Assembly: GCA_020249465.1 (NCBI GenBank)
Contig: JADCFP010000034.1
Location: 1 to 64,000 of the forward strand
Source of the DNA: Roseomonas sp.
GTDB taxonomy: Bacteria > Pseudomonadota > Alphaproteobacteria > Acetobacterales > Acetobacteraceae
Reading direction: 5' to 3'
Length of the DNA stretch: 64,000 nt
Positions 1-64,000 of the stretch are shown here, in pieces. How positions within the stretch are numbered: the first letter of the stretch is position 1; every line of letters starts with the position of its first letter. The translations under genes and the position numbers were made by a program. The notes beneath the pieces were generated by a model. The model searched no databases. It had not been told where the DNA came from and saw only the letters and a program-made list of their open reading frames with translations.

Positions 1-2066
1 AGAAACACGCGCTGCGTGAAGCGATAAGCGCCAGCAACACCGGATTCGGTCCATTCCATATAGCGTTCGGGCGGATTGTCGGAAAGGATGAACCACCGCG
101 CGGTATCGGCGCCGTATTTCGCGATGATCGCACCCGGGTCCACCGTATTGCGCTTGGATTTGGACATTGCCTCAACCCGGCCAATCGTCACGGGTTCCGC
201 GCTGCCCTTTACGGTCGCGCTGCGCGTGCCATCGGTGGCAACGGCGAAGTCAACTTCCTCAGGATAAAGCCAGCGGCCATCAGCGCCCTTGTAGCTTTCA
301 TGCTGCACCATGCCTTGCGTGAAAAGGCCGGCGAAGGGCTCATCCACGGAAAGATGGCCGGCTTCCTTCATGGCGCGGGAGAAGAAACGCGAATAGAGCA
401 AATGCAGGATCGCATGTTCAATGCCGCCGATATACTGATCAACCGGCAACCAGCCATCCACGGCACCCTTGATCACCGGTTCCGCCGCGCGCGGCGAACA
501 GAAGCGCGCATAATACCAAGACGAATCAACGAAAGTGTCGCAGGTATCGGTCTCCCGCCGCGCGGGCTTCGCGCATTTCGGGCAGGCGATGTGCTTCCAA
601 CTTGGGTGATTGTCGAGCGGATTGCCTGGCTTCGCAAAATCCACATCATCGGGCAGGCGCACCGGCAATTGATCATCCGGTACCGGCACCACGCCGCAAT
701 CATCGCAATGGATGAAGGGGATGGGGCAGCCCCAATAGCGCTGACGAGAAACGCCCCAATCGCGCAGCCGCCAATTCACAATGCCCTGACCGGCGCCGAG
801 CTTTTCCAGCTCATCAATCACGCGCCGCTTGGCGGCGGCGACACCAAGCCCATCAAGGAAGCCTGAATTATACGCAACGCCATCTTCCGTATGTGCGACA
901 TCGCCAACCGCAAAGGTTGCGGCATCGGCACCCGGTGGCAGCACAACGGGTGTTACGGAAAGCCCATATTTACGCGCAAAATCCAGATCGCGCTGATCAT
1001 GTGCGGGGCAGCCGAAAATAGCACCCGTGCCATATTCCATCAGCACGAAATTCGCGATCCAGACCGGGTATTCGCGCCCGTTGAATGGATGCTTGACCCG
1101 GAAGCCCGTATCAAAGCCGCGCTTTTCCGCCTGTTCGATGGCAGCTTCGGATGTGCCCATGCGGCGGCATTCGGCGATGAACTCCGCCGCCTTGGCATCA
1201 CGCGCCCCGGCGGCCGCCGCCAAGGGATGCTCTGCCGCAACCGCGAGGAAGGACATGCCAAACAGGGTGTCGGGCCTAGTGGTAAAAACTTCAATCTCTG
1301 AAAGATCGCCCGCAGTCTGCGTCAACGCAAACTTCACCCGCGCCCCTTCGCTCCGCCCGATCCAGTTGGATTGCATCAGCTTCACGCGTTCCGGCCAGCG
1401 ATCCAGCCCGCCCAAAGCTTCCAGCAAATCCGGCGCAAATTTCGTAATGCTCAAAAACCATTGGCTGAGCTGCTTCTTTTCCACCAAAGCACCAGACCGC
1501 CAGCCACGCCCATCAATCACCTGTTCATTGGCAAGCACGGTGCCATCCACAGGGTCCCAATTCACCCAGGATTCCTTGCGCTCAACCAGGCCCGCGCGCC
1601 AGAAATCCAAAAGCAATTTCTGTTGCCGCCCGTAATATTCCACATCGCAGGTTGCGAATTCCCGCGCCCAATCCAGCGAAAGCCCCATGCGCTGCAATTC
1701 CGCGCGCATATTGGCGATATTGTCATAGGTCCATTTGGCCGGGTGAATGCCGCGTTCGCGCGCCGCGTTTTCCGCCGGCAGGCCAAAAGCATCCCATCCC
1801 ATGGGATGCATCACCAAATGCCCGCGCGCCCGCTTGTAGCGCGCCACCACATCACCGAGCGTATAGTTGCGCACATGGCCCATATGGATCTTGCCGCTGG
1901 GGTAGGGAAACATTTCCAGCACATAATATTTCCGCGCGTCCGCCGGCGGTACATCGGGCACCACAAAGCAGGCGCGATCCTGCCAGGCCTGCTGCCAGCG
2001 CGGCTCGGCATGGGTGAAATCATAACGCGGCGCGGATTTTTCAGCCGCTGCTGGGGTAGTGTTCAT
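1..2066 (-). CDS. leuS: Leucyl-tRNA synthetase, partial (C-terminus beyond the window)
   Basis: Class I aminoacyl-tRNA synthetase that charges tRNA-Leu in the cytoplasm. The open frame runs from an ATG at 2066 to the window edge, giving about 688 residues of a family usually about 870 long. The ORF track misses it because no stop lies in the window. The HIGH-type signature appears as '[15 protein letters not shown]' (about residues 55-69). The KMSKS loop appears as '[10 protein letters not shown]' (about residue 634). Between them are the editing (CP1) region and a zinc-like segment '[11 protein letters not shown]...CPKCAKPAR'. Missing is the anticodon-binding and C-terminal part. Divergent from the lipoprotein gene at 2246, with about 115 bases between them that must carry both promoters. 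Confidence 0.95.
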
Positions 2067-2180
2067 GTGAAGCGATAGCCAATACAGAAATGGAGACCAA
2101 ACCCTGCTTAGAACAGAAACCGGCTTGGGGAAATCGGCCCCGATCTTCCCGCCTGGGTCCGGCCATGGCATGAAGTGGCC

Positions 2181-2249
2181 ATGCCTTACCTTGTCATGTT
2201 TCTGGTCCTCAGCTTCCTGACGCTGCTTGCCACCTGTGTCATGCTATGA
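2181..2249 (+). CDS. Possible 22-residue hydrophobic leader peptide
   Basis: A tiny ORF ([22 protein letters not shown]) ends in a TGA that overlaps the ATG of the following lipoprotein gene by three bases (ATGA arrangement), the geometry of translational coupling. The peptide is almost entirely hydrophobic and could be a single membrane helix. There is no strong Shine-Dalgarno in front. It may be chance, since GC-rich DNA yields such ORFs easily, and no homologue can be named from sequence alone. Confidence 0.22.
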
Positions 2250-3217
2250 TGCGGCGCTTATTTGCGGGTTTGGCGCTTTTGGCGCTGGCGGCCTGTGGCG
2301 ATCTGCCGCAGCCCTTCCGCGGCAATCCGGGTGGCATGGCTGGTCGGTTGGTGGTGCCGCCCCCCTATCGCCTGGCGGTCCCGCCGCCCGAAGCGGCGAT
2401 GCTCACCGCCACCGAATCGGAAGCCTTTGCCAAGGCCGTGGCGGCTGCGCTGCTCAAGCGCGAAGTACCGGCGGTGGCGGATGCGCCCCTGCCGCTCGAT
2501 TGGCGCTTGGCCATGGATATGCGCCTTGAAGGCAACCGCGTGGTGCCGCGCTATGCTCTGTTTGATCCTGATGGCGCCCCGCAGGGCGTGGCCGAGGGCA
2601 GCGCCATCCCGGCACGCGATTGGGCGCGCCCCAGCACGGCCCTATTCGTTGATGTGGCCAATGATGCGTCCCGCCGAGCGGCGGATTTGCTGCTGCGGGC
2701 GGAAGCGGCGCGGAAATCCACCAACCCGGCGGCGCTGGCCTCCGCAGGGCCACCGCGGCTTTATCTGCTGCCGGTGCGCGGCGCCCCGGGCGATGGAAAT
2801 GATAGCCTGACGGCGCGCATGCGCGATTCCTTGGGCGATAACGGCATTCTGGCGCAGGAAGTGGCGGATGGTGCGGGCTTTGCCGCTGATGGGCGCGTCA
2901 ATGTCGTGCCGGTTGGACGGGGCATGCAAAGGGTGGAAATCCTTTGGATCATCTCCCGCCGCGATGGGCAGGAATTGGGCCGCGTGCTGCAAATGAACGA
3001 AATCCCATCAGGGCTTTTGGACCGGCATTGGGGCGATATCGCCTTTGCCGCGGCGGCGGAGGCAGCCGGCGGTGTGCAGCGCGTGATCGAAAACGCCGGC
3101 GGCATGCCGAAGCGCGAGGGGGGTGCCAGTGAGGCCGCGCAGCCCAATGCCGCACCGGGGGGTCTCGCCCTGCCGCCCCGCGCTGCGGCGCTCCCCCGAC
3201 CCGGCGCGGCGCCGTGA
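2246..3217 (+). CDS. Outer-membrane-type lipoprotein of unknown function
   Basis: A 323-residue protein with a lipoprotein signal peptide: basic MMRR start, hydrophobic core and lipobox 'LALAAC' with the lipidated Cys at about residue 17. The +2 residue is Gly, so outer-membrane sorting is expected. The mature protein is mixed alpha/beta with a Pro/Ala-rich tail of about 40 residues. No catalytic motif is recognised. The stop overlaps the GTG start of the downstream acyltransferase (GTGA), so the two genes are probably cotranscribed and coupled. The pairing with a sugar acyltransferase suggests, but does not prove, an envelope role. Confidence 0.75.
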   Translation: MMRRLFAGLALLALAACGDLPQPFRGNPGGMAGRLVVPPPYRLAVPPPEAAMLTATESEAFAKAVAAALLKREVPAVADAPLPLDWRLAMDMRLEGNRVVPRYALFDPDGAPQGVAEGSAIPARDWARPSTALFVDVANDASRRAADLLLRAEAARKSTNPAALASAGPPRLYLLPVRGAPGDGNDSLTARMRDSLGDNGILAQEVADGAGFAADGRVNVVPVGRGMQRVEILWIISRRDGQELGRVLQMNEIPSGLLDRHWGDIAFAAAAEAAGGVQRVIENAGGMPKREGGASEAAQPNAAPGGLALPPRAAALPRPGAAP

Positions 3218-3840
3218 CACGCCAGCGCATCCTGCTTTTGGGGGCAGGGGGGCATGGCAAGGCCATCGCCGATCTTTTGCTGGCGAGTGGCCGCTACGAT
3301 ATCACCGGGTTCGTGGATGCGGCGCCCAAGGCGAGCCAGGTGCTTGGCCTGCCGGTGCTGGGCGATGAAAGGCTGCTTGGTGCGCTGGCCGGGCAGGGGG
3401 TGGCGCTTGCCCATGCTGCGGTTGGCGATAACGCGAAGCGCCTTGCCGCTGCGGGCCGCCTCCGCGCGGCCGGCTTTGCCCTGCCAAGCCTGATTCACCC
3501 CGCTGCCCTGATCGGCCATGGCGCGAGGATCGGGGATGGGGCAGCTATCCTCGCCCGCGCCGTAATCGGGCCAGAGGCCGAGATCGGCCCGCTTGCGTTG
3601 ATCAATACCGGCGCGATTGTGGAACATGATTGTGTGGTGGCCGAGGCTGCGCATATCGGCCCCGGCGTGGTGCTGGCGGGTGGGGTGCGTGTTGGCGTGG
3701 CTGCCTTGATTGGCGCGGGCGCGGTGGTGCGCCCTGGTATCATCATCGGCGCGGGCGCGGTGATTGGCGCCGGCGCGGCGGTGGTGGATGATATCGCGCC
3801 TGGGGCGCGCGTGGCCGGCGTACCGGCCCGCCCTGTTTGA
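3214..3840 (+). CDS. NeuD/PglD-like sugar O/N-acyltransferase
   Basis: A 208-residue member of the NeuD/PglD left-handed beta-helix acetyltransferases. The N-terminus is a small Rossmann-like domain with 'LLLGAGGHGKAIADLLL' (about residues 6-22), typical of the UDP-sugar binding part. From about residue 95 hexapeptide repeats (IGHGARIGDGAAIL, IGPEAEIGP, VGVAALIGAGA) build the acetyl-CoA-binding beta helix. The catalytic-type His sits in 'VEHDCVV'. The start is a GTG overlapping the previous stop. The usual partners, aminotransferase and glycosyltransferase genes of a sialic/legionaminic acid or bacillosamine locus, are absent nearby, so the substrate is unknown. The TGA stop directly abuts an intergenic repeat. 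Confidence 0.85.
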   Translation: MTRQRILLLGAGGHGKAIADLLLASGRYDITGFVDAAPKASQVLGLPVLGDERLLGALAGQGVALAHAAVGDNAKRLAAAGRLRAAGFALPSLIHPAALIGHGARIGDGAAILARAVIGPEAEIGPLALINTGAIVEHDCVVAEAAHIGPGVVLAGGVRVGVAALIGAGAVVRPGIIIGAGAVIGAGAAVVDDIAPGARVAGVPARPV

Positions 3841-3942
3841 GCGTTTTCAAGCCAAGTGTGTTCACTTGGCGGCTCGGAAAACGCGAGCAAACATGAAACT
3901 AGAGCGTGCCCGGTGAACGAAGGTGAACGGGCATCGCTCTAG
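3841..3942 (+). repeat. Intergenic repeat family A, copy 1 (full, two hairpins)
   Basis: A 102-base unit with two hairpins. Hairpin 1 has outer arms GCGTTTTC/GAAAACGC and an inner perfect 8-bp stem GCCAAGTG/CACTTGGC with a 4-base loop. Hairpin 2 has arms AGAGCG/CGCTCT and TGCCCG/CGGGCA around the motif GTGAAC-N4-GTGAAC. It lies between convergent genes and may act as a bidirectional transcript end. The upstream TGA touches its left edge and the convergent gene uses TAG (CTA) at its right edge. Confidence 0.85.
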
Positions 3943-4583
3943 GTACCAGAGATGTAGCGCGCAAAATCCGGCCCAGGGACACCACGGCGCAGCGGCACGC
4001 AGCCGGGCGGTGGGCCAGGACGGAATTGCCAGCCCTGATCCTGAACCTCTCCCAGAAAGCGATTCAGGTGCCGCATGGCACCATTGGGCAGGTCATGCAG
4101 CACCAGCATTACCGGCTCCCGCGCCGCCTTCAGCATGGCATGGGCGGTGGCGGGCCAGCCATCCGCGTCGCGGAAATCGCCGGGCACGGCATTCCACAGC
4201 ACCATGGTCGCTTGCGCCGCCATCAAATGCCGCGCTGCCGCACCATTCAGCAAATGTGCGCCCAAGGCACCGCCGCCGCCATTCGGGCGGAAATAACGCT
4301 CAGGAGCCGTAAGATCGCCCAGCAGCACATCAGTTTCCGTGATTTCATGCAAAGCCTCGGCAGCGCTGCGCCGGCCAAGCGGTGCGCCATGCGTCAGCGT
4401 ATGATTGCCGATGACATGCCCAGCATCGCGCGCCTGCGCCGCCAAGGCGCGCGACTTGGGATCACGTAATTTCTCGCCAATCACGAAAAACATCGCGGGG
4501 ATGCGTCGGCGCGCCAGCACTGCCAGCACGCCGGGTGTCGCCTCAGGCTCCGGCCCATTGTCGAAGCTGAGGCAGATGTCCAT
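3939..4583 (-). CDS. NodB-like polysaccharide deacetylase family protein
   Basis: A 214-residue carbohydrate esterase 4 (NodB homology) protein, expected to remove acyl groups from a polysaccharide or related substrate. Motif 1 reads 'CLSFDNGPEPE': the first Asp (catalytic base) is kept but the second, normally a metal ligand Asp, is Asn. Motif 2, 'GNHTLTHG', keeps both His. No signal peptide is seen. I start at the second Met (MDICLSFDNG), because the seven upstream codons of the ORF-track start lie inside a repeat. The stop codon TAG is contributed by the end of repeat copy A1. The gene is bracketed by repeats on both sides. Confidence 0.82.
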   Translation of the reverse strand: MDICLSFDNGPEPEATPGVLAVLARRRIPAMFFVIGEKLRDPKSRALAAQARDAGHVIGNHTLTHGAPLGRRSAAEALHEITETDVLLGDLTAPERYFRPNGGGGALGAHLLNGAAARHLMAAQATMVLWNAVPGDFRDADGWPATAHAMLKAAREPVMLVLHDLPNGAMRHLNRFLGEVQDQGWQFRPGPPPGCVPLRRGVPGPDFARYISGT

Positions 4584-4592
4584 TGTTAGCTT

Positions 4593-4695
4593 AGAGCAGA
4601 TCACGTTCAGATGGAATCATCTGAACGTGTGAAGATGCTCGAAAAACAAAGAGATATAGCGGGTGGCGTGAACACATGTGAACGCAACACGCTCT
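4593..4695 (+). repeat. Intergenic repeat family B, copy 1
   Basis: A 103-base unit. Hairpin 1 has a perfect 11-bp stem CACGTTCAGAT/ATCTGAACGTG closed outside by GAGCA/TGCTC, followed by a conserved linker GAAAAACAAAG. Hairpin 2 contains GTGAAC-N4-GTGAAC flanked by imperfect arms and closes with GCTCT. It is flanked by TA on both sides (TA-GAGC...GCTC-TA). It separates the start of the deacetylase gene from the end of the FAH gene. The TAG stop of the FAH gene is the right-hand TA junction read on the minus strand. Confidence 0.88.
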
Positions 4696-5584
4696 AATCG
4701 CTGATGGTATTGGTGAGCGTGCCGATGCCCTCAATCGTTAGTTCCATGACATCGCCCGCCTTCAGTGTTTGCGGCGGCTGCATCGCGTAGCCCACGCCTT
4801 CCGGCGTGCCGGTCATGATCACATCGCCCGGCAGCAGGGTAAAGCCGGCAGAGAGCTGATGGATGATCTCCGGCACGTCGAAAATCATCTTGCTGGTGCG
4901 GCTCGCTTGCCGCTGTTCGCCATTAATCTTGAGACCAATCGCCAGATCAGCGGCGCTGAGATCCGCCGCCGGCACAATCACTGGGCCAAGCGGGCAGGAA
5001 CGATCCAGCGACTTGCCCTTGAACCATTGCCCATGGCGGCGCTGCAAATCGCGCCCGGTCACGTCATTGCCGATGGTCCAGCCAAAGACATGGTCAAGCG
5101 CCTTTTCCTTGGGAATATCGCGCCCGGCGGTGCCGATGATTGCTACCAGCTCAACCTCATAGTCCAGCCACTTGGTCACACCCTCATGCGTTGGGACCTT
5201 GGCATCGGGGGCAATCACGCAATCGGCGGCCTTGGTGAAGAATTGCGGGTATTTCGGCACTTCGCTGTTGGTAATGCCGCGCGTGCGATCACCTTCCGCG
5301 ACATGGTCCATGTAATTGCGGCCCACGCAGAACACATTGCGGCGCGGCTTGGGGATAGGGGCTTGCAGGGCAACGCTTGCCAGCGGCAGCAGCGCATTGG
5401 CGGGCGGATTGGCGGCGAGTGCGCGGATCGCGGCCAGCATGGCGGCGCCGCCATCAATCACGGCCAGCATGTCGCGTGCCGGCGGCATGGCGACGGCAAG
5501 GTCAAGCACGCGCCCGCCCGAAAGCAGCACGCCCGCGCGGCTTCCCGCAGCATCGGCAAAGGTGATCAGGTTCAAGGCAGCCAT
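4694..5584 (-). CDS. Fumarylacetoacetate hydrolase (FAH) family protein
   Basis: A 296-residue cytosolic FAH-fold enzyme (2-hydroxyhepta-2,4-diene-1,7-dioate isomerase/acylpyruvase type), which hydrolyses or isomerises ketoacid products of catabolic pathways using Mg2+. The core begins at 'NVFCVGRNYMDHVAEG' (about residue 80). The metal-site segment 'KWLDYEVELVAIIG' supplies the expected Glu residues, followed by 'DVTGRDLQRRHGQWF.GKS' and 'VIMTGTPEGVG'. The N-terminal ~75 residues form the usual cap domain. The neighbours are other stand-alone metabolic genes, so the substrate is not fixed by context. The stop codon falls in repeat B1. Confidence 0.88.
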   Translation of the reverse strand: MAALNLITFADAAGSRAGVLLSGGRVLDLAVAMPPARDMLAVIDGGAAMLAAIRALAANPPANALLPLASVALQAPIPKPRRNVFCVGRNYMDHVAEGDRTRGITNSEVPKYPQFFTKAADCVIAPDAKVPTHEGVTKWLDYEVELVAIIGTAGRDIPKEKALDHVFGWTIGNDVTGRDLQRRHGQWFKGKSLDRSCPLGPVIVPAADLSAADLAIGLKINGEQRQASRTSKMIFDVPEIIHQLSAGFTLLPGDVIMTGTPEGVGYAMQPPQTLKAGDVMELTIEGIGTLTNTISD

Positions 5585-5610
5585 CTGGTTTCCCCCAAAT
5601 TAAAACCGAA

Positions 5611-5712
5611 GCATTTTCAAGCCAAGTGGACCCACTTGGCGACTCGGAAAATGCGACCAAGCAAAAATTTAGAGCATGACGGCCATGCAAACGCGGGGCA
5701 GGCATGCTCTAG
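5611..5712 (+). repeat. Intergenic repeat family A, copy 2 (full)
   Basis: A 102-base unit, the same length as copy A1. Hairpin 1 is GCATTTTC/GAAAATGC around GCCAAGTG-GACC-CACTTGGC. After an AT-rich linker, hairpin 2 begins TAGAGCATG and ends CATGCTCTAG. The GTGAAC direct repeat in the loop is degenerate here. It lies between two minus-strand genes, upstream of the FAH start. Confidence 0.85.
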
Positions 5713-5761
5713 ATGGGCAGGCAAGCGCGGTCAGGGCTTTCGCGCAAGCCCCGCGCCCCGA

Positions 5762-6751
5762 TCAGGGTGCTTCAAACCGCGCGAGCCGTACTGCGGTATG
5801 CCCGCGCGGCGCCACTGGGGTTGGCATGACCAGCAGGCAATCATCATGGGGTGTGCGAATCTCTCGCACCCCATCCTGGGCAATGACGGTGCCGGCCTTC
5901 GGGATGATCTCACCGCCGCGAAATTCCCGTGCGAAAATGAAGCTATGCGAATTGGCGGTCACGGTTTCGGTCACGCGCGCCAGCAAAGGGGGCTCCGGCA
6001 ATGGGGCCGGGGCAGGGCCAATAATGCCAAAAAGCCCAAGCGCACGGCGCGCGGTGGTGGCCATGGCCGTGATGGTCGCGATTTCCCAATGCTGCCCGGC
6101 TTCCACCAGCACGGCGGCGCCGCTGCCACCTGGCTTGGTGAAATGCGCATGATCCACCAGCCGCCGCCCGGCAATATGACCAGGATCAGCCACCGTAACG
6201 CGGGGCGTGCCGAGCGATTGGCCCAGCCTGATCGCGCGTTCGGTGTCGGCAGCCAGAATCAGCGGATCGGACGGCCAGAGCATGGAATGCAAATCCACCA
6301 GCACATCCACGCTTTCGATCACGGGCAGCAATTCCCGCACGCGGCGCATCTCCCGCGAATCGCGCGGGCTTTGCAGCCGATCCTCGCCCCAAAGCCGGTT
6401 CAGATCCTCATCCAGATAGCGCGTCGCGGTCGGGTTTGCCGGATCAAAGGCCAGGAAGGCTTCGGTATTGGCGAAAATCAGACTGAGCCTGCCCCGTTCC
6501 GGCCGGATGCCCGCCACAAGCATTTCCGCCAGCACGGCGGCGCCGGCAATTTCATTGCCATGGGTCAGCGCCGCCAGCGCCAGATGCGGGCCGGGGGCGC
6601 CGGCGGTGAAGGTCCAAACGCCCGGAATGCCGCAATTGCCGCCAAGCCAAGGGCGCAAATCAGGTACCGCGAATCCGACCGCGAAATGCGGCGCTACGCG
6701 CCCCCGAGCCTCCGTGTTTGCGGATTGCGTGCCCAGCAAACTTCCCCTCAA
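5762..6751 (-). CDS. Succinylglutamate desuccinylase/aspartoacylase-family zinc deacylase
   Basis: A 329-residue member of the AstE/AspA (M14-like) family of zinc-dependent deacylases. The zinc-ligand motif appears as 'LTHGNEIAGAAVL' (His and Glu, about residue 62). The third ligand His is in 'DVLVDLHSMLWP' (about residue 152), and an Arg/Asn-rich substrate segment 'LIFANTEAFLAFDP' lies between. The C-terminal part is a small beta domain. It is divergent from the MlrC-like gene at 6818, with only 66 bases between the starts. True substrate unknown; family members act on N-acyl amino acids. Confidence 0.82.
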   Translation of the reverse strand: MRGSLLGTQSANTEARGRVAPHFAVGFAVPDLRPWLGGNCGIPGVWTFTAGAPGPHLALAALTHGNEIAGAAVLAEMLVAGIRPERGRLSLIFANTEAFLAFDPANPTATRYLDEDLNRLWGEDRLQSPRDSREMRRVRELLPVIESVDVLVDLHSMLWPSDPLILAADTERAIRLGQSLGTPRVTVADPGHIAGRRLVDHAHFTKPGGSGAAVLVEAGQHWEIATITAMATTARRALGLFGIIGPAPAPLPEPPLLARVTETVTANSHSFIFAREFRGGEIIPKAGTVIAQDGVREIRTPHDDCLLVMPTPVAPRGHTAVRLARFEAP

Positions 6752-6817
6752 TTATCTTTCTGAGGGACAATTTTATACAAGTCACGTCACACGTCTATCC
6801 TGGGGAATGTTACAGAT

Positions 6818-8359
6818 ATGGTTCAGCCAATGCCGCGCGCGCCGCGCATCGCCATTCTGGGGCTGCATTTGGAAGCAAATGCCTTCGCACCGGTCACGGT
6901 GAAGGAAGATTTCGCCCGGCAATGCCTGGAACGGGGGGAAGCAATTTCGCGCCTGGCGCGTCAGCCGGTCAGCCATTTGCCATCGGAGATTCCGGGTTTC
7001 TACAAGCGCATGGATGACACCGGGCCTTGGGTGCCGCTGCCCATTCTGGTCATGGCAGCGCCGCCGGGTGGGCCAATTGATCAGAGCCTGTTGAATGACG
7101 CGCTGGATGAAATGCGTGCCGGTTTGGCGGCTGCGCTGCCCTTGGATGGTGTCTTTATTGCCAACCACGGCGCAAGCAGCGCAACGGGTGATGAGGATAG
7201 CGATGGCACCATGGCGGCGATGGTGCGCGCCATTGTCGGGCCGGCGGTGCCGATCCTGTGTACCCATGATTTGCATTGCAATATCAGCGAAAAACTGATC
7301 GGCGCCGTGGATGCCTTCATCGGCTATCGCACCAACCCGCATGTGGATATGCGCGAACGCGCTGCCGAGGCTGCCGATCTGCTGCGGGAGGCGCTTGGCG
7401 GCGAGCGTTTCGCGCGCGGCTTTGTGCGCCTGCCGATCACCCCGCCATCGGTGAGTTTGCTGACGGCGCGCGGCCCCTATGCGGATCGCATGGCGGAATG
7501 CCAGGCGCTGATGGCGCGCGATCCGCGCATTGCCAATGCTTCCATCTGCGGCGGTTTTGTCTTCTCCGATTTGCCCAAATGCGGCATGACCATCACGGTC
7601 ACAACGCGCGGCGGGGATCAGGCTTTGGCCGATGCGGCAGCGCTTGAGATCGCGCGCGCCACCTGGGCAGATCGGCAGCGTTATGTGGCGAAGCTGATGT
7701 CGCTTGCTGATGTCACCGCCCGCGCCAAGGCAGCGGCTCAGGGCGCTGACCCTGTGCTGATTGCCGATGTCGCCGATAATCCGGGCGGCGGTGGGCGCGG
7801 CAATACGGCCTATGTGCTGCGCGCCTTGCATGAAGCGGGCGTTGCGGGCGTGGTGCTTGCCAATTTCATTGATCCTGACCTGGCCGCGGAAGCCCATCAG
7901 CTCGGCGAAGGGGCGCGCTTCACCGCGCAATTCAACCGCAACCCGAGTGAATTTTCTGCAAGTTTCTCAGCCCCCGCGCGTATCCTGAAACTGTCGGATG
8001 GCAAGGGTGTGGGCCGGCGCGGCACCATGGCCGGGCGCGCCTTTGACCTTGGCCTGGCGGCGCTTTTGGAACTTGAAGGCAGCGGCATCCGCGTGGTGCT
8101 GGCGAGCCTCAGGCGCCAATGCCATGAACCGCGCATGATTGAGATGTTCGGCGTGGATATCGCCGCCGCGCGCGTGGTTGTTGTGAAATCTCGCGGGCAT
8201 TTCCGCGCCGGCTTTGATGAATTTTTCCCCGATGAGCGCATTCTGGAAGTGGATGTGCCGGGCCTTACCAGCCCCGTTCTGGTCAATTTCCCCTGGAAGC
8301 GCCTGCCGCGCCCGGTTTTCCCGATTGATCCCGGGGCGGGCTGGTCAGGGGCTGCGTAA
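6818..8359 (+). CDS. M81-family metallopeptidase, MlrC (microcystinase C)-like
   Basis: A 513-residue M81 protein of the MlrC type, a zinc hydrolase family with a DUF1485 N-terminal half and an MlrC C-terminal half. The N-terminus gives 'ILGLHLEANAFAP', matching the family's HESNTF-like metal motif. 'CTHDLHCNIS' and 'GYRTNPHVDMRERA' supply further expected His/Asp residues, and 'DVADNPGGGGRGNT' begins the C-terminal half. In alphaproteobacteria such genes are common without microcystin, so a peptide or cyclic amide substrate is only inferred. The first Met (MVQPMPRAPRIAI) may be replaced by the second, four codons on. Confidence 0.85.
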   Translation: MVQPMPRAPRIAILGLHLEANAFAPVTVKEDFARQCLERGEAISRLARQPVSHLPSEIPGFYKRMDDTGPWVPLPILVMAAPPGGPIDQSLLNDALDEMRAGLAAALPLDGVFIANHGASSATGDEDSDGTMAAMVRAIVGPAVPILCTHDLHCNISEKLIGAVDAFIGYRTNPHVDMRERAAEAADLLREALGGERFARGFVRLPITPPSVSLLTARGPYADRMAECQALMARDPRIANASICGGFVFSDLPKCGMTITVTTRGGDQALADAAALEIARATWADRQRYVAKLMSLADVTARAKAAAQGADPVLIADVADNPGGGGRGNTAYVLRALHEAGVAGVVLANFIDPDLAAEAHQLGEGARFTAQFNRNPSEFSASFSAPARILKLSDGKGVGRRGTMAGRAFDLGLAALLELEGSGIRVVLASLRRQCHEPRMIEMFGVDIAAARVVVVKSRGHFRAGFDEFFPDERILEVDVPGLTSPVLVNFPWKRLPRPVFPIDPGAGWSGAA

Positions 8360-8400
8360 ACCGCCACATTGGTTCAAACATTTTTCTGGAGACACGCATC

Positions 8401-8805
8401 ATGACCGCAACCATCATCACCACGCGCGACGGCGGCCCGCTGCACTTCAAGGGTGAGCTCACCCTGAAGGGCACACCAATTGAAGGCGGCGAGGCTTGGC
8501 TCTGCCGCTGCGGTGCGACCAAGAATGGCCCCTGGTGCGATGGCAGCCACAAGAGTGCTGGGATTCCGCTGACAGGCGCGCCGGCCAAGCGCGAAGGGCG
8601 CGATATTTCCGGCGTGACCGGGCCGGTCAATCTGGACCCGCAGCCGAATGGTTCGGTGCGCGCTTCCGGGCCGATGATCGTACAGAACGCCGCAGGTGAG
8701 GAGATTGACCGCACCCCGCAGGCTTCCTTCTGCCGCTGCGGCCAAACCGCCAAGGCGCCCTATTGCGATGGCAGCCACAAGAAGGCGGGTTTTACGGCGC
8801 CCTAA
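8401..8805 (+). CDS. CDGSH-type iron-sulfur protein with two clusters
   Basis: A 134-residue protein with two zf-CDGSH motifs, 'CRCGATKNGPWCDGSH' (about residues 36-51) and 'CRCGQTAKAPYCDGSH' (about 110-125). Each should hold a 2Fe-2S cluster with three Cys and one His, as in the tandem mitoNEET-related family. The two motifs sit about 75 residues apart, which points to internal duplication. Electron transfer or Fe-S/redox sensing is the usual inference. It is 41 bases after the MlrC-like gene and may be cotranscribed. It is convergent with the DsbA-like gene, with repeat A3 between them. Confidence 0.9.
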   Translation: MTATIITTRDGGPLHFKGELTLKGTPIEGGEAWLCRCGATKNGPWCDGSHKSAGIPLTGAPAKREGRDISGVTGPVNLDPQPNGSVRASGPMIVQNAAGEEIDRTPQASFCRCGQTAKAPYCDGSHKKAGFTAP

Positions 8806-8813
8806 TTTTTGGA

Positions 8814-8870
8814 GCATTTTCAAGCCAAGTGGCTTCACTTGGCGGCTCGGAAAATGCGACCCAAGAAAGA
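8814..8870 (+). repeat. Intergenic repeat family A, copy 3 (hairpin 1 only)
   Basis: Contains the full hairpin 1 (GCATTTTC...GCCAAGTG-GCTT-CACTTGGC...GAAAATGC) and the start of the linker, but hairpin 2 is missing, consistent with an internal deletion. The following ACTCTA resembles the family terminus GCTCTA and supplies the TAG stop of the convergent DsbA-like gene. Position between two convergent genes fits a transcription-end role. Confidence 0.8.
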
Positions 8871-8872
8871 CT

Positions 8873-9607
8873 CTATCTCCGCGCGCGGCGCGCTTCAGCG
8901 ACCGCGCGTTCCAGATCCGCAAGCGGCACCGCGCCCGGAATGAAGGCATCGCCAATGATCAAGGCGGGCGTGCCTTCAATGCGGAGCGCGCGGGCCAGTT
9001 CCATGTTGGCATCAATGCGCTGCTGCAAGGCAGGGTCGAGCATATCGCGCTGCCAGCGGGGGATATCCATGCCAATCCGCTCGGCCTCCGCACGCATCAC
9101 CGCTTCCGTTGGCTCTCCGCGCAGCGCCATCAGCCGATCATAGAATTCATTGTATTTGCCCTGGCGTTGCGCGGCGAGCAAAGCCCGCGCGGCAACGACG
9201 GATGCCGGGCCAAGCACTGGCAAATCCTTCATCACCACGCGGATATTGCGGTCCTTCCGCAGCAATTCTGCCATTTCGCCAGCCAGCCTTTTGCAAAAGG
9301 GGCAGCGCGCGTCGAAAAACTCCACAATCGTGACATCACCGCGCGGATTGCCGCGCACCGGGTCGGCGGGGTTGCGCAAAAGCGCTGCCTCATGCGCGCG
9401 AATGGCGGTGGCTTGGGAGGCATTGCGTTCAAAATCCTCAGCCGCTTGCAGCGCGGCCAAGCCTTCGCGGAGCAGGGTCGGGTCGCGGCGCAGCGCATCA
9501 CGCAGAATGGTCAGGATTTCGGCCCGCTGCGCTTCCGTGAAGCTCTGGGCCAAGGCGGGGCCGGCCAGGGTTGCGGCAAGGGCGGAAAGCAGCAGGCGTC
9601 TTTGCAT
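8873..9607 (-). CDS. DsbA-family periplasmic thiol:disulfide oxidoreductase
   Basis: A 244-residue exported thioredoxin-fold protein. The signal peptide is MQRRLLLSALAATLAGPALAQ. Residues about 22-85 form the helical N-terminal segment seen in Com1/BdbD-like DsbA proteins. The active site is CPFC in 'FFDARCPFCKRLAGEM' (about residue 97), and the cis-Pro loop is 'GTPALIIG'. It should introduce or shuffle disulfides in envelope proteins. No DsbB gene is nearby. Its stop TAG lies at the end of repeat A3. Confidence 0.88.
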   Translation of the reverse strand: MQRRLLLSALAATLAGPALAQSFTEAQRAEILTILRDALRRDPTLLREGLAALQAAEDFERNASQATAIRAHEAALLRNPADPVRGNPRGDVTIVEFFDARCPFCKRLAGEMAELLRKDRNIRVVMKDLPVLGPASVVAARALLAAQRQGKYNEFYDRLMALRGEPTEAVMRAEAERIGMDIPRWQRDMLDPALQQRIDANMELARALRIEGTPALIIGDAFIPGAVPLADLERAVAEARRARR

Positions 9608-9767
9608 AATGGCGGGGTCCCCGGCGTGGTAATCCCCTTAACCAAGCCTGCCCCGCGCCATGAGGCAAGCAGCGATTCTGACGCCCCGCCCTTGGACTCG
9701 GGCGCTTCTATGCTAATCCGTATCCGCGACGCGCCTGCCGGCGCGGCCAGTCAGGAAGAATAGTGGC

Positions 9768-11144
9768 ATGATGCATCACGGCAGCAGGTTGAAACTGGGG
9801 CGGGGTTTGCTTGGCATTGGGCTTGGCCTTGCCTTGGCGGCTTGCCAGACGGTGGAATCCACCGTGGATCGCACCGTCAGCACCGTGACGGGTCGTTCAA
9901 ATATCCCCTTAGGCACGCCGGGCCATGTTGCGGGCTTCCTGGGCGGCGTGGCGGCGGATGAGCCCCGTGCGGCGATTGTGGCGCGCGATATCCTCTCGGG
10001 CGGTGGTTCCGCTGTGGATGCGGCGGTGGCGGGCGCCTTTACGATGACGGTGACGTTGCCTTCTCGGGCCGGACTTGGCGGCGGGGGTGTTTGCGTTGCC
10101 TTGGATGCGCAGCGCGGCCTTGCGCGCGCCATCATCTTTCCTGCTGGCGCGCGGACGGAAATCCCCTCTGGCACTGACCGTCCCGCCGCCTTGCCCGCCA
10201 TGGCGCGCGGGCTTTTCGCGCTGCATCTCAATGCCGGGCGCTTCAAGATCGAGGATCTGATCCGCCCCGCCGAGGAATTGGCCCGCTTTGGCACCGAAAT
10301 CAGCCGCACGCTGGCCGATGACCTGGCCGTGGTGGCCGGACCCCTATTGGCGGACCCGAGCGCACGGCAGGTTTTCGGCCGCCCCGGTGGTGGTGGGGTG
10401 CTCAGGCTTGATGATCGCATCGTCCAGCCGGATTTGAGCGCGACCTTGGCGCAGCTCCGCGCCGCGCCGCTTGGCATTGGGGATTTGTATCAGGGCAATC
10501 TGGCGGAACGGCTGGTGGAAGGGTCCATGATGTCGGGCGGTGGCCTGACCGAAGGCGAGCTTCGCACCACGCGGGCACGTGTGGGCGGCCCTGCGCGCTC
10601 GGCACTTGGGTCCGATCTGGTGCTGCTGAGCACCGAGGCATCGCCGGGTATGGCAGGCGCGCTGCAAGCCGCGATGGCCGGGCAGGCCCCGGGCGTGGAT
10701 GGTGCTGCCGGGGCGGGGGCAGGGGCTTCGCTGGTCACGCTGGATAGGGAAGGCAATGCGGTTTCCTGCGCCTTCAGCATGAATAACCTGTTCGGCACGG
10801 GGCGTATTGTGCCTGGCACGGGGATATTGCTGGCCGCGGCGCCGGGCATTGGCCGAGTGGACGCAGCGCCTCTGCCCGTTGCTATCCTCGCACGGCCCGA
10901 TATGCGGCGCTTCCGCGCGGCGGCGTCCGGCAGTGGCGGGCAGGTGGCTTTGGCGGCAACGGCCATGCCCTTGGCGGCGGTGCAGCGCCGGGCCGGGCCG
11001 GCTGACCCCTTTGTAGGTGTGCCGGCGCCTGGGCGCGGCGTGGTGATTTCTTGCGCGGGATTGGTGCCAACCAATGGCCCCGCCTGCATTGGCGCTGCCG
11101 ATCCGCGTGGCGGCGGTGTTGCGCTTGGCAGTTTTGGGCGCTGA
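9768..11144 (+). CDS. Gamma-glutamyltransferase-like lipoprotein, probably catalytically altered
   Basis: A 458-residue lipoprotein (lipobox 'GLALAACQTV') with GGT-fold features: 'AARDILSGGGSAVDAAVAG' near residue 70, 'GLGGGGVCVAL', and 'DREGNAVSCAFSMNNLFGTG'. GGTs self-cleave at a Thr in a TTHxS motif just before that last segment. Here the matching stretch reads G-A-G-A-S, with no Thr, so neither autoprocessing nor transferase activity is expected. It is also roughly 100 residues shorter than typical GGT. It may be a structural or binding derivative. It is followed two bases later by the aminotransferase gene, suggesting an operon. Confidence 0.75.
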   Translation: MMHHGSRLKLGRGLLGIGLGLALAACQTVESTVDRTVSTVTGRSNIPLGTPGHVAGFLGGVAADEPRAAIVARDILSGGGSAVDAAVAGAFTMTVTLPSRAGLGGGGVCVALDAQRGLARAIIFPAGARTEIPSGTDRPAALPAMARGLFALHLNAGRFKIEDLIRPAEELARFGTEISRTLADDLAVVAGPLLADPSARQVFGRPGGGGVLRLDDRIVQPDLSATLAQLRAAPLGIGDLYQGNLAERLVEGSMMSGGGLTEGELRTTRARVGGPARSALGSDLVLLSTEASPGMAGALQAAMAGQAPGVDGAAGAGAGASLVTLDREGNAVSCAFSMNNLFGTGRIVPGTGILLAAAPGIGRVDAAPLPVAILARPDMRRFRAAASGSGGQVALAATAMPLAAVQRRAGPADPFVGVPAPGRGVVISCAGLVPTNGPACIGAADPRGGGVALGSFGR

Positions 11145-11146
11145 GC

Positions 11147-12316
11147 ATGGCGCTCAAGATCGGGCGCGGGGCGGAAGCGCCGCCATTTCTGGTGATGGAT
11201 GTCATCTCGGCGGCCAATGCGCGTGCCGCGAGCCTGCCGCCCGGCGCGCCCGGCATTATCCGCATGGAGGTCGGCCAGCCAGGCACCGGCGCCCCGCGCG
11301 GCGCGGCTGAAGCCGCCATCCGCGCGCTCAATGCCGGCGCACCGCTTGGCTATACCGAGGCTTTTGGGCTGGTGTCGCTGCGGGAGCGTATCGCGCGGCA
11401 TTATCTGGACCATTACGGGCTGACGGTCCCGGCGCGGCGCATTGCGGTGACCATGGGCGCATCCGGCGCTTTTCCGCTCGCCTTTCTGGCGGCGTTTGAT
11501 CCGGGCGATGCCATTGCCATGGCCGCGCCCTTCTACCCGCCCTATGCCAATATTCTGCAAGCGCTTGGCATGCGCCCGCAATTGCTGGAATGCGATGCCG
11601 CAACACGGTTTCAGCCGACCGTAGCCATGCTGGAAAAGCTCGATCCGCGCCCGGCTGGGTTGATTATCGCTAGCCCCTGCAACCCCGCCGGCACCATGTT
11701 GGCGCCGGATGAATTGGCCGCCATTGCGCGCTGGTGCCATACCGAAGGCGTGCGGCTGATCAGTGATGAGATCTATCACGGCCTGAGTTGGGGCACGGTT
11801 GCCGAAAGCAGCGCGGCTTCCTTCAGCGATAGCGCCGTGGTGGTGAATAGTTTTTCGAAATACTGGTCCATGACCGGCTGGCGCATTGGCTGGCTGGTGC
11901 TGCCCGAGGATTTGATCCGCCCGGTGGAATGCCTCGCGCAAAACATGTTCATCAGCGCGCCGCATATCGCGCAGGTGGCGGCAGAAGCCGCCATGGATTG
12001 TCGCGAAGAACTTGAAGGCAATAAGGCGGCTTATGCGCGGAGCCGCGCCGCCCTTTTGGCGGGCCTGCCACGCGCGGGGTTTGACCGGATCGCGGCGGCA
12101 GATGGTGCCTTCTATCTGTGGTGCGATGTCTCGGCCCTTACCAATGACAGCGCGGCGTTTTCGGCGGCGATGCTGGAAGGGGCGAGCATTGCCGCCACCA
12201 CCGGGCTTGATTTTGACCGCGGGCGCGGCGGGCGGTTTTTGCGCTTTTCCTATTGCGGGCCGGAAGCGGATATGGCGGCGGCGCCGAAGCGTTTGGCGCG
12301 GTGGTTGGGGCGCTAA
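11147..12316 (+). CDS. PLP-dependent aminotransferase, class I/II
   Basis: A 389-residue fold-type I aminotransferase. The PLP-binding Lys is in 'NSFSKYWSMTGWRIGW' (about residue 245). Conserved Asn and Asp/Tyr positions appear in 'SPCNPAGTM' and 'LISDEIYHGL'. The C-terminal Arg for the substrate carboxylate is in 'RFLRFSYCG'. The ORF track begins 96 bases upstream inside the GGT-like gene; I use the ATG two bases after that gene's stop (MALKIGRGAEAPPF). Amino-acid specificity cannot be read from the sequence. Confidence 0.88.
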   Translation: MALKIGRGAEAPPFLVMDVISAANARAASLPPGAPGIIRMEVGQPGTGAPRGAAEAAIRALNAGAPLGYTEAFGLVSLRERIARHYLDHYGLTVPARRIAVTMGASGAFPLAFLAAFDPGDAIAMAAPFYPPYANILQALGMRPQLLECDAATRFQPTVAMLEKLDPRPAGLIIASPCNPAGTMLAPDELAAIARWCHTEGVRLISDEIYHGLSWGTVAESSAASFSDSAVVVNSFSKYWSMTGWRIGWLVLPEDLIRPVECLAQNMFISAPHIAQVAAEAAMDCREELEGNKAAYARSRAALLAGLPRAGFDRIAAADGAFYLWCDVSALTNDSAAFSAAMLEGASIAATTGLDFDRGRGGRFLRFSYCGPEADMAAAPKRLARWLGR

Positions 12317-12322
12317 ACTAGC

Positions 12323-12979
12323 TTAACCAGACCGCCCCTTGCGTTCGATCTGTTCCACCTTGGGCCAGATGGATTTGAACAAAGCCTCACGCAGCGACAA
12401 ATCACCGCGATCCGGCGGGGCGTAATCCGGATGCAATTCGCGGGCGAGCACACGGCGCAGCGCATCGAAACGCTGCCGGTCCATTTCATCCGCTTCTTCG
12501 GTCAGCATGCGTGCCTCGGCGGCCAAGGCGCGGCGCTTCCAGGCTTCGCGTTCCGCAATCAGCAGCCGGCAGGCATCGCGGAGCTTTTGCATATTCTCGC
12601 GCTCGGCCATCAAGACGCGGGCGGCTTCGCGAAGCTTTTCCAGCAATTGTTGCTGGTCATTATTGGTGGCGGCGCTGGTCGGCGGTGGCAGGGCAGGGGC
12701 TTCTGCCGGCCTTTGAGCTTCGGGCGGGCTGCCACGGCGTAGCGTAGTGCCTTTGGCGCCTGTGCCAGGTTTACGGGCTACCGGCGGGCCTTCAACGCGG
12801 GCAACTGGCCACCAGCCATCATCTTCAATCGCGCCGACCACGCCAGCACGTTCCATCCGTTCCAAATAATCCAGCGCCAGGCTCCAGCGGATGCCAAGGC
12901 CATCCGACAAGGTGCTGGCATTGATCCTCGGCTGGCGGCGCACATAGCGCACGGCATCGGCATAGGTTGGAATAGGCAT
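12323..12979 (-). CDS. FtsK-gamma-like winged-helix protein with coiled coil and HPD-containing C-terminus
   Basis: A 218-residue cytoplasmic protein in three parts. Residues about 8-55, 'RINASTLSDGLGIRWSLALD...YLERMERAGVVG', resemble the FtsK gamma winged helix that reads KOPS sites. Residues about 55-100 are Pro/Ala-rich and disordered-looking. Residues about 105-165 are a charged coiled coil, with a tail 'RRVLARELHPDYAPP' followed by a predicted helix, recalling the HPD turn of J-domains. No ATPase motor is present. DNA binding is a reasonable inference; the function is unknown. It is convergent with the aminotransferase gene, with six bases between them. Confidence 0.65.
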   Translation of the reverse strand: MPIPTYADAVRYVRRQPRINASTLSDGLGIRWSLALDYLERMERAGVVGAIEDDGWWPVARVEGPPVARKPGTGAKGTTLRRGSPPEAQRPAEAPALPPPTSAATNNDQQQLLEKLREAARVLMAERENMQKLRDACRLLIAEREAWKRRALAAEARMLTEEADEMDRQRFDALRRVLARELHPDYAPPDRGDLSLREALFKSIWPKVEQIERKGRSG

Positions 12980-13077
12980 GGTTCACCATCGGGCGATCCA
13001 GGGTGGATCACCTGACGGCATTTTCGCCTGTCTTTGTTAAGTTCCGGTGAAGGGCTGTGGCGCCAGCCCCAAAAACC

Positions 13078-14061
13078 TTAACCAGCGGTGATTTTGGCCG
13101 CCCGCACCACCTCGGCCCAGGCCGCGGTTTCGCGTTCCATGCGCGCGGCCAGGGCTTCAGGCGTGGAAGGCACCACCAGCGCGCCGGCATCAAAGGCACG
13201 TTTGCGGATGGCGGGATCGGCCAGCACCTCGTTCAACTTTTGGGCCAGCAAGCGCGCCACAGGTTCCGGCGTGCCGCGCGGCGCGAATAGGCTGAACCAG
13301 ACATTGAGGTCGAGATCCGCAAGCCCTTCTTCCTTCGCCGAGGGGATATTCGGCATGCCCGGATGGCGTTCATTCGAACTGACGCAAAGTGCCCGCAGCT
13401 TGCCATCCGCGACGAGCGGCGTGAGTGGCGGCGGCGAATTCATGTAGAAATGCACACGCCCGGCGATCAGGTCGCGGATGGTTTCACCAGTGCCGCGATA
13501 GGGCACATGCAGCATATCAATGCCCGCGCGCAGCTTCAGCAATTCCGCGCCCAAATGATGCATGGACCCAACTCCGGCCGAGGCATAGGTCAAATCGCCC
13601 GGCCTTTGCTTGGCATAGGCGATGAATTCCCGCATCGAATTCACCGGCACCGATGGGTGGGTGACGAAAAGCTGCGGTGTATCGGTGATTTGCCCGATTG
13701 GGATGAAATCCCGCGCCGGGACAATGCCGCCCAGGGTACCAACCGCGGCGCCTCCGGTCATGGTGCCGCAATAGCCACAGAGCAGCGTATGGCCATCCGG
13801 CCGCGCTTGCAGCACGGAAGTCAGGCCAACCACATCATTCCCGCCGGGGCGATTTTCCACCACCATCGAACCACCCAGCGCGCGGCCAAGCTGATCGGCG
13901 ATCAGCCTTGCGCTGAAATCCGTGCCGCCACCGGCAGGCGAGGGCACCACCAGCGTAATGGGCCGATTGGGGAAGGTGTCTTGTGCACGCACCAGCGCGG
14001 GCGTGCTGAGAACGCCAAGGGCTGCACTGGTCAGCGCGCGGCGGGAGAGTTTGTGCTGCAT
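13078..14061 (-). CDS. Tripartite tricarboxylate transporter (Bug/TctC) substrate-binding protein
   Basis: A 327-residue periplasmic solute receptor of the Bug family. It has a signal peptide (MQHKLSRRALTSAALGVLSTPALVRAQ) and the signature 'FPNRPITLVVPSPAGGGTD', with the second loop 'NRPGGNDVVGL' typical of the carboxylate-binding fold. TctA/TctB membrane genes are not adjacent, which is common for this expanded family. The SDR gene lies just upstream on the same strand with an 18-base gap, suggesting one transcript and a carboxylate or its derivative as ligand. Confidence 0.9.
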   Translation of the reverse strand: MQHKLSRRALTSAALGVLSTPALVRAQDTFPNRPITLVVPSPAGGGTDFSARLIADQLGRALGGSMVVENRPGGNDVVGLTSVLQARPDGHTLLCGYCGTMTGGAAVGTLGGIVPARDFIPIGQITDTPQLFVTHPSVPVNSMREFIAYAKQRPGDLTYASAGVGSMHHLGAELLKLRAGIDMLHVPYRGTGETIRDLIAGRVHFYMNSPPPLTPLVADGKLRALCVSSNERHPGMPNIPSAKEEGLADLDLNVWFSLFAPRGTPEPVARLLAQKLNEVLADPAIRKRAFDAGALVVPSTPEALAARMERETAAWAEVVRAAKITAG

Positions 14062-14078
14062 GGTTTTGCCCCTTGGTG

Positions 14079-14882
14079 TCAGACCGCGCCGGTTGCGGTG
14101 ATGCCGCCATCTACGATCAGCTCTGTCCCTGTAATGTGCTTGGCTTCATTGGAGACCAGGAACAGCACCGCATGGGCAATATCCCAGCCATCACCCATTT
14201 TGCCGAGCGGCACTTGCGCATCACGCTTGGCGATCAGCGCGGCGGCGTCATTGCCGCCCAATTGGCGCACCAGCCGATGTTCGACCAAAGGTGTATGCAT
14301 CAGCCCCGGCACCACAGTATTGCAGCGCACGCCCGCCTTGGCGTTTTCAATCGCGACTGATTTGGATAGTGCGACAATACCGTATTTGGTCGCGCTATAG
14401 GCAACATGCGGCCGCGCCGCCTGCATCCGATAGCCAGCGATGGAGGAGATATTCACAATCGCACTCCCTGGCCGCTTCTTCAGATGTGGGAGCGCGAATT
14501 TACAGCCAAGGAAAGCGGATTTCAGGTTGAAATCCACCTGGCGATCCCACACCTCCTCCGGCATTGATTCCGCGCCGCCGGGGTGTGAGCCGCCGACATT
14601 ATTCACCATGATATCTAACTGGCCATAACGCGCGATACCGGCTTCCACCGCCGCCTGGAAGCTTTCGGAATCGAGCACATCGCAGATATGCGAGGCTGCC
14701 TCGCCGCCTTCGGATTTGATGATGCTGATGGTCTCCTCAACCGCGGCAGCGTTGTTATCCAAGCCAAAGACCTTGGCGCCCTGGCGCGCGAGCAGCACGG
14801 CCGTTGCCTTCCCATTGCCCCAACCGGGACCGACTGAACCCGCACCGGTGACGATGGCGACCTTGCCTTTGAGACTGAGCAT
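14079..14882 (-). CDS. SDR-family NAD(P)-dependent oxidoreductase
   Basis: A 267-residue classical short-chain dehydrogenase. The Rossmann glycine motif is expanded, 'VTGAGSVGPGWGNGKA' (residues about 11-26), a variant seen in a subgroup of SDRs. The acidic 'GLDNN' favours NAD. Catalytic residues are Ser in 'NISSIAGY' and Tyr/Lys in 'YSATKYG', and the C-terminal 'GTELIVDGGITATG' is typical. It is the first gene of a probable two-gene transcript with the TctC receptor and is divergent from the amidohydrolase gene, so all three may belong to one catabolic function. Confidence 0.9.
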   Translation of the reverse strand: MLSLKGKVAIVTGAGSVGPGWGNGKATAVLLARQGAKVFGLDNNAAAVEETISIIKSEGGEAASHICDVLDSESFQAAVEAGIARYGQLDIMVNNVGGSHPGGAESMPEEVWDRQVDFNLKSAFLGCKFALPHLKKRPGSAIVNISSIAGYRMQAARPHVAYSATKYGIVALSKSVAIENAKAGVRCNTVVPGLMHTPLVEHRLVRQLGGNDAAALIAKRDAQVPLGKMGDGWDIAHAVLFLVSNEAKHITGTELIVDGGITATGAV

Positions 14883-15002
14883 GCTTTCCTCCGACGTGCT
14901 TTGGGGCGAAGCATCCGCGCTTCACGCCGCGCCGTCCAGACCCCCCGCTTCCGCGGCTTCCGTTTCGCGGTAAGCTGAAGCCGCCCAGATCGGAGAGCCC
15001 TG

Positions 15003-16544
15003 ATGGCCGTAACCCTTGTGCGCAGCCGCGCCATGATCACCAAAACCCTGTCGGCCACCGCCGTTGAGGAAATCGCCGATGGCGCACTGATCCAGGAAGA
15101 TGGCGTCATCACCGAAATCGGCACCTATGATGATCTGCACCGCAAGCATCCAAACCTGCCGGTGGTGGGCTCGGGGCGCGAAGTGATGCTGCCTGGCTTT
15201 GTCAATGCGCATCACCATGTCGGGTTGACGCCGGTGCAATTGGGCTCGCCCGATATGCCTTTGGAGCTTTGGTTCGTCACGCGCCTGGTGGCGCGCAATG
15301 TGAACCCTTACCTTGATACGCTCTATTCGGCTTTTGAGATGATCGGGTCGGGCATTACCACCGTGCAGCATTTGCATGGCTGGGCGCCGGGCAAGCTGCC
15401 TGATGTTGAGAAGCGCGCCGGTGAGATCATTCGCGCCTATGAGGATATCGGCATGCGCGTTTCCTATTGCTTCGCGCTGCGCGACCAGAACCGGCTGGTC
15501 TATCAGGCGGATCAGGATTTTGTGGCAAGCCTGCCGCCTGAATTGCGCGGGCCGATGCAGCGCTGGTTTGACCGCTTCCAATTGTCGCTCGAAGATAATC
15601 TGGACCTGTTCCGCAATCTCCATCGCAGCCACAACGCAAAGCGGCGCGTGCGCGTGCAATTGGCGCCGGCCAATTTGCATTGGTGTTCGGACAAGGCCCT
15701 GGCGGCGATGGCTGAGCTGTCACGCAGCCATGATGCGCCGATCCATATGCATTTGGTGGAAACCGCCTATCAGAAGGAATATGCGCGCCGTCGCGGGGGT
15801 GGCTCGGCGGTGGAATATCTGGATCGCTTCGGCCTGCTCGGGCCGAACATGACGCTCGGCCATGGTGTCTGGTTGAATGAGAAGGATATTGATCGGGTTG
15901 CGGAAACCGGCACCTGCATTTGCCATAATTGTTCGTCCAATTTCCGGCTGCGCTCAGGTGTGGCGCCGCTTAATCGTTTTGAAGCCAGGGGCATCAATAC
16001 CGCGATTGGGTTGGATGAGGCGGGCATCAATGATGACCGCGATATGTTGCAGGAATTGCGCCTGGTGCTGCGCGCGCATCGCATCCCCGGCATGGGTGAT
16101 AATGAAGTGCCAGGCATGGCGCAGGTGCTCCGCATGGCGACGCTGGGTGGGGCGCGTACCACATCCTGGCGCGATAGCCTCGGCACGCTGGAAGTCGGCA
16201 AGGCGGCAGATTTGTCGCTGATAGATTGGGACAGCATCGCCTATCCCTATCTGGATGAACTCACGCCCACCCTGGATGCGCTGGTGCAGCGGGCCAAGGC
16301 CAGCGCCGTGCGCGCTGTGATGTGCGATGGTGAAGTGATCTATCAGGAAGGCCGCTTCACGCGCGTGGACCGTGATTCAGCGCTGAAGGCGCTGCATGAT
16401 GATCTGAACCGCGCCCTTGCGGATGATGAGGTGGAACGGCGCCAGCTTTCCAAGGCGCTGCTGCCGCATGCCAAGCGCTTCTATGCCGATTACATTAACC
16501 CAGCCCGGCATGAACCCTTCTACCGGCCCAGTTCCAGGGTTTGA
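15003..16544 (+). CDS. Amidohydrolase, cytosine/adenosine-deaminase-like (8-oxoguanine deaminase/TrzN group)
   Basis: A 513-residue metal-dependent amidohydrolase of the aromatic deaminase/chlorohydrolase group. N-terminal metal motif 'GFVNAHHHVGLTPV' (about residue 65), later His in 'IHMHLVETAYQ', His in 'TLGHGVWLNE', and the catalytic Asp in 'AIGLDEAGINDD'. An extra C-terminal stretch of about 60 residues follows the usual beta-sandwich. Substrate is probably an aminated heterocycle, by family inference only. It starts 120 bases from the divergent SDR gene. Confidence 0.85.
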   Translation: MAVTLVRSRAMITKTLSATAVEEIADGALIQEDGVITEIGTYDDLHRKHPNLPVVGSGREVMLPGFVNAHHHVGLTPVQLGSPDMPLELWFVTRLVARNVNPYLDTLYSAFEMIGSGITTVQHLHGWAPGKLPDVEKRAGEIIRAYEDIGMRVSYCFALRDQNRLVYQADQDFVASLPPELRGPMQRWFDRFQLSLEDNLDLFRNLHRSHNAKRRVRVQLAPANLHWCSDKALAAMAELSRSHDAPIHMHLVETAYQKEYARRRGGGSAVEYLDRFGLLGPNMTLGHGVWLNEKDIDRVAETGTCICHNCSSNFRLRSGVAPLNRFEARGINTAIGLDEAGINDDRDMLQELRLVLRAHRIPGMGDNEVPGMAQVLRMATLGGARTTSWRDSLGTLEVGKAADLSLIDWDSIAYPYLDELTPTLDALVQRAKASAVRAVMCDGEVIYQEGRFTRVDRDSALKALHDDLNRALADDEVERRQLSKALLPHAKRFYADYINPARHEPFYRPSSRV

Positions 16545-16602
16545 GGCGCTTGCCCGCAACTAACGCTTGACCTTGGCCCCCAGGGGCGGAAGAGATGATC
16601 TT

Positions 16603-17505
16603 ATGCCGTTCCGCCGCCTTTTGCCGATTCTGAGTGCTTTGGTGCTGACCGCGCCGGCCTTTGGCCAATCGAGCCTGGGTGGTACCCAGAATGTGCCGCC
16701 GCCGCGCCAGGCGGCGCCCACGCCCGCGCCCGCCACGCAGCCTCGGCCCGAACAGCGCCCGCCGGTGGTCAATCCGCCTGCAAGACCTCAGGCGACGCAA
16801 CGCAACGCCGAGGGACAGCAACGCCCCCCGGCCGCGCAACAACAACAGCGCCCCCCTGGGCAGCAGCAACAACAACAGCGCCAGGCCGGCCAGCAGCAAC
16901 GCCCCGCCGGACAACCCCAGGCGGGTCAGGGTAATCGCGCTGCTGCCGGGGCTGCTGCCGGGGTCGCCGCCGGTGCTGCGGCCGGCGCCGCCGCGACTGC
17001 CGGAGCGGCCAAACCACCCGAAGCGGCCACGGCGCCCACGCCCCCGGCGGAACGCGCACCCACTACCGGGTCCGTCACCGGCCTGCCGCTGCCGCGTTTT
17101 GCCGCGCTCCGGTCGGATGAGGTGAATATGCGGAGCGGCCCCGGCACGCGCTTCCCGATCGAATGGACCTATCAGCGACGCGAATTGCCGGTGGAAATTG
17201 TGCGCGAATTCGAACTCTGGCGCCGCATCCGTGACCCGGAAGGCACCGAAGGCTGGGTGCATCAATCAACGCTGATGGGAAGGCGTTCCTTCATTGTGCG
17301 CGGCGCGCCGGGGTCTGAGGTGCTGCTCCGCCGCCGGGCGGAGGATCAAGCCCAGCCCGTCGCGCGGCTCCGCCCCGGCGTGGTGGGCCGCTTGCGGGCC
17401 TGCGAACCCAATAGCCCCTGGTGTGAGGCGCAGATCGGCGAATTCCGGGGCCACATCAAGCGCGCCGATATCTGGGGCGTGGGGCCGACCGAGGAAGTGA
17501 AATAA
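16603..17505 (+). CDS. Secreted bacterial-SH3-domain protein with Gln/Pro- and Ala/Gly-rich linker
   Basis: A 300-residue exported protein. I start at MPFRRLLPILSALVLTAPAFGQ, a clean signal peptide, rather than 12 codons upstream as in the ORF track. Residues about 35-170 are low complexity: Pro/Gln blocks (QQQQRPPGQQQQQQ) then an Ala/Gly stretch (AAAGAAAGVAAGAAAGAAA). The C-terminal ~130 residues hold two SH3-like units, the first marked by 'VNMRSGPGTRFPIEWTYQR' and 'GWVHQSTLMGRRSFIV', the second from 'LLRRRAEDQAQPVARL'. Cell-wall or envelope binding is the usual role. Confidence 0.8.
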   Translation: MPFRRLLPILSALVLTAPAFGQSSLGGTQNVPPPRQAAPTPAPATQPRPEQRPPVVNPPARPQATQRNAEGQQRPPAAQQQQRPPGQQQQQQRQAGQQQRPAGQPQAGQGNRAAAGAAAGVAAGAAAGAAATAGAAKPPEAATAPTPPAERAPTTGSVTGLPLPRFAALRSDEVNMRSGPGTRFPIEWTYQRRELPVEIVREFELWRRIRDPEGTEGWVHQSTLMGRRSFIVRGAPGSEVLLRRRAEDQAQPVARLRPGVVGRLRACEPNSPWCEAQIGEFRGHIKRADIWGVGPTEEVK

Positions 17506-17547
17506 CGCCCCTTTCGCGCCTGGGCTTTTCCAGATTAAGCTTTCGCC

Positions 17548-17841
17548 ATGACCGAGGAATCACCCAACCGCGCGCTGCACGATATTGGCGGGATCGCGCG
17601 CTTCCGCTGCACCCCAGTTGAGCATGATGAGGCGCCGCCCGATGCCTTCGGCAAGAAGGTGGACGCCATTCGGCAAATCCTGGCGCAGAAAAAGATGATG
17701 ACGGTGGATGAGCTTCGCCGCGGCATCGAAAGCATCCCAGAGGATGAATACTTCGCCCTTGGCTATTACGAACGTTGGTTGCGTTCGATTGCGGCGCTGA
17801 TGGTCGAAAAAGGCGTCATCCGGCAGGAGGATTTGGCATGA
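17548..17841 (+). CDS. Nitrile hydratase-family beta subunit, N-terminal half (separate gene)
   Basis: A 97-residue protein matching the N-terminal domain of nitrile hydratase beta subunits: 'DIGGIARF' near the start, then the helical 'MTVDELRRGIESIPEDEYF' and 'YYERWLRSIAALMVEKGVI'. In normal nitrile hydratases this is fused to the SH3-like half; here that half is the next gene, overlapping by four bases (ATGA). Thiocyanate hydrolase also has beta split in two, and activator proteins of Co-type enzymes resemble this domain, so it could be a structural subunit or a maturation factor. Confidence 0.8.
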   Translation: MTEESPNRALHDIGGIARFRCTPVEHDEAPPDAFGKKVDAIRQILAQKKMMTVDELRRGIESIPEDEYFALGYYERWLRSIAALMVEKGVIRQEDLA

Positions 17842-18146
17842 GCGCTGCGCCGGAGACCGCTGCCCCCCGCTTCGCGCCCGGTACGCGGGTGCGTGTGAAG
17901 GATGATTGGCCCGAAACCCGTGGCCCCTGCCATATCCGCACGCCGCATTATGTGCGTGGCCGGATGGGCCAGGTGGTTCGCCCACTCGGTGCCTTTCCGA
18001 ACCCTGAGGATTTGGCCTTCGCCCGCCCGGCGCCGCGCCGGCAGCTTTACCATGTGCTGTTCGACCAGCCGCCCATTTGGGATGAGGGTAAGGCGGGCGA
18101 TACGGTGATGGTGGAAATCTTTGAACATTGGTTGGAGGAAGCCTGA
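17838..18146 (+). CDS. Nitrile hydratase-family beta subunit, C-terminal SH3-like half
   Basis: A 102-residue protein equal to the C-terminal SH3-like domain of nitrile hydratase beta: 'FAPGTRVRVKDDWPETRGPCHIRTPHYVRGRMG' early on and 'YHVLFDQPPIWDEG' with 'VEIFEHWLEEA' at the end. The ORF track starts 21 codons too early; the ATG at 17838 overlaps the previous gene's stop. The alpha-type gene begins two bases after this stop, so the three genes form a tight operon encoding one hetero-oligomer. Confidence 0.85.
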   Translation: MSAAPETAAPRFAPGTRVRVKDDWPETRGPCHIRTPHYVRGRMGQVVRPLGAFPNPEDLAFARPAPRRQLYHVLFDQPPIWDEGKAGDTVMVEIFEHWLEEA

Positions 18147-18147
18147 C

Positions 18148-18732
18148 ATGGCCGCCCCCCCTTCTGGCGCGAGCCTCGCGCTGCTCGACAAGCTGGTTGC
18201 CGCCCTGAATGCCAGGGGGCTGGTGAATGAGGCCGAAATCGCCGAGCGTCAGGCGATTACGGATCGCGCAAGCCCCGAGATTGGTGCCCGCATGGTGGCG
18301 CGCGCCTGGACCGATCCTGATTACTACGCCCTGCTGATGCGTGATGGGAAAGCGGCGGCCGAGGCGATGGGCGCTTCCATGGCCGGCGCGCCGGAGCTTG
18401 GCGTTTTGGAAAATACGCCGAAGCAGCATCATCTGGTGGTCTGTACGCTTTGTTCCTGTTACCCACGCGCGCTGCTCGGCTACCCGCCCGGTTGGTATAA
18501 ATCCTTCGCCTATCGGTCACGCGCCGTGCGAGAACCGCGCGCGGTGCTGGCCGAATGGGGCACGCAATTGGCCGATGATGTCGAAATCCGCGTGGTGGAT
18601 AGCACAGCGGATTACCGCTGGATGGTGCTGCCGATGCGGCCCGCTGGGACCGAGGGGTGGAGTGAGGAGAAGCTGGCCGCGATTGTGACGCGGGATGCGC
18701 TGGTTGGGGTGGCGGTGCCGCGGGCTGCTTGA
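18148..18732 (+). CDS. Nitrile hydratase/thiocyanate hydrolase-family alpha-type catalytic subunit (Co-type)
   Basis: A 194-residue catalytic subunit. The metal claw motif is 'VCTLCSCYPR' (about residue 92); Thr in the second position is the cobalt-type signature, whereas iron enzymes carry Ser. The cysteines are normally oxidised to sulfinic/sulfenic acid around low-spin Co(III). 'GWYKSFAYRSRAVREPRAVL' follows as in the family. Arg replaces the usual Trp after CSCYP. The start is the ATG at 18148, two bases after the upstream stop; the ORF-track TTG lies inside that gene. Product could be a nitrile, thiocyanate or related hydrolase. Confidence 0.87.
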   Translation: MAAPPSGASLALLDKLVAALNARGLVNEAEIAERQAITDRASPEIGARMVARAWTDPDYYALLMRDGKAAAEAMGASMAGAPELGVLENTPKQHHLVVCTLCSCYPRALLGYPPGWYKSFAYRSRAVREPRAVLAEWGTQLADDVEIRVVDSTADYRWMVLPMRPAGTEGWSEEKLAAIVTRDALVGVAVPRAA

Positions 18733-18817
18733 GTGAATGGAAAGAGTCACTATTATCCGAGTTTTAATTTTTATCACGTATGGTGATCGGCCTCAGAACT
18801 AAAAGGTAACGGTCAGC

Positions 18818-19723
18818 ATGTCTCACAAAAATGTGTGCGCTATCAGTAGACGTGAAACAGAACCTGCGCTGGTATTCCTTCATATACCCAAGACAGGCGG
18901 AACTACCCTACATCATCATTTTTCTGCCCATTTCACGCCAGACGAAACATGCCCCGAGCGCTATTCAAACCTTCAAGCCTATAGCTCGGAAGATCTGGGG
19001 CAATGGCGATTCTTTTCCGGCCATTTCAATACGGATGCCATCAAGCTTATTCCAAGGCCGCTATTTGTCGTGACCGTATTGCGCGATCCAATTGAGCGCT
19101 TGATATCACATTACCATTTCTGGAAACGCCATAAATTGGATTATATTGAACAGACAGGCCACATTGCGATGCAAATTACCAAGGCTGGGACCCTGCGCGA
19201 TTTCCTGAGCACTGATAACCCACAAATCTTTCCAACGGCTACTAATTGGATGACCTCACAATTGGCGGGAGCAGTCTTGGCTACGCCAGATGGCTACGCC
19301 TTGCTGCAGGATGGCGAACAGGTCGGGTGGCTGTCGGAAGCGCAAGTTTTCAGCCGTGCTCTCCGGAACCTTCTGTCTTTCGATGTCATTGGTGACATCT
19401 CTCAACTCGCGGATATTTATGGAAGAGTCGCTCAGAAATTTGGGATGGCACCTCTAACCGAAGTCGCCCGCCTGAACACAAAGGATGACGAGCACGAATT
19501 GTTTGACCCCTACGTCCCGGAAGAGATTACGCCGGAAATCCAGTCGCTACTTGAAGAAAAGACCCGCCTTGATCGGATGCTTTACCAGCTTGCTAGTGGT
19601 CATTCGCAGTCAACTTTGCTGGGAGGCATCCATAGTAAAGATGATGAGGTGGATTTCATCCCTCTGGTACATGAACCATCTAAGCAATCCTTGGCAGCTT
19701 GGTTTGCTTCTTTTGGATACTAA
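18818..19723 (+). CDS. Sulfotransferase-family protein, compositionally atypical
   Basis: A 301-residue protein with the PAPS-dependent sulfotransferase fold. The 5'-phosphosulfate loop is 'VFLHIPKTGGTTLHHHF' (about residue 19) and the 3'-phosphate motif is 'VLRDPIERLISHYHFW' (about residue 86). It has no signal peptide. The DNA is visibly richer in A/T than neighbouring genes, including its upstream region (TTTTAATTTTTATCACG), which suggests horizontal acquisition. A plausible ribosome site AAGGTAACG precedes the ATG. The substrate is unknown; bacterial relatives sulfate polysaccharides or lipids. Confidence 0.82.
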   Translation: MSHKNVCAISRRETEPALVFLHIPKTGGTTLHHHFSAHFTPDETCPERYSNLQAYSSEDLGQWRFFSGHFNTDAIKLIPRPLFVVTVLRDPIERLISHYHFWKRHKLDYIEQTGHIAMQITKAGTLRDFLSTDNPQIFPTATNWMTSQLAGAVLATPDGYALLQDGEQVGWLSEAQVFSRALRNLLSFDVIGDISQLADIYGRVAQKFGMAPLTEVARLNTKDDEHELFDPYVPEEITPEIQSLLEEKTRLDRMLYQLASGHSQSTLLGGIHSKDDEVDFIPLVHEPSKQSLAAWFASFGY

Positions 19724-19735
19724 GGAAACTTTTTT

Positions 19736-19837
19736 TGAGCAGATCGCGTTCAGATAGCAAATCTGAACGCGTGAAGATGCTCGAAAAACAAAGATGTAGA
19801 GTATGTTGCGTGAACCAATGCGAACGCAACATGCTCC
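19736..19837 (+). repeat. Intergenic repeat family B, copy 2
   Basis: About 102 bases. Hairpin 1 stem CGCGTTCAGAT/ATCTGAACGCG with linker TGAAGATGCTCGAAAAACAAAG as in other B copies. Hairpin 2 has a perfect 9-bp stem ATGTTGCGT/ACGCAACAT, the best paired of the four B copies. It sits 12 bases after the sulfotransferase stop and opens a 500-base stretch without intact genes. Confidence 0.87.
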
Positions 19838-19873
19838 AAGCCATGTGCAACTACGTGAGGGCATTGAATGTCG

Positions 19874-19980
19874 CCCTACGGTAATCACCTGACATAGGCC
19901 ACCGGCGGAACCGGGCGCGCAGACTCTTACGGTCCGCGCCCTGTTCCGCCGGTGGCCTGTGTCAGGTGATTACCGTAGGG
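19874..19980. repeat. 107-nt near-perfect inverted repeat (giant hairpin)
   Basis: Two 46-base arms (CCCTACGGTAATCACCTGAC... and its complement ...GTCAGGTGATTACCGTAGGG) with only two mismatches, separated by a 15-base loop (CAGACTCTTACGGTC). Pairing can be extended a few bases outward with one more mismatch (TGTCG/GGACA). It does not match the A or B repeats. It may be a solo palindromic MITE or fused ends of a deleted transposon. It carries no ORF. Confidence 0.85.
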
Positions 19981-20034
19981 GGACAAATATATGACCAAAG
20001 GGCACCGCCGCCGTATATCCCAGCACCGCAATCG

Positions 20035-20144
20035 GGCTGCCTGATTTTTCCTGCAATGCCGCCATCATTGCCGTCATGCGAAAGCTCATCATCCTCGCCA
20101 ACCCGCTACTCAAAAAAAACGCAGAAAATGGCAAAAACAGGTGA
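20035..20144 (+). pseudogene. C-terminal remnant of an IS110-like transposase
   Basis: In one frame the DNA encodes 'AVMRKLIILANPLLKKN...' ending in TGA at 20142-20144. This strongly recalls the last ~30 residues of IS110/IS1111-family transposases, whose tails read 'AVMRKLIxLANALLRD'. No upstream part of the gene is present: it is cut off near the giant hairpin. Only a short tail supports the call, so the family assignment is moderate. From here to 20274 I see no gene, only mixed intergenic sequence with A-runs. Confidence 0.45.
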
Positions 20145-20274
20145 CGTGGCCATCACGGATGCTCAAGTGAAGTGCATAAAGGGCGGTTGAAGGCTAGGTT
20201 CAGGCGTAAGCAAGGTTGAAATCAGACTTGCAAGAAAAAACGGCGGCACTCACAGGTGGCTTTTTAGGGGGCTA

Positions 20275-21225
20275 TCAGATCCTTCCCCTTGGCACCCTGA
20301 AGGGCAGCATCAACGCCTGCACCGCCAGATTATCAAACCGGTTCAAGGCCAGGCTTTCATGCACCGCAATGGCATTCTGCCCCAAAAGCCGCGTGCGAAT
20401 TTCGGATCGCGTATAAAACGGCGCATCCACCAAGGCGCGCACCAGCTCTGCCTTGCCATCCTCAGACCGAGTTGGACGCGCGACACGCCACAGCCCAGGC
20501 GGCATCATGGCGGGTGCTGGGATCGGCATATCGGCGACTTCGCCGGCGCGGTTCACCTGCAGCGCGAGTGACTGCGCCGATCCATCGCGGCGCGATGCAT
20601 TATACAAAATCGCGGTGGCTTCAGGCATGGGCGCGCGGCACCAATCCCAGAACAGGAAATCCTCTTCCAGAGGTGCGATACCCGTATTGGTGTCAAAATA
20701 CGAAAAGCCAGACCAACGCAGCGCGGGATTGTCGAAAGCAACCTCCACGCGCGAACGCGGCGCAATCGGCTGCCAATGATGGCGCCCCGCGCCATCCAAT
20801 CGAAACGCCCGATGCGACAGCGCCTCAGGATAAAGTGTTACGCGCCCACGCAAGCGGCCAGGAACAGGCGCGGTGACTTCAGCAAGATCAACCACCAATT
20901 TGCTGCCATCCCAGCACATCGCACTTGGGCCGATTTGCAGAAAATCAGCACCCCGCCGGAGCGCACCACGCGGGCGATCCGTCATCGCCCAACGCGCCGG
21001 CTTGCCGTAAAGCGCCACATGCATGCAGCAATGGTTCAGCGGATCGCCACCACCGCCACGCCGCGCAAAAGCATACCAGGGGGAAAATACCGTGCCCAGA
21101 AAGGCGATAATGGTAATGCCATGCGCACCATCATCGGAAAGCGCATCCAGATACCACCAGCGATAACCACGCGTCGCCACGGGCAGGGTGAAATCCAAGC
21201 CCGTCGCGCTAAAATCATCCGTCAT
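20275..21225 (-). CDS. crtC: Carotenoid 1,2-hydratase (CrtC-type)
   Basis: A 316-residue protein matching CrtC, which adds water across the terminal C1-C2 double bond of acyclic carotenoids in the spirilloxanthin/hydroxyneurosporene branch. Diagnostic stretch near the N-terminus: 'GYRWWYLDALSDDGAHGITI' then 'GTVFSPWYAFARRGG', with 'HCCMHVALYG' following. The C-terminal part carries 'ALDAPFYTRSEI'-like sequence. No other crt or photosynthesis gene is in the window, so it is isolated here. It follows the aldolase gene on the same strand after an 88-base gap. Its stop is next to the 19.7-20.2 kb scar. Confidence 0.87.
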   Translation of the reverse strand: MTDDFSATGLDFTLPVATRGYRWWYLDALSDDGAHGITIIAFLGTVFSPWYAFARRGGGGDPLNHCCMHVALYGKPARWAMTDRPRGALRRGADFLQIGPSAMCWDGSKLVVDLAEVTAPVPGRLRGRVTLYPEALSHRAFRLDGAGRHHWQPIAPRSRVEVAFDNPALRWSGFSYFDTNTGIAPLEEDFLFWDWCRAPMPEATAILYNASRRDGSAQSLALQVNRAGEVADMPIPAPAMMPPGLWRVARPTRSEDGKAELVRALVDAPFYTRSEIRTRLLGQNAIAVHESLALNRFDNLAVQALMLPFRVPRGRI

Positions 21226-21313
21226 TCAGAAAGCCGCCTTGTCACGCGGCCATTTCCGCCCGCATCGCGTTGCGGGTCAAGCCGGGCGGTGCGCACCGCC
21301 CGGCGGGCCGGCC

Positions 21314-22234
21314 TCAGGCCTTGCCCTTATAGACTTCAATCATCTGGCCGAGCAGCTTCAGCGCCTCATCCTTCGGGCGCTGGAAGGCGTTGCGGCCGAC
21401 GATCGAGCCATTGCCACCACCGGCATGAATGGCGCGCGCTTCCGCGAGCAGCGCATCCGTGCCCTTCGCCTCACCGCCCGAGAACACAACAAGACGACGA
21501 CCATTAAAGCAGGCCTGCACCACATGGCTGATGCGCTTCGCGAGGTCGCTGCCATCAATCTTGCGCTCGATATAAACCTTCTTCGCGGCATCCAGGCTCA
21601 GCACATCCGTGGGCGGCTTCACCTTGATGATATGCGCCCCCATCAGCGCGGCCATATGGGCGGCATAGGCGCAAATGTCGAAGGCGGTTTCGCCGTTCTT
21701 GTCCAGCATCGGCCCGCGCGGATAGGACCAGACCACCACGGCAAGCCCAGCTGCCTTGGCCTCTTCCGCCAATTCGCGGAGTTCTTCCATCATCTCAAAC
21801 TGGTATTCGGATGAAGGATAGATGGTGAAGCCAATGGCCGAACACCCAAGGCGGAGCGCATCGGCCACGCTTGCCGTCACGGCCTGATCCTTGGTGGTGG
21901 AAAGGCTATTGGATGAATTGACCTTCAGGATGGTCGGGATGGAACCCGCGAAAGTGGCGGCGCCGGCTTCAATCATGCCAAGCGGCGCGGCATAGGCATT
22001 CAGCCCCGCGTCAATCGCCAATTCGAAATGGTAATGCGGATCGTAAGCTGCGGGGTTGGGCGCGAAGGACCGCGCCGGGCCATGTTCAAAGCCCTGGTCC
22101 ACCGGCAGGATCACCATGCGCCCCGTACCGCCCAGCTTCCCTTCCATCAGGATGCGGGCGAGATTCGCCTTGGTGCCGGGTGTATCGCTTTCATACCAGG
22201 AGAGGATTTCCTTCACGCGGCGCGTCAGCTTCAT
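21314..22234 (-). CDS. Fructose-bisphosphate aldolase, class I (DhnA/FbaB type)
   Basis: A 306-residue archaeal/DhnA-type class I aldolase, using a Schiff-base Lys to cleave fructose 1,6-bisphosphate in glycolysis or gluconeogenesis. Features: 'MVILPVDQGFEHGPARSF' (about residue 39), 'TILKVNSSNSLS', and 'GAHIIKVKPPTDVLS' containing the expected catalytic Lys. 'FSGGEAKGTDALL' and 'NGSIVGRNAFQRP' form the phosphate site. Length is normal for the family. Upstream on the same strand is a small hypothetical gene with a 72-base gap. Confidence 0.92.
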   Translation of the reverse strand: MKLTRRVKEILSWYESDTPGTKANLARILMEGKLGGTGRMVILPVDQGFEHGPARSFAPNPAAYDPHYHFELAIDAGLNAYAAPLGMIEAGAATFAGSIPTILKVNSSNSLSTTKDQAVTASVADALRLGCSAIGFTIYPSSEYQFEMMEELRELAEEAKAAGLAVVVWSYPRGPMLDKNGETAFDICAYAAHMAALMGAHIIKVKPPTDVLSLDAAKKVYIERKIDGSDLAKRISHVVQACFNGRRLVVFSGGEAKGTDALLAEARAIHAGGGNGSIVGRNAFQRPKDEALKLLGQMIEVYKGKA

Positions 22235-22306
22235 CTTGGGTTCCTTTTCATTGCTCGAAGGGCGGGCGTCGCACTAGCGCAGCCGGCATTGCCTGTCACG
22301 GGGGCG

Positions 22307-22756
22307 TTATCTCGGCTGATCCTGTGGCGGCACTGTGGCGAAAAGCGCGGCAATGCGCCTTTCATCACCCCGCCGGCGCGGATCGAGCGTGCCGAGATCG
22401 AGCGCCGCCGGCCTGGTGCCCAAAACCTCGGCCCCCGCTTCGGCGGCGGCGCCCAGCACGCTTGCGGCGGCAGGATGCGCCAGATCGAATACCAGCAGCT
22501 TGAACCCGGCCCGCAAGGCAGCCAGCGCGGCCCCGGGGGCGGCGGCACAATCCAGCACTGCCTGAATTGTCGCGTCGGGAAAGGCGGCGGCGGCCTGGTC
22601 CAGCACGGATTTGAACCAGCCAGGCCCGGCATTCAGCGCTGCCCCCGGCGCCGAGACCAGCAGCACGGGTCGCCCGGCCGCGACACGCAGCGCCCATTCG
22701 GCCTGCCCGCGCCCATGCACCACCACCGCCGGCAGCTTCAGAAACGCCTTTACCAT
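22307..22756 (-). CDS. Conserved-looking hypothetical protein, Rossmann-like
   Basis: A 149-residue Ala-rich cytoplasmic protein I do not recognise. It alternates hydrophobic strands and helices ('RPVLLVSAPGAAL', 'FKLLVFDLAHPAAASVLGAA', 'AEVLGTRPAALDLGTLDPR'), which suggests a small alpha/beta fold. Codon use is like its neighbours and the opposite frames are poorer, so it is probably real. It is on the same strand as, and just upstream of, the class I aldolase gene, and divergent from the zapA cluster. Confidence 0.6.
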   Translation of the reverse strand: MVKAFLKLPAVVVHGRGQAEWALRVAAGRPVLLVSAPGAALNAGPGWFKSVLDQAAAAFPDATIQAVLDCAAAPGAALAALRAGFKLLVFDLAHPAAASVLGAAAEAGAEVLGTRPAALDLGTLDPRRRGDERRIAALFATVPPQDQPR

Positions 22757-22838
22757 TGACCCAGAGGCCTTTGCATGCCAAGCATTTCACTAATCCCTTA
22801 GCCGCAAGAACCTTTGGCGCCAAGGCATTTGGAAAAGC

Positions 22839-23045
22839 ATGAGCGAGCAGCAAGCTGACACAATGGGTGCGGCGATGGTCCGGCTGGAAGCAGCGCTGGA
22901 ACGTCTAAGTCGCGCCGTGGAAGCCCGCCGCGCTGCCACTCCGCCCATTGAAGGCGATATGGTGCCCAAGGCGGCCGTCGCGGCCCTCGCCACTCGGCTG
23001 GATGCCACCATCGCAAAGCTGCGCAGTCTTGAGGATCCGGGCTGA
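22839..23045 (+). CDS. Small coiled-coil protein upstream of zapA (DUF4164-like)
   Basis: A 68-residue, mostly helical protein with heptad-like spacing ('MVRLEAALERLSRAVEARR...VAALATRLDATIAKLRSLE'). Its stop overlaps the zapA start (TGATG). Alphaproteobacteria commonly carry such a DUF4164 coiled-coil gene in an operon with zapA; in Caulobacter the ZapA partner ZauP is encoded beside zapA. A role as a ZapA partner at the division site is therefore a fair inference from position, not from sequence. Confidence 0.72.
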   Translation: MSEQQADTMGAAMVRLEAALERLSRAVEARRAATPPIEGDMVPKAAVAALATRLDATIAKLRSLEDPG

Positions 23046-23380
23046 TGGCTCAGGTCACGGTCCGTGTCGGCGGCTATGCCCATCCGGTGGCCTGCCAGGA
23101 TGGCCAGGAAAAGCACCTGACCAATATGGCCGCCGAGGTGGATCAGCGCATCTCCGCGCTCAAGGCCATGGGCATCCAGTTTGGCGAAACCCGCATGCTG
23201 CTGCTGGCTGCCTTGCAATTGGCCGATGAGGCCATGGACCTGAAGGCGGAAAATGATGCGCTGAAAGCCGGTGGCGCCGTTGCCGCCGAAGCCCCTGCGC
23301 CCGATCCGGCCGTGGCGGATGGCCTGGTGCGGCTAGCGGAAAAGCTTGAGGCCATTGCCGCGCGGCTTGAGGAAGCCTAA
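23045..23380 (+). CDS. zapA: Cell division protein ZapA
   Basis: A 111-residue FtsZ-ring-associated protein. The N-terminal globular part 'QVTVRVGGYAHPVACQDGQE' and the following 'LTNMAAEVDQRISAL' match ZapA, then a long coiled coil (about residues 50-111) interrupted by an Ala/Pro-rich stretch. It bundles FtsZ filaments in the cytoplasm. The gene lies directly before the 6S RNA and fau, the standard proteobacterial arrangement. Confidence 0.92.
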   Translation: MAQVTVRVGGYAHPVACQDGQEKHLTNMAAEVDQRISALKAMGIQFGETRMLLLAALQLADEAMDLKAENDALKAGGAVAAEAPAPDPAVADGLVRLAEKLEAIAARLEEA

Positions 23381-23389
23381 CTAACGCTT

Positions 23390-23552
23390 GCGGGGCTGCC
23401 AGGTGCGCCAGGCAATTCATCCCCGGGGCCAATGCACATCCTCCGGGAGCTGGCTCTGTCCGGGCCGTGGTTCGGGTATCTGGTGCCCACCTGCTGACGC
23501 AGGCCTTGGGAGGATGATAGGCCAGCGGCCATGGTGGCTCCGCACCCTTTTT
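23390..23552 (+). ncRNA. ssrS: 6S RNA
   Basis: The intergenic stretch between zapA and fau is where 6S RNA is encoded in most proteobacteria. Its ends can pair as a closing stem: GCGGGGCTGCCA (23390-23401) with TGGTGGCTCCGC (23532-23543), including G-U pairs. It is followed by ACCCTTTTT, a U-run suited to termination. The interior has further pairable G/C-rich halves around a central segment. Size (about 155 nt) fits. 6S RNA binds sigma-70 RNA polymerase in stationary phase. Exact ends are approximate. Confidence 0.8.
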
Positions 23553-23569
23553 GCCAGCAGGAACCCCGC

Positions 23570-24166
23570 GTGACCGAGGCCAAAGCCGCCGCCCCATCGG
23601 ATGCCGCCCTGCGGGATGCCAAGGCTGCGGCGCGCAAGCTGGCGCGCGGCAGACGGGCGGCGCTGATCAACGCCGATGCGCCCATGCGCCTGGCCGAGGC
23701 CCTATTGGCCCACCACACCCCAGCACCGGGTGCCATCATCGCCGGCTATTGGCCAATGGGCGAGGAGATGGATCCGCGCCCCCTGATGCTGGCCTTGGCC
23801 GCAGGCGGGCATGTGCTGGCCTTGCCAGTGACACCACCGCGCGGCCAGCCGCTTTCCTTTCGCGCCTGGGCGCCCGGCGCGGCTTTGCGTGCAGGGCCCA
23901 TGGGTACCTCAGAACCGGGTGCTGGCGATGAATTGCGCCCCGATATCCTGCTGGTGCCGCTATTGGCCTTTGACCGGGCAGGGCGACGCCTTGGCTATGG
24001 CGGGGGGTATTATGACCGGACGCTCGCCGCGCTGCCGGGTGCAAAAGCCATCGGCATCGCCTATGCGGGGCAGGAAATGTCCGAAGTGCCGGCAGGGCCG
24101 CAGGATTTTCGCCTGCCCCTGATCGCCACCGAAGCCGGCGTCATTGTTTGTGGAGACCCCGTGTGA
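23570..24166 (+). CDS. fau: 5-formyltetrahydrofolate cyclo-ligase
   Basis: A 198-residue enzyme of the YgfA/MTHFS family that converts 5-formyl-THF to 5,10-methenyl-THF with ATP. Conserved motifs: 'GYWPMGEEMDPRPLM' (about residue 57) and the C-terminal 'GRRLGYGGGYYDRTLA' phosphate-binding loop. I choose the GTG at 23570 because the upstream ATG of the ORF track (23531) lies in the 6S RNA terminal stem. The stop overlaps the GTG start of the next gene. Confidence 0.9.
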   Translation: MTEAKAAAPSDAALRDAKAAARKLARGRRAALINADAPMRLAEALLAHHTPAPGAIIAGYWPMGEEMDPRPLMLALAAGGHVLALPVTPPRGQPLSFRAWAPGAALRAGPMGTSEPGAGDELRPDILLVPLLAFDRAGRRLGYGGGYYDRTLAALPGAKAIGIAYAGQEMSEVPAGPQDFRLPLIATEAGVIVCGDPV

Positions 24167-24981
24167 GGCTGCTTTTCCTTGGCGATATTGTCGGCCGCGC
24201 CGGGCGTGATGCCGTGATCGCAACCTTGCCGGGCTTGCGCGAAAAACTCCGGCTCGATCTTGTGGTGGTGAATGCGGAAAACGCCTCGCACGGGTTTGGC
24301 CTGGCGCCGGAGATGGCGCGCGCCTTGTTCGTCGCGGGCGCTGATGTGCTGACGCTTGGCAATCATGCCTGGGATCGCAAGGAAATCATTCCCTATATTG
24401 AAACCGAACCTCGCCTGATCCGCCCGCTGAATTACCCGCCGGGTACGCCGGGGAAGGGCGCGGTGGTGGCGGTGCTGGCCGATGGCCGACGCGCCTTGGT
24501 GTTGCAGGCCATGGGGCGCTTGTTCATTGAACCTCTGGATGATCCCTTCCGCGCCATTCAAGCGGAATTGGCGCAGCACACCCTTGGGCACCAAGGCACG
24601 GTGCAGGCCATCATCATTGATTTCCACGCGGAAGCATCGTCCGAAAAACAGGCCATGGGCCATAGTTTCGATGGCCGTGTCAGCCTGGTGATTGGGACGC
24701 ATACCCATGTGCCGACTGCCGATCACCGCATCCTGCCCGGTGGCACGGCGTTCCAAACCGATGCCGGCATGTGCGGCGATTATGATAGCGTGATCGGCAT
24801 GCAAAAGGCCGGCGCTTCCATCCGCTTCTGGCGCAAGGTGCCGGCGGAACGCCTCGCACCCGCTGAAAATGAAGCGACGATCTCTGGGCTGTTTGTCGAA
24901 ACGGATGACGCGACTGGGCTGGCGCGGCGGGTGGCACCCTTGCGCATTGGTGGCGGGTTGGAACCAATCCTGCCCGGCTGA
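24163..24981 (+). CDS. YmdB-like metallophosphoesterase (TIGR00282 family)
   Basis: A 272-residue calcineurin-like phosphoesterase of the YmdB family, whose studied members hydrolyse 2',3'-cyclic nucleotides. Metal motifs: 'LFLGDIVGRAGRDAV' at the N-terminus, 'VVNAENASHGFGL', 'TLGNHAWDRKEII' (GNH), 'IDFHAEASSEKQAMG' and 'VIGTHTHVPTAD' (GTHTH). The GTG start overlaps the fau stop by GTGA, so translation is coupled. The ORF-track TTG start five codons upstream lies inside fau. Confidence 0.9.
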   Translation: MRLLFLGDIVGRAGRDAVIATLPGLREKLRLDLVVVNAENASHGFGLAPEMARALFVAGADVLTLGNHAWDRKEIIPYIETEPRLIRPLNYPPGTPGKGAVVAVLADGRRALVLQAMGRLFIEPLDDPFRAIQAELAQHTLGHQGTVQAIIIDFHAEASSEKQAMGHSFDGRVSLVIGTHTHVPTADHRILPGGTAFQTDAGMCGDYDSVIGMQKAGASIRFWRKVPAERLAPAENEATISGLFVETDDATGLARRVAPLRIGGGLEPILPG

Positions 24982-25046
24982 TCGCCACTTTCATTCACGG
25001 CGTTTCTTGTCCTAACCTTATGTTCCTCAGGTCAGGAACATGCCGC

Positions 25047-26363
25047 ATGCCCAAGCAATTTCACCTCGGTTGGTTCTTGCATGGTTCTTCAGTGCAGGCC
25101 TGGGGCGAACCCTGGACCGGCGCCATTGGGCGCGATTGGCGCGTGCCGGAATTGTTTTGCGACATGGCACGCGCGCTGGAACGCGCCTGCTTCGATTATC
25201 TGTTGATTGAAGACAGCAGCTATATCGGCGAAAGCTTCGGCGGCTCGCGCGAGATATATCTGCGCAATGGTCTTTCCGTACCGCGCCAGGACCCGAGTGT
25301 GATCGCAACCCTGATGGCAGCGGCGACCAGCCGGATCGGCATTGTGCCGACCTTATCAACCTTCGCCTATCCGCCCTATTTGCTGGCGCGCCTGGTCGCC
25401 AGCCTGGATCAGGTTTCCAATGGCCGCATTGGCTGGAACATGGTCACCGGCAGCAGCGATTTTGCCGCGATGAATTACGGCCTGCCCGGCATGCCGGAAC
25501 ATGATCTGCGCTATGACATGGCCGATGAATATATGGCGGCAGTAAATGCGCTTTGGGATAGTTGGGAACCCGGCGCGATTCTGGCCGATACGGATAGCGG
25601 CGTTTTGGTGGATCACACCAAGGTCCATGCGGTGAATTTCGAAGGCAAATGGTTCAAGACTCGCGGGCCGCTCAATTCCGGGCCATGCGTCCAAGGGCGC
25701 CCGGTGATTGCCCAGGCCGGCGGCAGCGCGCGTGGCCGGCGCTTTGCCGCGCAGCATGCCGATACAATCGTCGCGAGTGTGAAGGGCGTCGCTGGCATGC
25801 GCGCCTATCGCGATGATGTGCGCGCCCATGCCATTGCCGCCGGGCGCAATCCCGATGACATCAAGGTGCTGTTCACCGTGGCGCCGGAGCTTGGCGATAC
25901 CATGGAAGAAGCCATGCTGAGGCATCGTCAGCGCCTGGCGCGGGCTGAGGCACAGGTGCCTAATCTTCTCGCGCATTTCGGCAAGATCACCAATATTGAT
26001 TTCGGTCAGTACGATCTGGATACCCCGGTGGATCAGCTTGATCTTTGGACCAATGGGCATCAGCAATTGCTGGATGAATTCCGCCGCTTCGCCGGCAAGC
26101 GCAGCCTGCGCCAGGCCATGTTCGCCTATCGCGGCAATCCGGGTTCCATTGAATTGATCGGCACACCCGATGCCGTGGCGTCACAGATGGCTGAGGCGAT
26201 GGAAGAAGCCGGCGGTGATGGGTTCTTGCTGTCGCTCGGCAATGTTAGCCGCCGCGCGATTGCCGAGGTTGCCGATGGGCTGGTGCCGGCGCTGCAGGCG
26301 CGCGGGTTGGTGCGGCGGGCTTATGAATTCACCCATTTCCGGGATAATTTGCGCGCCTTCTGA
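25047..26363 (+). CDS. LLM-class flavin-dependent monooxygenase (NtaA/SnaA/DszA group)
   Basis: A 438-residue bacterial-luciferase-like monooxygenase using FMNH2 from a separate reductase. Family features: 'FHLGWFLHGSSVQAWGEPW' at the N-terminus, 'ATSRIGIVPTLSTFAYPPY', 'NGRIGWNMVTGSSDFAAMNYG', and 'GRPVIAQAGGSARGRRFAA' for flavin phosphate binding. I start at MPKQFHLGW rather than the earlier TTG. Substrates in the family are sulfonates, nitrilotriacetate and thiophenes; none can be assigned here. No flavin reductase is adjacent. Confidence 0.87.
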   Translation: MPKQFHLGWFLHGSSVQAWGEPWTGAIGRDWRVPELFCDMARALERACFDYLLIEDSSYIGESFGGSREIYLRNGLSVPRQDPSVIATLMAAATSRIGIVPTLSTFAYPPYLLARLVASLDQVSNGRIGWNMVTGSSDFAAMNYGLPGMPEHDLRYDMADEYMAAVNALWDSWEPGAILADTDSGVLVDHTKVHAVNFEGKWFKTRGPLNSGPCVQGRPVIAQAGGSARGRRFAAQHADTIVASVKGVAGMRAYRDDVRAHAIAAGRNPDDIKVLFTVAPELGDTMEEAMLRHRQRLARAEAQVPNLLAHFGKITNIDFGQYDLDTPVDQLDLWTNGHQQLLDEFRRFAGKRSLRQAMFAYRGNPGSIELIGTPDAVASQMAEAMEEAGGDGFLLSLGNVSRRAIAEVADGLVPALQARGLVRRAYEFTHFRDNLRAF

Positions 26364-26486
26364 TTGAAGCGGCGCACCCTTGGGCTGCACGGCGGTTGCC
26401 GGGCGCCCCGCGCGCGCTTGGCGTGCCCACCGGCAGGGGATATAAACCGCGCCGGTTTCCCACACACACAAATGAAAGTTACGGCA

Positions 26487-27209
26487 ATGGCCGGCCATTC
26501 CCACGCGAAAAACGTCATGCACCGCAAGGCTGCCCAGGGTGCGAAAAAGGCGCAGGCCTTCGGCAAGCTCATTCGCGAAATCACTGTCTCGGCCAAGATT
26601 GGCCTGCCCGATCCAGTGGCCAATCCGCGGCTGCGCGCTGCCGTGAAGGCTGCGCTGACCGCGAATATGACGCGCGATACGATTGACCGCGCCATCAAGC
26701 GCGCCGTCACCGCTGGGCAGGGCGAGGATTACGAGGAAGTGCGCTATGAAGGCTATGGTCCGCATGGCATCGCTATCATTGCCGAAGCGCTGACCGATAA
26801 CCGTAACCGCACCGGTGGCGATTTGCGGTCCATGTTCGCCAAGAATGGCGGTGCGCTGGGCGAGACAAACTCGGTCGCTTTCCAATTCGAAAGGAAGGGC
26901 GTGCTACGCTACAAGCCCGAAATCGCCTCAGCCGATGCAATGCTGGAAGCCGCGATTGAAGCCGGCGCCGAGGATGTGGAAAGCACCGAAGACGGGCATG
27001 AGGTTTCGACCAGCGTGGAAGACTTCGCCGCGGTGCGTGACGCCTTGGAAGCGCGTTTCGGCACGGCGGAAGCGGCCAGGCTTGAATGGTGGTCCACCAA
27101 TGACATCAAGCTGGATGAGGAACGCGCCAAGGATGTGGTGAAGCTGCTCGATCTTCTGGATGATCACGACGACATCCAGAATATCTACGCGAATCTTGAG
27201 GTGGAATAG
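26487..27209 (+). CDS. YebC/PmpR-family protein
   Basis: A 240-residue YebC-type protein, members of which act as transcription regulators or as ribosome-associated translation factors. The classic N-terminus '[17 protein letters not shown]' sets the start at 26487; the ORF-track TTG start adds 41 non-homologous residues. Further motifs: '[21 protein letters not shown]' and '[22 protein letters not shown]'. Usually it precedes ruvCAB, but here it precedes a thioesterase with an 11-base gap. Confidence 0.93.
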
Positions 27210-27220
27210 GCGCCATCAGC

Positions 27221-27649
27221 ATGGTGGAAACCCGGCTGCGCAATAGCTTCGCCAAGCAAGGGCTGATGCGGCTGTTTGGCGCGGAGATGACCCGTATTGC
27301 GCCCGGTGAGGTTGAAATCTCACTTACGCCAAAGCAGGAGCTTTCACAGCAACATGGTTTTGTCCATGGCGGCGCCTTGACTGCCATTGCCGATAGCGCG
27401 GCGGGTTATGCTGCGCTCAGCCTCATGCCCGCCAATCGCGGTGTGCTGACGACGGAAATGAAAATCAATTTCCTCGCACCCGCTGCGGGGGATCACATCA
27501 TCGCGCGCGGCAAGGTGCTGAAGGCCGGGCGCACGCTTAGTCTGGTGCAGACTGAAATCTTTGCGGTGAACGCCGATCAGGAAAGGCTGATTGCCTTCCT
27601 GACCGCGACCTTCATGACCATCGAAAACCGCGATGGGATTGAAGACTAA
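27221..27649 (+). CDS. PaaI-family hotdog-fold thioesterase
   Basis: A 142-residue acyl-CoA thioesterase of the PaaI type. 'QHGFVHGGALTAIADSAAGYAA' (about residue 47) is the signature helix with its HGG and Asp, and 'TTEMKINFLAPAAGDHIIARG' is the core strand pair. It should hydrolyse short or aromatic acyl-CoAs in the cytoplasm. Translation start ATG at 27221, 11 bases after yebC. The stop TAA is at the border of a repeat A copy. It is convergent with the acyl-CoA synthetase gene. Confidence 0.87.
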   Translation: MVETRLRNSFAKQGLMRLFGAEMTRIAPGEVEISLTPKQELSQQHGFVHGGALTAIADSAAGYAALSLMPANRGVLTTEMKINFLAPAAGDHIIARGKVLKAGRTLSLVQTEIFAVNADQERLIAFLTATFMTIENRDGIED

Positions 27650-27651
27650 CT

Positions 27652-27710
27652 ACGCTTTGTTTGATCGCATTTTCCGAGTCGCCAAGTGATTCCACTTGGC
27701 TTGAAAATGC
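27652..27710 (-). repeat. Intergenic repeat family A, copy 4 (hairpin 1 and linker only, inverted)
   Basis: On the minus strand this reads GCATTTTC-AAGCCAAGTG-GAAT-CACTTGGC-GACTCG-GAAAATGC followed by the linker GATCAAACAAAGCG, and no hairpin 2. It is the only copy of the family in the opposite orientation. The TGA stop of the minus-strand synthetase gene directly abuts its left end (TGA-GCATTTTC), the same arrangement as NeuD-like/A1. It lies between convergent genes. Confidence 0.82.
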
Positions 27711-29606
27711 TCACCTCATCGCCCCTTTCAGCACGATGGTGATCTCATCCAATATAGCCGGATCATCAATGGTGGGCGGCACCGTGTAAGGTTCGGCATC
27801 GGCGATCTTGCGCATGGTGGCGCGCAAGATCTTGCCGCTGCGTGTCTTGGGCAGCCGTGCCACCACCTTCGCATCCTTGAAGGCAGCAACGGGGCCGATC
27901 TTTTCGCGCACTAGCCCAACCAATTCGCGCGCCAGCGCATCTTCCGGCTTGTTCACGCCGGATTTCACCACCACCAGACCAAGCGGCACTTGCCCCTTCA
28001 GCGTATCGCGCACGCCAACCACGGCGCATTCGGCGATATCGGGATGCGCCGCCAGCACTTCTTCCATCGCCCCTGTCGAAAGCCGATGGCCCGCGACATT
28101 GATGATGTCATCGGTGCGGCTCATCACCGAAACATAGCCTTCTTCGTCAATCATTCCGGCATCGGCAGTGCTGTAATGGCCTGCAAAATGCGACAGATAG
28201 GCTTCCTTGAAACGCTCATCGGCCTGATAGAGTGTCGGCAAGGCTGACGGCGGCAAGGGCAGCTTCACCGCAAGGCTGCCGATTTGGCCGCGTGGGACAG
28301 GCTGGCCGGCCTCATCCAACACCACCACATCATAGCCAGGCGCGGGCTTGCCGCCGGAACCGGCGCGGGTTGGGAAAAGCCCAAGGCCCCGGAAATTACC
28401 AGTGATGGTCCAGCCGGTTTCCGTCTGCCACCAATGATCCACAACGGGTTTTTGCAACAGCCGTTCTGACCAAATGATGGTGTCGGGGTCACAACGCTCG
28501 CCCGCCAGATACAGAGCTTCCAGCTTCGACAGATCGTATTTCTTCAAGAAAACGCCATCCGGGTCTTCCTTTTTGATGGCGCGAATGGCGGTGGGCGCGG
28601 TGAACAGCAGCTTCACGCCATGATCGGCGCAAACGCGCCAGAAGGTGCCGGGGTCGGGCGTGCCAACCGGCTTGCCTTCAAACAAGACGGTGGTGCAGCC
28701 GGCCAGCAGCGGCGCGTAGACGATGTAGGAATGCCCCACCACCCAGCCGACATCAGAAGCCGCCCAATACACACCGCCGGGCTTCATCCCATAAACCAAT
28801 TCCATGGAATGATGCAGCGCGACGGCATGCCCGCCATTGTCGCGCAAAATCCCCTTGGGCTGGCCGGTGGTGCCTGAGGTGTACAAGATGTAAAGCGGAT
28901 CAGTTGCCGCGACAGAAACGCACGCATGCGGTGCGGCGGCGTCTTCCACCGCCAGCAAATCCTCATCCCGCCCGGGAGTCAGATCGCAAGGCGCTTGCGG
29001 GCGCTGCAGGATCAGTACGCAGGATGGCTTATGCGGCGAAAGCGCAATCGCTTCATCCAGCAGCGGCTTGTATTTCACGACGCGCCCTGGCTCCAAGCCG
29101 CAGGATGCGCTGATGATCGCTTTCGGTTTGGCATCCGCAATACGGCTCGCGAGCTCCGCCGCCGCGAAGCCGCCGAACACGACGGAATGCACAGCACCAA
29201 GCCGCGCGGTTGCCAGCATGGCAATCGCTGCTTCCGGCACCATGGGCATATAGATCACCACGCGGTCGCCCTTGGTAATGCCGCGCGCGGCCAGGGCGCC
29301 GGCCAGCTTCGCCACGCGGTGCTGCAATTCGGCATAGGTGATGCGCTGAACCTGCCCGGTCATCGGGCTGTCATAGATGATTGCAACCTGCTGCCCGCGC
29401 CCGGCAGCGACATGGCGATCCACGGCATTATGGCAGGTATTCAGCGCCGCATCGGGAAACCAGCGCCCGTAAACGCCCATCGAGGCATCAAAAATCCGCT
29501 GCGGTGCGCGGTCCCAATCAATGCCGCGCGCAGCCTCTGCCCAATAGGCTTCGGGGTCGCGCTTCCAGCGCGCATGGGTCGCGTCATATTGCGTGGCCTC
29601 GGACAT
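27711..29606 (-). CDS. prpE: Propionyl-CoA synthetase / acetyl-CoA-synthetase-like ligase
   Basis: A 631-residue ANL-superfamily acyl-CoA synthetase. The early 'LNTCHNAVDRHV' (about residue 55) is typical of PrpE. Motifs: P-loop-like 'ILYTSGTTGQPKGI' (about residue 240), 'HWWQTETGW', and the C-terminal catalytic Lys in 'TRSGKILR' (about residue 595). It activates propionate or acetate to the CoA ester with ATP. No prpBCD methylcitrate genes are nearby, but a symporter pair for short carboxylates lies 6 kb away. The stop abuts repeat A4. Confidence 0.88.
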   Translation of the reverse strand: MSEATQYDATHARWKRDPEAYWAEAARGIDWDRAPQRIFDASMGVYGRWFPDAALNTCHNAVDRHVAAGRGQQVAIIYDSPMTGQVQRITYAELQHRVAKLAGALAARGITKGDRVVIYMPMVPEAAIAMLATARLGAVHSVVFGGFAAAELASRIADAKPKAIISASCGLEPGRVVKYKPLLDEAIALSPHKPSCVLILQRPQAPCDLTPGRDEDLLAVEDAAAPHACVSVAATDPLYILYTSGTTGQPKGILRDNGGHAVALHHSMELVYGMKPGGVYWAASDVGWVVGHSYIVYAPLLAGCTTVLFEGKPVGTPDPGTFWRVCADHGVKLLFTAPTAIRAIKKEDPDGVFLKKYDLSKLEALYLAGERCDPDTIIWSERLLQKPVVDHWWQTETGWTITGNFRGLGLFPTRAGSGGKPAPGYDVVVLDEAGQPVPRGQIGSLAVKLPLPPSALPTLYQADERFKEAYLSHFAGHYSTADAGMIDEEGYVSVMSRTDDIINVAGHRLSTGAMEEVLAAHPDIAECAVVGVRDTLKGQVPLGLVVVKSGVNKPEDALARELVGLVREKIGPVAAFKDAKVVARLPKTRSGKILRATMRKIADAEPYTVPPTIDDPAILDEITIVLKGAMR

Positions 29607-29820
29607 TGTTCCCCCCTTTTTTGCGGTAGCGCTGAACTGGACTTAGCGTGCCGTCTTGGCCCGGCGCAGCGCAAGCCCCGATGCAATAATCGCGCGCCGC
29701 GCCGCCTGGTTTTGCGCTGGCGCAAGCCAGGCGCCGAGATTTCTGGAAACCCTCAGCCAAATCATGCAAGCCTGATCCCATGCCCCTGCCACGCCCCACC
29801 CCAAGCCTGCCCGCCCGCCC

Positions 29821-30528
29821 GTGAGCGGCTTCCTCCGCCGTGCCCTGGGTGCACTTGGCAATGGGCTGAAGCCTGGCTTGCGCGAATTTCTTCGCGCCCG
29901 GGCGCATTTCCACGCGGCCCTTCCCGCCGGCCCGCTGATCGCCCAGCGCTATGTGGTGTTTGATCTGGAATCGACGGGGCTTGATGTCAGCGGCGGCGAC
30001 CGGCTGCTGTCCATCGGCGCGGTCCGGCTACGCGATGGCGAGGCGCGCGAAAGCTTCACCACCCTGGTCAACCCCGCCCGAGCCATCCCGCCCGGGTCCA
30101 TCCGCTATCACGGCATTACCGACGCCATGGTGGCCGACGCACCGCCCGCCGCTGAAGCGCTTGCGCAGTTTCAGGAATTTATCGGTGATGATGTGCTGGT
30201 GGCGCATAATGCTGCGTTCGACCGCGCCCTGATCTTCGCTGAGGAGTTTCGCGGCGCGCCCGCCATCGGCAATCCCTTCCTGTGCAGTGTTGAGACGTCA
30301 CGCTGGCTGGACCCCGAGGAAGCGGATCATTCGCTCGATGGCTTATGTGGCCGGGCGGGGATTGTGATTGCCGGGCGGCATCAGGCGCTGGGTGATGCGG
30401 AAGCAACCGCGGCGCTTTGGGTCAGCCTGATCGCGCGTGCCGTGGCGCGCGGCGTGGATGATCTGGCCGAATTGGCCCGGCGCAGTCGCATGACCGCCGC
30501 CATGGCCGCGACGGCAGAGCATTTTTGA
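29821..30528 (+). CDS. DnaQ-like 3'-5' exonuclease
   Basis: A 235-residue DEDDh exonuclease of the PolIII-epsilon type. ExoI 'YVVFDLESTGLDVSGGDRLL' (about residue 43), ExoII 'DDVLVAHNAAFDRAL', ExoIII 'ALGDAEATAALW' with the HxxxxD pattern from 'GRHQALGDAEAT'. The GTG start at 29821 is chosen because no in-frame ATG lies before it. It is convergent with the CBS-DUF294 gene (nine bases apart). In many proteobacteria such an exonuclease neighbours a DUF294 nucleotidyltransferase and an acetate symporter, as here. Confidence 0.88.
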   Translation: MSGFLRRALGALGNGLKPGLREFLRARAHFHAALPAGPLIAQRYVVFDLESTGLDVSGGDRLLSIGAVRLRDGEARESFTTLVNPARAIPPGSIRYHGITDAMVADAPPAAEALAQFQEFIGDDVLVAHNAAFDRALIFAEEFRGAPAIGNPFLCSVETSRWLDPEEADHSLDGLCGRAGIVIAGRHQALGDAEATAALWVSLIARAVARGVDDLAELARRSRMTAAMAATAEHF

Positions 30529-30537
30529 GCAGGCCGC

Positions 30538-31980
30538 CTACCAGACCTGCCCAGTGAAACCCGCGAAGCTGGTGCGGGAGAAGCTGCGCACTGCCTTCAA
30601 AGCCCCCCGCAATGCCTGCCGCGCTTCCTTGGGCATGGCTGCGGTGTCCACCAGATTGCCGGGGCGGCGGCCGGCGGCGTGATCCGCCAATTGTTGGCGC
30701 AAGACAACATCCAGCAGCAGGGCAAAGCCAGCCTGCAAAGTGTTTGCTTCCCGCGCCGCGATACTGCCCCGCGCAGCCAGGCCAGCGATGCGCGCCGATG
30801 TGCCGGTTTCAGTGATGCCATCGCGCAGCGCCAGAAGCCGGGTTGCCGCCACCAGCGGCATCAGCCCGTGCAGCTTCAAATCCGTCCGGCTGCCGGGGCC
30901 GGGTTCATCATCGGCAAAGCCACCAAATAGCGTGAGCCCCACCTGCAGGCTGCTGTTTTGCGCTGCCATGGCCGCCAACCAGGCCGGGCGCGAGGCCAAT
31001 AGCGCGGCCAGATGTTGCCTGAGCGAAGCCGCCTCTGCCTCGCCCCCCTGCGCGGGGCGGAAATCAAACACGATATCGCCAAACAGCAGGGCCGCCCCGG
31101 CGCGACGATTGGCCCAGACGCCCATCTGATCGCGCCATTGCCGCGCGGTTTTCCGCCAAAGCGGATTGCGCGCCATGATCCCCCCAGGACAGAGCGGAAA
31201 CCCTGCCTTATCCAGGCGCTGGTTGAAATCCTCGGCAAAGGGGCGGAACCAGGCATCCACGGTGCCGTGGTCCTGATCCGGGTAGTCTTCCAATATCAGG
31301 CCATTATCCTGATCAGGCGTCAGCAGGCTTTCGCCCCGCCCCAGGCTGCCCATGACCAGCAGGGTGAAGGGCACCGGCGCCGCGCCGTGATCGGCCAGCG
31401 TTTCCGCCAGAATGCGCCGATGCAGATCAAGGTTGATGCCATTGACCAGCCGCACCACGGCTTCGGCACCAAGACCTTCCGCCAACAGGGTGCGGGCAAT
31501 GCCGGCCTGGGCGGCTTTGATGGCCGCAACATCGCCTGATAGCGCTTCAAGATGGGTCAGCAACCCGCCCGAGACAGCCGCAAGCGCCTCGGCCCGATGC
31601 AGCATGCCAAGGCAGCGCCCTGCCGCATCCAGCACCGGCAAATGCCGGAGGCCATGTTGGCGGAGCAGCGCAATGGCACGCCAGAGCCCTTCTTCTGGGG
31701 CGCAGGCGATCAGCGGCGCGGTCATGGCGGCGGCAAGCGGTACTTCGGGGGAAAGCTGAAACGCCACGCGGCGCGCGATGTCCTGTTCTGTCAGAATGCC
31801 AATGGCGCAGCCCGCTTCATCCACCACCATCAAGGCCGAAGCGCGTGCCGCCGCCATGGTGGCGATGGCCTGTCCCAAGGGGGCTTCAGCCGGTAGCGCC
31901 GGCGGCGCTGCGCCCATGGCCGCGCTGGCCGGGCCGGTCAGGACGGCGATGGGGGCATGGCCGGATGGGGTGGCGGGCAT
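30538..31980 (-). CDS. CBS-domain DUF294 nucleotidyltransferase-like protein
   Basis: A 480-residue cytoplasmic protein. Residues about 25-150 are a CBS pair ('AIATMAAARASALMVVDEAG...TEQDIARRVAF', 'LRHLPVLDAAGRCLGML') that should bind adenine nucleotides. Then comes a GlnD-like nucleotidyltransferase motif 'LLVMGSLGRGESLLTPDQDNGLIL' (G-S plus D-x-D, about residue 225) and an all-helical C-terminal DUF294_C part. A signalling role tied to carboxylate transport is suggested by its usual neighbours (exonuclease, DUF4212 and symporter), all found here. Confidence 0.87.
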   Translation of the reverse strand: MPATPSGHAPIAVLTGPASAAMGAAPPALPAEAPLGQAIATMAAARASALMVVDEAGCAIGILTEQDIARRVAFQLSPEVPLAAAMTAPLIACAPEEGLWRAIALLRQHGLRHLPVLDAAGRCLGMLHRAEALAAVSGGLLTHLEALSGDVAAIKAAQAGIARTLLAEGLGAEAVVRLVNGINLDLHRRILAETLADHGAAPVPFTLLVMGSLGRGESLLTPDQDNGLILEDYPDQDHGTVDAWFRPFAEDFNQRLDKAGFPLCPGGIMARNPLWRKTARQWRDQMGVWANRRAGAALLFGDIVFDFRPAQGGEAEAASLRQHLAALLASRPAWLAAMAAQNSSLQVGLTLFGGFADDEPGPGSRTDLKLHGLMPLVAATRLLALRDGITETGTSARIAGLAARGSIAAREANTLQAGFALLLDVVLRQQLADHAAGRRPGNLVDTAAMPKEARQALRGALKAVRSFSRTSFAGFTGQVW

Positions 31981-32018
31981 GCCTCAATCCTAACCCAAAC
32001 TGATCTGGCCAAGACATG

Positions 32019-32051
32019 AAAAAAGCGACGCCGTCATCGGGCGCCGCTTTT
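32019..32051 (-). terminator. Rho-independent terminator of the MHS transporter gene
   Basis: On the minus strand: AAAAGCGGCGCC-CGATGA-GGCGTCGCTTTTTT, a GC-rich stem with one mismatch, a short loop and six T. It lies 45 bases after the transporter stop and before the DUF294 gene start. The A-run on the other arm makes it potentially bidirectional. Confidence 0.8.
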
Positions 32052-32095
32052 GTCACATCAGCAGGGCAGGGCGGCAGCGCCGCCCCAACCAATGC

Positions 32096-33772
32096 TTACT
32101 TGTCGTCTTCCGCGTAAATGTCGCGGTCCTTGGTTTCCGGCACGAAGAAGGTGCCGATCACCACCGTCATCAGCGCAATGACGATCGGGTACCACAGCCC
32201 GTAATAAACATCCCCCGTCTGCGCGATCATGGCGAAGCTGGTGGCCGGCAGTAGCCCGCCGAACCAGCCATTGCCGATGTGATAAGGCAGCGACATGGAG
32301 GTATAGCGGATGCGCGTTGGGAATAGCTCCACCAGCGCCGCCGCGATCGGCCCATAAACCATGGTGACATAGATCACGAGCAGCGTGAGCACCCCGATCA
32401 ATACCGCCGGCTGTTCCCGGAAAACATCAAAGGGCGAGGACATTTTCACGACTGAGGGGTTGGACGCCGCCGGATAGCCCGCCGCCGTCAGCGCTGCCGC
32501 CAAATCCCGCGCGAAGGTTGGGCTATTGGCCGGCAGCGGCTGCTGGCCCTGGATATGCACCGTGGCGACCGTGCCTGCCGGGGCGTGTTCGACGGTGTAA
32601 TTCACCGAAGCCCGCGCCAGCGCTGCCTTGGCGATATCGCAAGGCTGGGTGAAGCGCGCCGTGCCGGTCGGGTTGAACTGGAAGGAACAGCCCGCGGGAT
32701 CGGTCACCACCCGCACCGCAATTGTCTGATGCGCCTTATGCAGATCGGGATTGGCTTCCGCGCTCAGCAGCTTGAACAGCGGGAAGTAAGTAAGGGCCGC
32801 AATCAGGCAGCCGCCCAGGATGATCGGCTTGCGGCCAATCCTGTCCGAAAGCCAGCCAAACAGCACGAAACCGCCGGAACCCAGCACCAGCGACCAGGCA
32901 ATGAGCATGTTGGTGGTGAAGCTATCAACCTTGAGCACTTGGCCCAGGAAGAACAGGGCGTAGAATTGCCCCGTGTACCAAACCACCGCCTGACCAGCGA
33001 CGAGGCCGAGCAGCGCGAACAACGCCACCTTGGCATTCTTCCACTGGAAGAAGGCTTCGGAAATTGGCGCCTTGGAATGCTTGCCTTCCGCCTTCATCTT
33101 TTGGAAGGCCGGGCTTTCTTCCATTTGCAGGCGGATCCAGACGGAAATGCCCAGCAGCACAATGGAAAGCAGGAAGGGCACGCGCCAGCCCCAGGCCTTG
33201 AAGGCATCCGGGCCGACCGCAAGCTGCGTGAACAGAATCACGAGCAGCGACAGGAAAAGCCCTGCCGTCGCAGTGATCTGAATGAAGCTGGTGTAAAAGC
33301 CGCGCCGTCCATGTGGGGCGTGTTCGGCCACATAGGTCGCCGCACCACCATATTCGCCACCCAAAGCCAGGCCTTGCAGCAGGCGCAGGATGATCAGGAC
33401 CACCGGGGCGATAATGCCGATCTGATCCGATGTGGGCAGGATACCGACCACGAAGGTGGAAGCGCCCATGATCAGGATAGTGATCAGGAAGGTGTATTTG
33501 CGCCCGACCAGATCGCCGAGGCGGCCAAACACCAGCGCGCCGAAGGGGCGCACCAGGAAGCCGGCGGCAAAGGCGATCAGCGCGAAGATATTGCGGGTGG
33601 TTTCGGGGTATTGGCTGAAGAAGTTGGCGCCAATAACGGCAGCCAATGAACCGTAAAGATAGAAATCATACCATTCGAAAACCGTACCGAGGGAGGAGGC
33701 AAGAATGACCTTCCTCTCTTCACGGGACATTGGCCGGGGTTCAGCCCCGCCGCCCGCTGTTGTTGCACTCAT
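32096..33772 (-). CDS. MHS-family (metabolite:H+ symporter) MFS transporter with periplasmic insert
   Basis: A 558-residue MFS transporter of the ProP/KgtP-like MHS group, importing organic acids or zwitterions with protons. Signatures: 'ASSLGTVFEWYDFYLYG' in TM1, 'GRLGDLVGRKYTF' in loop 2-3, 'RLLQGLALGGEYGGAATYVAEHAP' in TM4-5, and 'GWLSDRIGRKP' in loop 8-9. Between TM9 and TM10, on the periplasmic side, an insert of about 110 residues contains two Cys ('AGCSFQF', 'TQPCDIAK'). The ORF-track start adds 53 residues; MSATTAGG at 33772 has a GAAGG ribosome site. Confidence 0.87.
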   Translation of the reverse strand: MSATTAGGGAEPRPMSREERKVILASSLGTVFEWYDFYLYGSLAAVIGANFFSQYPETTRNIFALIAFAAGFLVRPFGALVFGRLGDLVGRKYTFLITILIMGASTFVVGILPTSDQIGIIAPVVLIILRLLQGLALGGEYGGAATYVAEHAPHGRRGFYTSFIQITATAGLFLSLLVILFTQLAVGPDAFKAWGWRVPFLLSIVLLGISVWIRLQMEESPAFQKMKAEGKHSKAPISEAFFQWKNAKVALFALLGLVAGQAVVWYTGQFYALFFLGQVLKVDSFTTNMLIAWSLVLGSGGFVLFGWLSDRIGRKPIILGGCLIAALTYFPLFKLLSAEANPDLHKAHQTIAVRVVTDPAGCSFQFNPTGTARFTQPCDIAKAALARASVNYTVEHAPAGTVATVHIQGQQPLPANSPTFARDLAAALTAAGYPAASNPSVVKMSSPFDVFREQPAVLIGVLTLLVIYVTMVYGPIAAALVELFPTRIRYTSMSLPYHIGNGWFGGLLPATSFAMIAQTGDVYYGLWYPIVIALMTVVIGTFFVPETKDRDIYAEDDK

Positions 33773-33924
33773 TGAGACGCCTTCCTTCTCTTCTGTCGTT
33801 GCCCGCTTGCCGCCGGTTGGCAGGACGCGCCGCCCAAGGCGGTTTTGGCGCTCGGCACGTTCAAAGGGGCCGGGGCAAAGCCACAGGGCAAGCGTGACTG
33901 TGATGCGCGGGAATTGGGCGTTTC

Positions 33925-34030
33925 GCAACAAAAAATTAAGGAAAATAACAAAAATTACGAAAAATTTCTTGTTAATTACAAAAATTTCAGGATATTTGTG
34001 AAATTCTTGTCATGCAAATCAAGTTTCATG
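33925..34030. promoter_or_regulatory. AT-rich island upstream of the MHS transporter
   Basis: The 344 bases between the transporter start (33772) and the next gene contain no credible ORF. About 100 of them are extremely A/T-rich in an otherwise GC-rich genome. Short repeats occur on the minus strand (GAAATTTTTGTAATT and GAAATTTTTCGTAATT), together with a near-dyad TTGTTAATTACAA. It probably holds the transporter promoter and a regulator site; no specific regulator can be named. Confidence 0.5.
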
Positions 34031-34115
34031 GTGGGTGCCATTTCCTAATTCCAGACGCAGCCGAGCCAGGGCGCCAGCCCGTGGCGCCCGCAAAACCGCC
34101 CATATTGTGTCCGGA

Positions 34116-34736
34116 TCAGGTCGCCGCGTTCATTCCGGCTGCAAGCCGCGCCGAAAGCCCCGCCGGGTCGAAGCCGCGTTCCATTTCCTGCTGGGTCGAG
34201 ACCATGTGAAACCGTAGCGCCCCGCGGATAGACGGGGCTTCGCCCTTGCGCTGGTCCGGGTGGATCGGCAGGGTCGCGAAAAGTGGCGCCTCGGCCAGCA
34301 AGGGCAGGGTTCTGGCGTCATGCGGGGCGGCCAATTGCAGCCCGGCCAAATGGCCCGGCAGGGCGGCAAGGCTGGCCGAAAAGGCCTCCTGCTCCTCGGG
34401 GGGCGGGGCTTCTTCCGTCATGAAATCGGCATGAAGGACCACCAATTGCTCGAGCAAAAGCGCCTCCCGCCCTGGGCAGAAGGGGCGCAGCCAAGCCTCG
34501 GCCAGGGCCACGACATCGCTTTGCGCGGTCAGAAAAACCTGCCAACGGCAATGGTTTAGCGCGGCCATGAAGTCGGGATTGCCGAAGAAATCCCTCTCAT
34601 TTCGTCCGATCTTGACCCGGCAATAATCAAGCACGGTCTTCTGCGCGACGAAGGCACCCTGACGGTGCAGGAAGGCCCCAAAATCCCGGGGCTCCTGTGA
34701 TGGCGGGGTGCCCAGTAAGCGGCGTAGAAAGCGCAT
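34116..34736 (-). CDS. Hypothetical protein
   Basis: A 206-residue cytoplasmic protein I do not recognise. N-terminal 'MRFLRRLLGTPPSQEPRDFGAFLHRQGAFVAQKTVLDYCRVKIGRN' is followed by mainly helical sequence and a short basic/aromatic C-terminal third. No signal peptide or membrane helix. Reading frame is strongly coding-like (Ala/Leu/Arg-rich, few rare codons) and the opposite frames are shadows. It is divergent from the DUF4212/symporter pair, with which it shares a ~165-base intergenic region. Confidence 0.65.
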   Translation of the reverse strand: MRFLRRLLGTPPSQEPRDFGAFLHRQGAFVAQKTVLDYCRVKIGRNERDFFGNPDFMAALNHCRWQVFLTAQSDVVALAEAWLRPFCPGREALLLEQLVVLHADFMTEEAPPPEEQEAFSASLAALPGHLAGLQLAAPHDARTLPLLAEAPLFATLPIHPDQRKGEAPSIRGALRFHMVSTQQEMERGFDPAGLSARLAAGMNAAT

Positions 34737-34901
34737 CAGAAGCTGGATTCCTTAAAAAAAGCTTGTTGCGACTGGATTAACAGCATGTTATCGCCGCCAG
34801 TGAATCGGGCTGTCAAATGCCCGAATCAGGTCATGCGGAATCGTGGCCAGGGCAGGTCAACAGGTCGCTCCCCAGGGGCGATCATCGGAGGAGGCAGGTT
34901 A

Positions 34902-35207
34902 ATGCCATTGGTTGAATCTGGGGGCGCGCCGTCAAATACGGAAGCCCCCGCGGTGGATAAGGCCACCGCAGCGGCCCATTGGGCCAAAACTTCCAGCCTG
35001 ATGTTGCTGGTTTTGGGCATTTGGTTCTTTGCGAGCTTCCTGGTGCATATTTTTGCGCCCTCGCTGAACGGCATCCGCATTCTTGGCTTCCCCTTTGGGT
35101 TTTACATGGCCGCGCAGGGCAGCCTGATCATCTTCGTCGTCGCGCTATTTTGGTTCGGCAAGCGCCAGAACCAGATCGACGAAGAATTCGGCGTGCAGGA
35201 GGATTGA
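34902..35207 (+). CDS. DUF4212 small membrane subunit of a sodium:solute symporter
   Basis: A 101-residue inner-membrane protein with two hydrophobic helices (about residues 32-52 and 66-88) separated by 'HIFAPSLNGIRILGFPFG', typical of the DUF4212 family, which is encoded directly upstream of VC_2705-type symporters. I start at MPLVESGG, preceded by a strong GGAGGAGG ribosome site; the ORF-track start 117 bases earlier has none. The symporter gene begins four bases after this stop. Confidence 0.88.
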   Translation: MPLVESGGAPSNTEAPAVDKATAAAHWAKTSSLMLLVLGIWFFASFLVHIFAPSLNGIRILGFPFGFYMAAQGSLIIFVVALFWFGKRQNQIDEEFGVQED

Positions 35208-35211
35208 TCCC

Positions 35212-37269
35212 ATGAGCGGAGCTTCTAAGGAAAAGGATCCCTTTATCGCCTCACTCGGCAAGATCTACGCCGGCTACACGGGCGGTTTCGCGGCCTTCGT
35301 TATTCTGATCGCTATTCTCGAACAAATGGGCGTGCCCGATCGTATTCTGGGCTACCTGTTCGTTGGCCTCACCATCGGCGTTTACGCCTATATCGGCATC
35401 ATCAGCCGTACCCAGGCGGTCGCTGAATACTACGTCGCCGGGCGGCGCGTACCTGCCCTTTACAATGGTATGGCAACCGGTTCGGACTGGATGTCGGCGG
35501 CAAGCTTCATCGGCATGGCGGGCAGCCTTTACGCCCTTGGCTATGGCGGCTTGGCCTTCATCCTGGGCTGGACCGGCGGTTACATGCTGGTCGCCATTCT
35601 GCTGGCGCCCTATCTGCGCAAATTCGGCCAATATACCGTGCCGGACTTCCTGGGCGCGCGTTACGGCGGTAATGCCGCCCGCCTGATCGGCGTGGTCATC
35701 CTGATCACCGCATCCTTCGTTTATGTCGTGGCGCAGATTGTTGGTGTTGGCATCATCACCCAGCGCTTCCTGGATGTGTCCTTCGGCGTTGCGGTGTTTG
35801 TGGGTCTGGCCGGCATTCTGGTCTGCTCCATGTTGGGCGGTATGCGCGCCGTCACCTGGACACAGGTGGCGCAATATATCGTGCTGATCATCGCCTATCT
35901 GATCCCGGCCTTCCTGATGTCGGCCAAGGTCACGGGCGTGCCGCTCCCGCAGGTCATGTATGGCTTCGCGCTGGAACGTATTGCTGAGTTGGAAAACGGC
36001 TTCCGTGCCGCGGGCATGACCCCGCCGCCCGGTGTGACCGGCTGGCACAGCGCCCCCTTCATTGGGGCAAATGGGCAATTCTCGATGCCGGCGGCGATCA
36101 ATTGGTTCGCGCTGGTCTTCTGCCTCATGGTCGGCACGGCGGCGCTGCCGCATATCCTGATGCGCTACTTCACCACGCCTTCGGTGAAGGAAGCCCGCCA
36201 GTCCGTGGCGTGGTCGCTGTTCTTCATCTTCCTGCTGTACTTCACGGCGCCGGCCTACGCGGCCTTCGCCAAGGTGGAAATCTACCAGAACATCATTGGT
36301 CAGCCGATCGCGAGCCTGCCCGACTGGATCAAGAACTGGCAGATCATCTCCCCCTATGGGGTGCCGTGGATCAATATTGTTGACGTCAACCGCGACGGCA
36401 TCCTGCAATGGAATGAATTCCGCATTCATCCGGACGTGGTCGTGCTTGCCACACCGGAAATCGCGGGCCTGCCTTATGTGATCGCGGGTCTGGTGGCGGC
36501 GGGTGGTTTGGCCGCGGCGCTTTCCACCGCCGATGGTCTGCTGCTCGCGCTCGCAAACGCGCTGTCGCATGACGTGTATTACAAGATGATTGACCGCAAC
36601 GCGCCGACCGCGCGCCGGCTGATCGTCTCTCGTGTCCTGTTGCTTGCTGTGGCTGTTGCTGCGGCCTGGACAGCTGGCAATGCGGGGGCGGATATTCTGT
36701 TCCTTGTGGCCTGGGCCTTCTCCATCGCTGCCGCCGGGCTATTTGCGGCGCTGGTGATGGGGGTTTGGTACAAGAAAACGACGAATACCGCCGCCGTTTT
36801 AGGCATGGCCGTCGGCTATGTGGTCACCTTTGGCTACATGATCCATTCGGAATGGTTCGGGATGGATTTCATCCAGCTGTTCGGATCGAAGGATGCGATC
36901 ATTGCGGCGGCACGCCAGGTAGGCAGCATCAACCAGAACTTCACCTCGCCTGAATTGCGGGCAGAAGCGGCGGCCATTCTGGCCAATACCGCTGCGGTGA
37001 AGGATGGCGCGCTGGCTTGGATCGGTAACATCTGGGGCAGCCCGATGACGACCGATACCATCGTGCTGCGTAATCGGGTGACCGGGCGCATGTGGGGGAT
37101 TGGCAGCATTTCCGCCGGTATCTTCGGCGTGCCGATTTCCTTCCTCGTCATCTATGTCGTTTCGCAATTCACCACAGCGCCAAGCCAGGCGATGCAGGAT
37201 TTCATTGACGATATCCGTATCCCGAAGGGTGGTGTCCGTCTTGCTGACAAGAGCGAGGCGGTGGAGTAA
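35212..37269 (+). CDS. Sodium:solute symporter (VC_2705/ActP-like) with embedded EF-hand loop
   Basis: A 685-residue SSS-family symporter, a likely Na+-coupled acetate/propionate/lactate importer. About 13 membrane helices; core motifs 'AVAEYYVAGRRVPALYNGMATGSDWMSAASFIGMAGS' and 'ADGLLLALANALSHDVYYKM'. In an extracytoplasmic segment near residue 391 lies 'DVNRDGILQWNEF', a perfect 12-residue EF-hand calcium loop pattern (D-x-N-x-D-G...E). With the DUF4212 subunit before it, it forms the usual two-gene transporter. Several small membrane genes follow on the same strand. Confidence 0.9.
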   Translation: MSGASKEKDPFIASLGKIYAGYTGGFAAFVILIAILEQMGVPDRILGYLFVGLTIGVYAYIGIISRTQAVAEYYVAGRRVPALYNGMATGSDWMSAASFIGMAGSLYALGYGGLAFILGWTGGYMLVAILLAPYLRKFGQYTVPDFLGARYGGNAARLIGVVILITASFVYVVAQIVGVGIITQRFLDVSFGVAVFVGLAGILVCSMLGGMRAVTWTQVAQYIVLIIAYLIPAFLMSAKVTGVPLPQVMYGFALERIAELENGFRAAGMTPPPGVTGWHSAPFIGANGQFSMPAAINWFALVFCLMVGTAALPHILMRYFTTPSVKEARQSVAWSLFFIFLLYFTAPAYAAFAKVEIYQNIIGQPIASLPDWIKNWQIISPYGVPWINIVDVNRDGILQWNEFRIHPDVVVLATPEIAGLPYVIAGLVAAGGLAAALSTADGLLLALANALSHDVYYKMIDRNAPTARRLIVSRVLLLAVAVAAAWTAGNAGADILFLVAWAFSIAAAGLFAALVMGVWYKKTTNTAAVLGMAVGYVVTFGYMIHSEWFGMDFIQLFGSKDAIIAAARQVGSINQNFTSPELRAEAAAILANTAAVKDGALAWIGNIWGSPMTTDTIVLRNRVTGRMWGIGSISAGIFGVPISFLVIYVVSQFTTAPSQAMQDFIDDIRIPKGGVRLADKSEAVE

Positions 37270-37299
37270 CAAATCTTCGCCCCGGCGGAGAAAGGATTG

Positions 37300-37325
37300 G
37301 GGCGGTTGCGGTAACGCAGCCGCCC
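37300..37325 (+). terminator. Hairpin downstream of the symporter gene (terminator-like)
   Basis: GGGCGGTTGCG-GTAA-CGCAGCCGCCC: an 11-bp stem with one G-U pair and a tetraloop, 30 bases after the symporter stop. The following sequence TAACATTT is only weakly U-rich, so it could be an attenuating or mRNA-stabilising structure rather than a strong intrinsic terminator. Confidence 0.5.
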
Positions 37326-37431
37326 TAACATTTAGCGCCTGATCCGCGAAGGCCGGAGGCCGCAGCGGTGAATCAGTCGCTCGAAAATGGTATGGCGTGA
37401 TACGACAAAACGGATCGCGCTATAGAGGGTC

Positions 37432-37752
37432 ATGGAAAGCAATTTCATCCTTGGCTATCTGCCCTTTTGGCTAGTGACCTATTTCCTGGCGCTCACCGCC
37501 TGGGGCTGCATCGGGCGCTTCATGATGCAATTCTTCATGACGCCCACGAATAGCAATTACATCTGGCGCGGCTTTCAGATGCTGACCGGCTGGGCGGTCT
37601 GGACCGCCGAGCGGCTGGTGCCGTCCTATGTCTCGCCACCCTTCCTGCCCTTGGTTGCCGCTTTCTGGCTTTTCGCGGTGCGGATGATCTTCGGCCTGCT
37701 GATGGTGGGGCTTGGCTATGCGCCGCGCATCAGCCCGCCGGGGGCGGGGTAG
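37432..37752 (+). CDS. Small hypothetical membrane protein
   Basis: A 106-residue protein with about three hydrophobic helices ('YLPFWLVTYFLALTAWGCIGRFMMQFFM', 'GFQMLTGWAVWTAERLV', 'FLPLVAAFWLFAVRMIFGLLMVG'). No family recognised. It is 160 bases after the symporter and five bases before the next small membrane gene, so those two are probably cotranslated. A role in the symporter's membrane complex is possible from position only. Confidence 0.7.
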   Translation: MESNFILGYLPFWLVTYFLALTAWGCIGRFMMQFFMTPTNSNYIWRGFQMLTGWAVWTAERLVPSYVSPPFLPLVAAFWLFAVRMIFGLLMVGLGYAPRISPPGAG

Positions 37753-37757
37753 CCGCC

Positions 37758-38051
37758 ATGATGACCCCGCAAAACCTTTTCGTCGCGACGGTTGCTACCT
37801 GCCTGCTGAATGGCATGATCAGCCCAACCCTGCCAGTGGTCTGGCATCTTTACCCCGTCTGGCTGCCAGAGCTTTTCTCGCCGACCAAGGAGGTTGTCTA
37901 TTACGGAGCCTCGCTGATCGTCTCCACCGCGACGCTTTTGCTCTCCGCCGTGCCGGCTGCGATCTCTGAGCGGTTGGGGCTCAGCCTGGAACGGGCGATG
38001 ATGGTCTGGTTCGGTACGGCGCTTTTGCTGATATTGCTTGGCCTGGGCTGA
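37758..38051 (+). CDS. Small hypothetical membrane protein
   Basis: A 97-residue protein with two or three membrane helices, beginning 'MMTPQNLFVATVATCLLNGMISPTLPVVWHL' and ending 'MMVWFGTALLLILLGLG'. No recognised domain. Starts five bases after the previous gene, consistent with a two-gene unit of interacting membrane subunits. Function unknown. Confidence 0.7.
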   Translation: MMTPQNLFVATVATCLLNGMISPTLPVVWHLYPVWLPELFSPTKEVVYYGASLIVSTATLLLSAVPAAISERLGLSLERAMMVWFGTALLLILLGLG

Positions 38052-38167
38052 GCGCCGCTTCACGCAACCGCGTGTTTCCAACCGCGCCTCGGAAGGGCTA
38101 GGCTTTCCGCGACTGCCCACGGATATCCTGGGCGCATGAGGGCCACGGCTTGGAACGGCTTGAGGCA

Positions 38168-38515
38168 ATGGCGGATCTGGTCATCCGGCGCGCGCTTGGC
38201 TTCGCGAGCCTCGCCATCGTGCTCATCTTCCTGTCGCTTTCCTTCCAATGGGCGCTGGCGCTGCGCTCAGGGGCGATGCTGGTGACGCTGCTTTGGCTGA
38301 TTGTGCTGCTGAAACTCGTCTATGTGCCAAGCCAGGATATGCGCCAGAGCGAGATCTGGCTGATGGTGGCGGAACGCCGTGCGGCCGATGCGCTGCCGAT
38401 GCAGAACGCCATGCGCCAGGCCTTCGCAAACCGACTGCGTTGGCATTCGGACAGGATCGGTGCTGTCGCGATCTGCCTTTGGGGGCTTTATCTGTTGGTG
38501 AGTGTTGTGACGTGA
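38168..38515 (+). CDS. Small hypothetical membrane protein
   Basis: A 115-residue protein with a first helix 'FASLAIVLIFLSLSFQWALAL', a second 'AMLVTLLWLIVLLKLVYVP', a cytoplasmic middle part rich in Arg/Glu, and a third helix at the C-terminus ('IGAVAICLWGLYLLVSVV'). I prefer the ATG at 38168 (six codons in), with GAGGC before it, over the ORF-track TTG. No family assigned. Confidence 0.65.
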   Translation: MADLVIRRALGFASLAIVLIFLSLSFQWALALRSGAMLVTLLWLIVLLKLVYVPSQDMRQSEIWLMVAERRAADALPMQNAMRQAFANRLRWHSDRIGAVAICLWGLYLLVSVVT

Positions 38516-38599
38516 TCCCAAGCGTATTACACCTTCTCCGTGAAATTCGAACAACATCCTTGTGTTAAACTGACGCTTGGCCGGGAGAAGCCGTAGCCA

Positions 38600-40453
38600 A
38601 TGATGCCGCCGACGAAGAATGCCGCTGCGCAGTTCTCGGAAGCCATGAGGCTGCTCAGGCTTGGCAAGCACGCAGAAGCTGAGGCCGCTTGCCTAGCCAC
38701 GCTGAAGCGCAATCCGCGCCATGCCGAAGCGCTCCATCTGGCAGGCTTGCTTGCCACGCAGCTTGGCCAGCCCGAGGAAGGCGCGACACGTCTACGCCGT
38801 GCCCTGACGATGAAGCCCAAGGATGCCGATCTGCATGGGCATTTGGCTTTGGCCCTCATTAAACGCGGCCAGAATGACCAGGCCCTAGCCAGTCTTGAAC
38901 GCTCCTTGGCCTTGAACCCCCATTCAGTTGAAAACAGCATGAATTACGGGGAGCTTCTTTTGCATCTTGAACGCCACGCCGATGCCATCAAGGTATTTGA
39001 TGGCGTCATCGCACGGCAATCAGGCCATGCGGCAGCACATCATCAACGTGGTCGCGCCTTGACCGAAGCCGGTCTGTGGGACGAAGCGCTGGCGGCGCAT
39101 GCAAAGGCACTCAGCCTGGACCCTAACGCGCCGGATTATCCGCTTGGTGTTGCGACGGCGCTTTGCCGGCTTGGCCGTTCAACCGAGGCGTTGCCCTTTG
39201 CGGAGCAAGCCCTGCGGCTCAAGCCCGATTTTGACTTGGCACTGCTCAGCCGGGCGGAGATCCTGTTGGAACTTGGCCAGCGCGACGAAAGCGCCATCAC
39301 GGTTGACGCCGTGATGGAAATGAAGCCGCAATCACCGCGCGCGCGACGCTGGCTTGGCAAGGTGTTGATGGCCTTGGGCCGGCCGGAGCGCGCGCTGATG
39401 GTCGCTTCGGATGATTGCGACGCCACGAGTAACGATCCCGTCCCGCATATCAACCGCGGCACGATCCTGACGGCGCTGAATCGGCTTGAGGAAGCGCGGC
39501 TTTCCTTTGATTGGGCCTTGGCCCTGAACTCAGCTCATGTCGAAGCCCGCTATAATCGCGCGTTTACGCTGCTGGCGCTTGGGCACCTTGAAGATGGCTG
39601 GCGTGATTACGAATATCGCCTGCTGCGTCCGCAAGGGCGCTTGCGCCGCCGCTTCCCGGAGCCTGCCTGGCAGGGCAAGGAGCCTCTCAAGGGAGGGCGG
39701 CTTTTCACCTATTGCGAACAGGGCTTCGGCGATACCATCCAGTTCGCGCGCTATGCCATAATGGCCGCTGATGCTGGGGCGGACGTCGTTCTTGCCGTGC
39801 AAGGCACGCTGCTTGGTCTTTTCCAGGATTTCCATGCGGGCGTGACCGTGATTGGCGAGCAGGCGCCTGCACCCGCCTACGATCATCACTGCCCGCTGCT
39901 AAGCCTGCCTCTTGCTTTTGGTACTGGGCTTGGATCCATCCCCGCCTGGCGTGAAGGCTACTTGAAGCCACCATCCGAAAAGCTGGCAAGTTGGGCCCAA
40001 CGCGTACCACAGGGGCGTCGACGCATCGGCCTTGTCTGGAGCGGCAATGCTAACCACAGCAATGACGCCAATCGTTCGATGCCGCTCAAGCATCTGATGC
40101 CGCTATTTCAGTCTGACGATGTTTGGGTGTCGCTGCAAAAGGATGTGCGGGATCGGGACAAGCCCGCGCTCGACGCTGCCGGCATTCTTGATCTTACCTC
40201 GGAGATTGGTGATTATGCTGATACGGCGGCGCTGATTTCCGCGCTTGATCTGGTAATTACTGTTGATACGTCGGTCGCCCATTTGGCCGGCGCACTCGGC
40301 AAAACTGTATGGCTGATGCTGCCCTTTGCGCCAGATTTCCGGTGGTTCCTGGATCGCGAAGATTCGCCCTGGTATCCCAGCATGCGGCTGTTTCGCCAAG
40401 AGCGATTGGGGGATTGGGACGGGGTGGTTCGGCGGATCCGCGCGGCGCTTTAG
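38600..40453 (+). CDS. TPR-repeat glycosyltransferase-like protein
   Basis: A 617-residue cytoplasmic protein. Residues about 8-330 are roughly nine tetratricopeptide repeats ('AEALHLAGLLATQLGQPEEGATRLRRAL', 'ALALIKRGQNDQALASLERSLALNP' pattern). Residues about 345-617 resemble a GT-B-like glycosyltransferase domain ('RIGLVWSGNANHSNDANRS' and 'ITVDTSVAHLAGALGKTVWLMLP' match the nucleotide-sugar side of such proteins). Known relatives glycosylate proteins or build polysaccharides. The TAG stop is the left edge of repeat B3. Base composition is slightly less GC-rich than the genome. Confidence 0.83.
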   Translation: MMPPTKNAAAQFSEAMRLLRLGKHAEAEAACLATLKRNPRHAEALHLAGLLATQLGQPEEGATRLRRALTMKPKDADLHGHLALALIKRGQNDQALASLERSLALNPHSVENSMNYGELLLHLERHADAIKVFDGVIARQSGHAAAHHQRGRALTEAGLWDEALAAHAKALSLDPNAPDYPLGVATALCRLGRSTEALPFAEQALRLKPDFDLALLSRAEILLELGQRDESAITVDAVMEMKPQSPRARRWLGKVLMALGRPERALMVASDDCDATSNDPVPHINRGTILTALNRLEEARLSFDWALALNSAHVEARYNRAFTLLALGHLEDGWRDYEYRLLRPQGRLRRRFPEPAWQGKEPLKGGRLFTYCEQGFGDTIQFARYAIMAADAGADVVLAVQGTLLGLFQDFHAGVTVIGEQAPAPAYDHHCPLLSLPLAFGTGLGSIPAWREGYLKPPSEKLASWAQRVPQGRRRIGLVWSGNANHSNDANRSMPLKHLMPLFQSDDVWVSLQKDVRDRDKPALDAAGILDLTSEIGDYADTAALISALDLVITVDTSVAHLAGALGKTVWLMLPFAPDFRWFLDREDSPWYPSMRLFRQERLGDWDGVVRRIRAAL

Positions 40454-40553
40454 AGAAGTCCGCCTGCAGATAGAAAATCTGAACGCGTCAAGATGTTCGA
40501 AGAACAACGAGATAGAGCGCGTTGCGTGAACCCAGGTGAACGCAACACACTTC
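40452..40553 (+). repeat. Intergenic repeat family B, copy 3 (degenerate)
   Basis: About 102 bases. Hairpin 1 is damaged on its left side (GCCTGCAGATAGAAAATCTGAACGCG), while the linker (GATGTTCGAAGAACAACGAGA) and hairpin 2 (GTTGCGT-GAACCCAGGTGA-ACGCAAC, a perfect 7-bp stem holding GTGAAC-N4-GTGAAC) are clear. Its first bases TAGAGA contain the stop of the TPR gene, as in other copies. Confidence 0.8.
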
Positions 40554-40577
40554 AGCCGTGAAGGCGCCTGTTTGGGC

Positions 40578-41576
40578 TTATTGAACGCGGATTCCGGCAG
40601 CGCGGATAATTGGTGTCCAGCGGTCAATCTCCCCCTGAATATGCGCGGCGAAAGCCTCGGGCGTGCCGCCCATCACAACGGCGCCTTGCTGGCGCCGCAG
40701 GGTTTCAACAATTTCGGGCTGCACCAAGATCGCGTTGAAGGCAGCATTGGCCCGGGCGACAATATCAGCGGAAAGCCCCGCCGGCCCGACCAAACCATAC
40801 CATAATGATCCGGTGACCCCTGGCACGGTTTCGTTCATTGTCGGCAGGTCGGGCAAGCCGGTAAAGCGCTGTGGCGTACTGACCGCGACCATCCGCACGG
40901 TGCCCGCCTGTAGGAATGGCGCGGCGGAGGAGATGGAGGTGACAGTCAGATCAACCTCACCCTTTGCGACGGCAGCGACCATATCGGCACCGCTGCGGTA
41001 GACCACATGCAGCATTTCCATCCCACCGCCGGCACGGCGCTGGAGCAATTCCATCGTCAGATGGCTGATATGGCCGGCGCCAACACTGCCAAAACTGAAC
41101 CCGCCTGGCTTTGCCTTCGCAGCGTTCAGAATGGCGGCAAGATCCCGTTCCGCCAGCGTGCTGCGTGCCACCAGAATAAGCGGCATATCCGCGAGAAAAA
41201 CAATCGGCGTAAAGGCGCGCCGCGGATCATAGGGCAGGTCCCGATACAGTTCATGCGCCAGCGCACCTGAAGCCAATTCACCCATCAATAAAGTGCTGCC
41301 ATCAGGCCGCGCCTGGGCAACATGCGCCGCGCCTATCGTTCCACCTGCGCCGGGGCGGTTATCCACGATAATGGTTTGCCCATTGCCAAGGGCGGGGAAA
41401 TGCGGCGCCAGGATGCGGATCAGGATATCTATTGCCCCGCCTGGGCCAAAGGGCACGACGACGCGCACTGGCCTGTCGGGCCAGCTTGTGGCTTGGGCCA
41501 GGGCGGGGTGGCGCAAGCCTGCAAGACTCAGGGCCAGGGCTGTTCCCTGAAGAGCAAGTGACCGGCGGCTTAGCAT
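40578..41576 (-). CDS. Tripartite tricarboxylate transporter (Bug/TctC) substrate-binding protein
   Basis: A 332-residue periplasmic receptor of the Bug family with signal peptide MLSRRSLALQGTALALSLAGLRHPALAQ. Signature 'SWPDRPVRVVVPFGPGGAID' and 'DNRPGGGGTIGAAHVAQ'-like loop ('VDNRPGAGGTIGAAHVAQ') match the family. The ORF-track start adds 29 basic residues upstream; MLSRRS is the sensible start. No TctAB genes adjacent. Ligand unknown. Confidence 0.9.
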   Translation of the reverse strand: MLSRRSLALQGTALALSLAGLRHPALAQATSWPDRPVRVVVPFGPGGAIDILIRILAPHFPALGNGQTIIVDNRPGAGGTIGAAHVAQARPDGSTLLMGELASGALAHELYRDLPYDPRRAFTPIVFLADMPLILVARSTLAERDLAAILNAAKAKPGGFSFGSVGAGHISHLTMELLQRRAGGGMEMLHVVYRSGADMVAAVAKGEVDLTVTSISSAAPFLQAGTVRMVAVSTPQRFTGLPDLPTMNETVPGVTGSLWYGLVGPAGLSADIVARANAAFNAILVQPEIVETLRRQQGAVVMGGTPEAFAAHIQGEIDRWTPIIRAAGIRVQ

Positions 41577-41730
41577 GGCTTCTTCCTTCTGCTTCGGGTT
41601 TCGCCTCTTTTTCAGGAAGCAAGCCTGCTTTTTCCCGGTCAGAAGCGCAAGTTTTCGGTGCAATCAGGTGCGGCCTGCTCAGGCTTTCTGTTGCTGCGGA
41701 TAGGTGCCCGGATACTTGCTGGACTTGCCC

Positions 41731-42040
41731 CTATGAAACCGGACACTTGGCTTGGTTGGATAACTGGCTTGCTACGAACTCACGTGGCGAGCGCATGCGC
41801 AAGCCTGAATGCGGGTGGATGTTGTTGTAATCCTCGAACCAGGCTGGCAGTTGCTTGAGTACGGAGATGGCGTCTTACCTTGGGTTCACGCGGGCATAGT
41901 CGCGTTTAAGGGTTTTGACGAAGGCCTCGCAGACGCCGTTGCTCTCCGGGCTACGGACCGGCGTGAAGCATGGAACAAGGTTCAGGGCTGCGGCGAAGTC
42001 AGTGGTCTCAGCTCCGGTATAGGCTGAACCATTATCAGCC
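41731..42040 (-). pseudogene. IS3-family transposase (OrfB) C-terminal remnant
   Basis: On the minus strand this encodes the end of an rve/DDE integrase domain: 'DNGSAYTGAETTDFAAAL' with the second catalytic Asp, then 'VRSPESNGVCEAFVKTLKRDY' with the catalytic Glu, then TAA in place of a codon, then 'FEDYNNIHPHSGLRMRSPREF', ending in TAG at 41731. It lacks the first ~two thirds of the gene and carries an in-frame TAA, so it is dead. It abuts and truncates the phzF-like gene. About 155 bases between it and the tctC start hold no gene. Confidence 0.88.
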
Positions 42041-42626
42041 AACCTTCACCGCGAAAAAGCGTGAGGTGATGTCCACCCCATCCCCGCCCAAGGCGGTCAC
42101 AATCACGCGTTCCGGCCCAGGCAAGGCTGCCAAGGCAGCGTGATCAGGCAGAAGCGCCACTACCTGTTCGGGGCTTTCCATGACGCAAATCCAATCACGC
42201 GCGCCATGCACTTTTCGCGGCGTGGCTCCAAGCGCGGAGGTAAGCGCCGCCGGCGCTGCGGCGGGTTCGGAAAGCCTTGCCGGGAAATCAAGAATGAAGC
42301 GCTGCCCATCCGCTTCCACCAGCAAGGGGCCGGAGAGTGTGTGAAAGGTGAAGGGCGGTGTTTGCTTCAATTCGCGCGCCAGCACAAAAGCGGTCGCCAG
42401 TGTTGCATGGTCGCACATCTCAACCTAGACCTTGGGGATAAACCAGCGGAGCCGCCAGCCAGTGCCTTCGCGCATGATAAAGGCGGTTTCTGAGAGATTA
42501 TGCTCGACCGCCATGGCCTGCATCACGGCATCCGGCAGCGGCGCTTCAAGCGGCACCACAGCAGCGGAATTGCCGGCAAAGGGGCGGGGGGGTAAAGGCG
42601 TCAATCAGGAAAAGCGGGAGTTTCAT
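42035..42626 (-). pseudogene. Broken phzF-like gene (phenazine biosynthesis PhzF family)
   Basis: Joined across its lesions this reads MKLPLFLIDAFTPRPFAGNS..., then 'EHNLSETAFI', then 'CDHATLATAFVLA', then 'RFFAVKVG', a PhzF/YddE isomerase-like protein. Three lesions: a G7 run at 42586-42592 where six bases keep the frame (+1 frameshift near codon 13); an in-frame TAG at 42425-42427, probably from GAG; and loss of the C-terminal ~100 residues at the IS3 remnant. The ORF-track protein at 42035-42418 is only the middle piece. The usual CGHATLA is also CDHATLA. Confidence 0.88.
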
Positions 42627-42669
42627 GGCGGATGCAGACAAGATCACCTAAACGATCTTTAAGCCTCAG

Positions 42670-44979
42670 TCAGACCTGGATGGATAGACTCGTGATCATC
42701 GCAAAGGGATCCTGAGGAACGCTTGCCGCCGCAATCGCCGCTGTTGCCTCTGCCATCAGAAAACGTTCAGCAAAAGCATTGACCTTGTCCGCGTTCTGTA
42801 AATCGGCAAGATTCATCCTTGTCGTGATGGCGCGTGCCTGGGTTTCGATCGGTTGAATGGCTATTTCAATCGGCAGGCCCAATGCCCCAAGAACGACGCG
42901 GCTCATTACTGAATTTGCCAAGATGTCATAAGCCGTCTTCATATTCTTGGCATTTTCCATGAAGTATATCGCGTCTGCCATTCCTGGATTGGTGGTGCTT
43001 AGGCCTGTGCGATATTCGTATTTAGTATAACCGCTCGTTAAAATATCCAGCATTTTCGGATCAGCGAGACTGCCGAGGGAGCTCACGAATTTCATCTGTT
43101 CCACAATAAGAGACGCTTCAGAGGTCATGATCCGCGTGACTGAGCCAACAGAAGACGTGGAATACGGACGTCCATCGCGGCCATTCAACACCTGCTGCGA
43201 ACGCGTGTAAAGCGATTGCGCCCGATTTTGCTCTTCAATGGTGACGGCTGACGTCAGCATGCGATCAGCCATGGCCGCTGATACTTCCAGGGCAAAATTG
43301 ACATTTCCATTGATGCCATCCTGGTGGAAACTTTCCAGTCTGCGCTGAAATTCCTTTGACCAAGCGTCAGAACCAGGCGCATCCAGAACGGCCAATCTTT
43401 CGATCCGCTCGGCAACGCCGGCGGCATTACGGCGCACCTGTTCCAAAGAAATACTCGCCTCCAGCAGGGCGGCCCGTGCATCACGCGACATTGACGCGGA
43501 AAGACTGGTATCGGCTTCAACCTCAATCAAGGCATCGTCCAGTCGCTGAAGCGCTGAAGCATAAGACCCGGCACGCACCATCGGTGCCATCTCCCTCAGG
43601 GCATTCCAGGCTGACATAGCCAAACCAACTGGCGGCGTTTCACCTAGCGTAATCGCGCTCAGCGCTGCCTTGGCGCCATAGGCCACTTCAAGCTGACCGC
43701 GTGGCAGGTTGGGCGGCGGGGTATTTTTCATGGCCTCCACCACGGCCGTAGCTTCAGTCTCGGAGATACGCTTGATCGGTACATCTTCAATTGGTGTGGT
43801 CGTCGGCCTGCCATCACGGCTATTGAGCACTATTGTGGAGCGATCAGAATAGGACTTCGCCAGATCCGCATCGAAAGAATTGATCGAACTATCCACCATG
43901 CGCTGGGCCATGGCGGCCGCAACCTCAAGCGCGAAATTCGCGTTTCTTTCTATACCATCCTTGTGAAACGCGTCCAGGCGTACCTTGTAGGCGGATGACC
44001 AGGCAGGGTTGTCTGGCGTATCCAGCATCACGAGCTTTTCGATGCGTTCGGCCACCCCAAAGGCATCGCGCGCCATCTGTGCCACCGCTATACCGCTTTC
44101 CATCAACGCCAGCCGGCCAGCGCGCGTTTGCTCCGCTGAGATACCGCCAGCGCTCTCAAGATCGGTTAAGGCCAGATCAATCGCGGATAGAGCGGAATCA
44201 AACTTACCTGTGCCGATGAGCAGCGCCGTTTGCTGGAGTGCATCGCGCACGATGCCGGGCAAATCACTGTCCGGAAGCTCGCCCATGCGGATGGTTACTG
44301 CTGTCAGCGTCGCCGAATAATCCAGCTCCAGTTTCGCGCGATCCATGGTGGCGTTCTCACCCGGACGCAACTGCCCTGCAAGCGCGGTAGTGACGCTATC
44401 CGCCAAGCCATCAAAGGCACTGACCCTTGGGAGCGGGGGCGGGTAGGTCGGCGCAGTCATCACCGCCTCACCCATTCGCAACTGGCTGGCAACAGCGGTT
44501 GTCTCCGCGTCAGTCAGCCCGACATAGGCAACAGTTTTTGGCGTGCTGGTCAGCAATAGGTTCAGCGTGGCCGCAGCATTCACCCAAGTGGTGCCAAGCT
44601 GCGCCGCAACGCCCTCGGGATCGTTTGGATCAGACAAAAGCGCCCGCTTGACCATGCCTGGGTTGCCGACCTGATCCGGCAAACCAAGCGCGGGCATGAG
44701 AACAGTCAGAACGCGCGGGTCGGAAAGCGCCTTGTCGAGGTCCTTTGCGGTCTCCAGAGCCTGACGAAATTGTGCGATCGCCGAAAGGGTGATTGGGTCC
44801 TTTGCTTCCTGTTCAAGTCCCTTTGTCTCAGCGCCCGGGACAATCAAGCGGCGAAAGGCAATGACAGCGTCGCTCGGGCTTGCCGCCACAGTCGGCATTG
44901 CCAAGGGCAGTGTCAGAGCGGTCGAGCCTGATTGGGTGAAAAGGCTCAAGACCAAACTTGATGACGCGTTGATAGTCAT
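42670..44979 (-). CDS. Large DUF1217-like protein with duplicated internal insert (paralogue 1)
   Basis: A 769-residue protein without a signal peptide. Residues about 55-145 ('KDPITLSAIAQFRQALETAKDL...VLMPALGLPDQVGNPGMVKRALLSD') and about 640-769 ('DILTSGYTKYEYRTGL...VVLGALGLP') look like the two halves of a DUF1217 domain. Between them are two ~200-residue helical repeats sharing 'MESGIAVAQMARDAFGVAERIEKL' / 'LEASISLEQVRRNAAGVAERIERL' and 'NFALEVAAAMAQRM' / 'NFALEVSAAMADRM'. It ends 'DPFAMITSLSIQV'. DUF1217 proteins are often encoded with flagellar genes, but none are here. Base composition is less GC-rich than neighbours. The function is unknown. Confidence 0.8.
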   Translation of the reverse strand: MTINASSSLVLSLFTQSGSTALTLPLAMPTVAASPSDAVIAFRRLIVPGAETKGLEQEAKDPITLSAIAQFRQALETAKDLDKALSDPRVLTVLMPALGLPDQVGNPGMVKRALLSDPNDPEGVAAQLGTTWVNAAATLNLLLTSTPKTVAYVGLTDAETTAVASQLRMGEAVMTAPTYPPPLPRVSAFDGLADSVTTALAGQLRPGENATMDRAKLELDYSATLTAVTIRMGELPDSDLPGIVRDALQQTALLIGTGKFDSALSAIDLALTDLESAGGISAEQTRAGRLALMESGIAVAQMARDAFGVAERIEKLVMLDTPDNPAWSSAYKVRLDAFHKDGIERNANFALEVAAAMAQRMVDSSINSFDADLAKSYSDRSTIVLNSRDGRPTTTPIEDVPIKRISETEATAVVEAMKNTPPPNLPRGQLEVAYGAKAALSAITLGETPPVGLAMSAWNALREMAPMVRAGSYASALQRLDDALIEVEADTSLSASMSRDARAALLEASISLEQVRRNAAGVAERIERLAVLDAPGSDAWSKEFQRRLESFHQDGINGNVNFALEVSAAMADRMLTSAVTIEEQNRAQSLYTRSQQVLNGRDGRPYSTSSVGSVTRIMTSEASLIVEQMKFVSSLGSLADPKMLDILTSGYTKYEYRTGLSTTNPGMADAIYFMENAKNMKTAYDILANSVMSRVVLGALGLPIEIAIQPIETQARAITTRMNLADLQNADKVNAFAERFLMAEATAAIAAASVPQDPFAMITSLSIQV

Positions 44980-45103
44980 GACCCACTCCTAGGTTGCAAA
45001 TCATTAAGAAATCACTGACGCCCTACCGGATCGACGGCTTTGCTTCAGAAACGTTACGTCAAAATCAAACTTGGCCACCCCATATTTTGTTGGGGAAGGC
45101 GCC

Positions 45104-47416
45104 TCAAACCTTGATGGAAAGGCTTGATATCGTTGCAAAAGGATCATTCGACGCATTGCTGGCTTTTGCCGCTGCCTTGTCGGCTTCCGCCATCAAATAG
45201 CGTTCGGCAATGGCGCGCACCTTGGCCGGGTCCTGCAAATCCGTCAGCTTCAGCCGAGAGGTCACGGCCCTCGCCTGAGTTTCAACCGGCTGAATGGCAA
45301 GCTGATCGGGCAGCCCCAAGGCGCCCAAGACCACGCGGCGCATGACGCCGTTCCCAAGAATGTCATAAACCGACTTAACCGTCTTGGCATTTTCGCTGAA
45401 ATAGACAGCATTCGCCATGCCTGGATTGGCTTCACTTAGCCCAGTGCGATATTCGTATTTCGTGAAGCCATTGGTCAGGATTTCCAGCATCTTCGGATCA
45501 GAAAGACTGCCAAGGCGAAGCCCCGCCTTCATCGAATCTACGATCTTGCCGGCTTCAGAACCCAGGATTTTGGTTTGCAGCGTGCTGGCGAAACTGGAAA
45601 GCGGGCGTCCGTCACGGCCATTCAGGACTTGCCGGGACCGGCTTGCCAATGATTGCGCCTGCAAGGTCTCGTCCAAGTTGGTGGCGCTGTCCAGCATCCG
45701 ATCAGCCATGGCAGCCGAGATTTCAAGCGCGAAATTCACATTGCCGTTGATGCCATCCTTATGGAAATTCTCAAGCTTGGTCTGGAAATCACGAGACCTT
45801 GTCGCAGCTGAGGGCGCATCCAGCGCGGCCAGTTTTTCAAGCCTTTCGGCAACACCCGTCGCGTTGCGCCGCACCTGTTCAATTAGGGCGCCGGTTTCAA
45901 GCAGGGCGGCATTCGCGGTACGCTTCATGGATGCGGGGATGCCGGTGTCATCCGCAATCGTGGCCAAGGCTTCATCCACGCGCTGAATAGCGGAGTTATA
46001 AGTTCCCGCCCGTATCAGCTTAGCGATATCCTTGAGGGCCTGGCTTCCAAGGCTTGGCATGCCAAAGACCGGCGTTTCCGCCAGCTTGATGGCGCTGAGC
46101 GCCGCGCCGGCAGCGTAAGTCACCTCAATCTGTGCGCGCGAGACATTGGGCGGCGCGGCGTTCTTCATGCTATCCAAAAGCTTCGTCGCATCTGCCTGAG
46201 TAATGCGCGCGGGTGGCACGCCTTCAATAGGTGTCTTGGTCGGCTTGCCATCGCGCTTATTCAGGATATTGGTTGCGCGATCAAGATAAATTTTGGCCAG
46301 ATCACGCTCATCGGCATTCAGCGCGGCATTCTGCATGCGCTTTGCCATGGCAACGGCCACGTCCAGCGAAAAATTCGAATTCTTGTCAGCGCCTTCCTTT
46401 TGGAACGCATCAAGCCTGGTCTTGTAATCGGGCGCCCAGGCCGGGCTGCTTGGCGAATCAAGCGCCACCAGTTTTTCAACCTGCTCGGCCACCGCAAAGG
46501 CATCGCGGCGCATCTGTGCCAGCGCAATGCCGTTTTCCATCAGCGTCACGCGGCCCTGGCGCAATTGATCAGCCGTCAGCCCGCCTGCGCTATTAAGCGC
46601 AAGAAGCGCGTCATCCACAGCACCTTGCGCCCTGTCCAAGGACCCGCCTTGGATGAAGCCCGCCATTTGCTTCAGCGCATCCTTGGCGATGCTGGGCAAT
46701 TCATCCGGCGGCACTTCGGCGCGCCTGATGGTCACCGCCGCCAGTGTCGCGACCTGTTCAACCTCGCGCCGCGCGCGATCGGGCACCAATTCCTCACCGG
46801 GGCGGAGCTGCGCAATCAGCGCGCTGGTTACCTTGTCCGGCAAGCCATCAAAACCGCGTAGCCTGGGCGTGGCTGCCTTGGTGACGGGCGCGGTGAGCAC
46901 CGCTTCTCCAAGCCGCAATTGCCCGGCCACCGCGGTGGTTTCCTTATCCGTCAGCCCTTCAAAGGCGACAGTCTTGGGCGTGGTAGTGGCCTTCAGATTG
47001 AGCGTGGTGGCCGCATTCTTCCACGTGGTGCCAAGCTGCACCGCAACGCCCTTGTTGTCCTTCGGATCAGACAAAAGCGCCCGCTTCACCAGCCCGGGAT
47101 TGCCCACCTGATCCGGCAGGCCAAGTGCGGGCATCAACACCTTCAAGACACGTGGATCGGAAAGTGCCTTGTCAATATTGGGCGCCGCATCCAGGGCTTG
47201 GCGAAACTGCGCCAGCGCCGTCAACGTCACAGGGTCTTTCTTTTCGCGCGCGAGGCCTTTTTCTTCTTCACCGGCTTTGGTGACGCGGCGGAAAGCCACC
47301 ACAGCCTCCCCCGCGCTGGCCACAGGGGCAGCGTTACCGAAGGGAAGCATCAGCGAGTTTTGACCTTGTTGGCCAAATAACCCCGCTATAAGGGTGGCAC
47401 TCATATTGATAGCCAT
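45104..47416 (-). CDS. Large DUF1217-like protein with duplicated internal insert (paralogue 2)
   Basis: A 770-residue protein, a clear paralogue of the preceding downstream gene along its whole length: same split DUF1217-like ends ('KDPVTLTALAQFRQAL...VLMPALGLPDQVGNPGLVKRALLSD'; 'LEILTNGFTKYEYRTGLSEANPG') and same two ~200-residue internal repeats ('MENGIALAQMRRDAFAVAEQVEKL' and 'LETGALIEQVRRNATGVAERLEKL'). C-terminus 'DPFATISSLSIKV' nearly equals its partner's. Only 124 bases separate the genes, including a small hairpin CCCCA-TATTTTGT-TGGGG. Genes probably arose by tandem duplication and may act together. It is downstream of thiD on the same strand with a 64-base gap. Confidence 0.8.
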   Translation of the reverse strand: MAINMSATLIAGLFGQQGQNSLMLPFGNAAPVASAGEAVVAFRRVTKAGEEEKGLAREKKDPVTLTALAQFRQALDAAPNIDKALSDPRVLKVLMPALGLPDQVGNPGLVKRALLSDPKDNKGVAVQLGTTWKNAATTLNLKATTTPKTVAFEGLTDKETTAVAGQLRLGEAVLTAPVTKAATPRLRGFDGLPDKVTSALIAQLRPGEELVPDRARREVEQVATLAAVTIRRAEVPPDELPSIAKDALKQMAGFIQGGSLDRAQGAVDDALLALNSAGGLTADQLRQGRVTLMENGIALAQMRRDAFAVAEQVEKLVALDSPSSPAWAPDYKTRLDAFQKEGADKNSNFSLDVAVAMAKRMQNAALNADERDLAKIYLDRATNILNKRDGKPTKTPIEGVPPARITQADATKLLDSMKNAAPPNVSRAQIEVTYAAGAALSAIKLAETPVFGMPSLGSQALKDIAKLIRAGTYNSAIQRVDEALATIADDTGIPASMKRTANAALLETGALIEQVRRNATGVAERLEKLAALDAPSAATRSRDFQTKLENFHKDGINGNVNFALEISAAMADRMLDSATNLDETLQAQSLASRSRQVLNGRDGRPLSSFASTLQTKILGSEAGKIVDSMKAGLRLGSLSDPKMLEILTNGFTKYEYRTGLSEANPGMANAVYFSENAKTVKSVYDILGNGVMRRVVLGALGLPDQLAIQPVETQARAVTSRLKLTDLQDPAKVRAIAERYLMAEADKAAAKASNASNDPFATISSLSIKV

Positions 47417-47480
47417 GGGCGCAAGATGCGCGGGAAAAGATTAACAAATCCTGAAGAAAGCCGGCCCGGAGGGTATAAAA

Positions 47481-48287
47481 TCAGCGCAAAATCGCAGGAT
47501 CGCAGGTGAACGCGTGGTTAAGCGGCCCATGGCCGGCGCCGAAACCAGGTGCAGACGCAATGGCCGCGCGCACATAGGCCCGGGCGCGGATCACGGAATC
47601 CCTGAGCGAGAGCCCCTGCGCCAGGCCCGCCGCCACCGCACTCGCCAGTGTGCAGCCCGTGCCATGGGTGTGGCGCGTTGCAATCCGCCGGTCGCGGAAG
47701 ATTTCAAGGCGCGTGCCGGTTGCCAGCAGATCGACCACCTCATCGCCCGGCAAATGCCCGCCCTTCAGCAGCACTGCCTTGGGGCCAAGCGCCAGCAGCG
47801 CCTTGGCCGCCTGGTGCATGGCGCCAACATCCTGGATGGCAAAGCCGCATAGGGCCTCGGCCTCCGGCAGGTTGGGGGTAAGCACGGCGGCGATGGGCAG
47901 CAGGCGGTGCTTCAAGGTCTCGGCGGCGTCCAGCACCAGCAAGGGGTGGCCGCCCTTCGCCACCATGACCGGGTCCGCAACCAAGGGTAGGCCAGGGGCG
48001 CGGGTGGTGATTTCATCGCAGACCGCGTCAATGGTCGCGCTATCGGCCAGCATGCCGGTCTTCAGCGCATCGGCCCCCAAATCATCCAGCACTACCGCAA
48101 TCTGCTGGCGCAGGAAGGCCAGCGGCACCGGCAAAACCCCATGCACGCCAAGCGTATTCTGCGCCGTCAGCGCGGTGATCGCTGTCATGCCAAAGGCGCC
48201 CAGCGCCGTCACGGCCTTGAGGTCCGCCTGAATGCCCGCCCCGCCGCCGGAATCAGACCCGGCAATGATCAGCACACGCCCCTTCAT
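47481..48287 (-). CDS. thiD: Hydroxymethylpyrimidine/phosphomethylpyrimidine kinase
   Basis: A 268-residue ribokinase-fold enzyme phosphorylating HMP and HMP-P in thiamine synthesis. '[22 protein letters not shown]' at the N-terminus, '[13 protein letters not shown]' in the middle and '[18 protein letters not shown]' at the C-terminus (anion hole and catalytic Asp region) are diagnostic. Its ATG overlaps the glmM stop by four bases, so the two are cotranslated. No TPP riboswitch is seen because the gene has no free upstream region. Confidence 0.93.
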
Positions 48288-49651
48288 GCCGCGCGCGCCT
48301 CCGCCCGGATCAGCTCAGCCAGGCGGCCCACCACGCCTTCCACCAGCGCCTCTTCTTCGGCTTCCGCCATGACACGGATCACGGGTTCGGTACCGCTTGC
48401 GCGGATCAGCACGCGCCCGCGCGCACCAAGGGCGGTTTCCTCGGCAGCAATGGCCTCGGTCACCACGGGCTTCGCGAGCGGCGAGTCGCCGGCATAGCGC
48501 ACATTCACAAGGCGCTGGGGCAGGGGGGTGAAGCAGCGCAGCACCTCACTCGCCGGGCGCTTTTCTTCGACCAGCACGGAAAGCACTTGCAGCGCGGCGA
48601 TCAGCCCATCTCCCGTGGTGCCGAAATCGGGCATGATCATATGGCCGGATTGCTCGCCGCCCAGATTGCAGCCGGCTTCTCGCATCTTCTCGCCCACATA
48701 GCGGTCGCCAACCGCGGTGCGGAGCAAGCCAAGCCCGCGTGCCGCCAGATAGCGTTCCAGCCCCATATTGGACATGACGGTGGCCACCACGGCGCCGCCG
48801 GTCAGGCGGGTTTGCGCATGCCAGGAATGGGCGATCAGGGCGAGTATCTGATCGCCATCAATCACCTGCCCGGCCTCATCCACCAGCACCAGGCGATCGG
48901 CATCGCCGTCCAAGGCAATACCCAGATCTGCGCGGCGTTCCTGCACCAAACCCGCAAGTGACGCGGGCGCGGTGGAACCCACGCCCTTGTTGATGTTGAA
49001 ACCATCAGGGGCGACGCCAATCGGGATCACCTCGGCCCCCAATTCCCACAGCACCGTGGGCGCCACGCGATAACCGGCGCCATGGGCGCAATCCACCACA
49101 ATACGCAGCCCATCCAATGTTTGCCCGCGCGGGAAAGATGCCTTGGCGGCTTCAATATAGCGCCCCGGCGCATCTTCCAGCCGGCTTGCGCGACCAAGCC
49201 TTGCGGATGGCACGAGCGCCGCACCCAGGTCGCCCGCCATCAGGGCTTCAATCTCCGCTTCCTGCTCATCGGTCAGCTTCAACCCATCCGGGCCGAACAG
49301 CTTGATGCCATTATCCTCATAGAGGTTGTGGGAGGCGCTGATCATCACGCCCAAATCCGCCCGCAAGGACCGCGTGAGCAAGGCAATGGCCGGTGTGGGC
49401 AAAGGCCCGACCAGCACCACGTCCATCCCCGCACCGATAAAACCGGCGGTCAGCGCCGGTTCCAGCATATAGCCGGAAAGCCGCGTATCCTTGCCGATCA
49501 CGACCCGGTGGCGGTGATTGCCGCGATTGAAGAAACTGCCCGCCGCCTGGCCCAGGCGTAGCGCAGTTGCGGCATCCATCGGCGCGGCATTGGCCTTGCC
49601 GCGAATACCATCAGTGCCGAATAGTTTGCGGGTCGGGGCTGCTTCGCTCAT
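48284..49651 (-). CDS. glmM: Phosphoglucosamine mutase
   Basis: A 455-residue enzyme making glucosamine-1-phosphate for UDP-GlcNAc and peptidoglycan. N-terminus '[17 protein letters not shown]', the phosphoserine loop '[20 protein letters not shown]' (about residue 100), the metal loop '[17 protein letters not shown]', and the C-terminal '[18 protein letters not shown]'. I start at [11 protein letters not shown]; the ORF-track adds 18 residues. In alphaproteobacteria glmM commonly follows ftsH and folP, as here apart from two inserted genes. Confidence 0.95.
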
Positions 49652-49730
49652 GCGCGGCTTATAGCCCCTTGCCGGCTTCGGATGGAACCCGCCCGCGCCC
49701 GGCAAGCCGAGGCGCGGCGCGGGGTTCGGT

Positions 49731-51335
49731 TCAGGCGCGCCGGATATTCCAGAACAGCGGCGGCTGGCCCTTCAGCATGCCGGTCAGGTTCCGGCGATAG
49801 GCGGTCGGCTGGTAATACATGCCCGTCGGCACATAGGGCACTTCTTCAAAGGCGATGCGCTGCATCTCCCGCCCCGCTGCCGCTTCCGCTGCCGCATCCG
49901 GCGCGTTGAACCAGGCATCGCGCTGCGCTTCCATTGCCGGAATGGTCGGCCAGCCCGGCCAGGCATTTTCCCCATGACCACGGATGGAGGCGTGGCTCGC
50001 CGGATTCCAATGGTCAATCCCGGACCAGAAGGTGAAGAAGCCGGACCAGCCGCCCTGTTCCAGCGGATTGCGGCTGGCGCGGCGGGCGACCAGCGTGCCC
50101 CAATCCGTGCTGACCAGATCCACATTGAAGCCCATGCGGCGGAACAGATCCGCGCCGACAAGCGTGGCGGCATTGATGGAAGCAAGATCGGTCGCGTTCA
50201 GCAGCACCAGCCGCTGGCCCATGGCACCGGCGGCCTGCACTTCGGCACGCGCGGCATCAATATTCTTGCGCAAGCGATCCATGCCGACATTGCTCGCCAT
50301 CGGGCTTTCCGGGGCGAAATAGCCAATGCCTTCGCGGCGCAAATCCGCGCGGCCTTCAACGCCTGAGGTGCCGATCACCGCAGTCATGAAGTCAATCTGA
50401 TTGATCGCGGTCAGCACGGCGCGGCGCACGGCAGGGTTATTGAAGGGGGCGGCGGTGTGGTTCGGGCGGAAAATACCAATCAGCCCCGTGTCATTGATGA
50501 TGTCCACACGGATATTGCGCGCCGCCGCACCGCGCATGAAAAGCGGGAACAAATCGGCGGTCGGCTGTTCCCACCAATCAATCTCACCCGATTGCAGCGC
50601 GGCCGAGGCGGTGCTGGCATCTGGAATGATCCGCCATTCCACGCGATCAAAATGCGTCACCTTGCCGCCGGCGGTCATGGAAGGCGCTTCCTGGCGCGGC
50701 ACGTAATCCGCATTGCGCGCATAGGCGAGCATGGAGCCCGGCACCCATTCATTCTGGATGAAGCGATACGGCCCGCTGCCGACTGCCTCCGTGATATTCG
50801 TGAAGGGATCAACATTCGCGAGCCGTTCCGGCATGATGAACAGGCAGCTTGTGGTGACCTTCGCCAGGCAATCGAGCATTTTCGGGAAGGGTGCGTTCAG
50901 GCGAATTTCAAACACGCGGTCGCTGACTTCGACCATGTCGGCAACCCGCGACATCAGCACCTGGCCGAAGGCATCGCGCCGGCCCCAGCGCTTGATGGAG
51001 GCGATGCAATCCCGCCCACGCACCGGTGTATTGTCGTGGAACTTAAGCCCCTCACGCAGGGAAAAACGCCAGGTCTTGCCGTCATTTTCCACAACATGGC
51101 CTTCGACCATTTGCGGGCGCGGCTGGAATTTGTCGTCCATGCCATAAAGCTGGTCATAGACCAGGAAGGCGTGGTCGCGTGCGACGAAGGCCGTATTGGT
51201 GAAGGGGTCAATATTCGGCAGATTGGCGTGCGGCACGTAGCGCAGCACGCGCGGTGCCTGGGCGATGGCCGGCGCGCCCATGGAGGCAAAGGGGAGCGCC
51301 GCCGCGCCGCCGAGCAGGTGTCGTCTTTGAAGCAT
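49731..51335 (-). CDS. ABC transporter substrate-binding protein, family 5 (peptide/nickel type)
   Basis: A 534-residue periplasmic SBP_bac_5 protein. Tat-like signal [26 protein letters not shown] (RR motif). Features: '[22 protein letters not shown]', '[29 protein letters not shown]' and the central peptide-binding region typical of DppA/OppA relatives. No permease or ATPase genes are adjacent. It sits with the LLM monooxygenase between folP and glmM, an unusual location for this class. Confidence 0.88.
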
Positions 51336-51438
51336 GTCATTCTCCCATTTGCGTGAGGCGAAGCCTTCGCCCTGTTTTGCTGAATTAAGTTTAGTGCGAA
51401 AGCCTTGGGTTATTCAATGATTAGCCAAAGTCTCCGTC

Positions 51439-52758
51439 TCAAAAGAACTGGTTCGGCGGCCTTGGCAGCCCCAAATGCTCCCGGAGTGTCGTCCCGGCAT
51501 ATTCCTTGCGGAAAATCCCCCGGCTTTGCAGCTCCGGCACCACGAGCCGCACGAAATCCTCAACCCCGCCTGGGATGGTTGGAAACATGATGTTGAAGCC
51601 GTCACAGGCTTCGGCCTCCAGCCAGTGCTGCATTTCATCGGCGATGGTCTTGGCGCTGCCGGTGAAGGACAACCCGCCATAGCCGCCAAGCGCCACGGCC
51701 AATTGCCGCACGGTAAGGTTTTCGCGCCGCGCGCGTTCCAGCACGCGTTGGCGGCCGCTTTGACTTTGATTGGTCTCGGGGATGTCGGGCAAGGGCGCAT
51801 CCAGGTCGAAGGCGCGTGCATCGGTGCCAAGGGCGATGGAAAGCGCGCCCATGCCGCTATCTGGATGCACCAGGCTATCCAATAGCGCACGTTTTTCGCG
51901 GGCGGCTTCATCCGTTTCTGCCACCGTCACCAGCGCGCCTGGCAGGATCTTTATCAGCGCCGGATCGCGCCCCGCCTTGGCTGCGCGGGATTTGATATCG
52001 GCGTAATAGGCGCGCGCATCGGCAATCGGCCCGCCGGCGGCGAAGATCATCTCGGCGACCTCGGCAGCGAGTTGCCGGCCAGAATCGGAAGCCCCCGCCT
52101 GCACAATCACCGGCCAGCCCTGGACCGGGCGCGCGATGTTCAAAGGCCCGGCGATGGAAAGATATTTACCTTCGTGGTTCAGCTTATGCATCCGCGCGGG
52201 GTCCCAGAAGATGCCGCTTTCCTTGTCTCGGATAAAAGCGTCTTCCGCAAAACTGTCCCAAAGCCCGGTCACCACATCATGGAATTCGCGGGCACGCGCA
52301 TAGCGTTCCGCGTGGTCCATGTGTTCCGTCATGCCGAAATTGCGCGCGGCATCGGGGTTGGAGGTGGTGACGATATTCCACCCCGCTCGCCCACCGCTGA
52401 TGTGATCAAGCGAGGCAAAGCGCCGCGCGATATGATAGGGCGCGTCATAGGTGGTGGAAGCCGTGGCGATCAACCCAATCCGTTCCGTCACCATCGCGAG
52501 TGCGGATAACAGCGTGAAGGGCTCGAAAGACGTGACGGTACCGCTGCGCTTCAGCGCCTCAATCGGCATGTTCAGCACGGCCAGATGATCGGCCATGAAG
52601 AAGGCATCGAACTTGCCGCGTTCCAGGGTTTGGATGCAGTGAACCAAATGCTTCAGGCTGAAATTCGCCTCGGGCGCAGAGTCAGGATGGCGCCACCAGG
52701 CAGTATGGATGCTGACGGGGCGCATGAAGGCGCCGAGGTGCATTTGCTTAAAGTGCAT
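51439..52758 (-). CDS. LLM-class flavin-dependent monooxygenase (NtaA/SnaA/DszA group)
   Basis: A 439-residue monooxygenase of the same group as the 25 kb gene but clearly a different subfamily. 'SIHTAWWRHPDSAPEANFSLKHLV' at the N-terminus, 'LSALAMVTERIGLIATASTTYDAPYHIARRFASLDH', 'SGGRAGWNIVTTSNPDAARNFG' and 'GWPVIVQAGASDSGRQLAAE' are family-typical. It starts six bases after the folP stop and is 103 bases upstream of the SBP gene. An oxidative role on a sulfur- or nitrogen-containing ligand delivered by that SBP is speculative. Confidence 0.88.
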   Translation of the reverse strand: MHFKQMHLGAFMRPVSIHTAWWRHPDSAPEANFSLKHLVHCIQTLERGKFDAFFMADHLAVLNMPIEALKRSGTVTSFEPFTLLSALAMVTERIGLIATASTTYDAPYHIARRFASLDHISGGRAGWNIVTTSNPDAARNFGMTEHMDHAERYARAREFHDVVTGLWDSFAEDAFIRDKESGIFWDPARMHKLNHEGKYLSIAGPLNIARPVQGWPVIVQAGASDSGRQLAAEVAEMIFAAGGPIADARAYYADIKSRAAKAGRDPALIKILPGALVTVAETDEAAREKRALLDSLVHPDSGMGALSIALGTDARAFDLDAPLPDIPETNQSQSGRQRVLERARRENLTVRQLAVALGGYGGLSFTGSAKTIADEMQHWLEAEACDGFNIMFPTIPGGVEDFVRLVVPELQSRGIFRKEYAGTTLREHLGLPRPPNQFF

Positions 52759-52764
52759 ACTCCG

Positions 52765-53808
52765 TTATCGAGCCCCGCCATTTGCGCAAGCCTGCCAGAC
52801 GGCCAGCGCCTGGATGGTTTCCGCCACATCATGCACACGCAAAATGGCCGCGCCGCGCGCTGCGCCAGCGAGCGCCACGGCAAGGCTGCCGGCGAGCCGC
52901 GCTTCGGCCTGCTCCACCCCCGATAGCGTGCCGATGAAGCGCTTGCGCGACGCGCCCAGCATGATTGGGCAGCCAATCCCCGCGAGGATTGGCAAGGCTT
53001 CAATCAAGGCAAGGTTATGCGCCATGGTCTTGCCAAAACCGATGCCGGGATCAATCGCGATCCGCCCGCGCGCAATGCCGAGCGCTTCAAGTGTGGCCAC
53101 ACGGTCGCGCAGAAAGCGCGCCACATCCAAGACCACATCGGCGTAATCGGCCTGCGCCTGCATCTCGCGCGGGTCGGTGCCCGGCATATGCATCAGCACC
53201 ACCGGTGTCTGCGTGCGTGTCAGCAAATCAACTGCCGCCGGATCATGGCGCAGCGCGGTCACGTCATTGATGATTTCAGCGCCGGCATCCAAGGCGGCCT
53301 GCATGGTCGCGGCATGGCGTGTATCGATGCTGACCGGCGCGGCCTTGGCCAATTCCCGCACCACCGGAATGACGCGGGCGATTTCCGCCTCAGGCGCAAC
53401 CGGTTCCGCGCCGGGGCGCGTTGATTCACCACCAATATCCAGGATATCCGCGCCCGCTTCCAGCATGGCATGGCCCGCTTCAATCGCCGCGCTGGGATCA
53501 AAATGTCGCCCGCCGTCGGAAAAACTATCGGGCGTGATGTTCAGAATGCCCATCACCAGCGGGCGAGCGCTGGCTAGCCCGGCAAAGGGCAAGGGCCGCG
53601 CCGTGATCGCCTCGATCTCATCGCCCCACTCTTCCGGAAGCGCCGCGACAGGAAGGGTCGCGACTTCGCGCCCATCTTCGATCAGTCGTGCCAAGGAAAA
53701 GGCCAGATCGCCACCCTGCAAGGGTAGCGCCTGGCCTTCACCAATGGCCCGAAACGCGGCTGGGCCTGACAGCAGGCCCTGCGGATGCAACCAACGATCA
53801 GACGCCAC
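52765..53808 (-). CDS. folP: Dihydropteroate synthase
   Basis: A 347-residue folate enzyme joining 4-aminobenzoate and pterin diphosphate. Core signatures 'LVMGILNITPDSFSDGG' (about residue 85) and 'ADILDIGGESTRPGAEPV' (about residue 118), then 'RGRIAIDPGIGFGKTMAHNL' and 'PIMLGASRKRFIGTLSG' toward the end. The N-terminal ~80 residues are an extra small domain seen in alphaproteobacterial FolP. It follows ftsH by six bases in one operon. Confidence 0.93.
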   Translation of the reverse strand: MASDRWLHPQGLLSGPAAFRAIGEGQALPLQGGDLAFSLARLIEDGREVATLPVAALPEEWGDEIEAITARPLPFAGLASARPLVMGILNITPDSFSDGGRHFDPSAAIEAGHAMLEAGADILDIGGESTRPGAEPVAPEAEIARVIPVVRELAKAAPVSIDTRHAATMQAALDAGAEIINDVTALRHDPAAVDLLTRTQTPVVLMHMPGTDPREMQAQADYADVVLDVARFLRDRVATLEALGIARGRIAIDPGIGFGKTMAHNLALIEALPILAGIGCPIMLGASRKRFIGTLSGVEQAEARLAGSLAVALAGAARGAAILRVHDVAETIQALAVWQACANGGAR

Positions 53809-53814
53809 GACTAC

Positions 53815-55737
53815 TCAGGTGGCGGGCGCCGCGCCTGGGGAAAGCCCACCGGGGCGAATGCTGGGCCGGCCCGCCGTCGGCACGCTGCCGCGGCCCTGGT
53901 TCACCGGCTCATCCGGGCGATTGCGCACCACGGGTTCACCATTGATCACCTGACGGATTTCATCGCCGCTCAGCGTTTCATGCTCCAGCAAACCCTTCGC
54001 CAGCAAATGGAGTTCATCCATTTTTTCGGTCAGGATTTTCGTGGCGCGCGCATAGGCACCATCAATGATTCCGCGGATTTCCGCATCAATCATGCGCGCG
54101 GTTTCTTCCGAGACATTCTTCGTTTGCGTCACAGAATGGCCGAGGAACACTTCCTGGCTATTGTCGCCATAGGCGATCATGCCGAGCTTTTCACTCATGC
54201 CCCATTCGGTCACCATCATGCGCGCCTGATTAGTCGCCATTTTGATGTCGCCGGACGCGCCATTGCTGACCTTATCCGCACCGAAAATCAGCTCTTCCGC
54301 GACACGCCCACCCATCGCCATGGCGAGTTCCGCCTTGAGCTTGGATTTATGCTTGGAATAACGGTCACCTTCCGGCAGCGACATCACCAGACCAAGCGCG
54401 CGGCCACGCGGAATGATGGTGGCCTTATGCACCGGGTCACATTCCGGTTCATTCATGGCAACCAAGGCATGGCCCGCTTCATGATAGGCGGTCATGCGCT
54501 TTTCGGCCTCGGACATCACAAGGCTGCGCCGTTCCGCGCCCATCAGCACCTTGTCCTTGGCGGCTTCAAATTCCGCCATGCCGACCGTGCGCCGACCCGT
54601 ACGCGCCGCGAGAAGTGCGGCTTCGTTCACCAGGTTCGCCAGATCAGCACCCGAAAAACCCGGCGTGCCGCGCGCAATAACCTTGGGGTCCACATCGGAA
54701 GCGAGCGGCACCTTGCGCATATGCACGCGCAGGATTTTCTCGCGCCCATTCACATCCGGATTGGGCACCACAACCTGACGGTCAAACCGGCCCGGGCGCA
54801 GCAGCGCAGGGTCCAGCACATCCGGGCGGTTGGTCGCGGCAATCAGGATCACGCCCTCATTGCTTTCGAAACCGTCCATTTCAACGAGCATCTGATTGAG
54901 CGTCTGTTCGCGTTCATCATTGCCGCCGCCAAGCCCGGCGCCGCGATGGCGTCCGACCGCGTCAATTTCGTCAATGAAGATGATGCAAGGCGCGTTCTTC
55001 TTGCCTTGTTCGAACATGTCACGCACGCGCGATGCGCCAACACCCACGAACATTTCAACGAAATCCGAACCAGAAATCGTGAAGAAGGGCACATTCGCCT
55101 CACCGGCGATCGACCGCGCAAGCAAAGTCTTACCCGTACCGGGCGGACCCACCAGCAGCACACCCTTCGGGATCTTACCGCCCAGGCGCTGGAATTTCTG
55201 CGGATCGCGCAGGAATTCGACAATTTCCTCAAGCTCCGCCTTGGCTTCATCAATGCCGGCGACATCATCAAAGGTCACACGGCCCTGCTTTTCGGTCAGC
55301 AGCTTGGCGCGGGATTTGCCGAAACCCATGGCGCGGCCACCGCCGCCCTGCATCTGGCGCATGAAGAAAATCCATACGCCAATCAGCAGCAGCATCGGGA
55401 ACCAGGACGCCAAATAATGCAGCAGCGGATTCACTTCCGCCTCCTCAGGCCGGGCCACCACGCGCACGCCCTTTTCGGTCAGGCGCGAAATCATGGCCGG
55501 GTCTTCCGGTGTATAGGTGGTGAATTGGCGGCCATCACTCAGCTGGCCGGTCAGGGTGCGGCCCTGGATGGTGACATCGCGCACATGGCCGGCCTGCACC
55601 TCATTCAAAAAGTCGGAATAGGCGACTTGAGAGGTACCAGGGCGGCTTGAACCGCTCGGTTGAAACAGGTTGAACAGCGCCACCAGCAGCAGCGCCACGA
55701 TCACCCATAAAGCCATGTTTCGGCTGAAATTATTCAC
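53815..55737 (-). CDS. ftsH: ATP-dependent zinc metalloprotease FtsH
   Basis: A 640-residue inner-membrane AAA+ protease. Two membrane helices near the N-terminus ('[19 protein letters not shown]' and '[22 protein letters not shown]'), Walker A '[20 protein letters not shown]' (about residue 193), Walker B '[17 protein letters not shown]', arginine-finger region '[14 protein letters not shown]', and the zinc site '[12 protein letters not shown]' (HEAGH). It degrades misfolded membrane proteins and regulators such as LpxC. Between tilS and folP, as in related genomes. Confidence 0.96.
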
Positions 55738-55856
55738 CGCAACCCTTCCATCTTCAGGAGCATGATGGCGTCATCCGCCGCCTGCTGCCAGCATACATAG
55801 TGAGGCTTCACGCATCTTGAATGTCCCGCGTGAAATATCCAGCCACGGAAGCGCGA

Positions 55857-57062
55857 TCAACCCGGGGGAAGGCCGCCGCCCTTGGGGGCAAAGACCAGGC
55901 GCCAAGCTGAAGCTTCCACACCTTCACCATAGAACAGCCCGGGCAGGACCGCCAGCTTTCCCTTTTCATCCCAAAGCGCTGGCAGGGCTTTCAGCGCGGC
56001 AAGCGGCGTTTTGGTCTGACGCCGGAAGGTGGCCGCTGCCGAGCCCAAGGCGCCACAAGTCCAGCCGGGGCGCTCCAGGCCGGTCACCAGAAAGCGCCCA
56101 TCCCACAAAAAGGGCGGCTTCAGGGGATGGGCAGGGGCGATCAGGCCGGGGTCTCGCACCACCAGAAGGCGCCCGCCCGCGCCGGGGCGTATCCAGGCGC
56201 CGGCCAAGCTGCCGCCGCCGCGCGCCAGTAGCGCTGCCGTGGCCTCAAGCGGGACCGGCCAGGTGGCGCCGCCGATCAGGCCAATCAGGCGCGCCAGCGC
56301 CGCGACGCCCAGCGCATCGCTGCCAAGCGCCTTTGGGTCCACCCAGGCATAGGCTTCCGGGTGGATTTCCGCCGCTGCCGCCAACCGGTCCAGCAGCGCG
56401 GCTTCCTGGCGGGCACGACGCAGCGCGAATGCCGCCGCCGCTTCGGCCAGCGCCTGCACCCCATCACCTTCCCCGCCAGGATCGGCCAAGGCTTGGCGCA
56501 GGCGGATACGGGCAAAGCGCGGATTGTCATTGGAAGGATCGCGTATCGGGGAGATGCCGGCGGCGGCCACCACCGCTTCCAGCCGGGCCGGGGCAACGCC
56601 CAGAAGCGGGCGCAGGATCAGGCAATCGGGCGCTACGCGGAGCGCCGCCATGGCCGCCAGGCCCGCCGCACCACTGCCGCGCAAGGCCCGAAAGGCCAGG
56701 GTTTCCGCCTGATCGCCGCGATGATGGCCGAGCAGCAGCCAGGGGCAGCCATGGCGCGCCGCGGCTTCGGTTAACGCCGCCAGCCGCGCCATTCGGGCGC
56801 GTTCCTGCATCCGCGCGCCGCTGGGCAGGCCAAGCCGCAGGCACGCCGCTGTGATACCGGCGCCGGCCAGCAGGCCCGTGACATGATCAGCCTCGGCCCC
56901 GCTTTCTGGCCTGAGCCCATGATCCGCGACCAGAGCCACTACCCTCCCGCCCCGCGCCGCCACCCAATGTCGTGCGAGCAAGGCAGTCGCCAGGCTATGC
57001 GGCCCGCCCGAGACCGCGACCGCAAGCGATGGCGCCGCGCCAAATGGCCCCAGCGGCGCCAT
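55857..57062 (-). CDS. tilS: tRNA(Ile)-lysidine synthase with a variant PP-loop
   Basis: A 401-residue PP-loop ATPase that modifies the wobble C of the AUA-reading tRNA-Ile. The ATP-binding motif reads 'SLAVAVSGGPHSLATALL' (about residue 16): the family norm SGGxDS has His in place of Asp, from CAT versus GAT. 'VALVADHGLRPES' and 'LLLGHHRGDQAETLAFRALRGSG' are intact, as is the C-terminal region. It sits in the pal-cpoB-tilS-ftsH string. The odd His could be a sequencing base error or a natural variant. Confidence 0.88.
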   Translation of the reverse strand: MAPLGPFGAAPSLAVAVSGGPHSLATALLARHWVAARGGRVVALVADHGLRPESGAEADHVTGLLAGAGITAACLRLGLPSGARMQERARMARLAALTEAAARHGCPWLLLGHHRGDQAETLAFRALRGSGAAGLAAMAALRVAPDCLILRPLLGVAPARLEAVVAAAGISPIRDPSNDNPRFARIRLRQALADPGGEGDGVQALAEAAAAFALRRARQEAALLDRLAAAAEIHPEAYAWVDPKALGSDALGVAALARLIGLIGGATWPVPLEATAALLARGGGSLAGAWIRPGAGGRLLVVRDPGLIAPAHPLKPPFLWDGRFLVTGLERPGWTCGALGSAAATFRRQTKTPLAALKALPALWDEKGKLAVLPGLFYGEGVEASAWRLVFAPKGGGLPPG

Positions 57063-57133
57063 GGCAGCAGCGAATTCGGCGCGGCTGACCGGCAGGCTCA
57101 GCGCAGGAAGCTGGCTATCCCCATGGGGCTATC

Positions 57134-57976
57134 TCACCGGCATTGCGCACGGCGGCGGCTATCCGCGGCGCGCTGCGCCTGGGGGCCAGACAGGTTGGGG
57201 AAGTTGGAACGCAGATTATCCAAGGTCTCGCAGGCTTCGCGCTTGGCGCCGAAGCCCTGGAAGGCATTGGCCAGGCCGATCATCGCCTCCGGCGCGCGGG
57301 CGCCCTGGCGATTGCGGCTATAGGCCTCGTCATAGGCGAGGGCAGCATTCTGGAAGTCCCGCTTGCCCATCAGCGCATCGCCCAGCAGCAGTGACGCATC
57401 CTGGGCGCGGGCACCCGGGCGGGCGCGGATCGCCTCCCGCGCGGCGGCCTCGGCCGCAGCAAAGTCGCGCCGGCCGAGAGCGGCCTGACCATCCGCAATG
57501 GCCTTTTCGGCGGTTCTAGGGGCGCTGGAGGGTGCCGGGGCTGGTGCTTGCGCCGCCGGCCCCGGCTGAGGAGGGCGCGGGGCGGCCGGCCGGCCAGCCC
57601 CTCTCTCGAGCGCTTGCAGGCGGAAATCCAGATCGCCGCGCAGTTTTTCGATCTCGGCGCGCATCTGCCGATCATTATTATCGGCGACATCGGCGCGTCC
57701 ACGCAGGCGGCGGTTTTCTTCTTCCAGCTCCTGCACGCGACCGAGCAATTGCTGCACCAAATCGCCCGAAGCGGCGGACCCGCGCGCCGGCGCACTTGGC
57801 GCGGGTGCCACGGCACCACCACCGCGCCGCAGCGCATCAAGTTCCCGCCGCAAATCCAGGATCTGGTTTTGCAGCGCAATGCCCTCACGGGTTTCCACCT
57901 GAGCCTGCACAGGGCTGGCCAGAGCCAACCCAAGGCCCAGAAGCGCCAGACGGACAGCCGGGGTGAAGCCTGCCAT
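57134..57976 (-). CDS. cpoB: Cell division coordinator CpoB / Tol-Pal system protein YbgF
   Basis: A 280-residue periplasmic protein. Signal peptide MAGFTPAVRLALLGLGLALASPVQAQ; I use this Met rather than the one ten codons earlier. Then a coiled coil (about residues 30-125: 'EGIALQNQILDLRRELDAL', 'LQQLLGRVQELEEENRRLRGR'), a Pro/Ala-rich linker, and three TPR-like repeats from about 165 ('IADGQAALGRRDFAAAEAAAREAI', 'LLLGDALMGKRDFQNAALAYDEAY'). CpoB coordinates PBP1B and Tol-Pal during division. Directly after pal. Confidence 0.92.
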   Translation of the reverse strand: MAGFTPAVRLALLGLGLALASPVQAQVETREGIALQNQILDLRRELDALRRGGGAVAPAPSAPARGSAASGDLVQQLLGRVQELEEENRRLRGRADVADNNDRQMRAEIEKLRGDLDFRLQALERGAGRPAAPRPPQPGPAAQAPAPAPSSAPRTAEKAIADGQAALGRRDFAAAEAAAREAIRARPGARAQDASLLLGDALMGKRDFQNAALAYDEAYSRNRQGARAPEAMIGLANAFQGFGAKREACETLDNLRSNFPNLSGPQAQRAADSRRRAQCR

Positions 57977-58015
57977 GGTCTTCAAGCGGCGCGACCGAAG
58001 CCGCACCCCTTTCTT

Positions 58016-58489
58016 TTACCGAACAACCGTGACGGCGCGGCGGTTCTGCGCCCAGGAGCTTTCATCCGAACCCAGCGCCGCCGGCTGATCCTTGCCGAAG
58101 GAGATGGTGGAAATGCGTGAGCCATTCACACCGCCTGCCACCAGCGCATCGCGGGTGGAATTGGCGCGGCGTTGACCAAGGGCCAGGTTGTATTCGCGCG
58201 TGCCGCGTTCATCGGTATGGCCTTCAACCAAGACCTGCACTTCCGGAAAGCGGCCCATCCATTCAGCCTGGCGCTGCAACACCGGGCGCTGATCGGCGCG
58301 GATATTGCTGCGATCAAAATCGAAGAAGATGCGGTCACCGACATTGGCGACAAGATCTTCCTGGCTACCAGGGCGGATATTGCCGGCCCCACCCAAGCCA
58401 GCCCCCGTGCCGGAGCTATTGCTAGAATCAGAATTGGAACAGGCGGCGAGCAGCGCGATGCTGGCAATACCGAGGAATTTCAACTTCAT
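58016..58489 (-). CDS. pal: Peptidoglycan-associated lipoprotein
   Basis: A 157-residue outer-membrane lipoprotein. Signal and lipobox MKLKFLGIASIALLAAC (Cys at residue 17); the ORF-track start adds 24 unrelated residues. OmpA-like peptidoglycan-binding domain: 'DRIFFDFDRSNIRADQRPVL' and 'VLVEGHTDERGTREYNLALGQRRA' (about residues 85-125), ending 'AQNRRAVTVVR'. It anchors the outer membrane to peptidoglycan within Tol-Pal. The tolQRAB genes lie outside or are elsewhere; the region upstream holds an IS remnant. Confidence 0.95.
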   Translation of the reverse strand: MKLKFLGIASIALLAACSNSDSSNSSGTGAGLGGAGNIRPGSQEDLVANVGDRIFFDFDRSNIRADQRPVLQRQAEWMGRFPEVQVLVEGHTDERGTREYNLALGQRRANSTRDALVAGGVNGSRISTISFGKDQPAALGSDESSWAQNRRAVTVVR

Positions 58490-58559
58490 GACTGGTTTCC
58501 TTTCAGGAAAATCGTAGCTTTGTGCAGCGCGGTAAAGGCTCGCTCCTCCAAGGTCAAGC

Positions 58560-58956
58560 AAAAACCTAACAGCCTACTGAAAACCTGCCATTTACCATCA
58601 CTGTTTTGTCCGGCGATGCTGGTTTCACCGATGCTTGCGCCTGAACATGGCCGCTTGCAGTCGTTATTTGGCTTTGTCGCCACGCTCGGGACCGACTCCG
58701 GGACCCATGCCGCCACCACCTGCAACGTCGGTAGGTGAATAAGTTTGGGTACTAAGGCGGCAAGAAAGAACTGACAGCCCACCCTGGGCAGCCCGCCATG
58801 GCGCGCCTTGCGTAGGCCAGCCACTGACTTGGCCAGGCCGAAGCCCGCCTTGATCCGCTTGCAGTTATGCGGGCTGATCGCATAGCGCGCTATTCGACAG
58901 GCTGTGACTTTCTGCAGCCTGATAAGAGCCGCTTGGCCCTGACAGATCGTGCTTCT
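58560..58956 (-). pseudogene. IS1182/IS5-like transposase C-terminal remnant
   Basis: On the minus strand an open frame reads 'YAISPHNCKRIKAGFGLAKSVAG' followed by 'LRKARHGGLPRVGCQFFLAALVPKLIHLP', closely resembling the end of DDE transposases of the IS1182/IS5 group (family pattern: S-x-R-K-R-I-E-E-x-F-G-W-x-K ... L-x-x-L-R-x-R-G-L-x-R-V-x-x-x-F-x-x-A-A-x-A-Y-N-L-I-R-L-P). Several conserved residues are altered and the first two thirds are missing. It occupies the 600-base gap between pal and the phosphoesterase gene; the remainder of that gap holds no gene I can support. Confidence 0.72.
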
Positions 58957-59088
58957 TTATGTCTCTAATCAGCTTGCTGTACGTCTGCTGCGCAGCCCAA
59001 ACTTCTCCGTTAGGCTGCACGGGGCCAGCCCTTCAATCCCGCGGCGGGCTATGACATCCTCGGACACCCAACGTCAGGAACCAAGCCA

Positions 59089-59859
59089 ATGCGCCTTGCG
59101 GTCATCTCCGACATCCATGGCAATGTCGCGGCACTCGAAGCGGCGCTGGATGATATCGCGCGGCGCGGCATCGCCAACATTATCTGCCTGGGCGATTGCG
59201 CGTCCGGCATGTGCTGGCCCAATGAGACAACGCGCTTGCTCATGGAAAAGAGTATCCCGACCATTCGCGGCAATCATGATCGCTGGCTTACGGATCGCGT
59301 GGCCGAGGGGCTGAAGGGCCAGGATGGCTTCGCCTTTCAGGAAACCACCGCCGATCAGCGCGCCTGGCTTTACGCCTTGCCGGAACGCCTGACACCCGCG
59401 CCGGGAATCCTCGCCTGCCATGGCACGCCCGCGTCCGATGTGCGCAACCTGTTGGAAGACCCGCGTCATGGCATTCTGGTGCCATCGCCGCTTTCGGCCA
59501 TTCGCGACAGGCTTGGTGAGGATGGCATGGCAGCGCGCGTCGTGCTGTGCGGCCATAGCCATCAGTCGAGCATCATCCACATGCCCGGCGATGGCCCGCT
59601 TGTGGTCAATCCCGGCAGCCTTGGCCTGCCCGGCTTTCGTGTGACGCGCGGCGATCATCCGCATCGCGCTGAGGCGCGATCCCCCCATGCGCGCTACGCC
59701 ATCATCCACGCGACCCAGGGCGCGAAGCCGATGGCGGAGCTGATCTCCCTTGTCTATGACTGGGAAAGCGCCGCGCGGCGGGCTGAGGAGGTGGGCGCCA
59801 ACCACGCCTGGCCGCATGTGCTGCGCACCGGGTATTTGCCGGAATCGCTCGACGAATAG
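59089..59859 (+). CDS. Calcineurin-like metallophosphoesterase (YfcE/DR1281-like)
   Basis: A 256-residue metal-dependent phosphoesterase. Motifs in order: 'RLAVISDIHGNVAALEAALDD' (D-x-H, residues about 2-22), 'IICLGDCASG' (GD), 'IRGNHDRWL' (GNHD), 'LACHGTPASD' and 'VVLCGHSHQSSIIH' (GHSH). 'VNPGSLGLPGFR' is common in the family. The substrate is unknown; relatives act on nucleotides or as phosphodiesterases. It starts right after the IS remnant with a 132-base gap and is 29 bases before the MscS gene. Confidence 0.9.
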   Translation: MRLAVISDIHGNVAALEAALDDIARRGIANIICLGDCASGMCWPNETTRLLMEKSIPTIRGNHDRWLTDRVAEGLKGQDGFAFQETTADQRAWLYALPERLTPAPGILACHGTPASDVRNLLEDPRHGILVPSPLSAIRDRLGEDGMAARVVLCGHSHQSSIIHMPGDGPLVVNPGSLGLPGFRVTRGDHPHRAEARSPHARYAIIHATQGAKPMAELISLVYDWESAARRAEEVGANHAWPHVLRTGYLPESLDE

Positions 59860-59888
59860 GCGGCCAGTACGGCCCCCAGACAATCCCA

Positions 59889-61544
59889 ATGAAGCCCGCG
59901 CCGAAAGACAAGCTGCTCATGCCCCACCGAATGCTTGCGAGCCTGTTTTTGCTGATTTTCGGTTTGCTGCCCTGCGGCACATCGGCCGGCCTGCTACCGG
60001 CACTCGATACGTCAAGCCCTTATGCAACCATGCGGTCTTTCGACCAGGAAATGCAGCGCATCGCCACCCTTTATGAGGCCTATCGCGCGCATCCCAGTGA
60101 CCGGGCGCAACGCAACCTTGGCTTCGCCATACGCCGCGCCGCAGATCAATTGCTTGACATGAGCCACGTACCGCCCGCGACACAATCCAAGGTGGGTGCG
60201 CGATCATTGGCAGAGCTTGCGGATATATTGCTGCGCATACCTGAAATTCCGCCAGAAACCATCCCTGGTGTGCCCGGCCAGACAAATAGGCCCATTCCCG
60301 CCCGCTGGACCCTGCCCGGCACCGAGCTTCGTATCGAACGCGTCAGCCAAGGCGATACGCCGCCTGATTTTCGTTTCTCATCAACAACAATCGCGCGCCT
60401 GGAGCAATTTCATTTTGCGATCATTGGCCAGCCACCCTTGAGACCTTCGCCACTGACACATTGGCGGCAGGCGCAAATTGAAATTGCTGGCCCGCTTGTT
60501 CCTCAGCGTGTGATCGATGGTCTGCCACTATCGCTCCGCCGACCTATTCTTGAAGCAGCACTCTGGAAAATTCTCGCTTCCATTCTTGTCATGCTGATAG
60601 CCTTTGGGATCATTATCGGTTGGGCTGGCATGGCTCGCCGCCTTGCGCGGGGTGCGTCGCCCACGCGACGCACGGCACGCTGGCTGACCGTGCCGCTTGT
60701 GCTCGCGGTCACTGCGGCCCTTGCGCATTATGTGATTGATCGGCAGATCAATCTGACTGGCATATTGTGGGATATCGAAACCCTCGCCACGACTATTCTG
60801 CTTTACGTGGCTGCCGCCTGGGCTACGGCGCTGGCCTGCCGTTTTGTGGCAGAGGCGATCATTGCTTCCCCACATATCCCAGATGATGGCTATGATGCAC
60901 ATTTGCTACGACTGCTGGCCCGCGTTGCGGGTTTCATCAGTGGTGCCACCGTATTGGTCTATGGGGCCAATGATCTGGGTTTGCCCGCACTTGGCGTCGC
61001 CGCGGGCCTTGGGGTCGGCAGCGTCGCCCTTGCCTTGGCATCGCAATCCACCGTCGAAAATCTTTTCGGTGGCGTTTCCATTTTTGCGGATCGGCCGTTC
61101 AGGGTTGGGGATATGATTCGCTTTAATGATCTCAGGGGTACCGTTGAATCAATCGGTCCGCGCTCAACGCGCATTCGCGCCATGGATGGCACGTTGACCA
61201 CCGTGCCGAATGCCGATATCGCCCGCGCGCATGTCAATAATCTTTCGCTACGCAATAGTTTCCTGTTTGAGCATCGGGTAAATCTACCAGCGGGTGCGAC
61301 TGCGGCGCAGATAACCGCCTTGCTCGCGGCGCTTAGCCGTTTATTGGAAGAACATCCGGCAGTCGAAAAAGTGGATGGTTCACCCCATGTCCGCCTGACG
61401 TCGCTCGCCCCTGATGCTGGTGGAATTCATCTTTTTGCGCATGTGATCGCAAAGAATGAAGAGGAATTTCTGCGGACACAGGAGGTAATTTTGCTGCGTA
61501 TCATGCAGTTGATCGCAGGTGATTCGCATCCCGCCAGCGCGTGA
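59889..61544 (+). CDS. Mechanosensitive ion channel, MscS family
   Basis: A 551-residue inner-membrane channel. N-terminal signal or anchor, a periplasmic domain of about 180 residues, then about four to five helices and the conserved pore helix and beta domain: 'LGVAAGLGVGSVALALASQSTVENLFGG' (TM3-like pore) and 'DRPFRVGDMIRFNDLRGTVESIGPRSTRIRAMDGT'. It opens on membrane tension to release solutes. The start may be the ATG 10 codons in. Less GC-rich than neighbouring genes. Confidence 0.9.
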   Translation: MKPAPKDKLLMPHRMLASLFLLIFGLLPCGTSAGLLPALDTSSPYATMRSFDQEMQRIATLYEAYRAHPSDRAQRNLGFAIRRAADQLLDMSHVPPATQSKVGARSLAELADILLRIPEIPPETIPGVPGQTNRPIPARWTLPGTELRIERVSQGDTPPDFRFSSTTIARLEQFHFAIIGQPPLRPSPLTHWRQAQIEIAGPLVPQRVIDGLPLSLRRPILEAALWKILASILVMLIAFGIIIGWAGMARRLARGASPTRRTARWLTVPLVLAVTAALAHYVIDRQINLTGILWDIETLATTILLYVAAAWATALACRFVAEAIIASPHIPDDGYDAHLLRLLARVAGFISGATVLVYGANDLGLPALGVAAGLGVGSVALALASQSTVENLFGGVSIFADRPFRVGDMIRFNDLRGTVESIGPRSTRIRAMDGTLTTVPNADIARAHVNNLSLRNSFLFEHRVNLPAGATAAQITALLAALSRLLEEHPAVEKVDGSPHVRLTSLAPDAGGIHLFAHVIAKNEEEFLRTQEVILLRIMQLIAGDSHPASA

Positions 61545-61651
61545 CATCTTTGCTGATGTCGCCGGTGAGTTTCACGAAGGATGCAAGGCCTTGACCCTAC
61601 CTGTATCATTCGCTCTGCTCGATACCAAGAAATACGGATGAAGGACATAAT

Positions 61652-62227
61652 ATGTTTCGGAGCGTGAAATTCACCCTGGCGCTGATTGGCCTGATGTTTT
61701 CTGAAGCCCAGGCTCAAGGCGCTTTCAACAAGACCCTGACCCTTCAGGGTGTGAGTTTTCACGTCACCTGCGCCAATCAGGGATCGGAAAACACCTTGCG
61801 CATCACCCCGTCAGGGACGCCATACGCGTCGCGGGTGATTGAACAAAAGGTTGACGGTTCGGTGGTTGGTGCCGAAGTCGCCGATCTGGATGGCAATGGC
61901 GCGCCGGAGATTTATGTCTTCGTGCAATCCGCCGGCAGTGGTTCATACGGGGCAGTGGTGGGCCATGCGGTTAATCATGGGTCGGCCATGGCGGTGATCT
62001 CCATGCCCGAGATAACCGATGATGCAAAGCTTTCCGCCGGCTATATGGGCAAGGATAGCTTTTCCATCGCCGGGGATCGGCTGGTGCGCCAATTCCCGAT
62101 CTATCGTGACGGTGATACCAACGCCGCGCCGAGTGGCGGTATCAGGCAAGTGCAGTATCGCCTTGTCGCACACCAAGCCGGCTTCAGGCTTCAGCCTGTT
62201 GAAGGCGAGACGAGGGAAAGGCGCTGA
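61652..62227 (+). CDS. PliI-like periplasmic inhibitor of I-type (invertebrate) lysozyme
   Basis: A 191-residue exported protein: signal peptide MFRSVKFTLALIGLMFSEAQAQ, then 'FNKTLTLQGVSFHVTCANQGSENTLRITP', 'EVADLDGNGAPEIYVFVQSAGSGSYG' and 'YMGKDSFSIAGDRLVRQFPIYRDGDTNA', which match what I know of the PliI family of lysozyme inhibitors. The SGSYG stretch corresponds to the loop thought to insert into the enzyme's active site. GAAGGACATA precedes the ATG as ribosome site. It may protect the cell against host or environmental lysozyme. The call rests on recognition only. Confidence 0.72.
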   Translation: MFRSVKFTLALIGLMFSEAQAQGAFNKTLTLQGVSFHVTCANQGSENTLRITPSGTPYASRVIEQKVDGSVVGAEVADLDGNGAPEIYVFVQSAGSGSYGAVVGHAVNHGSAMAVISMPEITDDAKLSAGYMGKDSFSIAGDRLVRQFPIYRDGDTNAAPSGGIRQVQYRLVAHQAGFRLQPVEGETRERR

Positions 62228-62267
62228 AGCAGGCCTTTCTCCGCGCTCAACCAGCTACGCATACTCT

Positions 62268-62369
62268 GGAGCAGATCACGTTCAGATGGAAAATCTGAAC
62301 GTGTGAGGATGCTCGAAAAACAAAGCGGTAGAGCGGGTGGCGTGAATACGTGTGAACGCAGCACGATCT
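62268..62369 (+). repeat. Intergenic repeat family B, copy 4
   Basis: 102 bases, close to copy B1: GGAGCAGATCACGTTCAGAT-GGAA-AATCTGAACGTGTGAGGATGCTC, the GAAAAACAAAG linker, then GGTGGCGTGAATACGTGTGAACGCAGCACGATCT. The right terminus GATCTA holds the TAG stop of the convergent universal-stress-protein gene. Confidence 0.86.
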
Positions 62370-63201
62370 AATGTGCGGCAAAAATCGCGCAGGGCGCGCG
62401 GCGCAGCAAGTGCTTGGTCGCGGAACCGGTGAATAGGGCACGCAGCCCTGTGTGTTCATAAGCACCCATCACCAACATCCCCGCCGGCATGGCGGCGGCT
62501 TCCGCCAAAAGTGCCTCCACCGGATGCGTGCCAATCACCGGCAGCGCCTTCGCCGCCACATCATGACGCCGCAAATAACCCGTCGCTGTGCCAGCCAGGG
62601 CAGCGGCTTCCGCCTCATCATCCGCTACACTCAAGACCGTGGCGCCACAGCGCCCAAGACCGAGAAGCGCGAAAAGCTGCACGGCACGCAGCGCGCCCGG
62701 TGAGCCATCATAGGCAATCAAAGCCGCGGCGGCGGGATCAAACCGCGCGCCGGGCGGCACCACCAGCAAGGGGCGCGTGCGATCATGCAGCAGCGCTTCG
62801 ATGGTGGGGGATAGGCCATCATCTGCTTCTTCGCGCCCCAGGGTGGAATCGCGGCCCACCACCAGCATGTCATGGCCACCAGCGGCGGCGAGCAAGGCCT
62901 CGGTTGGCGAGGCTTCGAGGGTTTCCAACGCAAAGGGCACCCCATCGGCGGCCCGATGCAGCGCGGCAACAGCCTCCGCCGCCGCAGCCTCAGCCTGGCG
63001 CAGCAAGGCAGCGTCACGCCTTTCCTTGAAGGCAGCAGCGCCCGGGGGTACGGCCTCATGCGCGCCGGTCAGACCGGGGCGATCCATGAGCACTGCCGCC
63101 GTCAGCGTCGCACCAGTATGGCGCGCCAGTGCCAGGGCGTAATCACGCGCGGCAATGGCGCCTTTCGTATCATCCAGGGCCAGAAGAATGCTGCGCAACA
63201 T
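62368..63201 (-). CDS. Universal stress protein (tandem UspA domains)
   Basis: A 277-residue protein with two UspA folds. The first begins 'MLRSILLALDDTKGAIAARDYALALARHTGATLTAAVL', the second 'ALIAYDGSPGALRAVQLFALLG' (about residue 155) and closes with the ATP-loop-like 'VMGAYEHTGLRALFTGSATKHLL'. The first half has a less typical ATP loop ('VVGRDSTLG'). I use the Met at residue 31 of the ORF-track, since the upstream part overlaps the next gene. The stop lies in repeat B4. Confidence 0.87.
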   Translation of the reverse strand: MLRSILLALDDTKGAIAARDYALALARHTGATLTAAVLMDRPGLTGAHEAVPPGAAAFKERRDAALLRQAEAAAAEAVAALHRAADGVPFALETLEASPTEALLAAAGGHDMLVVGRDSTLGREEADDGLSPTIEALLHDRTRPLLVVPPGARFDPAAAALIAYDGSPGALRAVQLFALLGLGRCGATVLSVADDEAEAAALAGTATGYLRRHDVAAKALPVIGTHPVEALLAEAAAMPAGMLVMGAYEHTGLRALFTGSATKHLLRRAPCAIFAAH

Positions 63202-63214
63202 GGCGGATGCTCCC

Positions 63215-64000
63215 TCAAGCAAAGTCAGCGGAAAGGATCCGCCGGAAGATGGGCACCGCCGCCGCCAGATCAGCCAAGGCCACGCATTCACGCGGCGTAT
63301 GGGCGGTGGCGATGGTGCCAGGACCCAAAATCACACAGGGCGCGATATCCTGCAATTCGCTGGCATCGGTGCCATAAGGCGCAGTGGTGGCGGGCTTGCC
63401 GGTGACAGTTTCCGCAAGGCGGATCAGCGGATGATCTGCCGGCAACTCAGGCGGCGTGCCTTCGCGCCTTTCGGTCAGTTCCACACCCGCGCGTGCGGCT
63501 GCTTCGCGCACTGCGGCTTCAATGCCGCTGACATCAATACGGCGGCTGCGGCGGAATTTTATGCGCAGCGTTGCCTGCGCCACCGTCACATTTACCGCCG
63601 TGCCGTGATTATCCAACACCAGGTTGAAATCGGAAAAGGGCGGATCATAGGCAGCGTCGTGATACGCAGGATCGAAGCGCAGCTTTTCGTAAATGGCCTT
63701 CATTTCCACCATGAAGGGGATCAGCGCCCAATTCGCATTGAGCCCCTTGCCGGTGGAAGAATGCGCCTGCACGCCACGCGCAATGGCGGTATATTCGATA
63801 TGACTGCGATGCCCGCGCACGGGTATCAGCGCCGTTGGTTCCGCCACTACAATTCCCTGCAAGCCTAATGATGCGGCCAGCTTCGATTGCGCAGCGATGA
63901 TGCGCGCGCCTTGCTTGCTGGTTTCCTCATCCGCGGTCAGCAGCAGCGTTGCCGGCACATGGGCGGGCAGGCCGCGCGCGGCGATGATACAGGCCGCGAC
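63215..64000 (-). CDS. Acetylornithine deacetylase/M20 peptidase family, partial (N-terminus beyond the window)
   Basis: An M20 metallopeptidase open to the window edge, 261 residues visible. 'LLLTADEETSKQGARII' contains the Glu-Glu catalytic/metal pair; the dimerisation domain is 'ANWALIPFMVEMKAIYEKLRF' to 'VREAAARAGVEL'; 'TAPYGTDASELQDIAPCVILGPG' and 'ATAHTPRECVALADLAAAVPIFRRIL' close the catalytic domain as in ArgE (acetylornithine deacetylase). The ORF-track Met at 63958 is internal; the frame continues upstream to 64000. An ArgE function is likely but not certain without the N-terminus. Confidence 0.85.
   Translation of the reverse strand, partial: VAACIIAARGLPAHVPATLLLTADEETSKQGARIIAAQSKLAASLGLQGIVVAEPTALIPVRGHRSHIEYTAIARGVQAHSSTGKGLNANWALIPFMVEMKAIYEKLRFDPAYHDAAYDPPFSDFNLVLDNHGTAVNVTVAQATLRIKFRRSRRIDVSGIEAAVREAAARAGVELTERREGTPPELPADHPLIRLAETVTGKPATTAPYGTDASELQDIAPCVILGPGTIATAHTPRECVALADLAAAVPIFRRILSADFA

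Follow-up and report, generated by a model that had tools for sequence, protein, structure and literature searches.

A candidate calcium-binding loop in the outer-gate lid of a VC_2705-type sodium/solute symporter, with a cysteine pair at its place in some relatives

We analyzed a stretch of 64 000 nt from Roseomonas sp. (contig JADCFP010000034.1, positions 1 to 64 000, forward strand; referred to as the window), focusing on an operon for a sodium/solute symporter. The product of the open reading frame at 35212-37269 (+) scored 704.6 bits against the NCBIfam model TIGR03648 (cut-off 320.75). The protein also matched Pfam SSF, and its nearest solved structures in Foldseek were SGLT2, SGLT1, CHT1, SiaT and NIS, as fits an SSS transporter with the LeuT-type fold. 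Residues S438/T439 align with S364/S365 of the Na2 site in core TM8 of vSGLT and were invariant among the aligned homologues. The equivalog cut-offs for ActP were missed by far (TIGR02711, 141.7 versus 1099.25; PRK09395, 179.2 versus 750). The gene for the small subunit lies directly upstream, and we observed it 5' of the symporter in 75 of 80 homologous loci. Both genes exceed the cut-offs of the TIGR03648/TIGR03647 system and are ordered as in that family, and we found no feature that separates the window protein from the family. Around the operon, an Rfam search for the TIGR03647 riboswitch candidate gave matches at chance level only. The features considered here are as follows.

34785-35207, + strand: small subunit, TIGR03647/DUF4212, 140 aa (Pfam 90.3 bits; NCBIfam 85.9 bits, cut-off 26.05)
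35212-37269, + strand: large subunit, TIGR03648 VC_2705 family sodium/solute symporter, 685 aa (NCBIfam, Pfam SSF, Foldseek)
36286-36474, + strand: external loop 4 (eL4), residues 359-421, between core TM7 and TM8, containing the EF-hand-like loop and D408 (AF2 helices, vSGLT alignment)
36370-36378, + strand: residues 387-389, INI, a beta strand leading up to the loop where a true EF-hand would have its entering helix (AF2 DSSP)
36382-36417, + strand: 12-residue EF-hand-like loop, residues 391-402, DVNRDGILQWNE (sequence, conservation, AF2 secondary structure)
36418-36426, + strand: beta strand after the loop, residues 403-405 (AF2 DSSP)

The first-pass annotation had reported a perfect EF-hand calcium loop within a sodium:solute symporter, between transmembrane helices near residue 391. 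We confirmed the motif, the family of the protein and, with the AF2 helices, the placement. The reported start, 36382, is the first base of the D391 codon, while the reported end, 36423, lies one codon past the end of residue 403, so that residues 391-403 (DVNRDGILQWNEF) occupy 36382-36420 (+). The loop, D1-V-N3-R-D5-G6-I-L8-Q-W-N-E12, fits the canonical EF-hand loop perfectly, and its first part, DVNRDG, satisfies the linear motif Dx[DN]xDG. In a protein of the same composition the expected number of chance matches is 1.2e-5 for the strict pattern (DxNxDGx[ILVM]xxxE) and 4e-4 for a lax version; a chance match was ruled out, the motif being too rare and too conserved. We found no second EF-hand loop in the 685-aa sequence. 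The calcium-type loop proved to be a common, not a universal, feature of the TIGR03648 family, and it is named by none of the family models.

We then compared the site with known calcium loops. The AF2 model is of high confidence, with a mean pLDDT of 91.4 overall and blocks averaging 91-95 in the region of the loop. It predicts that residue 397, at loop position 7, forms a bridge and that residues 400-402 (positions 10-12) form a turn of helix. The helix-loop-helix flanks of an EF-hand are absent from the model, in which a strand precedes the loop and a three-residue helix turn and then a strand follow it; because of this strand-loop-short helix arrangement we speak of an EF-hand-like Dx[DN]xDG loop and not of an EF-hand domain. 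Although the 12 residues fit exactly, the similarity to the Pfam EF-hand families is weak: the loop fragment scored below threshold with PF13202 (15.7 versus 25.9 bits) and PF00036 (14.8 versus 25.4 bits), and the whole symporter matched no EF-hand family in Pfam at E<=1. A true EF-hand domain was ruled out by the missing flanking helices, the single copy of the loop and the Pfam scores below gathering level. Searching the PDB with the loop sequence returned EF-hand-type and chance matches only. Among the closest counterparts are the Dx[DN]xDG loops outside EF-hand domains (Rigden et al. 2011, PMC3123361), which share the linear motif and its entry from a strand instead of a helix; in the window protein the host is the external gate loop of a transporter. 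That paper names no transporter or symporter and uses 'transmembrane' once, for the human protein TIP. In the open-access papers that we searched, a calcium-type loop in a symporter was not described, and queries on EF-hands together with SSS, on DUF4212 and on calcium sites in LeuT folds gave nothing relevant.

In the alignment with vSGLT the loop comes after core helix 7 and just before core helix 8, which places it in eL4. According to a review of prokaryotic SSS transporters (PMC7918813), eL4 takes part in closing the outer pathway of vSGLT, SiaT and PutP, and its residues F314 and E311 in PutP are important for closure; the position in these proteins is homologous, and a metal site is not described there. 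As eL4 of PutP closes the periplasmic entrance, the site in the window protein would face the periplasm. An intracellular calcium sensor was ruled out, since the loop is external and precedes the helix of the Na2 site. The corresponding segment is much shorter in ActP of E. coli and of a Sphingobium.

Next, we investigated how far the presumed ligand positions are conserved, and observed the loop to be kept in both close and distant relatives among the VC_2705-type symporters. In the ten closest homologues (L002-L009, L011, L012) D1, N3, D5 and G6 were found without exception, and position 12 was E in seven and D in three, so that the acidic positions are conserved in close homologues. For a broader view we used 42 short loops without cysteines, non-redundant at 80% and selected without requiring the motif. 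D1 and D5 were each present in 40 of the 42, N3, G6 and Q9 in 39 and E12 in all, while positions 2, 4 and 10 were variable; conservation at precisely positions 1, 3, 5, 6 and 12 beside variable neighbours indicates selection, and is what one would expect of ligands that matter. In a second deep branch (40 rows, the majority taken from the wider samples of class and phylum) DxNxDG and the final E are retained, but extra residues, varying in number, are inserted between loop positions 9 and 12. The homologues were drawn from best hits and proteobacterial genome samples, with a few plasmid records. A small clade (L031, L036, L041, L145) has D-x-[ND]-x-N-G with a 13-residue insert before the final E, and its long loop is apparently of separate origin. 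Six residues past E12, D408 (codon 36433-36435) was invariant in alignment A1, in calcium-type as well as cysteine-type loops, which suggests that it probably has a role in the lid that is independent of metal, perhaps, by analogy, like that of E311 in PutP.

In some relatives the place of the loop is taken by a pair of cysteines. Across 166 relatives the ligand set was kept in 131 (129 by pattern and additionally L192 and L199, in which G6 is the sole difference), a category whose patterns were written after seeing the sequences and whose hybrid pattern is loose. A cysteine pair accompanies the ligands in 15 of these 131; the pair alone, with the ligand set lost, was found in 34 relatives, and neither in one (L182). 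In the hybrids the first cysteine stands immediately before D1, and loop positions 2 and 3 are parted by an insert that holds the second. The AF2 model of a cysteine-only relative (L046) shows the bridge, helix turn and strand past loop position 6 as in the window protein, and a helix between C378 and C392 stands in for the D-x-N-x-D part. A tree computed from the columns outside the loop implies at least 5 changes of the ligand state and at least 10 of the cysteine state. When lineages were compared in pairs, the two traits changed in opposite directions in 2-3 cases and in the same direction in none, save for one of 200 pairings, and the independent-pairs test of ligand loss against cysteine gain gave p values of 0.25-0.5, the 2-3 informative independent pairs being too few to reach significance. 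The complementarity is thus striking by number, whereas the phylogeny does no more than suggest it. The insert is wholly absent from three relatives, two of them haloarchaeal (one annotated as VC_2705 family) and the third L193, from which it follows that it is dispensable for the core transport cycle.

From these observations we consider it probable that the loop is a standing structural Ca2+ brace of the periplasmic gate lid and that a disulfide can take over its role. The motif, its pattern of conservation, its place in the fold, the predicted strand-loop-helix shape and the distribution of ligands and cysteine pairs are what we observed; that calcium binds, that the cysteines form a disulfide and that gating is affected is what we infer. 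One periplasmic Ca2+ would be bound, most likely through D391, N393, D395, the backbone carbonyl of I397 and E402. Its affinity may be low, the loop being single, unpaired and without the helices that flank a true EF-hand. The bound ion would pin the small beta hairpin and shape the lid, which packs on the core upon closure of the outer gate, and would serve folding and gating as a permanent brace and probably not as a signal. Some lineages would have gained a cysteine pair inside the loop, several of them afterwards dropping the acidic ligands, so that the putative disulfide appears able to brace in the same manner; as the pair replaces the loop ligands in some lineages, the lid seems to need one brace or the other. 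Since the loop is conserved and lies in the external loop of the outer gate, an influence of calcium on transport is plausible. The full sequence of claims, in which the lid of a large, widespread family of bacterial symporters uses periplasmic Ca2+, transport needs external calcium and ion and disulfide were exchanged repeatedly through intermediates with both, is put forward only tentatively. If it holds, the outer gate of transporters with the SSS/SLC5-type fold would gain a conserved metal site within a loop whose control of access to the binding sites is established, and some nutrient uptake in Gram-negative bacteria would depend on external calcium. The relatives would then offer a natural series (ion only, ion and disulfide, disulfide only) for studying how a gate lid is braced and for which braces another kind can stand in.

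The first-pass annotation had suggested that the loop could make carboxylate transport calcium dependent. Read as regulation, external Ca2+ in the physiological range would open or close the lid and tune uptake. Such a sensor would profit from a site within the gating loop and outside the membrane, where free Ca2+ differs among habitats. A single unpaired loop may also have an affinity that matches the environmental Ca2+ range. However, a cysteine pair that replaces the loop in several lineages is better suited to structure than to sensing, both a paired EF-hand and an effector domain are absent, and we found no report of Ca2+ effects on any SSS transporter in the open-access papers searched. 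It is the replacement by cysteines, together with the periplasm-facing site, that speaks for a structural brace rather than a switch. We judge a regulatory sensor possible but unlikely, and less likely than the standing brace.

More improbable still is a loop that binds no metal, with the Asp/Asn/Gly pattern only giving a beta hairpin its tight Asx turns, and a salt bridge or helix cap as the part played by E402. Asx turns do favour D, N and G, the invariance of D408 extends across all loop types, and position 12 is retained as E or D in many cysteine-type loops that lack D1, N3 and D5, so that E12 may have a metal-independent role as well. Indeed, the roles of E12 and D408 appear to outlast the calcium ligands. 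Against a mere turn, D1, N3, D5 and E12 are jointly near-invariant, in the exact EF-hand register and in two deep branches. We see only a slight chance that the site binds another cation (Mg2+, Mn2+, a lanthanide or Na+) instead of Ca2+: in EF-hands, D at position 12 shifts the preference towards Mg2+, and three of the ten closest homologues have it, but over the weighted sequences this position is E in 83% and D in 15%, a bidentate Glu favouring Ca2+, and neither of the lanmodulin-like residues, Pro at position 2 and Asp at position 9, is present (39 of the 42 loops have Gln at the latter).

Regarding the substrate, relatives in Paracoccus denitrificans, Limimaricola, Haloferax gibbonsii and Halocatena adjoin genes for acetyl-CoA synthetase (acetate--CoA ligase). 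Haloferax volcanii ActP, which is encoded in a similar cluster, is an experimentally characterised acetate transporter (PMC7746861). The H. gibbonsii and Halocatena loci closely resemble that cluster in gene order (acs - DUF4212 - symporter), the symporter of H. gibbonsii carrying a VC_2705 family annotation. By analogy a carboxylate substrate is plausible for the window protein; the comparison with H. volcanii ActP runs through two other haloarchaeal homologues, both of which are without the calcium-type loop.

Further genes surround the operon. Directly 3' of the symporter lies a frame for a 106-aa protein (37432-37752, +), followed by one for 97 aa (37758-38051, +); both products are hydrophobic by eye and gave no Pfam or NCBIfam match above cut-off. 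They recur in 52 and 37 of the 80 homologous loci, respectively, on the strand of the symporter in every locus where they are present, and may be unrecognised partners of the transporter. On the other side lies a divergent upstream gene (34116-34736, -), whose 206-aa product belongs to no known family and which occupies the same place in 49 of the 80 loci. A gene resembling MFS metabolite:H+ symporters lies near the operon (32096-33931, -); a relative of it occurs within the fetched stretch in 15 of the 80 loci, on varying sides.

What the first reader, a model, noticed from the sequence alone, without database searches (positions are those of the whole stretch)
42670..47416. Tandem ~770-residue proteins with a DUF1217-like domain split by duplicated repeats
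Both proteins share N- and C-terminal DUF1217-like halves separated by about 450 residues made of two ~200-residue helical repeats; a ~25-residue motif (like 'GLTDKETTAVAGQLRLGEAV') also recurs at the junctions. This implies an internal duplication first and then a gene duplication. Ordinary DUF1217 proteins are about 260 residues and usually lie with flagellar genes, but no flagellar gene is nearby. Shared C-terminal 'DPFAxIxSLSIxV' may be an export or assembly signal. This is the best candidate in the window for an undescribed system, for example a filament or secreted-structure component pair.
Basis: partly seen in the sequence, partly recalled or inferred. Interest (0 to 1): 0.75.

Follow-up and report, generated by a model that had tools for sequence, protein, structure and literature searches.

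The report
Enlarged, duplicated flagellar DUF1217 protein
Two neighbouring genes in a freshwater Roseomonas-like bacterium encode enlarged versions of a poorly understood flagellum protein, each with a fast-changing, doubled helical block inserted at its middle; the family may do for these bacteria what the flagellar cap protein FliD, which they lack, does elsewhere.

Summary
Both genes (45104-47416 and 42670-44979, minus strand; 61% identical) carry Pfam DUF1217 split into N- and C-terminal halves by ~480 residues, most of it two ~200-residue helical repeats (40-43% identical), with a short motif recurring at the junction. The proposed order (insert doubled first, gene doubled later) is supported.

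It is not a separate system. The gene sits in the same glmM-thiD-DUF1217 slot throughout the genus: one subclade has the ordinary 270-residue protein, another the 770-residue form, one genome a single-repeat form. The genome is flagellated. DUF1217 follows FliF across 250 genomes of the order, lies in flagellar clusters elsewhere, and is broken in the two long-form genomes lacking FlhA. By gene order it appears to be 'CP1' of Phaeobacter, whose mutant secretes flagellin but builds no filament.

Best reading: a late flagellar assembly factor, possibly an exported tip/junction protein substituting for FliD, with a variable exposed insert. FliD is absent from every DUF1217-positive genome in the order sample, though two genomes in a class-wide sample have both. 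Relatives carry FlgE_D2 or ALTTAQ repeats at the same site. The fold does not resemble FliD; export is untested. New variant of a known family.

The parts
45104..47416 (-). P1: 770-aa DUF1217 protein, the resident copy in the glmM-thiD-DUF1217 slot
42670..44979 (-). P2: 769-aa paralogue, 61% identical to P1; also present, 95% identical, next to P1 in genome G064 only
46994..47314 (-). P1 N-terminal DUF1217 half (about residues 35-141)
46793..46960 (-). P1 repeated junction motif (GLTDKETTAVAGQLRLGE, then GLPDKVTSALIAQLRPGE)
46202..46807 (-). P1 insert repeat A (residues 204-405), all-helical, modelled with high confidence
45563..46162 (-). P1 insert repeat B (residues 419-618)
45182..45514 (-). 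P1 C-terminal DUF1217 half (about residues 635-745)
45107..45145 (-). P1 conserved C-terminal tail DPFATISSLSIKV, shared with ordinary DUF1217 proteins of the genus
44557..44877 (-). P2 N-terminal DUF1217 half
43765..44370 (-). P2 insert repeat A
43126..43725 (-). P2 insert repeat B
42748..43080 (-). P2 C-terminal DUF1217 half
47481..48287 (-). thiD (phosphomethylpyrimidine kinase), conserved neighbour that marks the locus across the genus
48284..49705 (-). glmM-type phosphoglucomutase/phosphomannomutase, conserved neighbour (start codon uncertain)

Best explanation
P1 and P2 are enlarged versions of the alphaproteobacterial flagellar protein DUF1217, which appears to be 'CP1' of Phaeobacter inhibens. 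The conserved N- and C-terminal halves form one scaffold. The middle insert is a fast-evolving helical block that probably points outward. The protein acts late, when flagellin is polymerised onto the finished hook, most likely at the growing tip or the hook-filament junction and exported with the other axial proteins, so that it takes the role FliD has elsewhere. Shown here: family membership, split and repeats, orthology to the ordinary gene, tie to the flagellum, absence of FliD from DUF1217-positive genomes of the order, variable inserts at one site. Taken from a paper: the mutant phenotype. Inferred: the CP1 identity (from gene order), export, location at tip or junction, and what the two copies are for (for example matching the several flagellins of this genome).
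For: 1) Same slot glmM-thiD-DUF1217 with a 270-aa or 770-aa gene across the genus. 2) DUF1217 tracks FliF in 250 genomes: 177 both, 48 neither, 9 DUF1217 only, 16 FliF only; Fisher p 2.6e-28; 14 of the 16 have much weaker YscJ_FliF matches. 3) In the long-form clade all 15 genomes with FlhA and a complete gene have it intact; the two without FlhA have a gene with an internal stop (G208) or a truncated, frameshifted remnant (G254). 4) Elsewhere the gene sits among fliI, fliJ, motA, motB, fliK, flgI or in the order flagellin-flaF-flbT-DUF1217 in Cereibacter, Roseivivax and Salipiger, with one small gene between in Azospirillum; the fliC-flaF-flbT-CP1 order on a C. sphaeroides plasmid is given in PMC12363192. 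5) The CP1 mutant is immotile, shows no flagella by EM, yet FliC and most of the usual flagellar proteins are outside the cell; P. inhibens lacks FliD (PMC12363192). 6) FliD_C over the cut-off occurs in 9 of 250 genomes of the order, all one genus without DUF1217; 0 of 186 DUF1217-positive genomes have it. 7) The split site carries FlgE_D2 in G030, G041, G008 and ALTTAQ repeats in G189, G143, G118. 8) Inserts change faster than the scaffold: P1 vs G261 dN 0.27-0.30 in the repeats against 0.02 (N-half) and 0.12 (C-half).
Against: The DUF1217 fold matches only 2O8S, not FliD, flagellin or hook proteins. CP1 was not found in the P. inhibens exoproteome and its authors suggested chaperone-like roles. 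Two of 26 DUF1217-positive genomes in the class sample also have FliD (G391, G417), on different contigs. The exclusivity in the order rests on one FliD-bearing genus, so it may reflect which flagellum type was inherited. The Caulobacter control matches neither family, so some alphaproteobacterial flagella work without either. CP1 = DUF1217 rests on gene order, not on the Phaeobacter sequence.
Confidence: 0.45

Rival explanations
1. DUF1217 proteins are cytoplasmic flagellar assembly factors (chaperone, export or length regulator) needed for the filament stage; the enlarged form has an added TPR-like helical protein-binding block. Nothing of it leaves the cell.
For: CP1 absent from the exoproteome and a chaperone role suggested by its authors; position after flbT and flaF, which encode regulators of flagellin synthesis; the all-helical insert resembles TPR proteins weakly (best Foldseek match Tom70, E 0.0097); compact fold without a match to axial proteins.
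Against: FlgE_D2, a domain of the external hook protein, sits at the same insertion site in three genomes. A large, fast-evolving insert fits an exposed surface better than a chaperone, though not exclusively.
Confidence: 0.35
2. DUF1217 is an axial component other than a cap, for example a rod, hook or junction subunit, and the insert decorates that structure.
For: Conserved ends with a variable middle and FlgE_D2 inserts; some annotations call it FlgF or similar to FlgF (H16; PMC9430466).
Against: FlgF or FlgK are separate genes beside it in annotated clusters; the CP1 mutant still releases most of the usual flagellar proteins; no axial-protein fold match.
Confidence: 0.12
3. One reading: a tandem pair forming its own filament or secreted structure, unrelated to the flagellum.
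For: The gene is away from other flagellar genes here; two paralogues kept in two genomes.
Against: Orthology to the ordinary flagellar gene, coupling to FliF and FlhA, and decay where FlhA is lost; most genomes of the clade have only one copy.
Confidence: 0.04

Closest known systems
DUF1217 (PF06748), including AGR_C_984 of Agrobacterium (PDB 2O8S)
   Same: Both halves match the Pfam model and 2O8S; the ordinary homologue models as the 2O8S fold.
   Different: About 480 residues inserted between the halves, containing two helical repeats with no convincing Pfam or PDB relative; the gene is duplicated in tandem.
CP1 of Phaeobacter inhibens fla1 flagellum (PMC12363192)
   Same: Same gene order flagellin-flaF-flbT-DUF1217 on a Cereibacter sphaeroides plasmid; late assembly phenotype fits.
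   Different: CP1 sequence not compared directly. The paper holds that CP1-4 were probably gained after Rhodobacterales split off, whereas DUF1217 is found in Acetobacterales, Azospirillum and Rhizobium.
FliD (HAP2) filament cap
   Same: Loss of either prevents filament formation; FliD is absent from DUF1217-positive genomes of the order sample.
   Different: No fold match to FliD; two genomes of the class sample carry both.
FlgE hook protein D2 domain (PF07559)
   Same: Found inserted at the DUF1217 split site in three relatives.
   Different: P1 and P2 carry helical repeats there, not FlgE_D2.

Membership tests
DUF1217 (PF06748) | Score above the curated Pfam cut-off | tested here: met
   87.8 and 77.4 bits against 22.9
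DUF1217 (PF06748) | Contiguous domain in a protein of about 260-300 aa (typical, not required by Pfam) | tested here: not met
   Domain split by about 480 residues; split or long forms also occur in other genera, so this does not exclude membership
DUF1217 (PF06748) | Positional orthology with ordinary DUF1217 genes of the genus | tested here: met
   glmM-thiD-DUF1217 in both forms; in L096 thiD is about 1.1 kb away and glmM was not found in the stretch
Flagellar protein | Co-occurrence with core flagellar genes | tested here: met
   FliF table over 250 genomes and FlhA in the genus
Flagellar protein | Loss or decay when the flagellum is lost | tested here: met
   G208 and G254 lack FlhA and have a broken gene; only two cases, and FliF was tested in G208 but not in G254
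CP1 of Phaeobacter | Sequence identity with PGA1_c23640 | not tested
   Only gene order compared
FliD-like filament cap (works like) | Absent where FliD is present | tested here: inconclusive
   Exclusive in the order sample; 2 of 26 overlap in the class sample
FliD-like filament cap (works like) | FliD fold (terminal coiled coils plus D2/D3) | tested here: not met
   Only 2O8S matched; no FliD match
FliD-like filament cap (works like) | Exported and located at the filament tip | not testable with these tools
   Needs experiment
TPR solenoid (insert) | TPR profile or fold match | tested here: inconclusive
   No convincing Pfam match; weak Foldseek matches to Tom70 and other TPR proteins, none at E 0.001 or better

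The most novel reading that the evidence does not exclude
DUF1217 is the missing filament cap of those alphaproteobacterial flagella that lack FliD: an unrelated fold doing FliD's job. In this clade the cap has gained a fast-evolving outer block and, in two genomes, a second paralogue.
Probability: 0.28. Interest if true: 0.8.

Novelty: new variant of a known kind. Interest (0 to 1): 0.52.

Why it matters
How flagella without FliD polymerise flagellin outside the cell is, as far as I know, not settled. The evidence gathered here makes one uncharacterised family a specific, testable candidate, and links it to an existing mutant with a fitting phenotype. The enlarged forms show that the family's split site accepts quite different domains, which bears on whether the protein is exposed on the outside. 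It also suggests that at least one of the four proteins described as acquired by Rhodobacterales is much more widespread.

Tried and rejected
BLASTP of each protein against itself with default settings showed only the full-length match, so the repeats were tested as separate pieces with shuffles. NCBIfam and PHROGs gave nothing usable. Homology of the N-half to the C-half, as opposed to a split domain, was not supported: scores of 44 and 43 lie within the shuffled range (maxima 53 and 50). The P1 model gave no Foldseek match at E 0.001 or better, and its ends modelled poorly. A flagellin-like look of the long C-terminal extensions in L138 and L139 was not borne out by Pfam (both) or by a PDB search (L138). 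Whole-genome laying was not available. In G391 and G417 I looked for two separate flagellar clusters; FliD has flagellin-type neighbours by eye, but the DUF1217 neighbours were not identified, so this stays open. G191, which has FliF and FlhA but no DUF1217, also lacks thiD, so the locus is probably missing from the assembly.

Full report
Observation. The two ORFs at 45104-47416 (P1, 770 aa) and 42670-44979 (P2, 769 aa), minus strand, are as described and 61% identical over their full length. DUF1217 (PF06748) matches each in two separate stretches at E 1.1e-24 and 1.6e-21, above the curated cut-off. Between the halves lie two ~200-residue repeats, 40% (P1) and 43% (P2) identical to each other, far above shuffled controls, and a short motif that recurs before the first repeat. 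The N- and C-halves are not copies of each other: their scores lie within the shuffled range.

Locus and history. The genome is one of 35 searched in its genus; the named long-form records found are MAGs, mostly labelled Roseomonas sp., with some names that point to lakes. The gene follows thiD, and mostly glmM, across the genus. One subclade has an ordinary protein of about 270 aa in this slot, another the 770-aa form, and G260 a 520-aa form with one repeat. The insert lies between 'TLGVYxT' and 'GLxGLRDP' of the ordinary protein; in a modelled ordinary homologue this point falls between short helices. The single-repeat form fits an intermediate (270, then 520, then 770 aa), but secondary loss is not excluded. 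The tandem pair was found only in this genome and in G064; the P2 copies are 95% identical and form their own branch. Synonymous divergence between these two genomes is 0.09 for P2, 0.93 for P1 and 0.28-0.47 for four upstream genes, which suggests recombination at the locus.

Tie to the flagellum. The genome has FliF, FlhA, FliG, FlgE, FlgK, FlbT and six flagellin-type genes, but no FliD match. Over 250 genomes of the order, DUF1217 and FliF agree in 225 (177 both, 48 neither; Fisher p 2.6e-28); relatedness of genomes is not corrected for. Of the 16 genomes with FliF only, 14 have much weaker YscJ_FliF matches, one (G191) lacks the whole locus, and one (G026) is unexplained. Of the nine with DUF1217 only, three (G060, G078, G173) have FlhA, so FliF is probably an assembly gap there. 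In the long-form clade, 15 genomes with FlhA have the gene intact. The two without FlhA have it broken: in G208 by an internal stop, in G254 as a truncated and frameshifted remnant that is 98% identical to P1 over 131 residues. Treating genomes as independent, that split has probability 1/136; in-clade relatedness makes this rough.

Position in other genera. In two other Acetobacteraceae the gene was found beside fliI, with fliJ, motA, motB, fliK and flgI nearby in one, and motA, motB and fliK were found near the gene in a third. On annotated plasmids it follows flagellin-flaF-flbT in Cereibacter, Roseivivax and Salipiger, follows them with one small gene between in Azospirillum, and precedes fliI in Komagataeibacter.

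Link to CP1. PMC12363192 describes a conserved fliC-flaF-flbT-CP1 cluster on a 124 kb plasmid of C. sphaeroides; the 121 kb C. sphaeroides plasmid examined here has flagellin-flaF-flbT-DUF1217. On gene order CP1 is therefore DUF1217; the sequence of CP1 itself was not compared. The CP1 mutant is immotile and shows no flagella by EM, while FliC and most of the flagellar proteins seen in wild type and the motB mutant remain in the exoproteome; FliD is absent in P. inhibens. FliD loss likewise prevents flagella from forming (PMC5072837). The authors of the CP1 work did not detect CP1 outside the cell and suggested chaperone-like roles.

FliD distribution. In the order sample FliD_C exceeds the cut-off in nine genomes, all of genus g31, none with DUF1217; none of the 186 DUF1217-positive genomes has it. 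This is one genus, so possibly one event. In a class-wide sample of 232 genomes, 49 have FliD over the cut-off, 26 have DUF1217, and two (G391, G417) have both. Substitution is therefore suggested, not shown.

The insert. At the same split site, G030, G041 and G008 carry FlgE_D2, a domain of the hook protein, and G189, G143 and G118 carry ALTTAQ repeats. G219 has five DUF1217 stretches in one 720-aa protein. In P1 the repeats model as helices at high confidence; the whole-protein search gives only weak matches to TPR-type proteins such as Tom70. Across species the repeats change faster than the scaffold while synonymous rates are of similar order (P1 vs G064a: dN 0.24 and 0.15 in the repeats, 0.05 and 0.04 in the halves). 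This is the pattern of an exposed variable region, but a fast-changing binding surface inside the cell would look the same.

Mechanism. Shown: family, split, repeats, orthology, tie to the flagellum. Supported but not shown: action at the filament stage, through the CP1 link. Inferred: export, location at tip or junction, and a cap-like role. I put the exported, cap- or junction-like reading at 0.45, a cytoplasmic assembly factor at 0.35, another axial role at 0.12 and an independent system at 0.04.

Conclusion. The pair is a clade-specific enlargement and duplication of a known flagellar family. Its value lies less in the duplication than in pointing to DUF1217 as a candidate for the unknown filament-assembly factor of flagella without FliD.

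Noticed in passing
G000 contigs C34, C146, C159 (L107, L108, L034): Six flagellin-type genes in three pairs in the window's genome, one pair followed by flbT without DUF1217.
   Followed up: partly
Acetobacteraceae genus g31 (G087, G110, G120, G150, G157, G180, G190, G211, G229): A genus with FliD, no DUF1217 and (eight of nine listed) weaker YscJ_FliF matches, suggesting a flagellum of different origin.
   Followed up: no
L099:9015-11174 (G219); G008 open frame of 1036 aa: DUF1217 proteins with five tandem domains, and a very long form with FlgE_D2.
   Followed up: partly
L138, L139; G272, G339, G362, G371, G391, G424, G435: Open frames of about 770-980 aa carrying a nearly complete DUF1217 match; in L138 and L139 the match ends near residue 205 and the rest is a C-terminal extension.
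   Followed up: partly
window 42670-47416 compared with G064 (L074): Synonymous divergence differs sharply between P1, P2 and four upstream genes, suggesting recombination at the locus.
   Followed up: partly
window 42035-42418: 127-aa ORF with a weak PhzC-PhzF match; its counterparts in relatives lie in ORFs of 262-274 aa, so the gene may be truncated here or the start misjudged.
   Followed up: no
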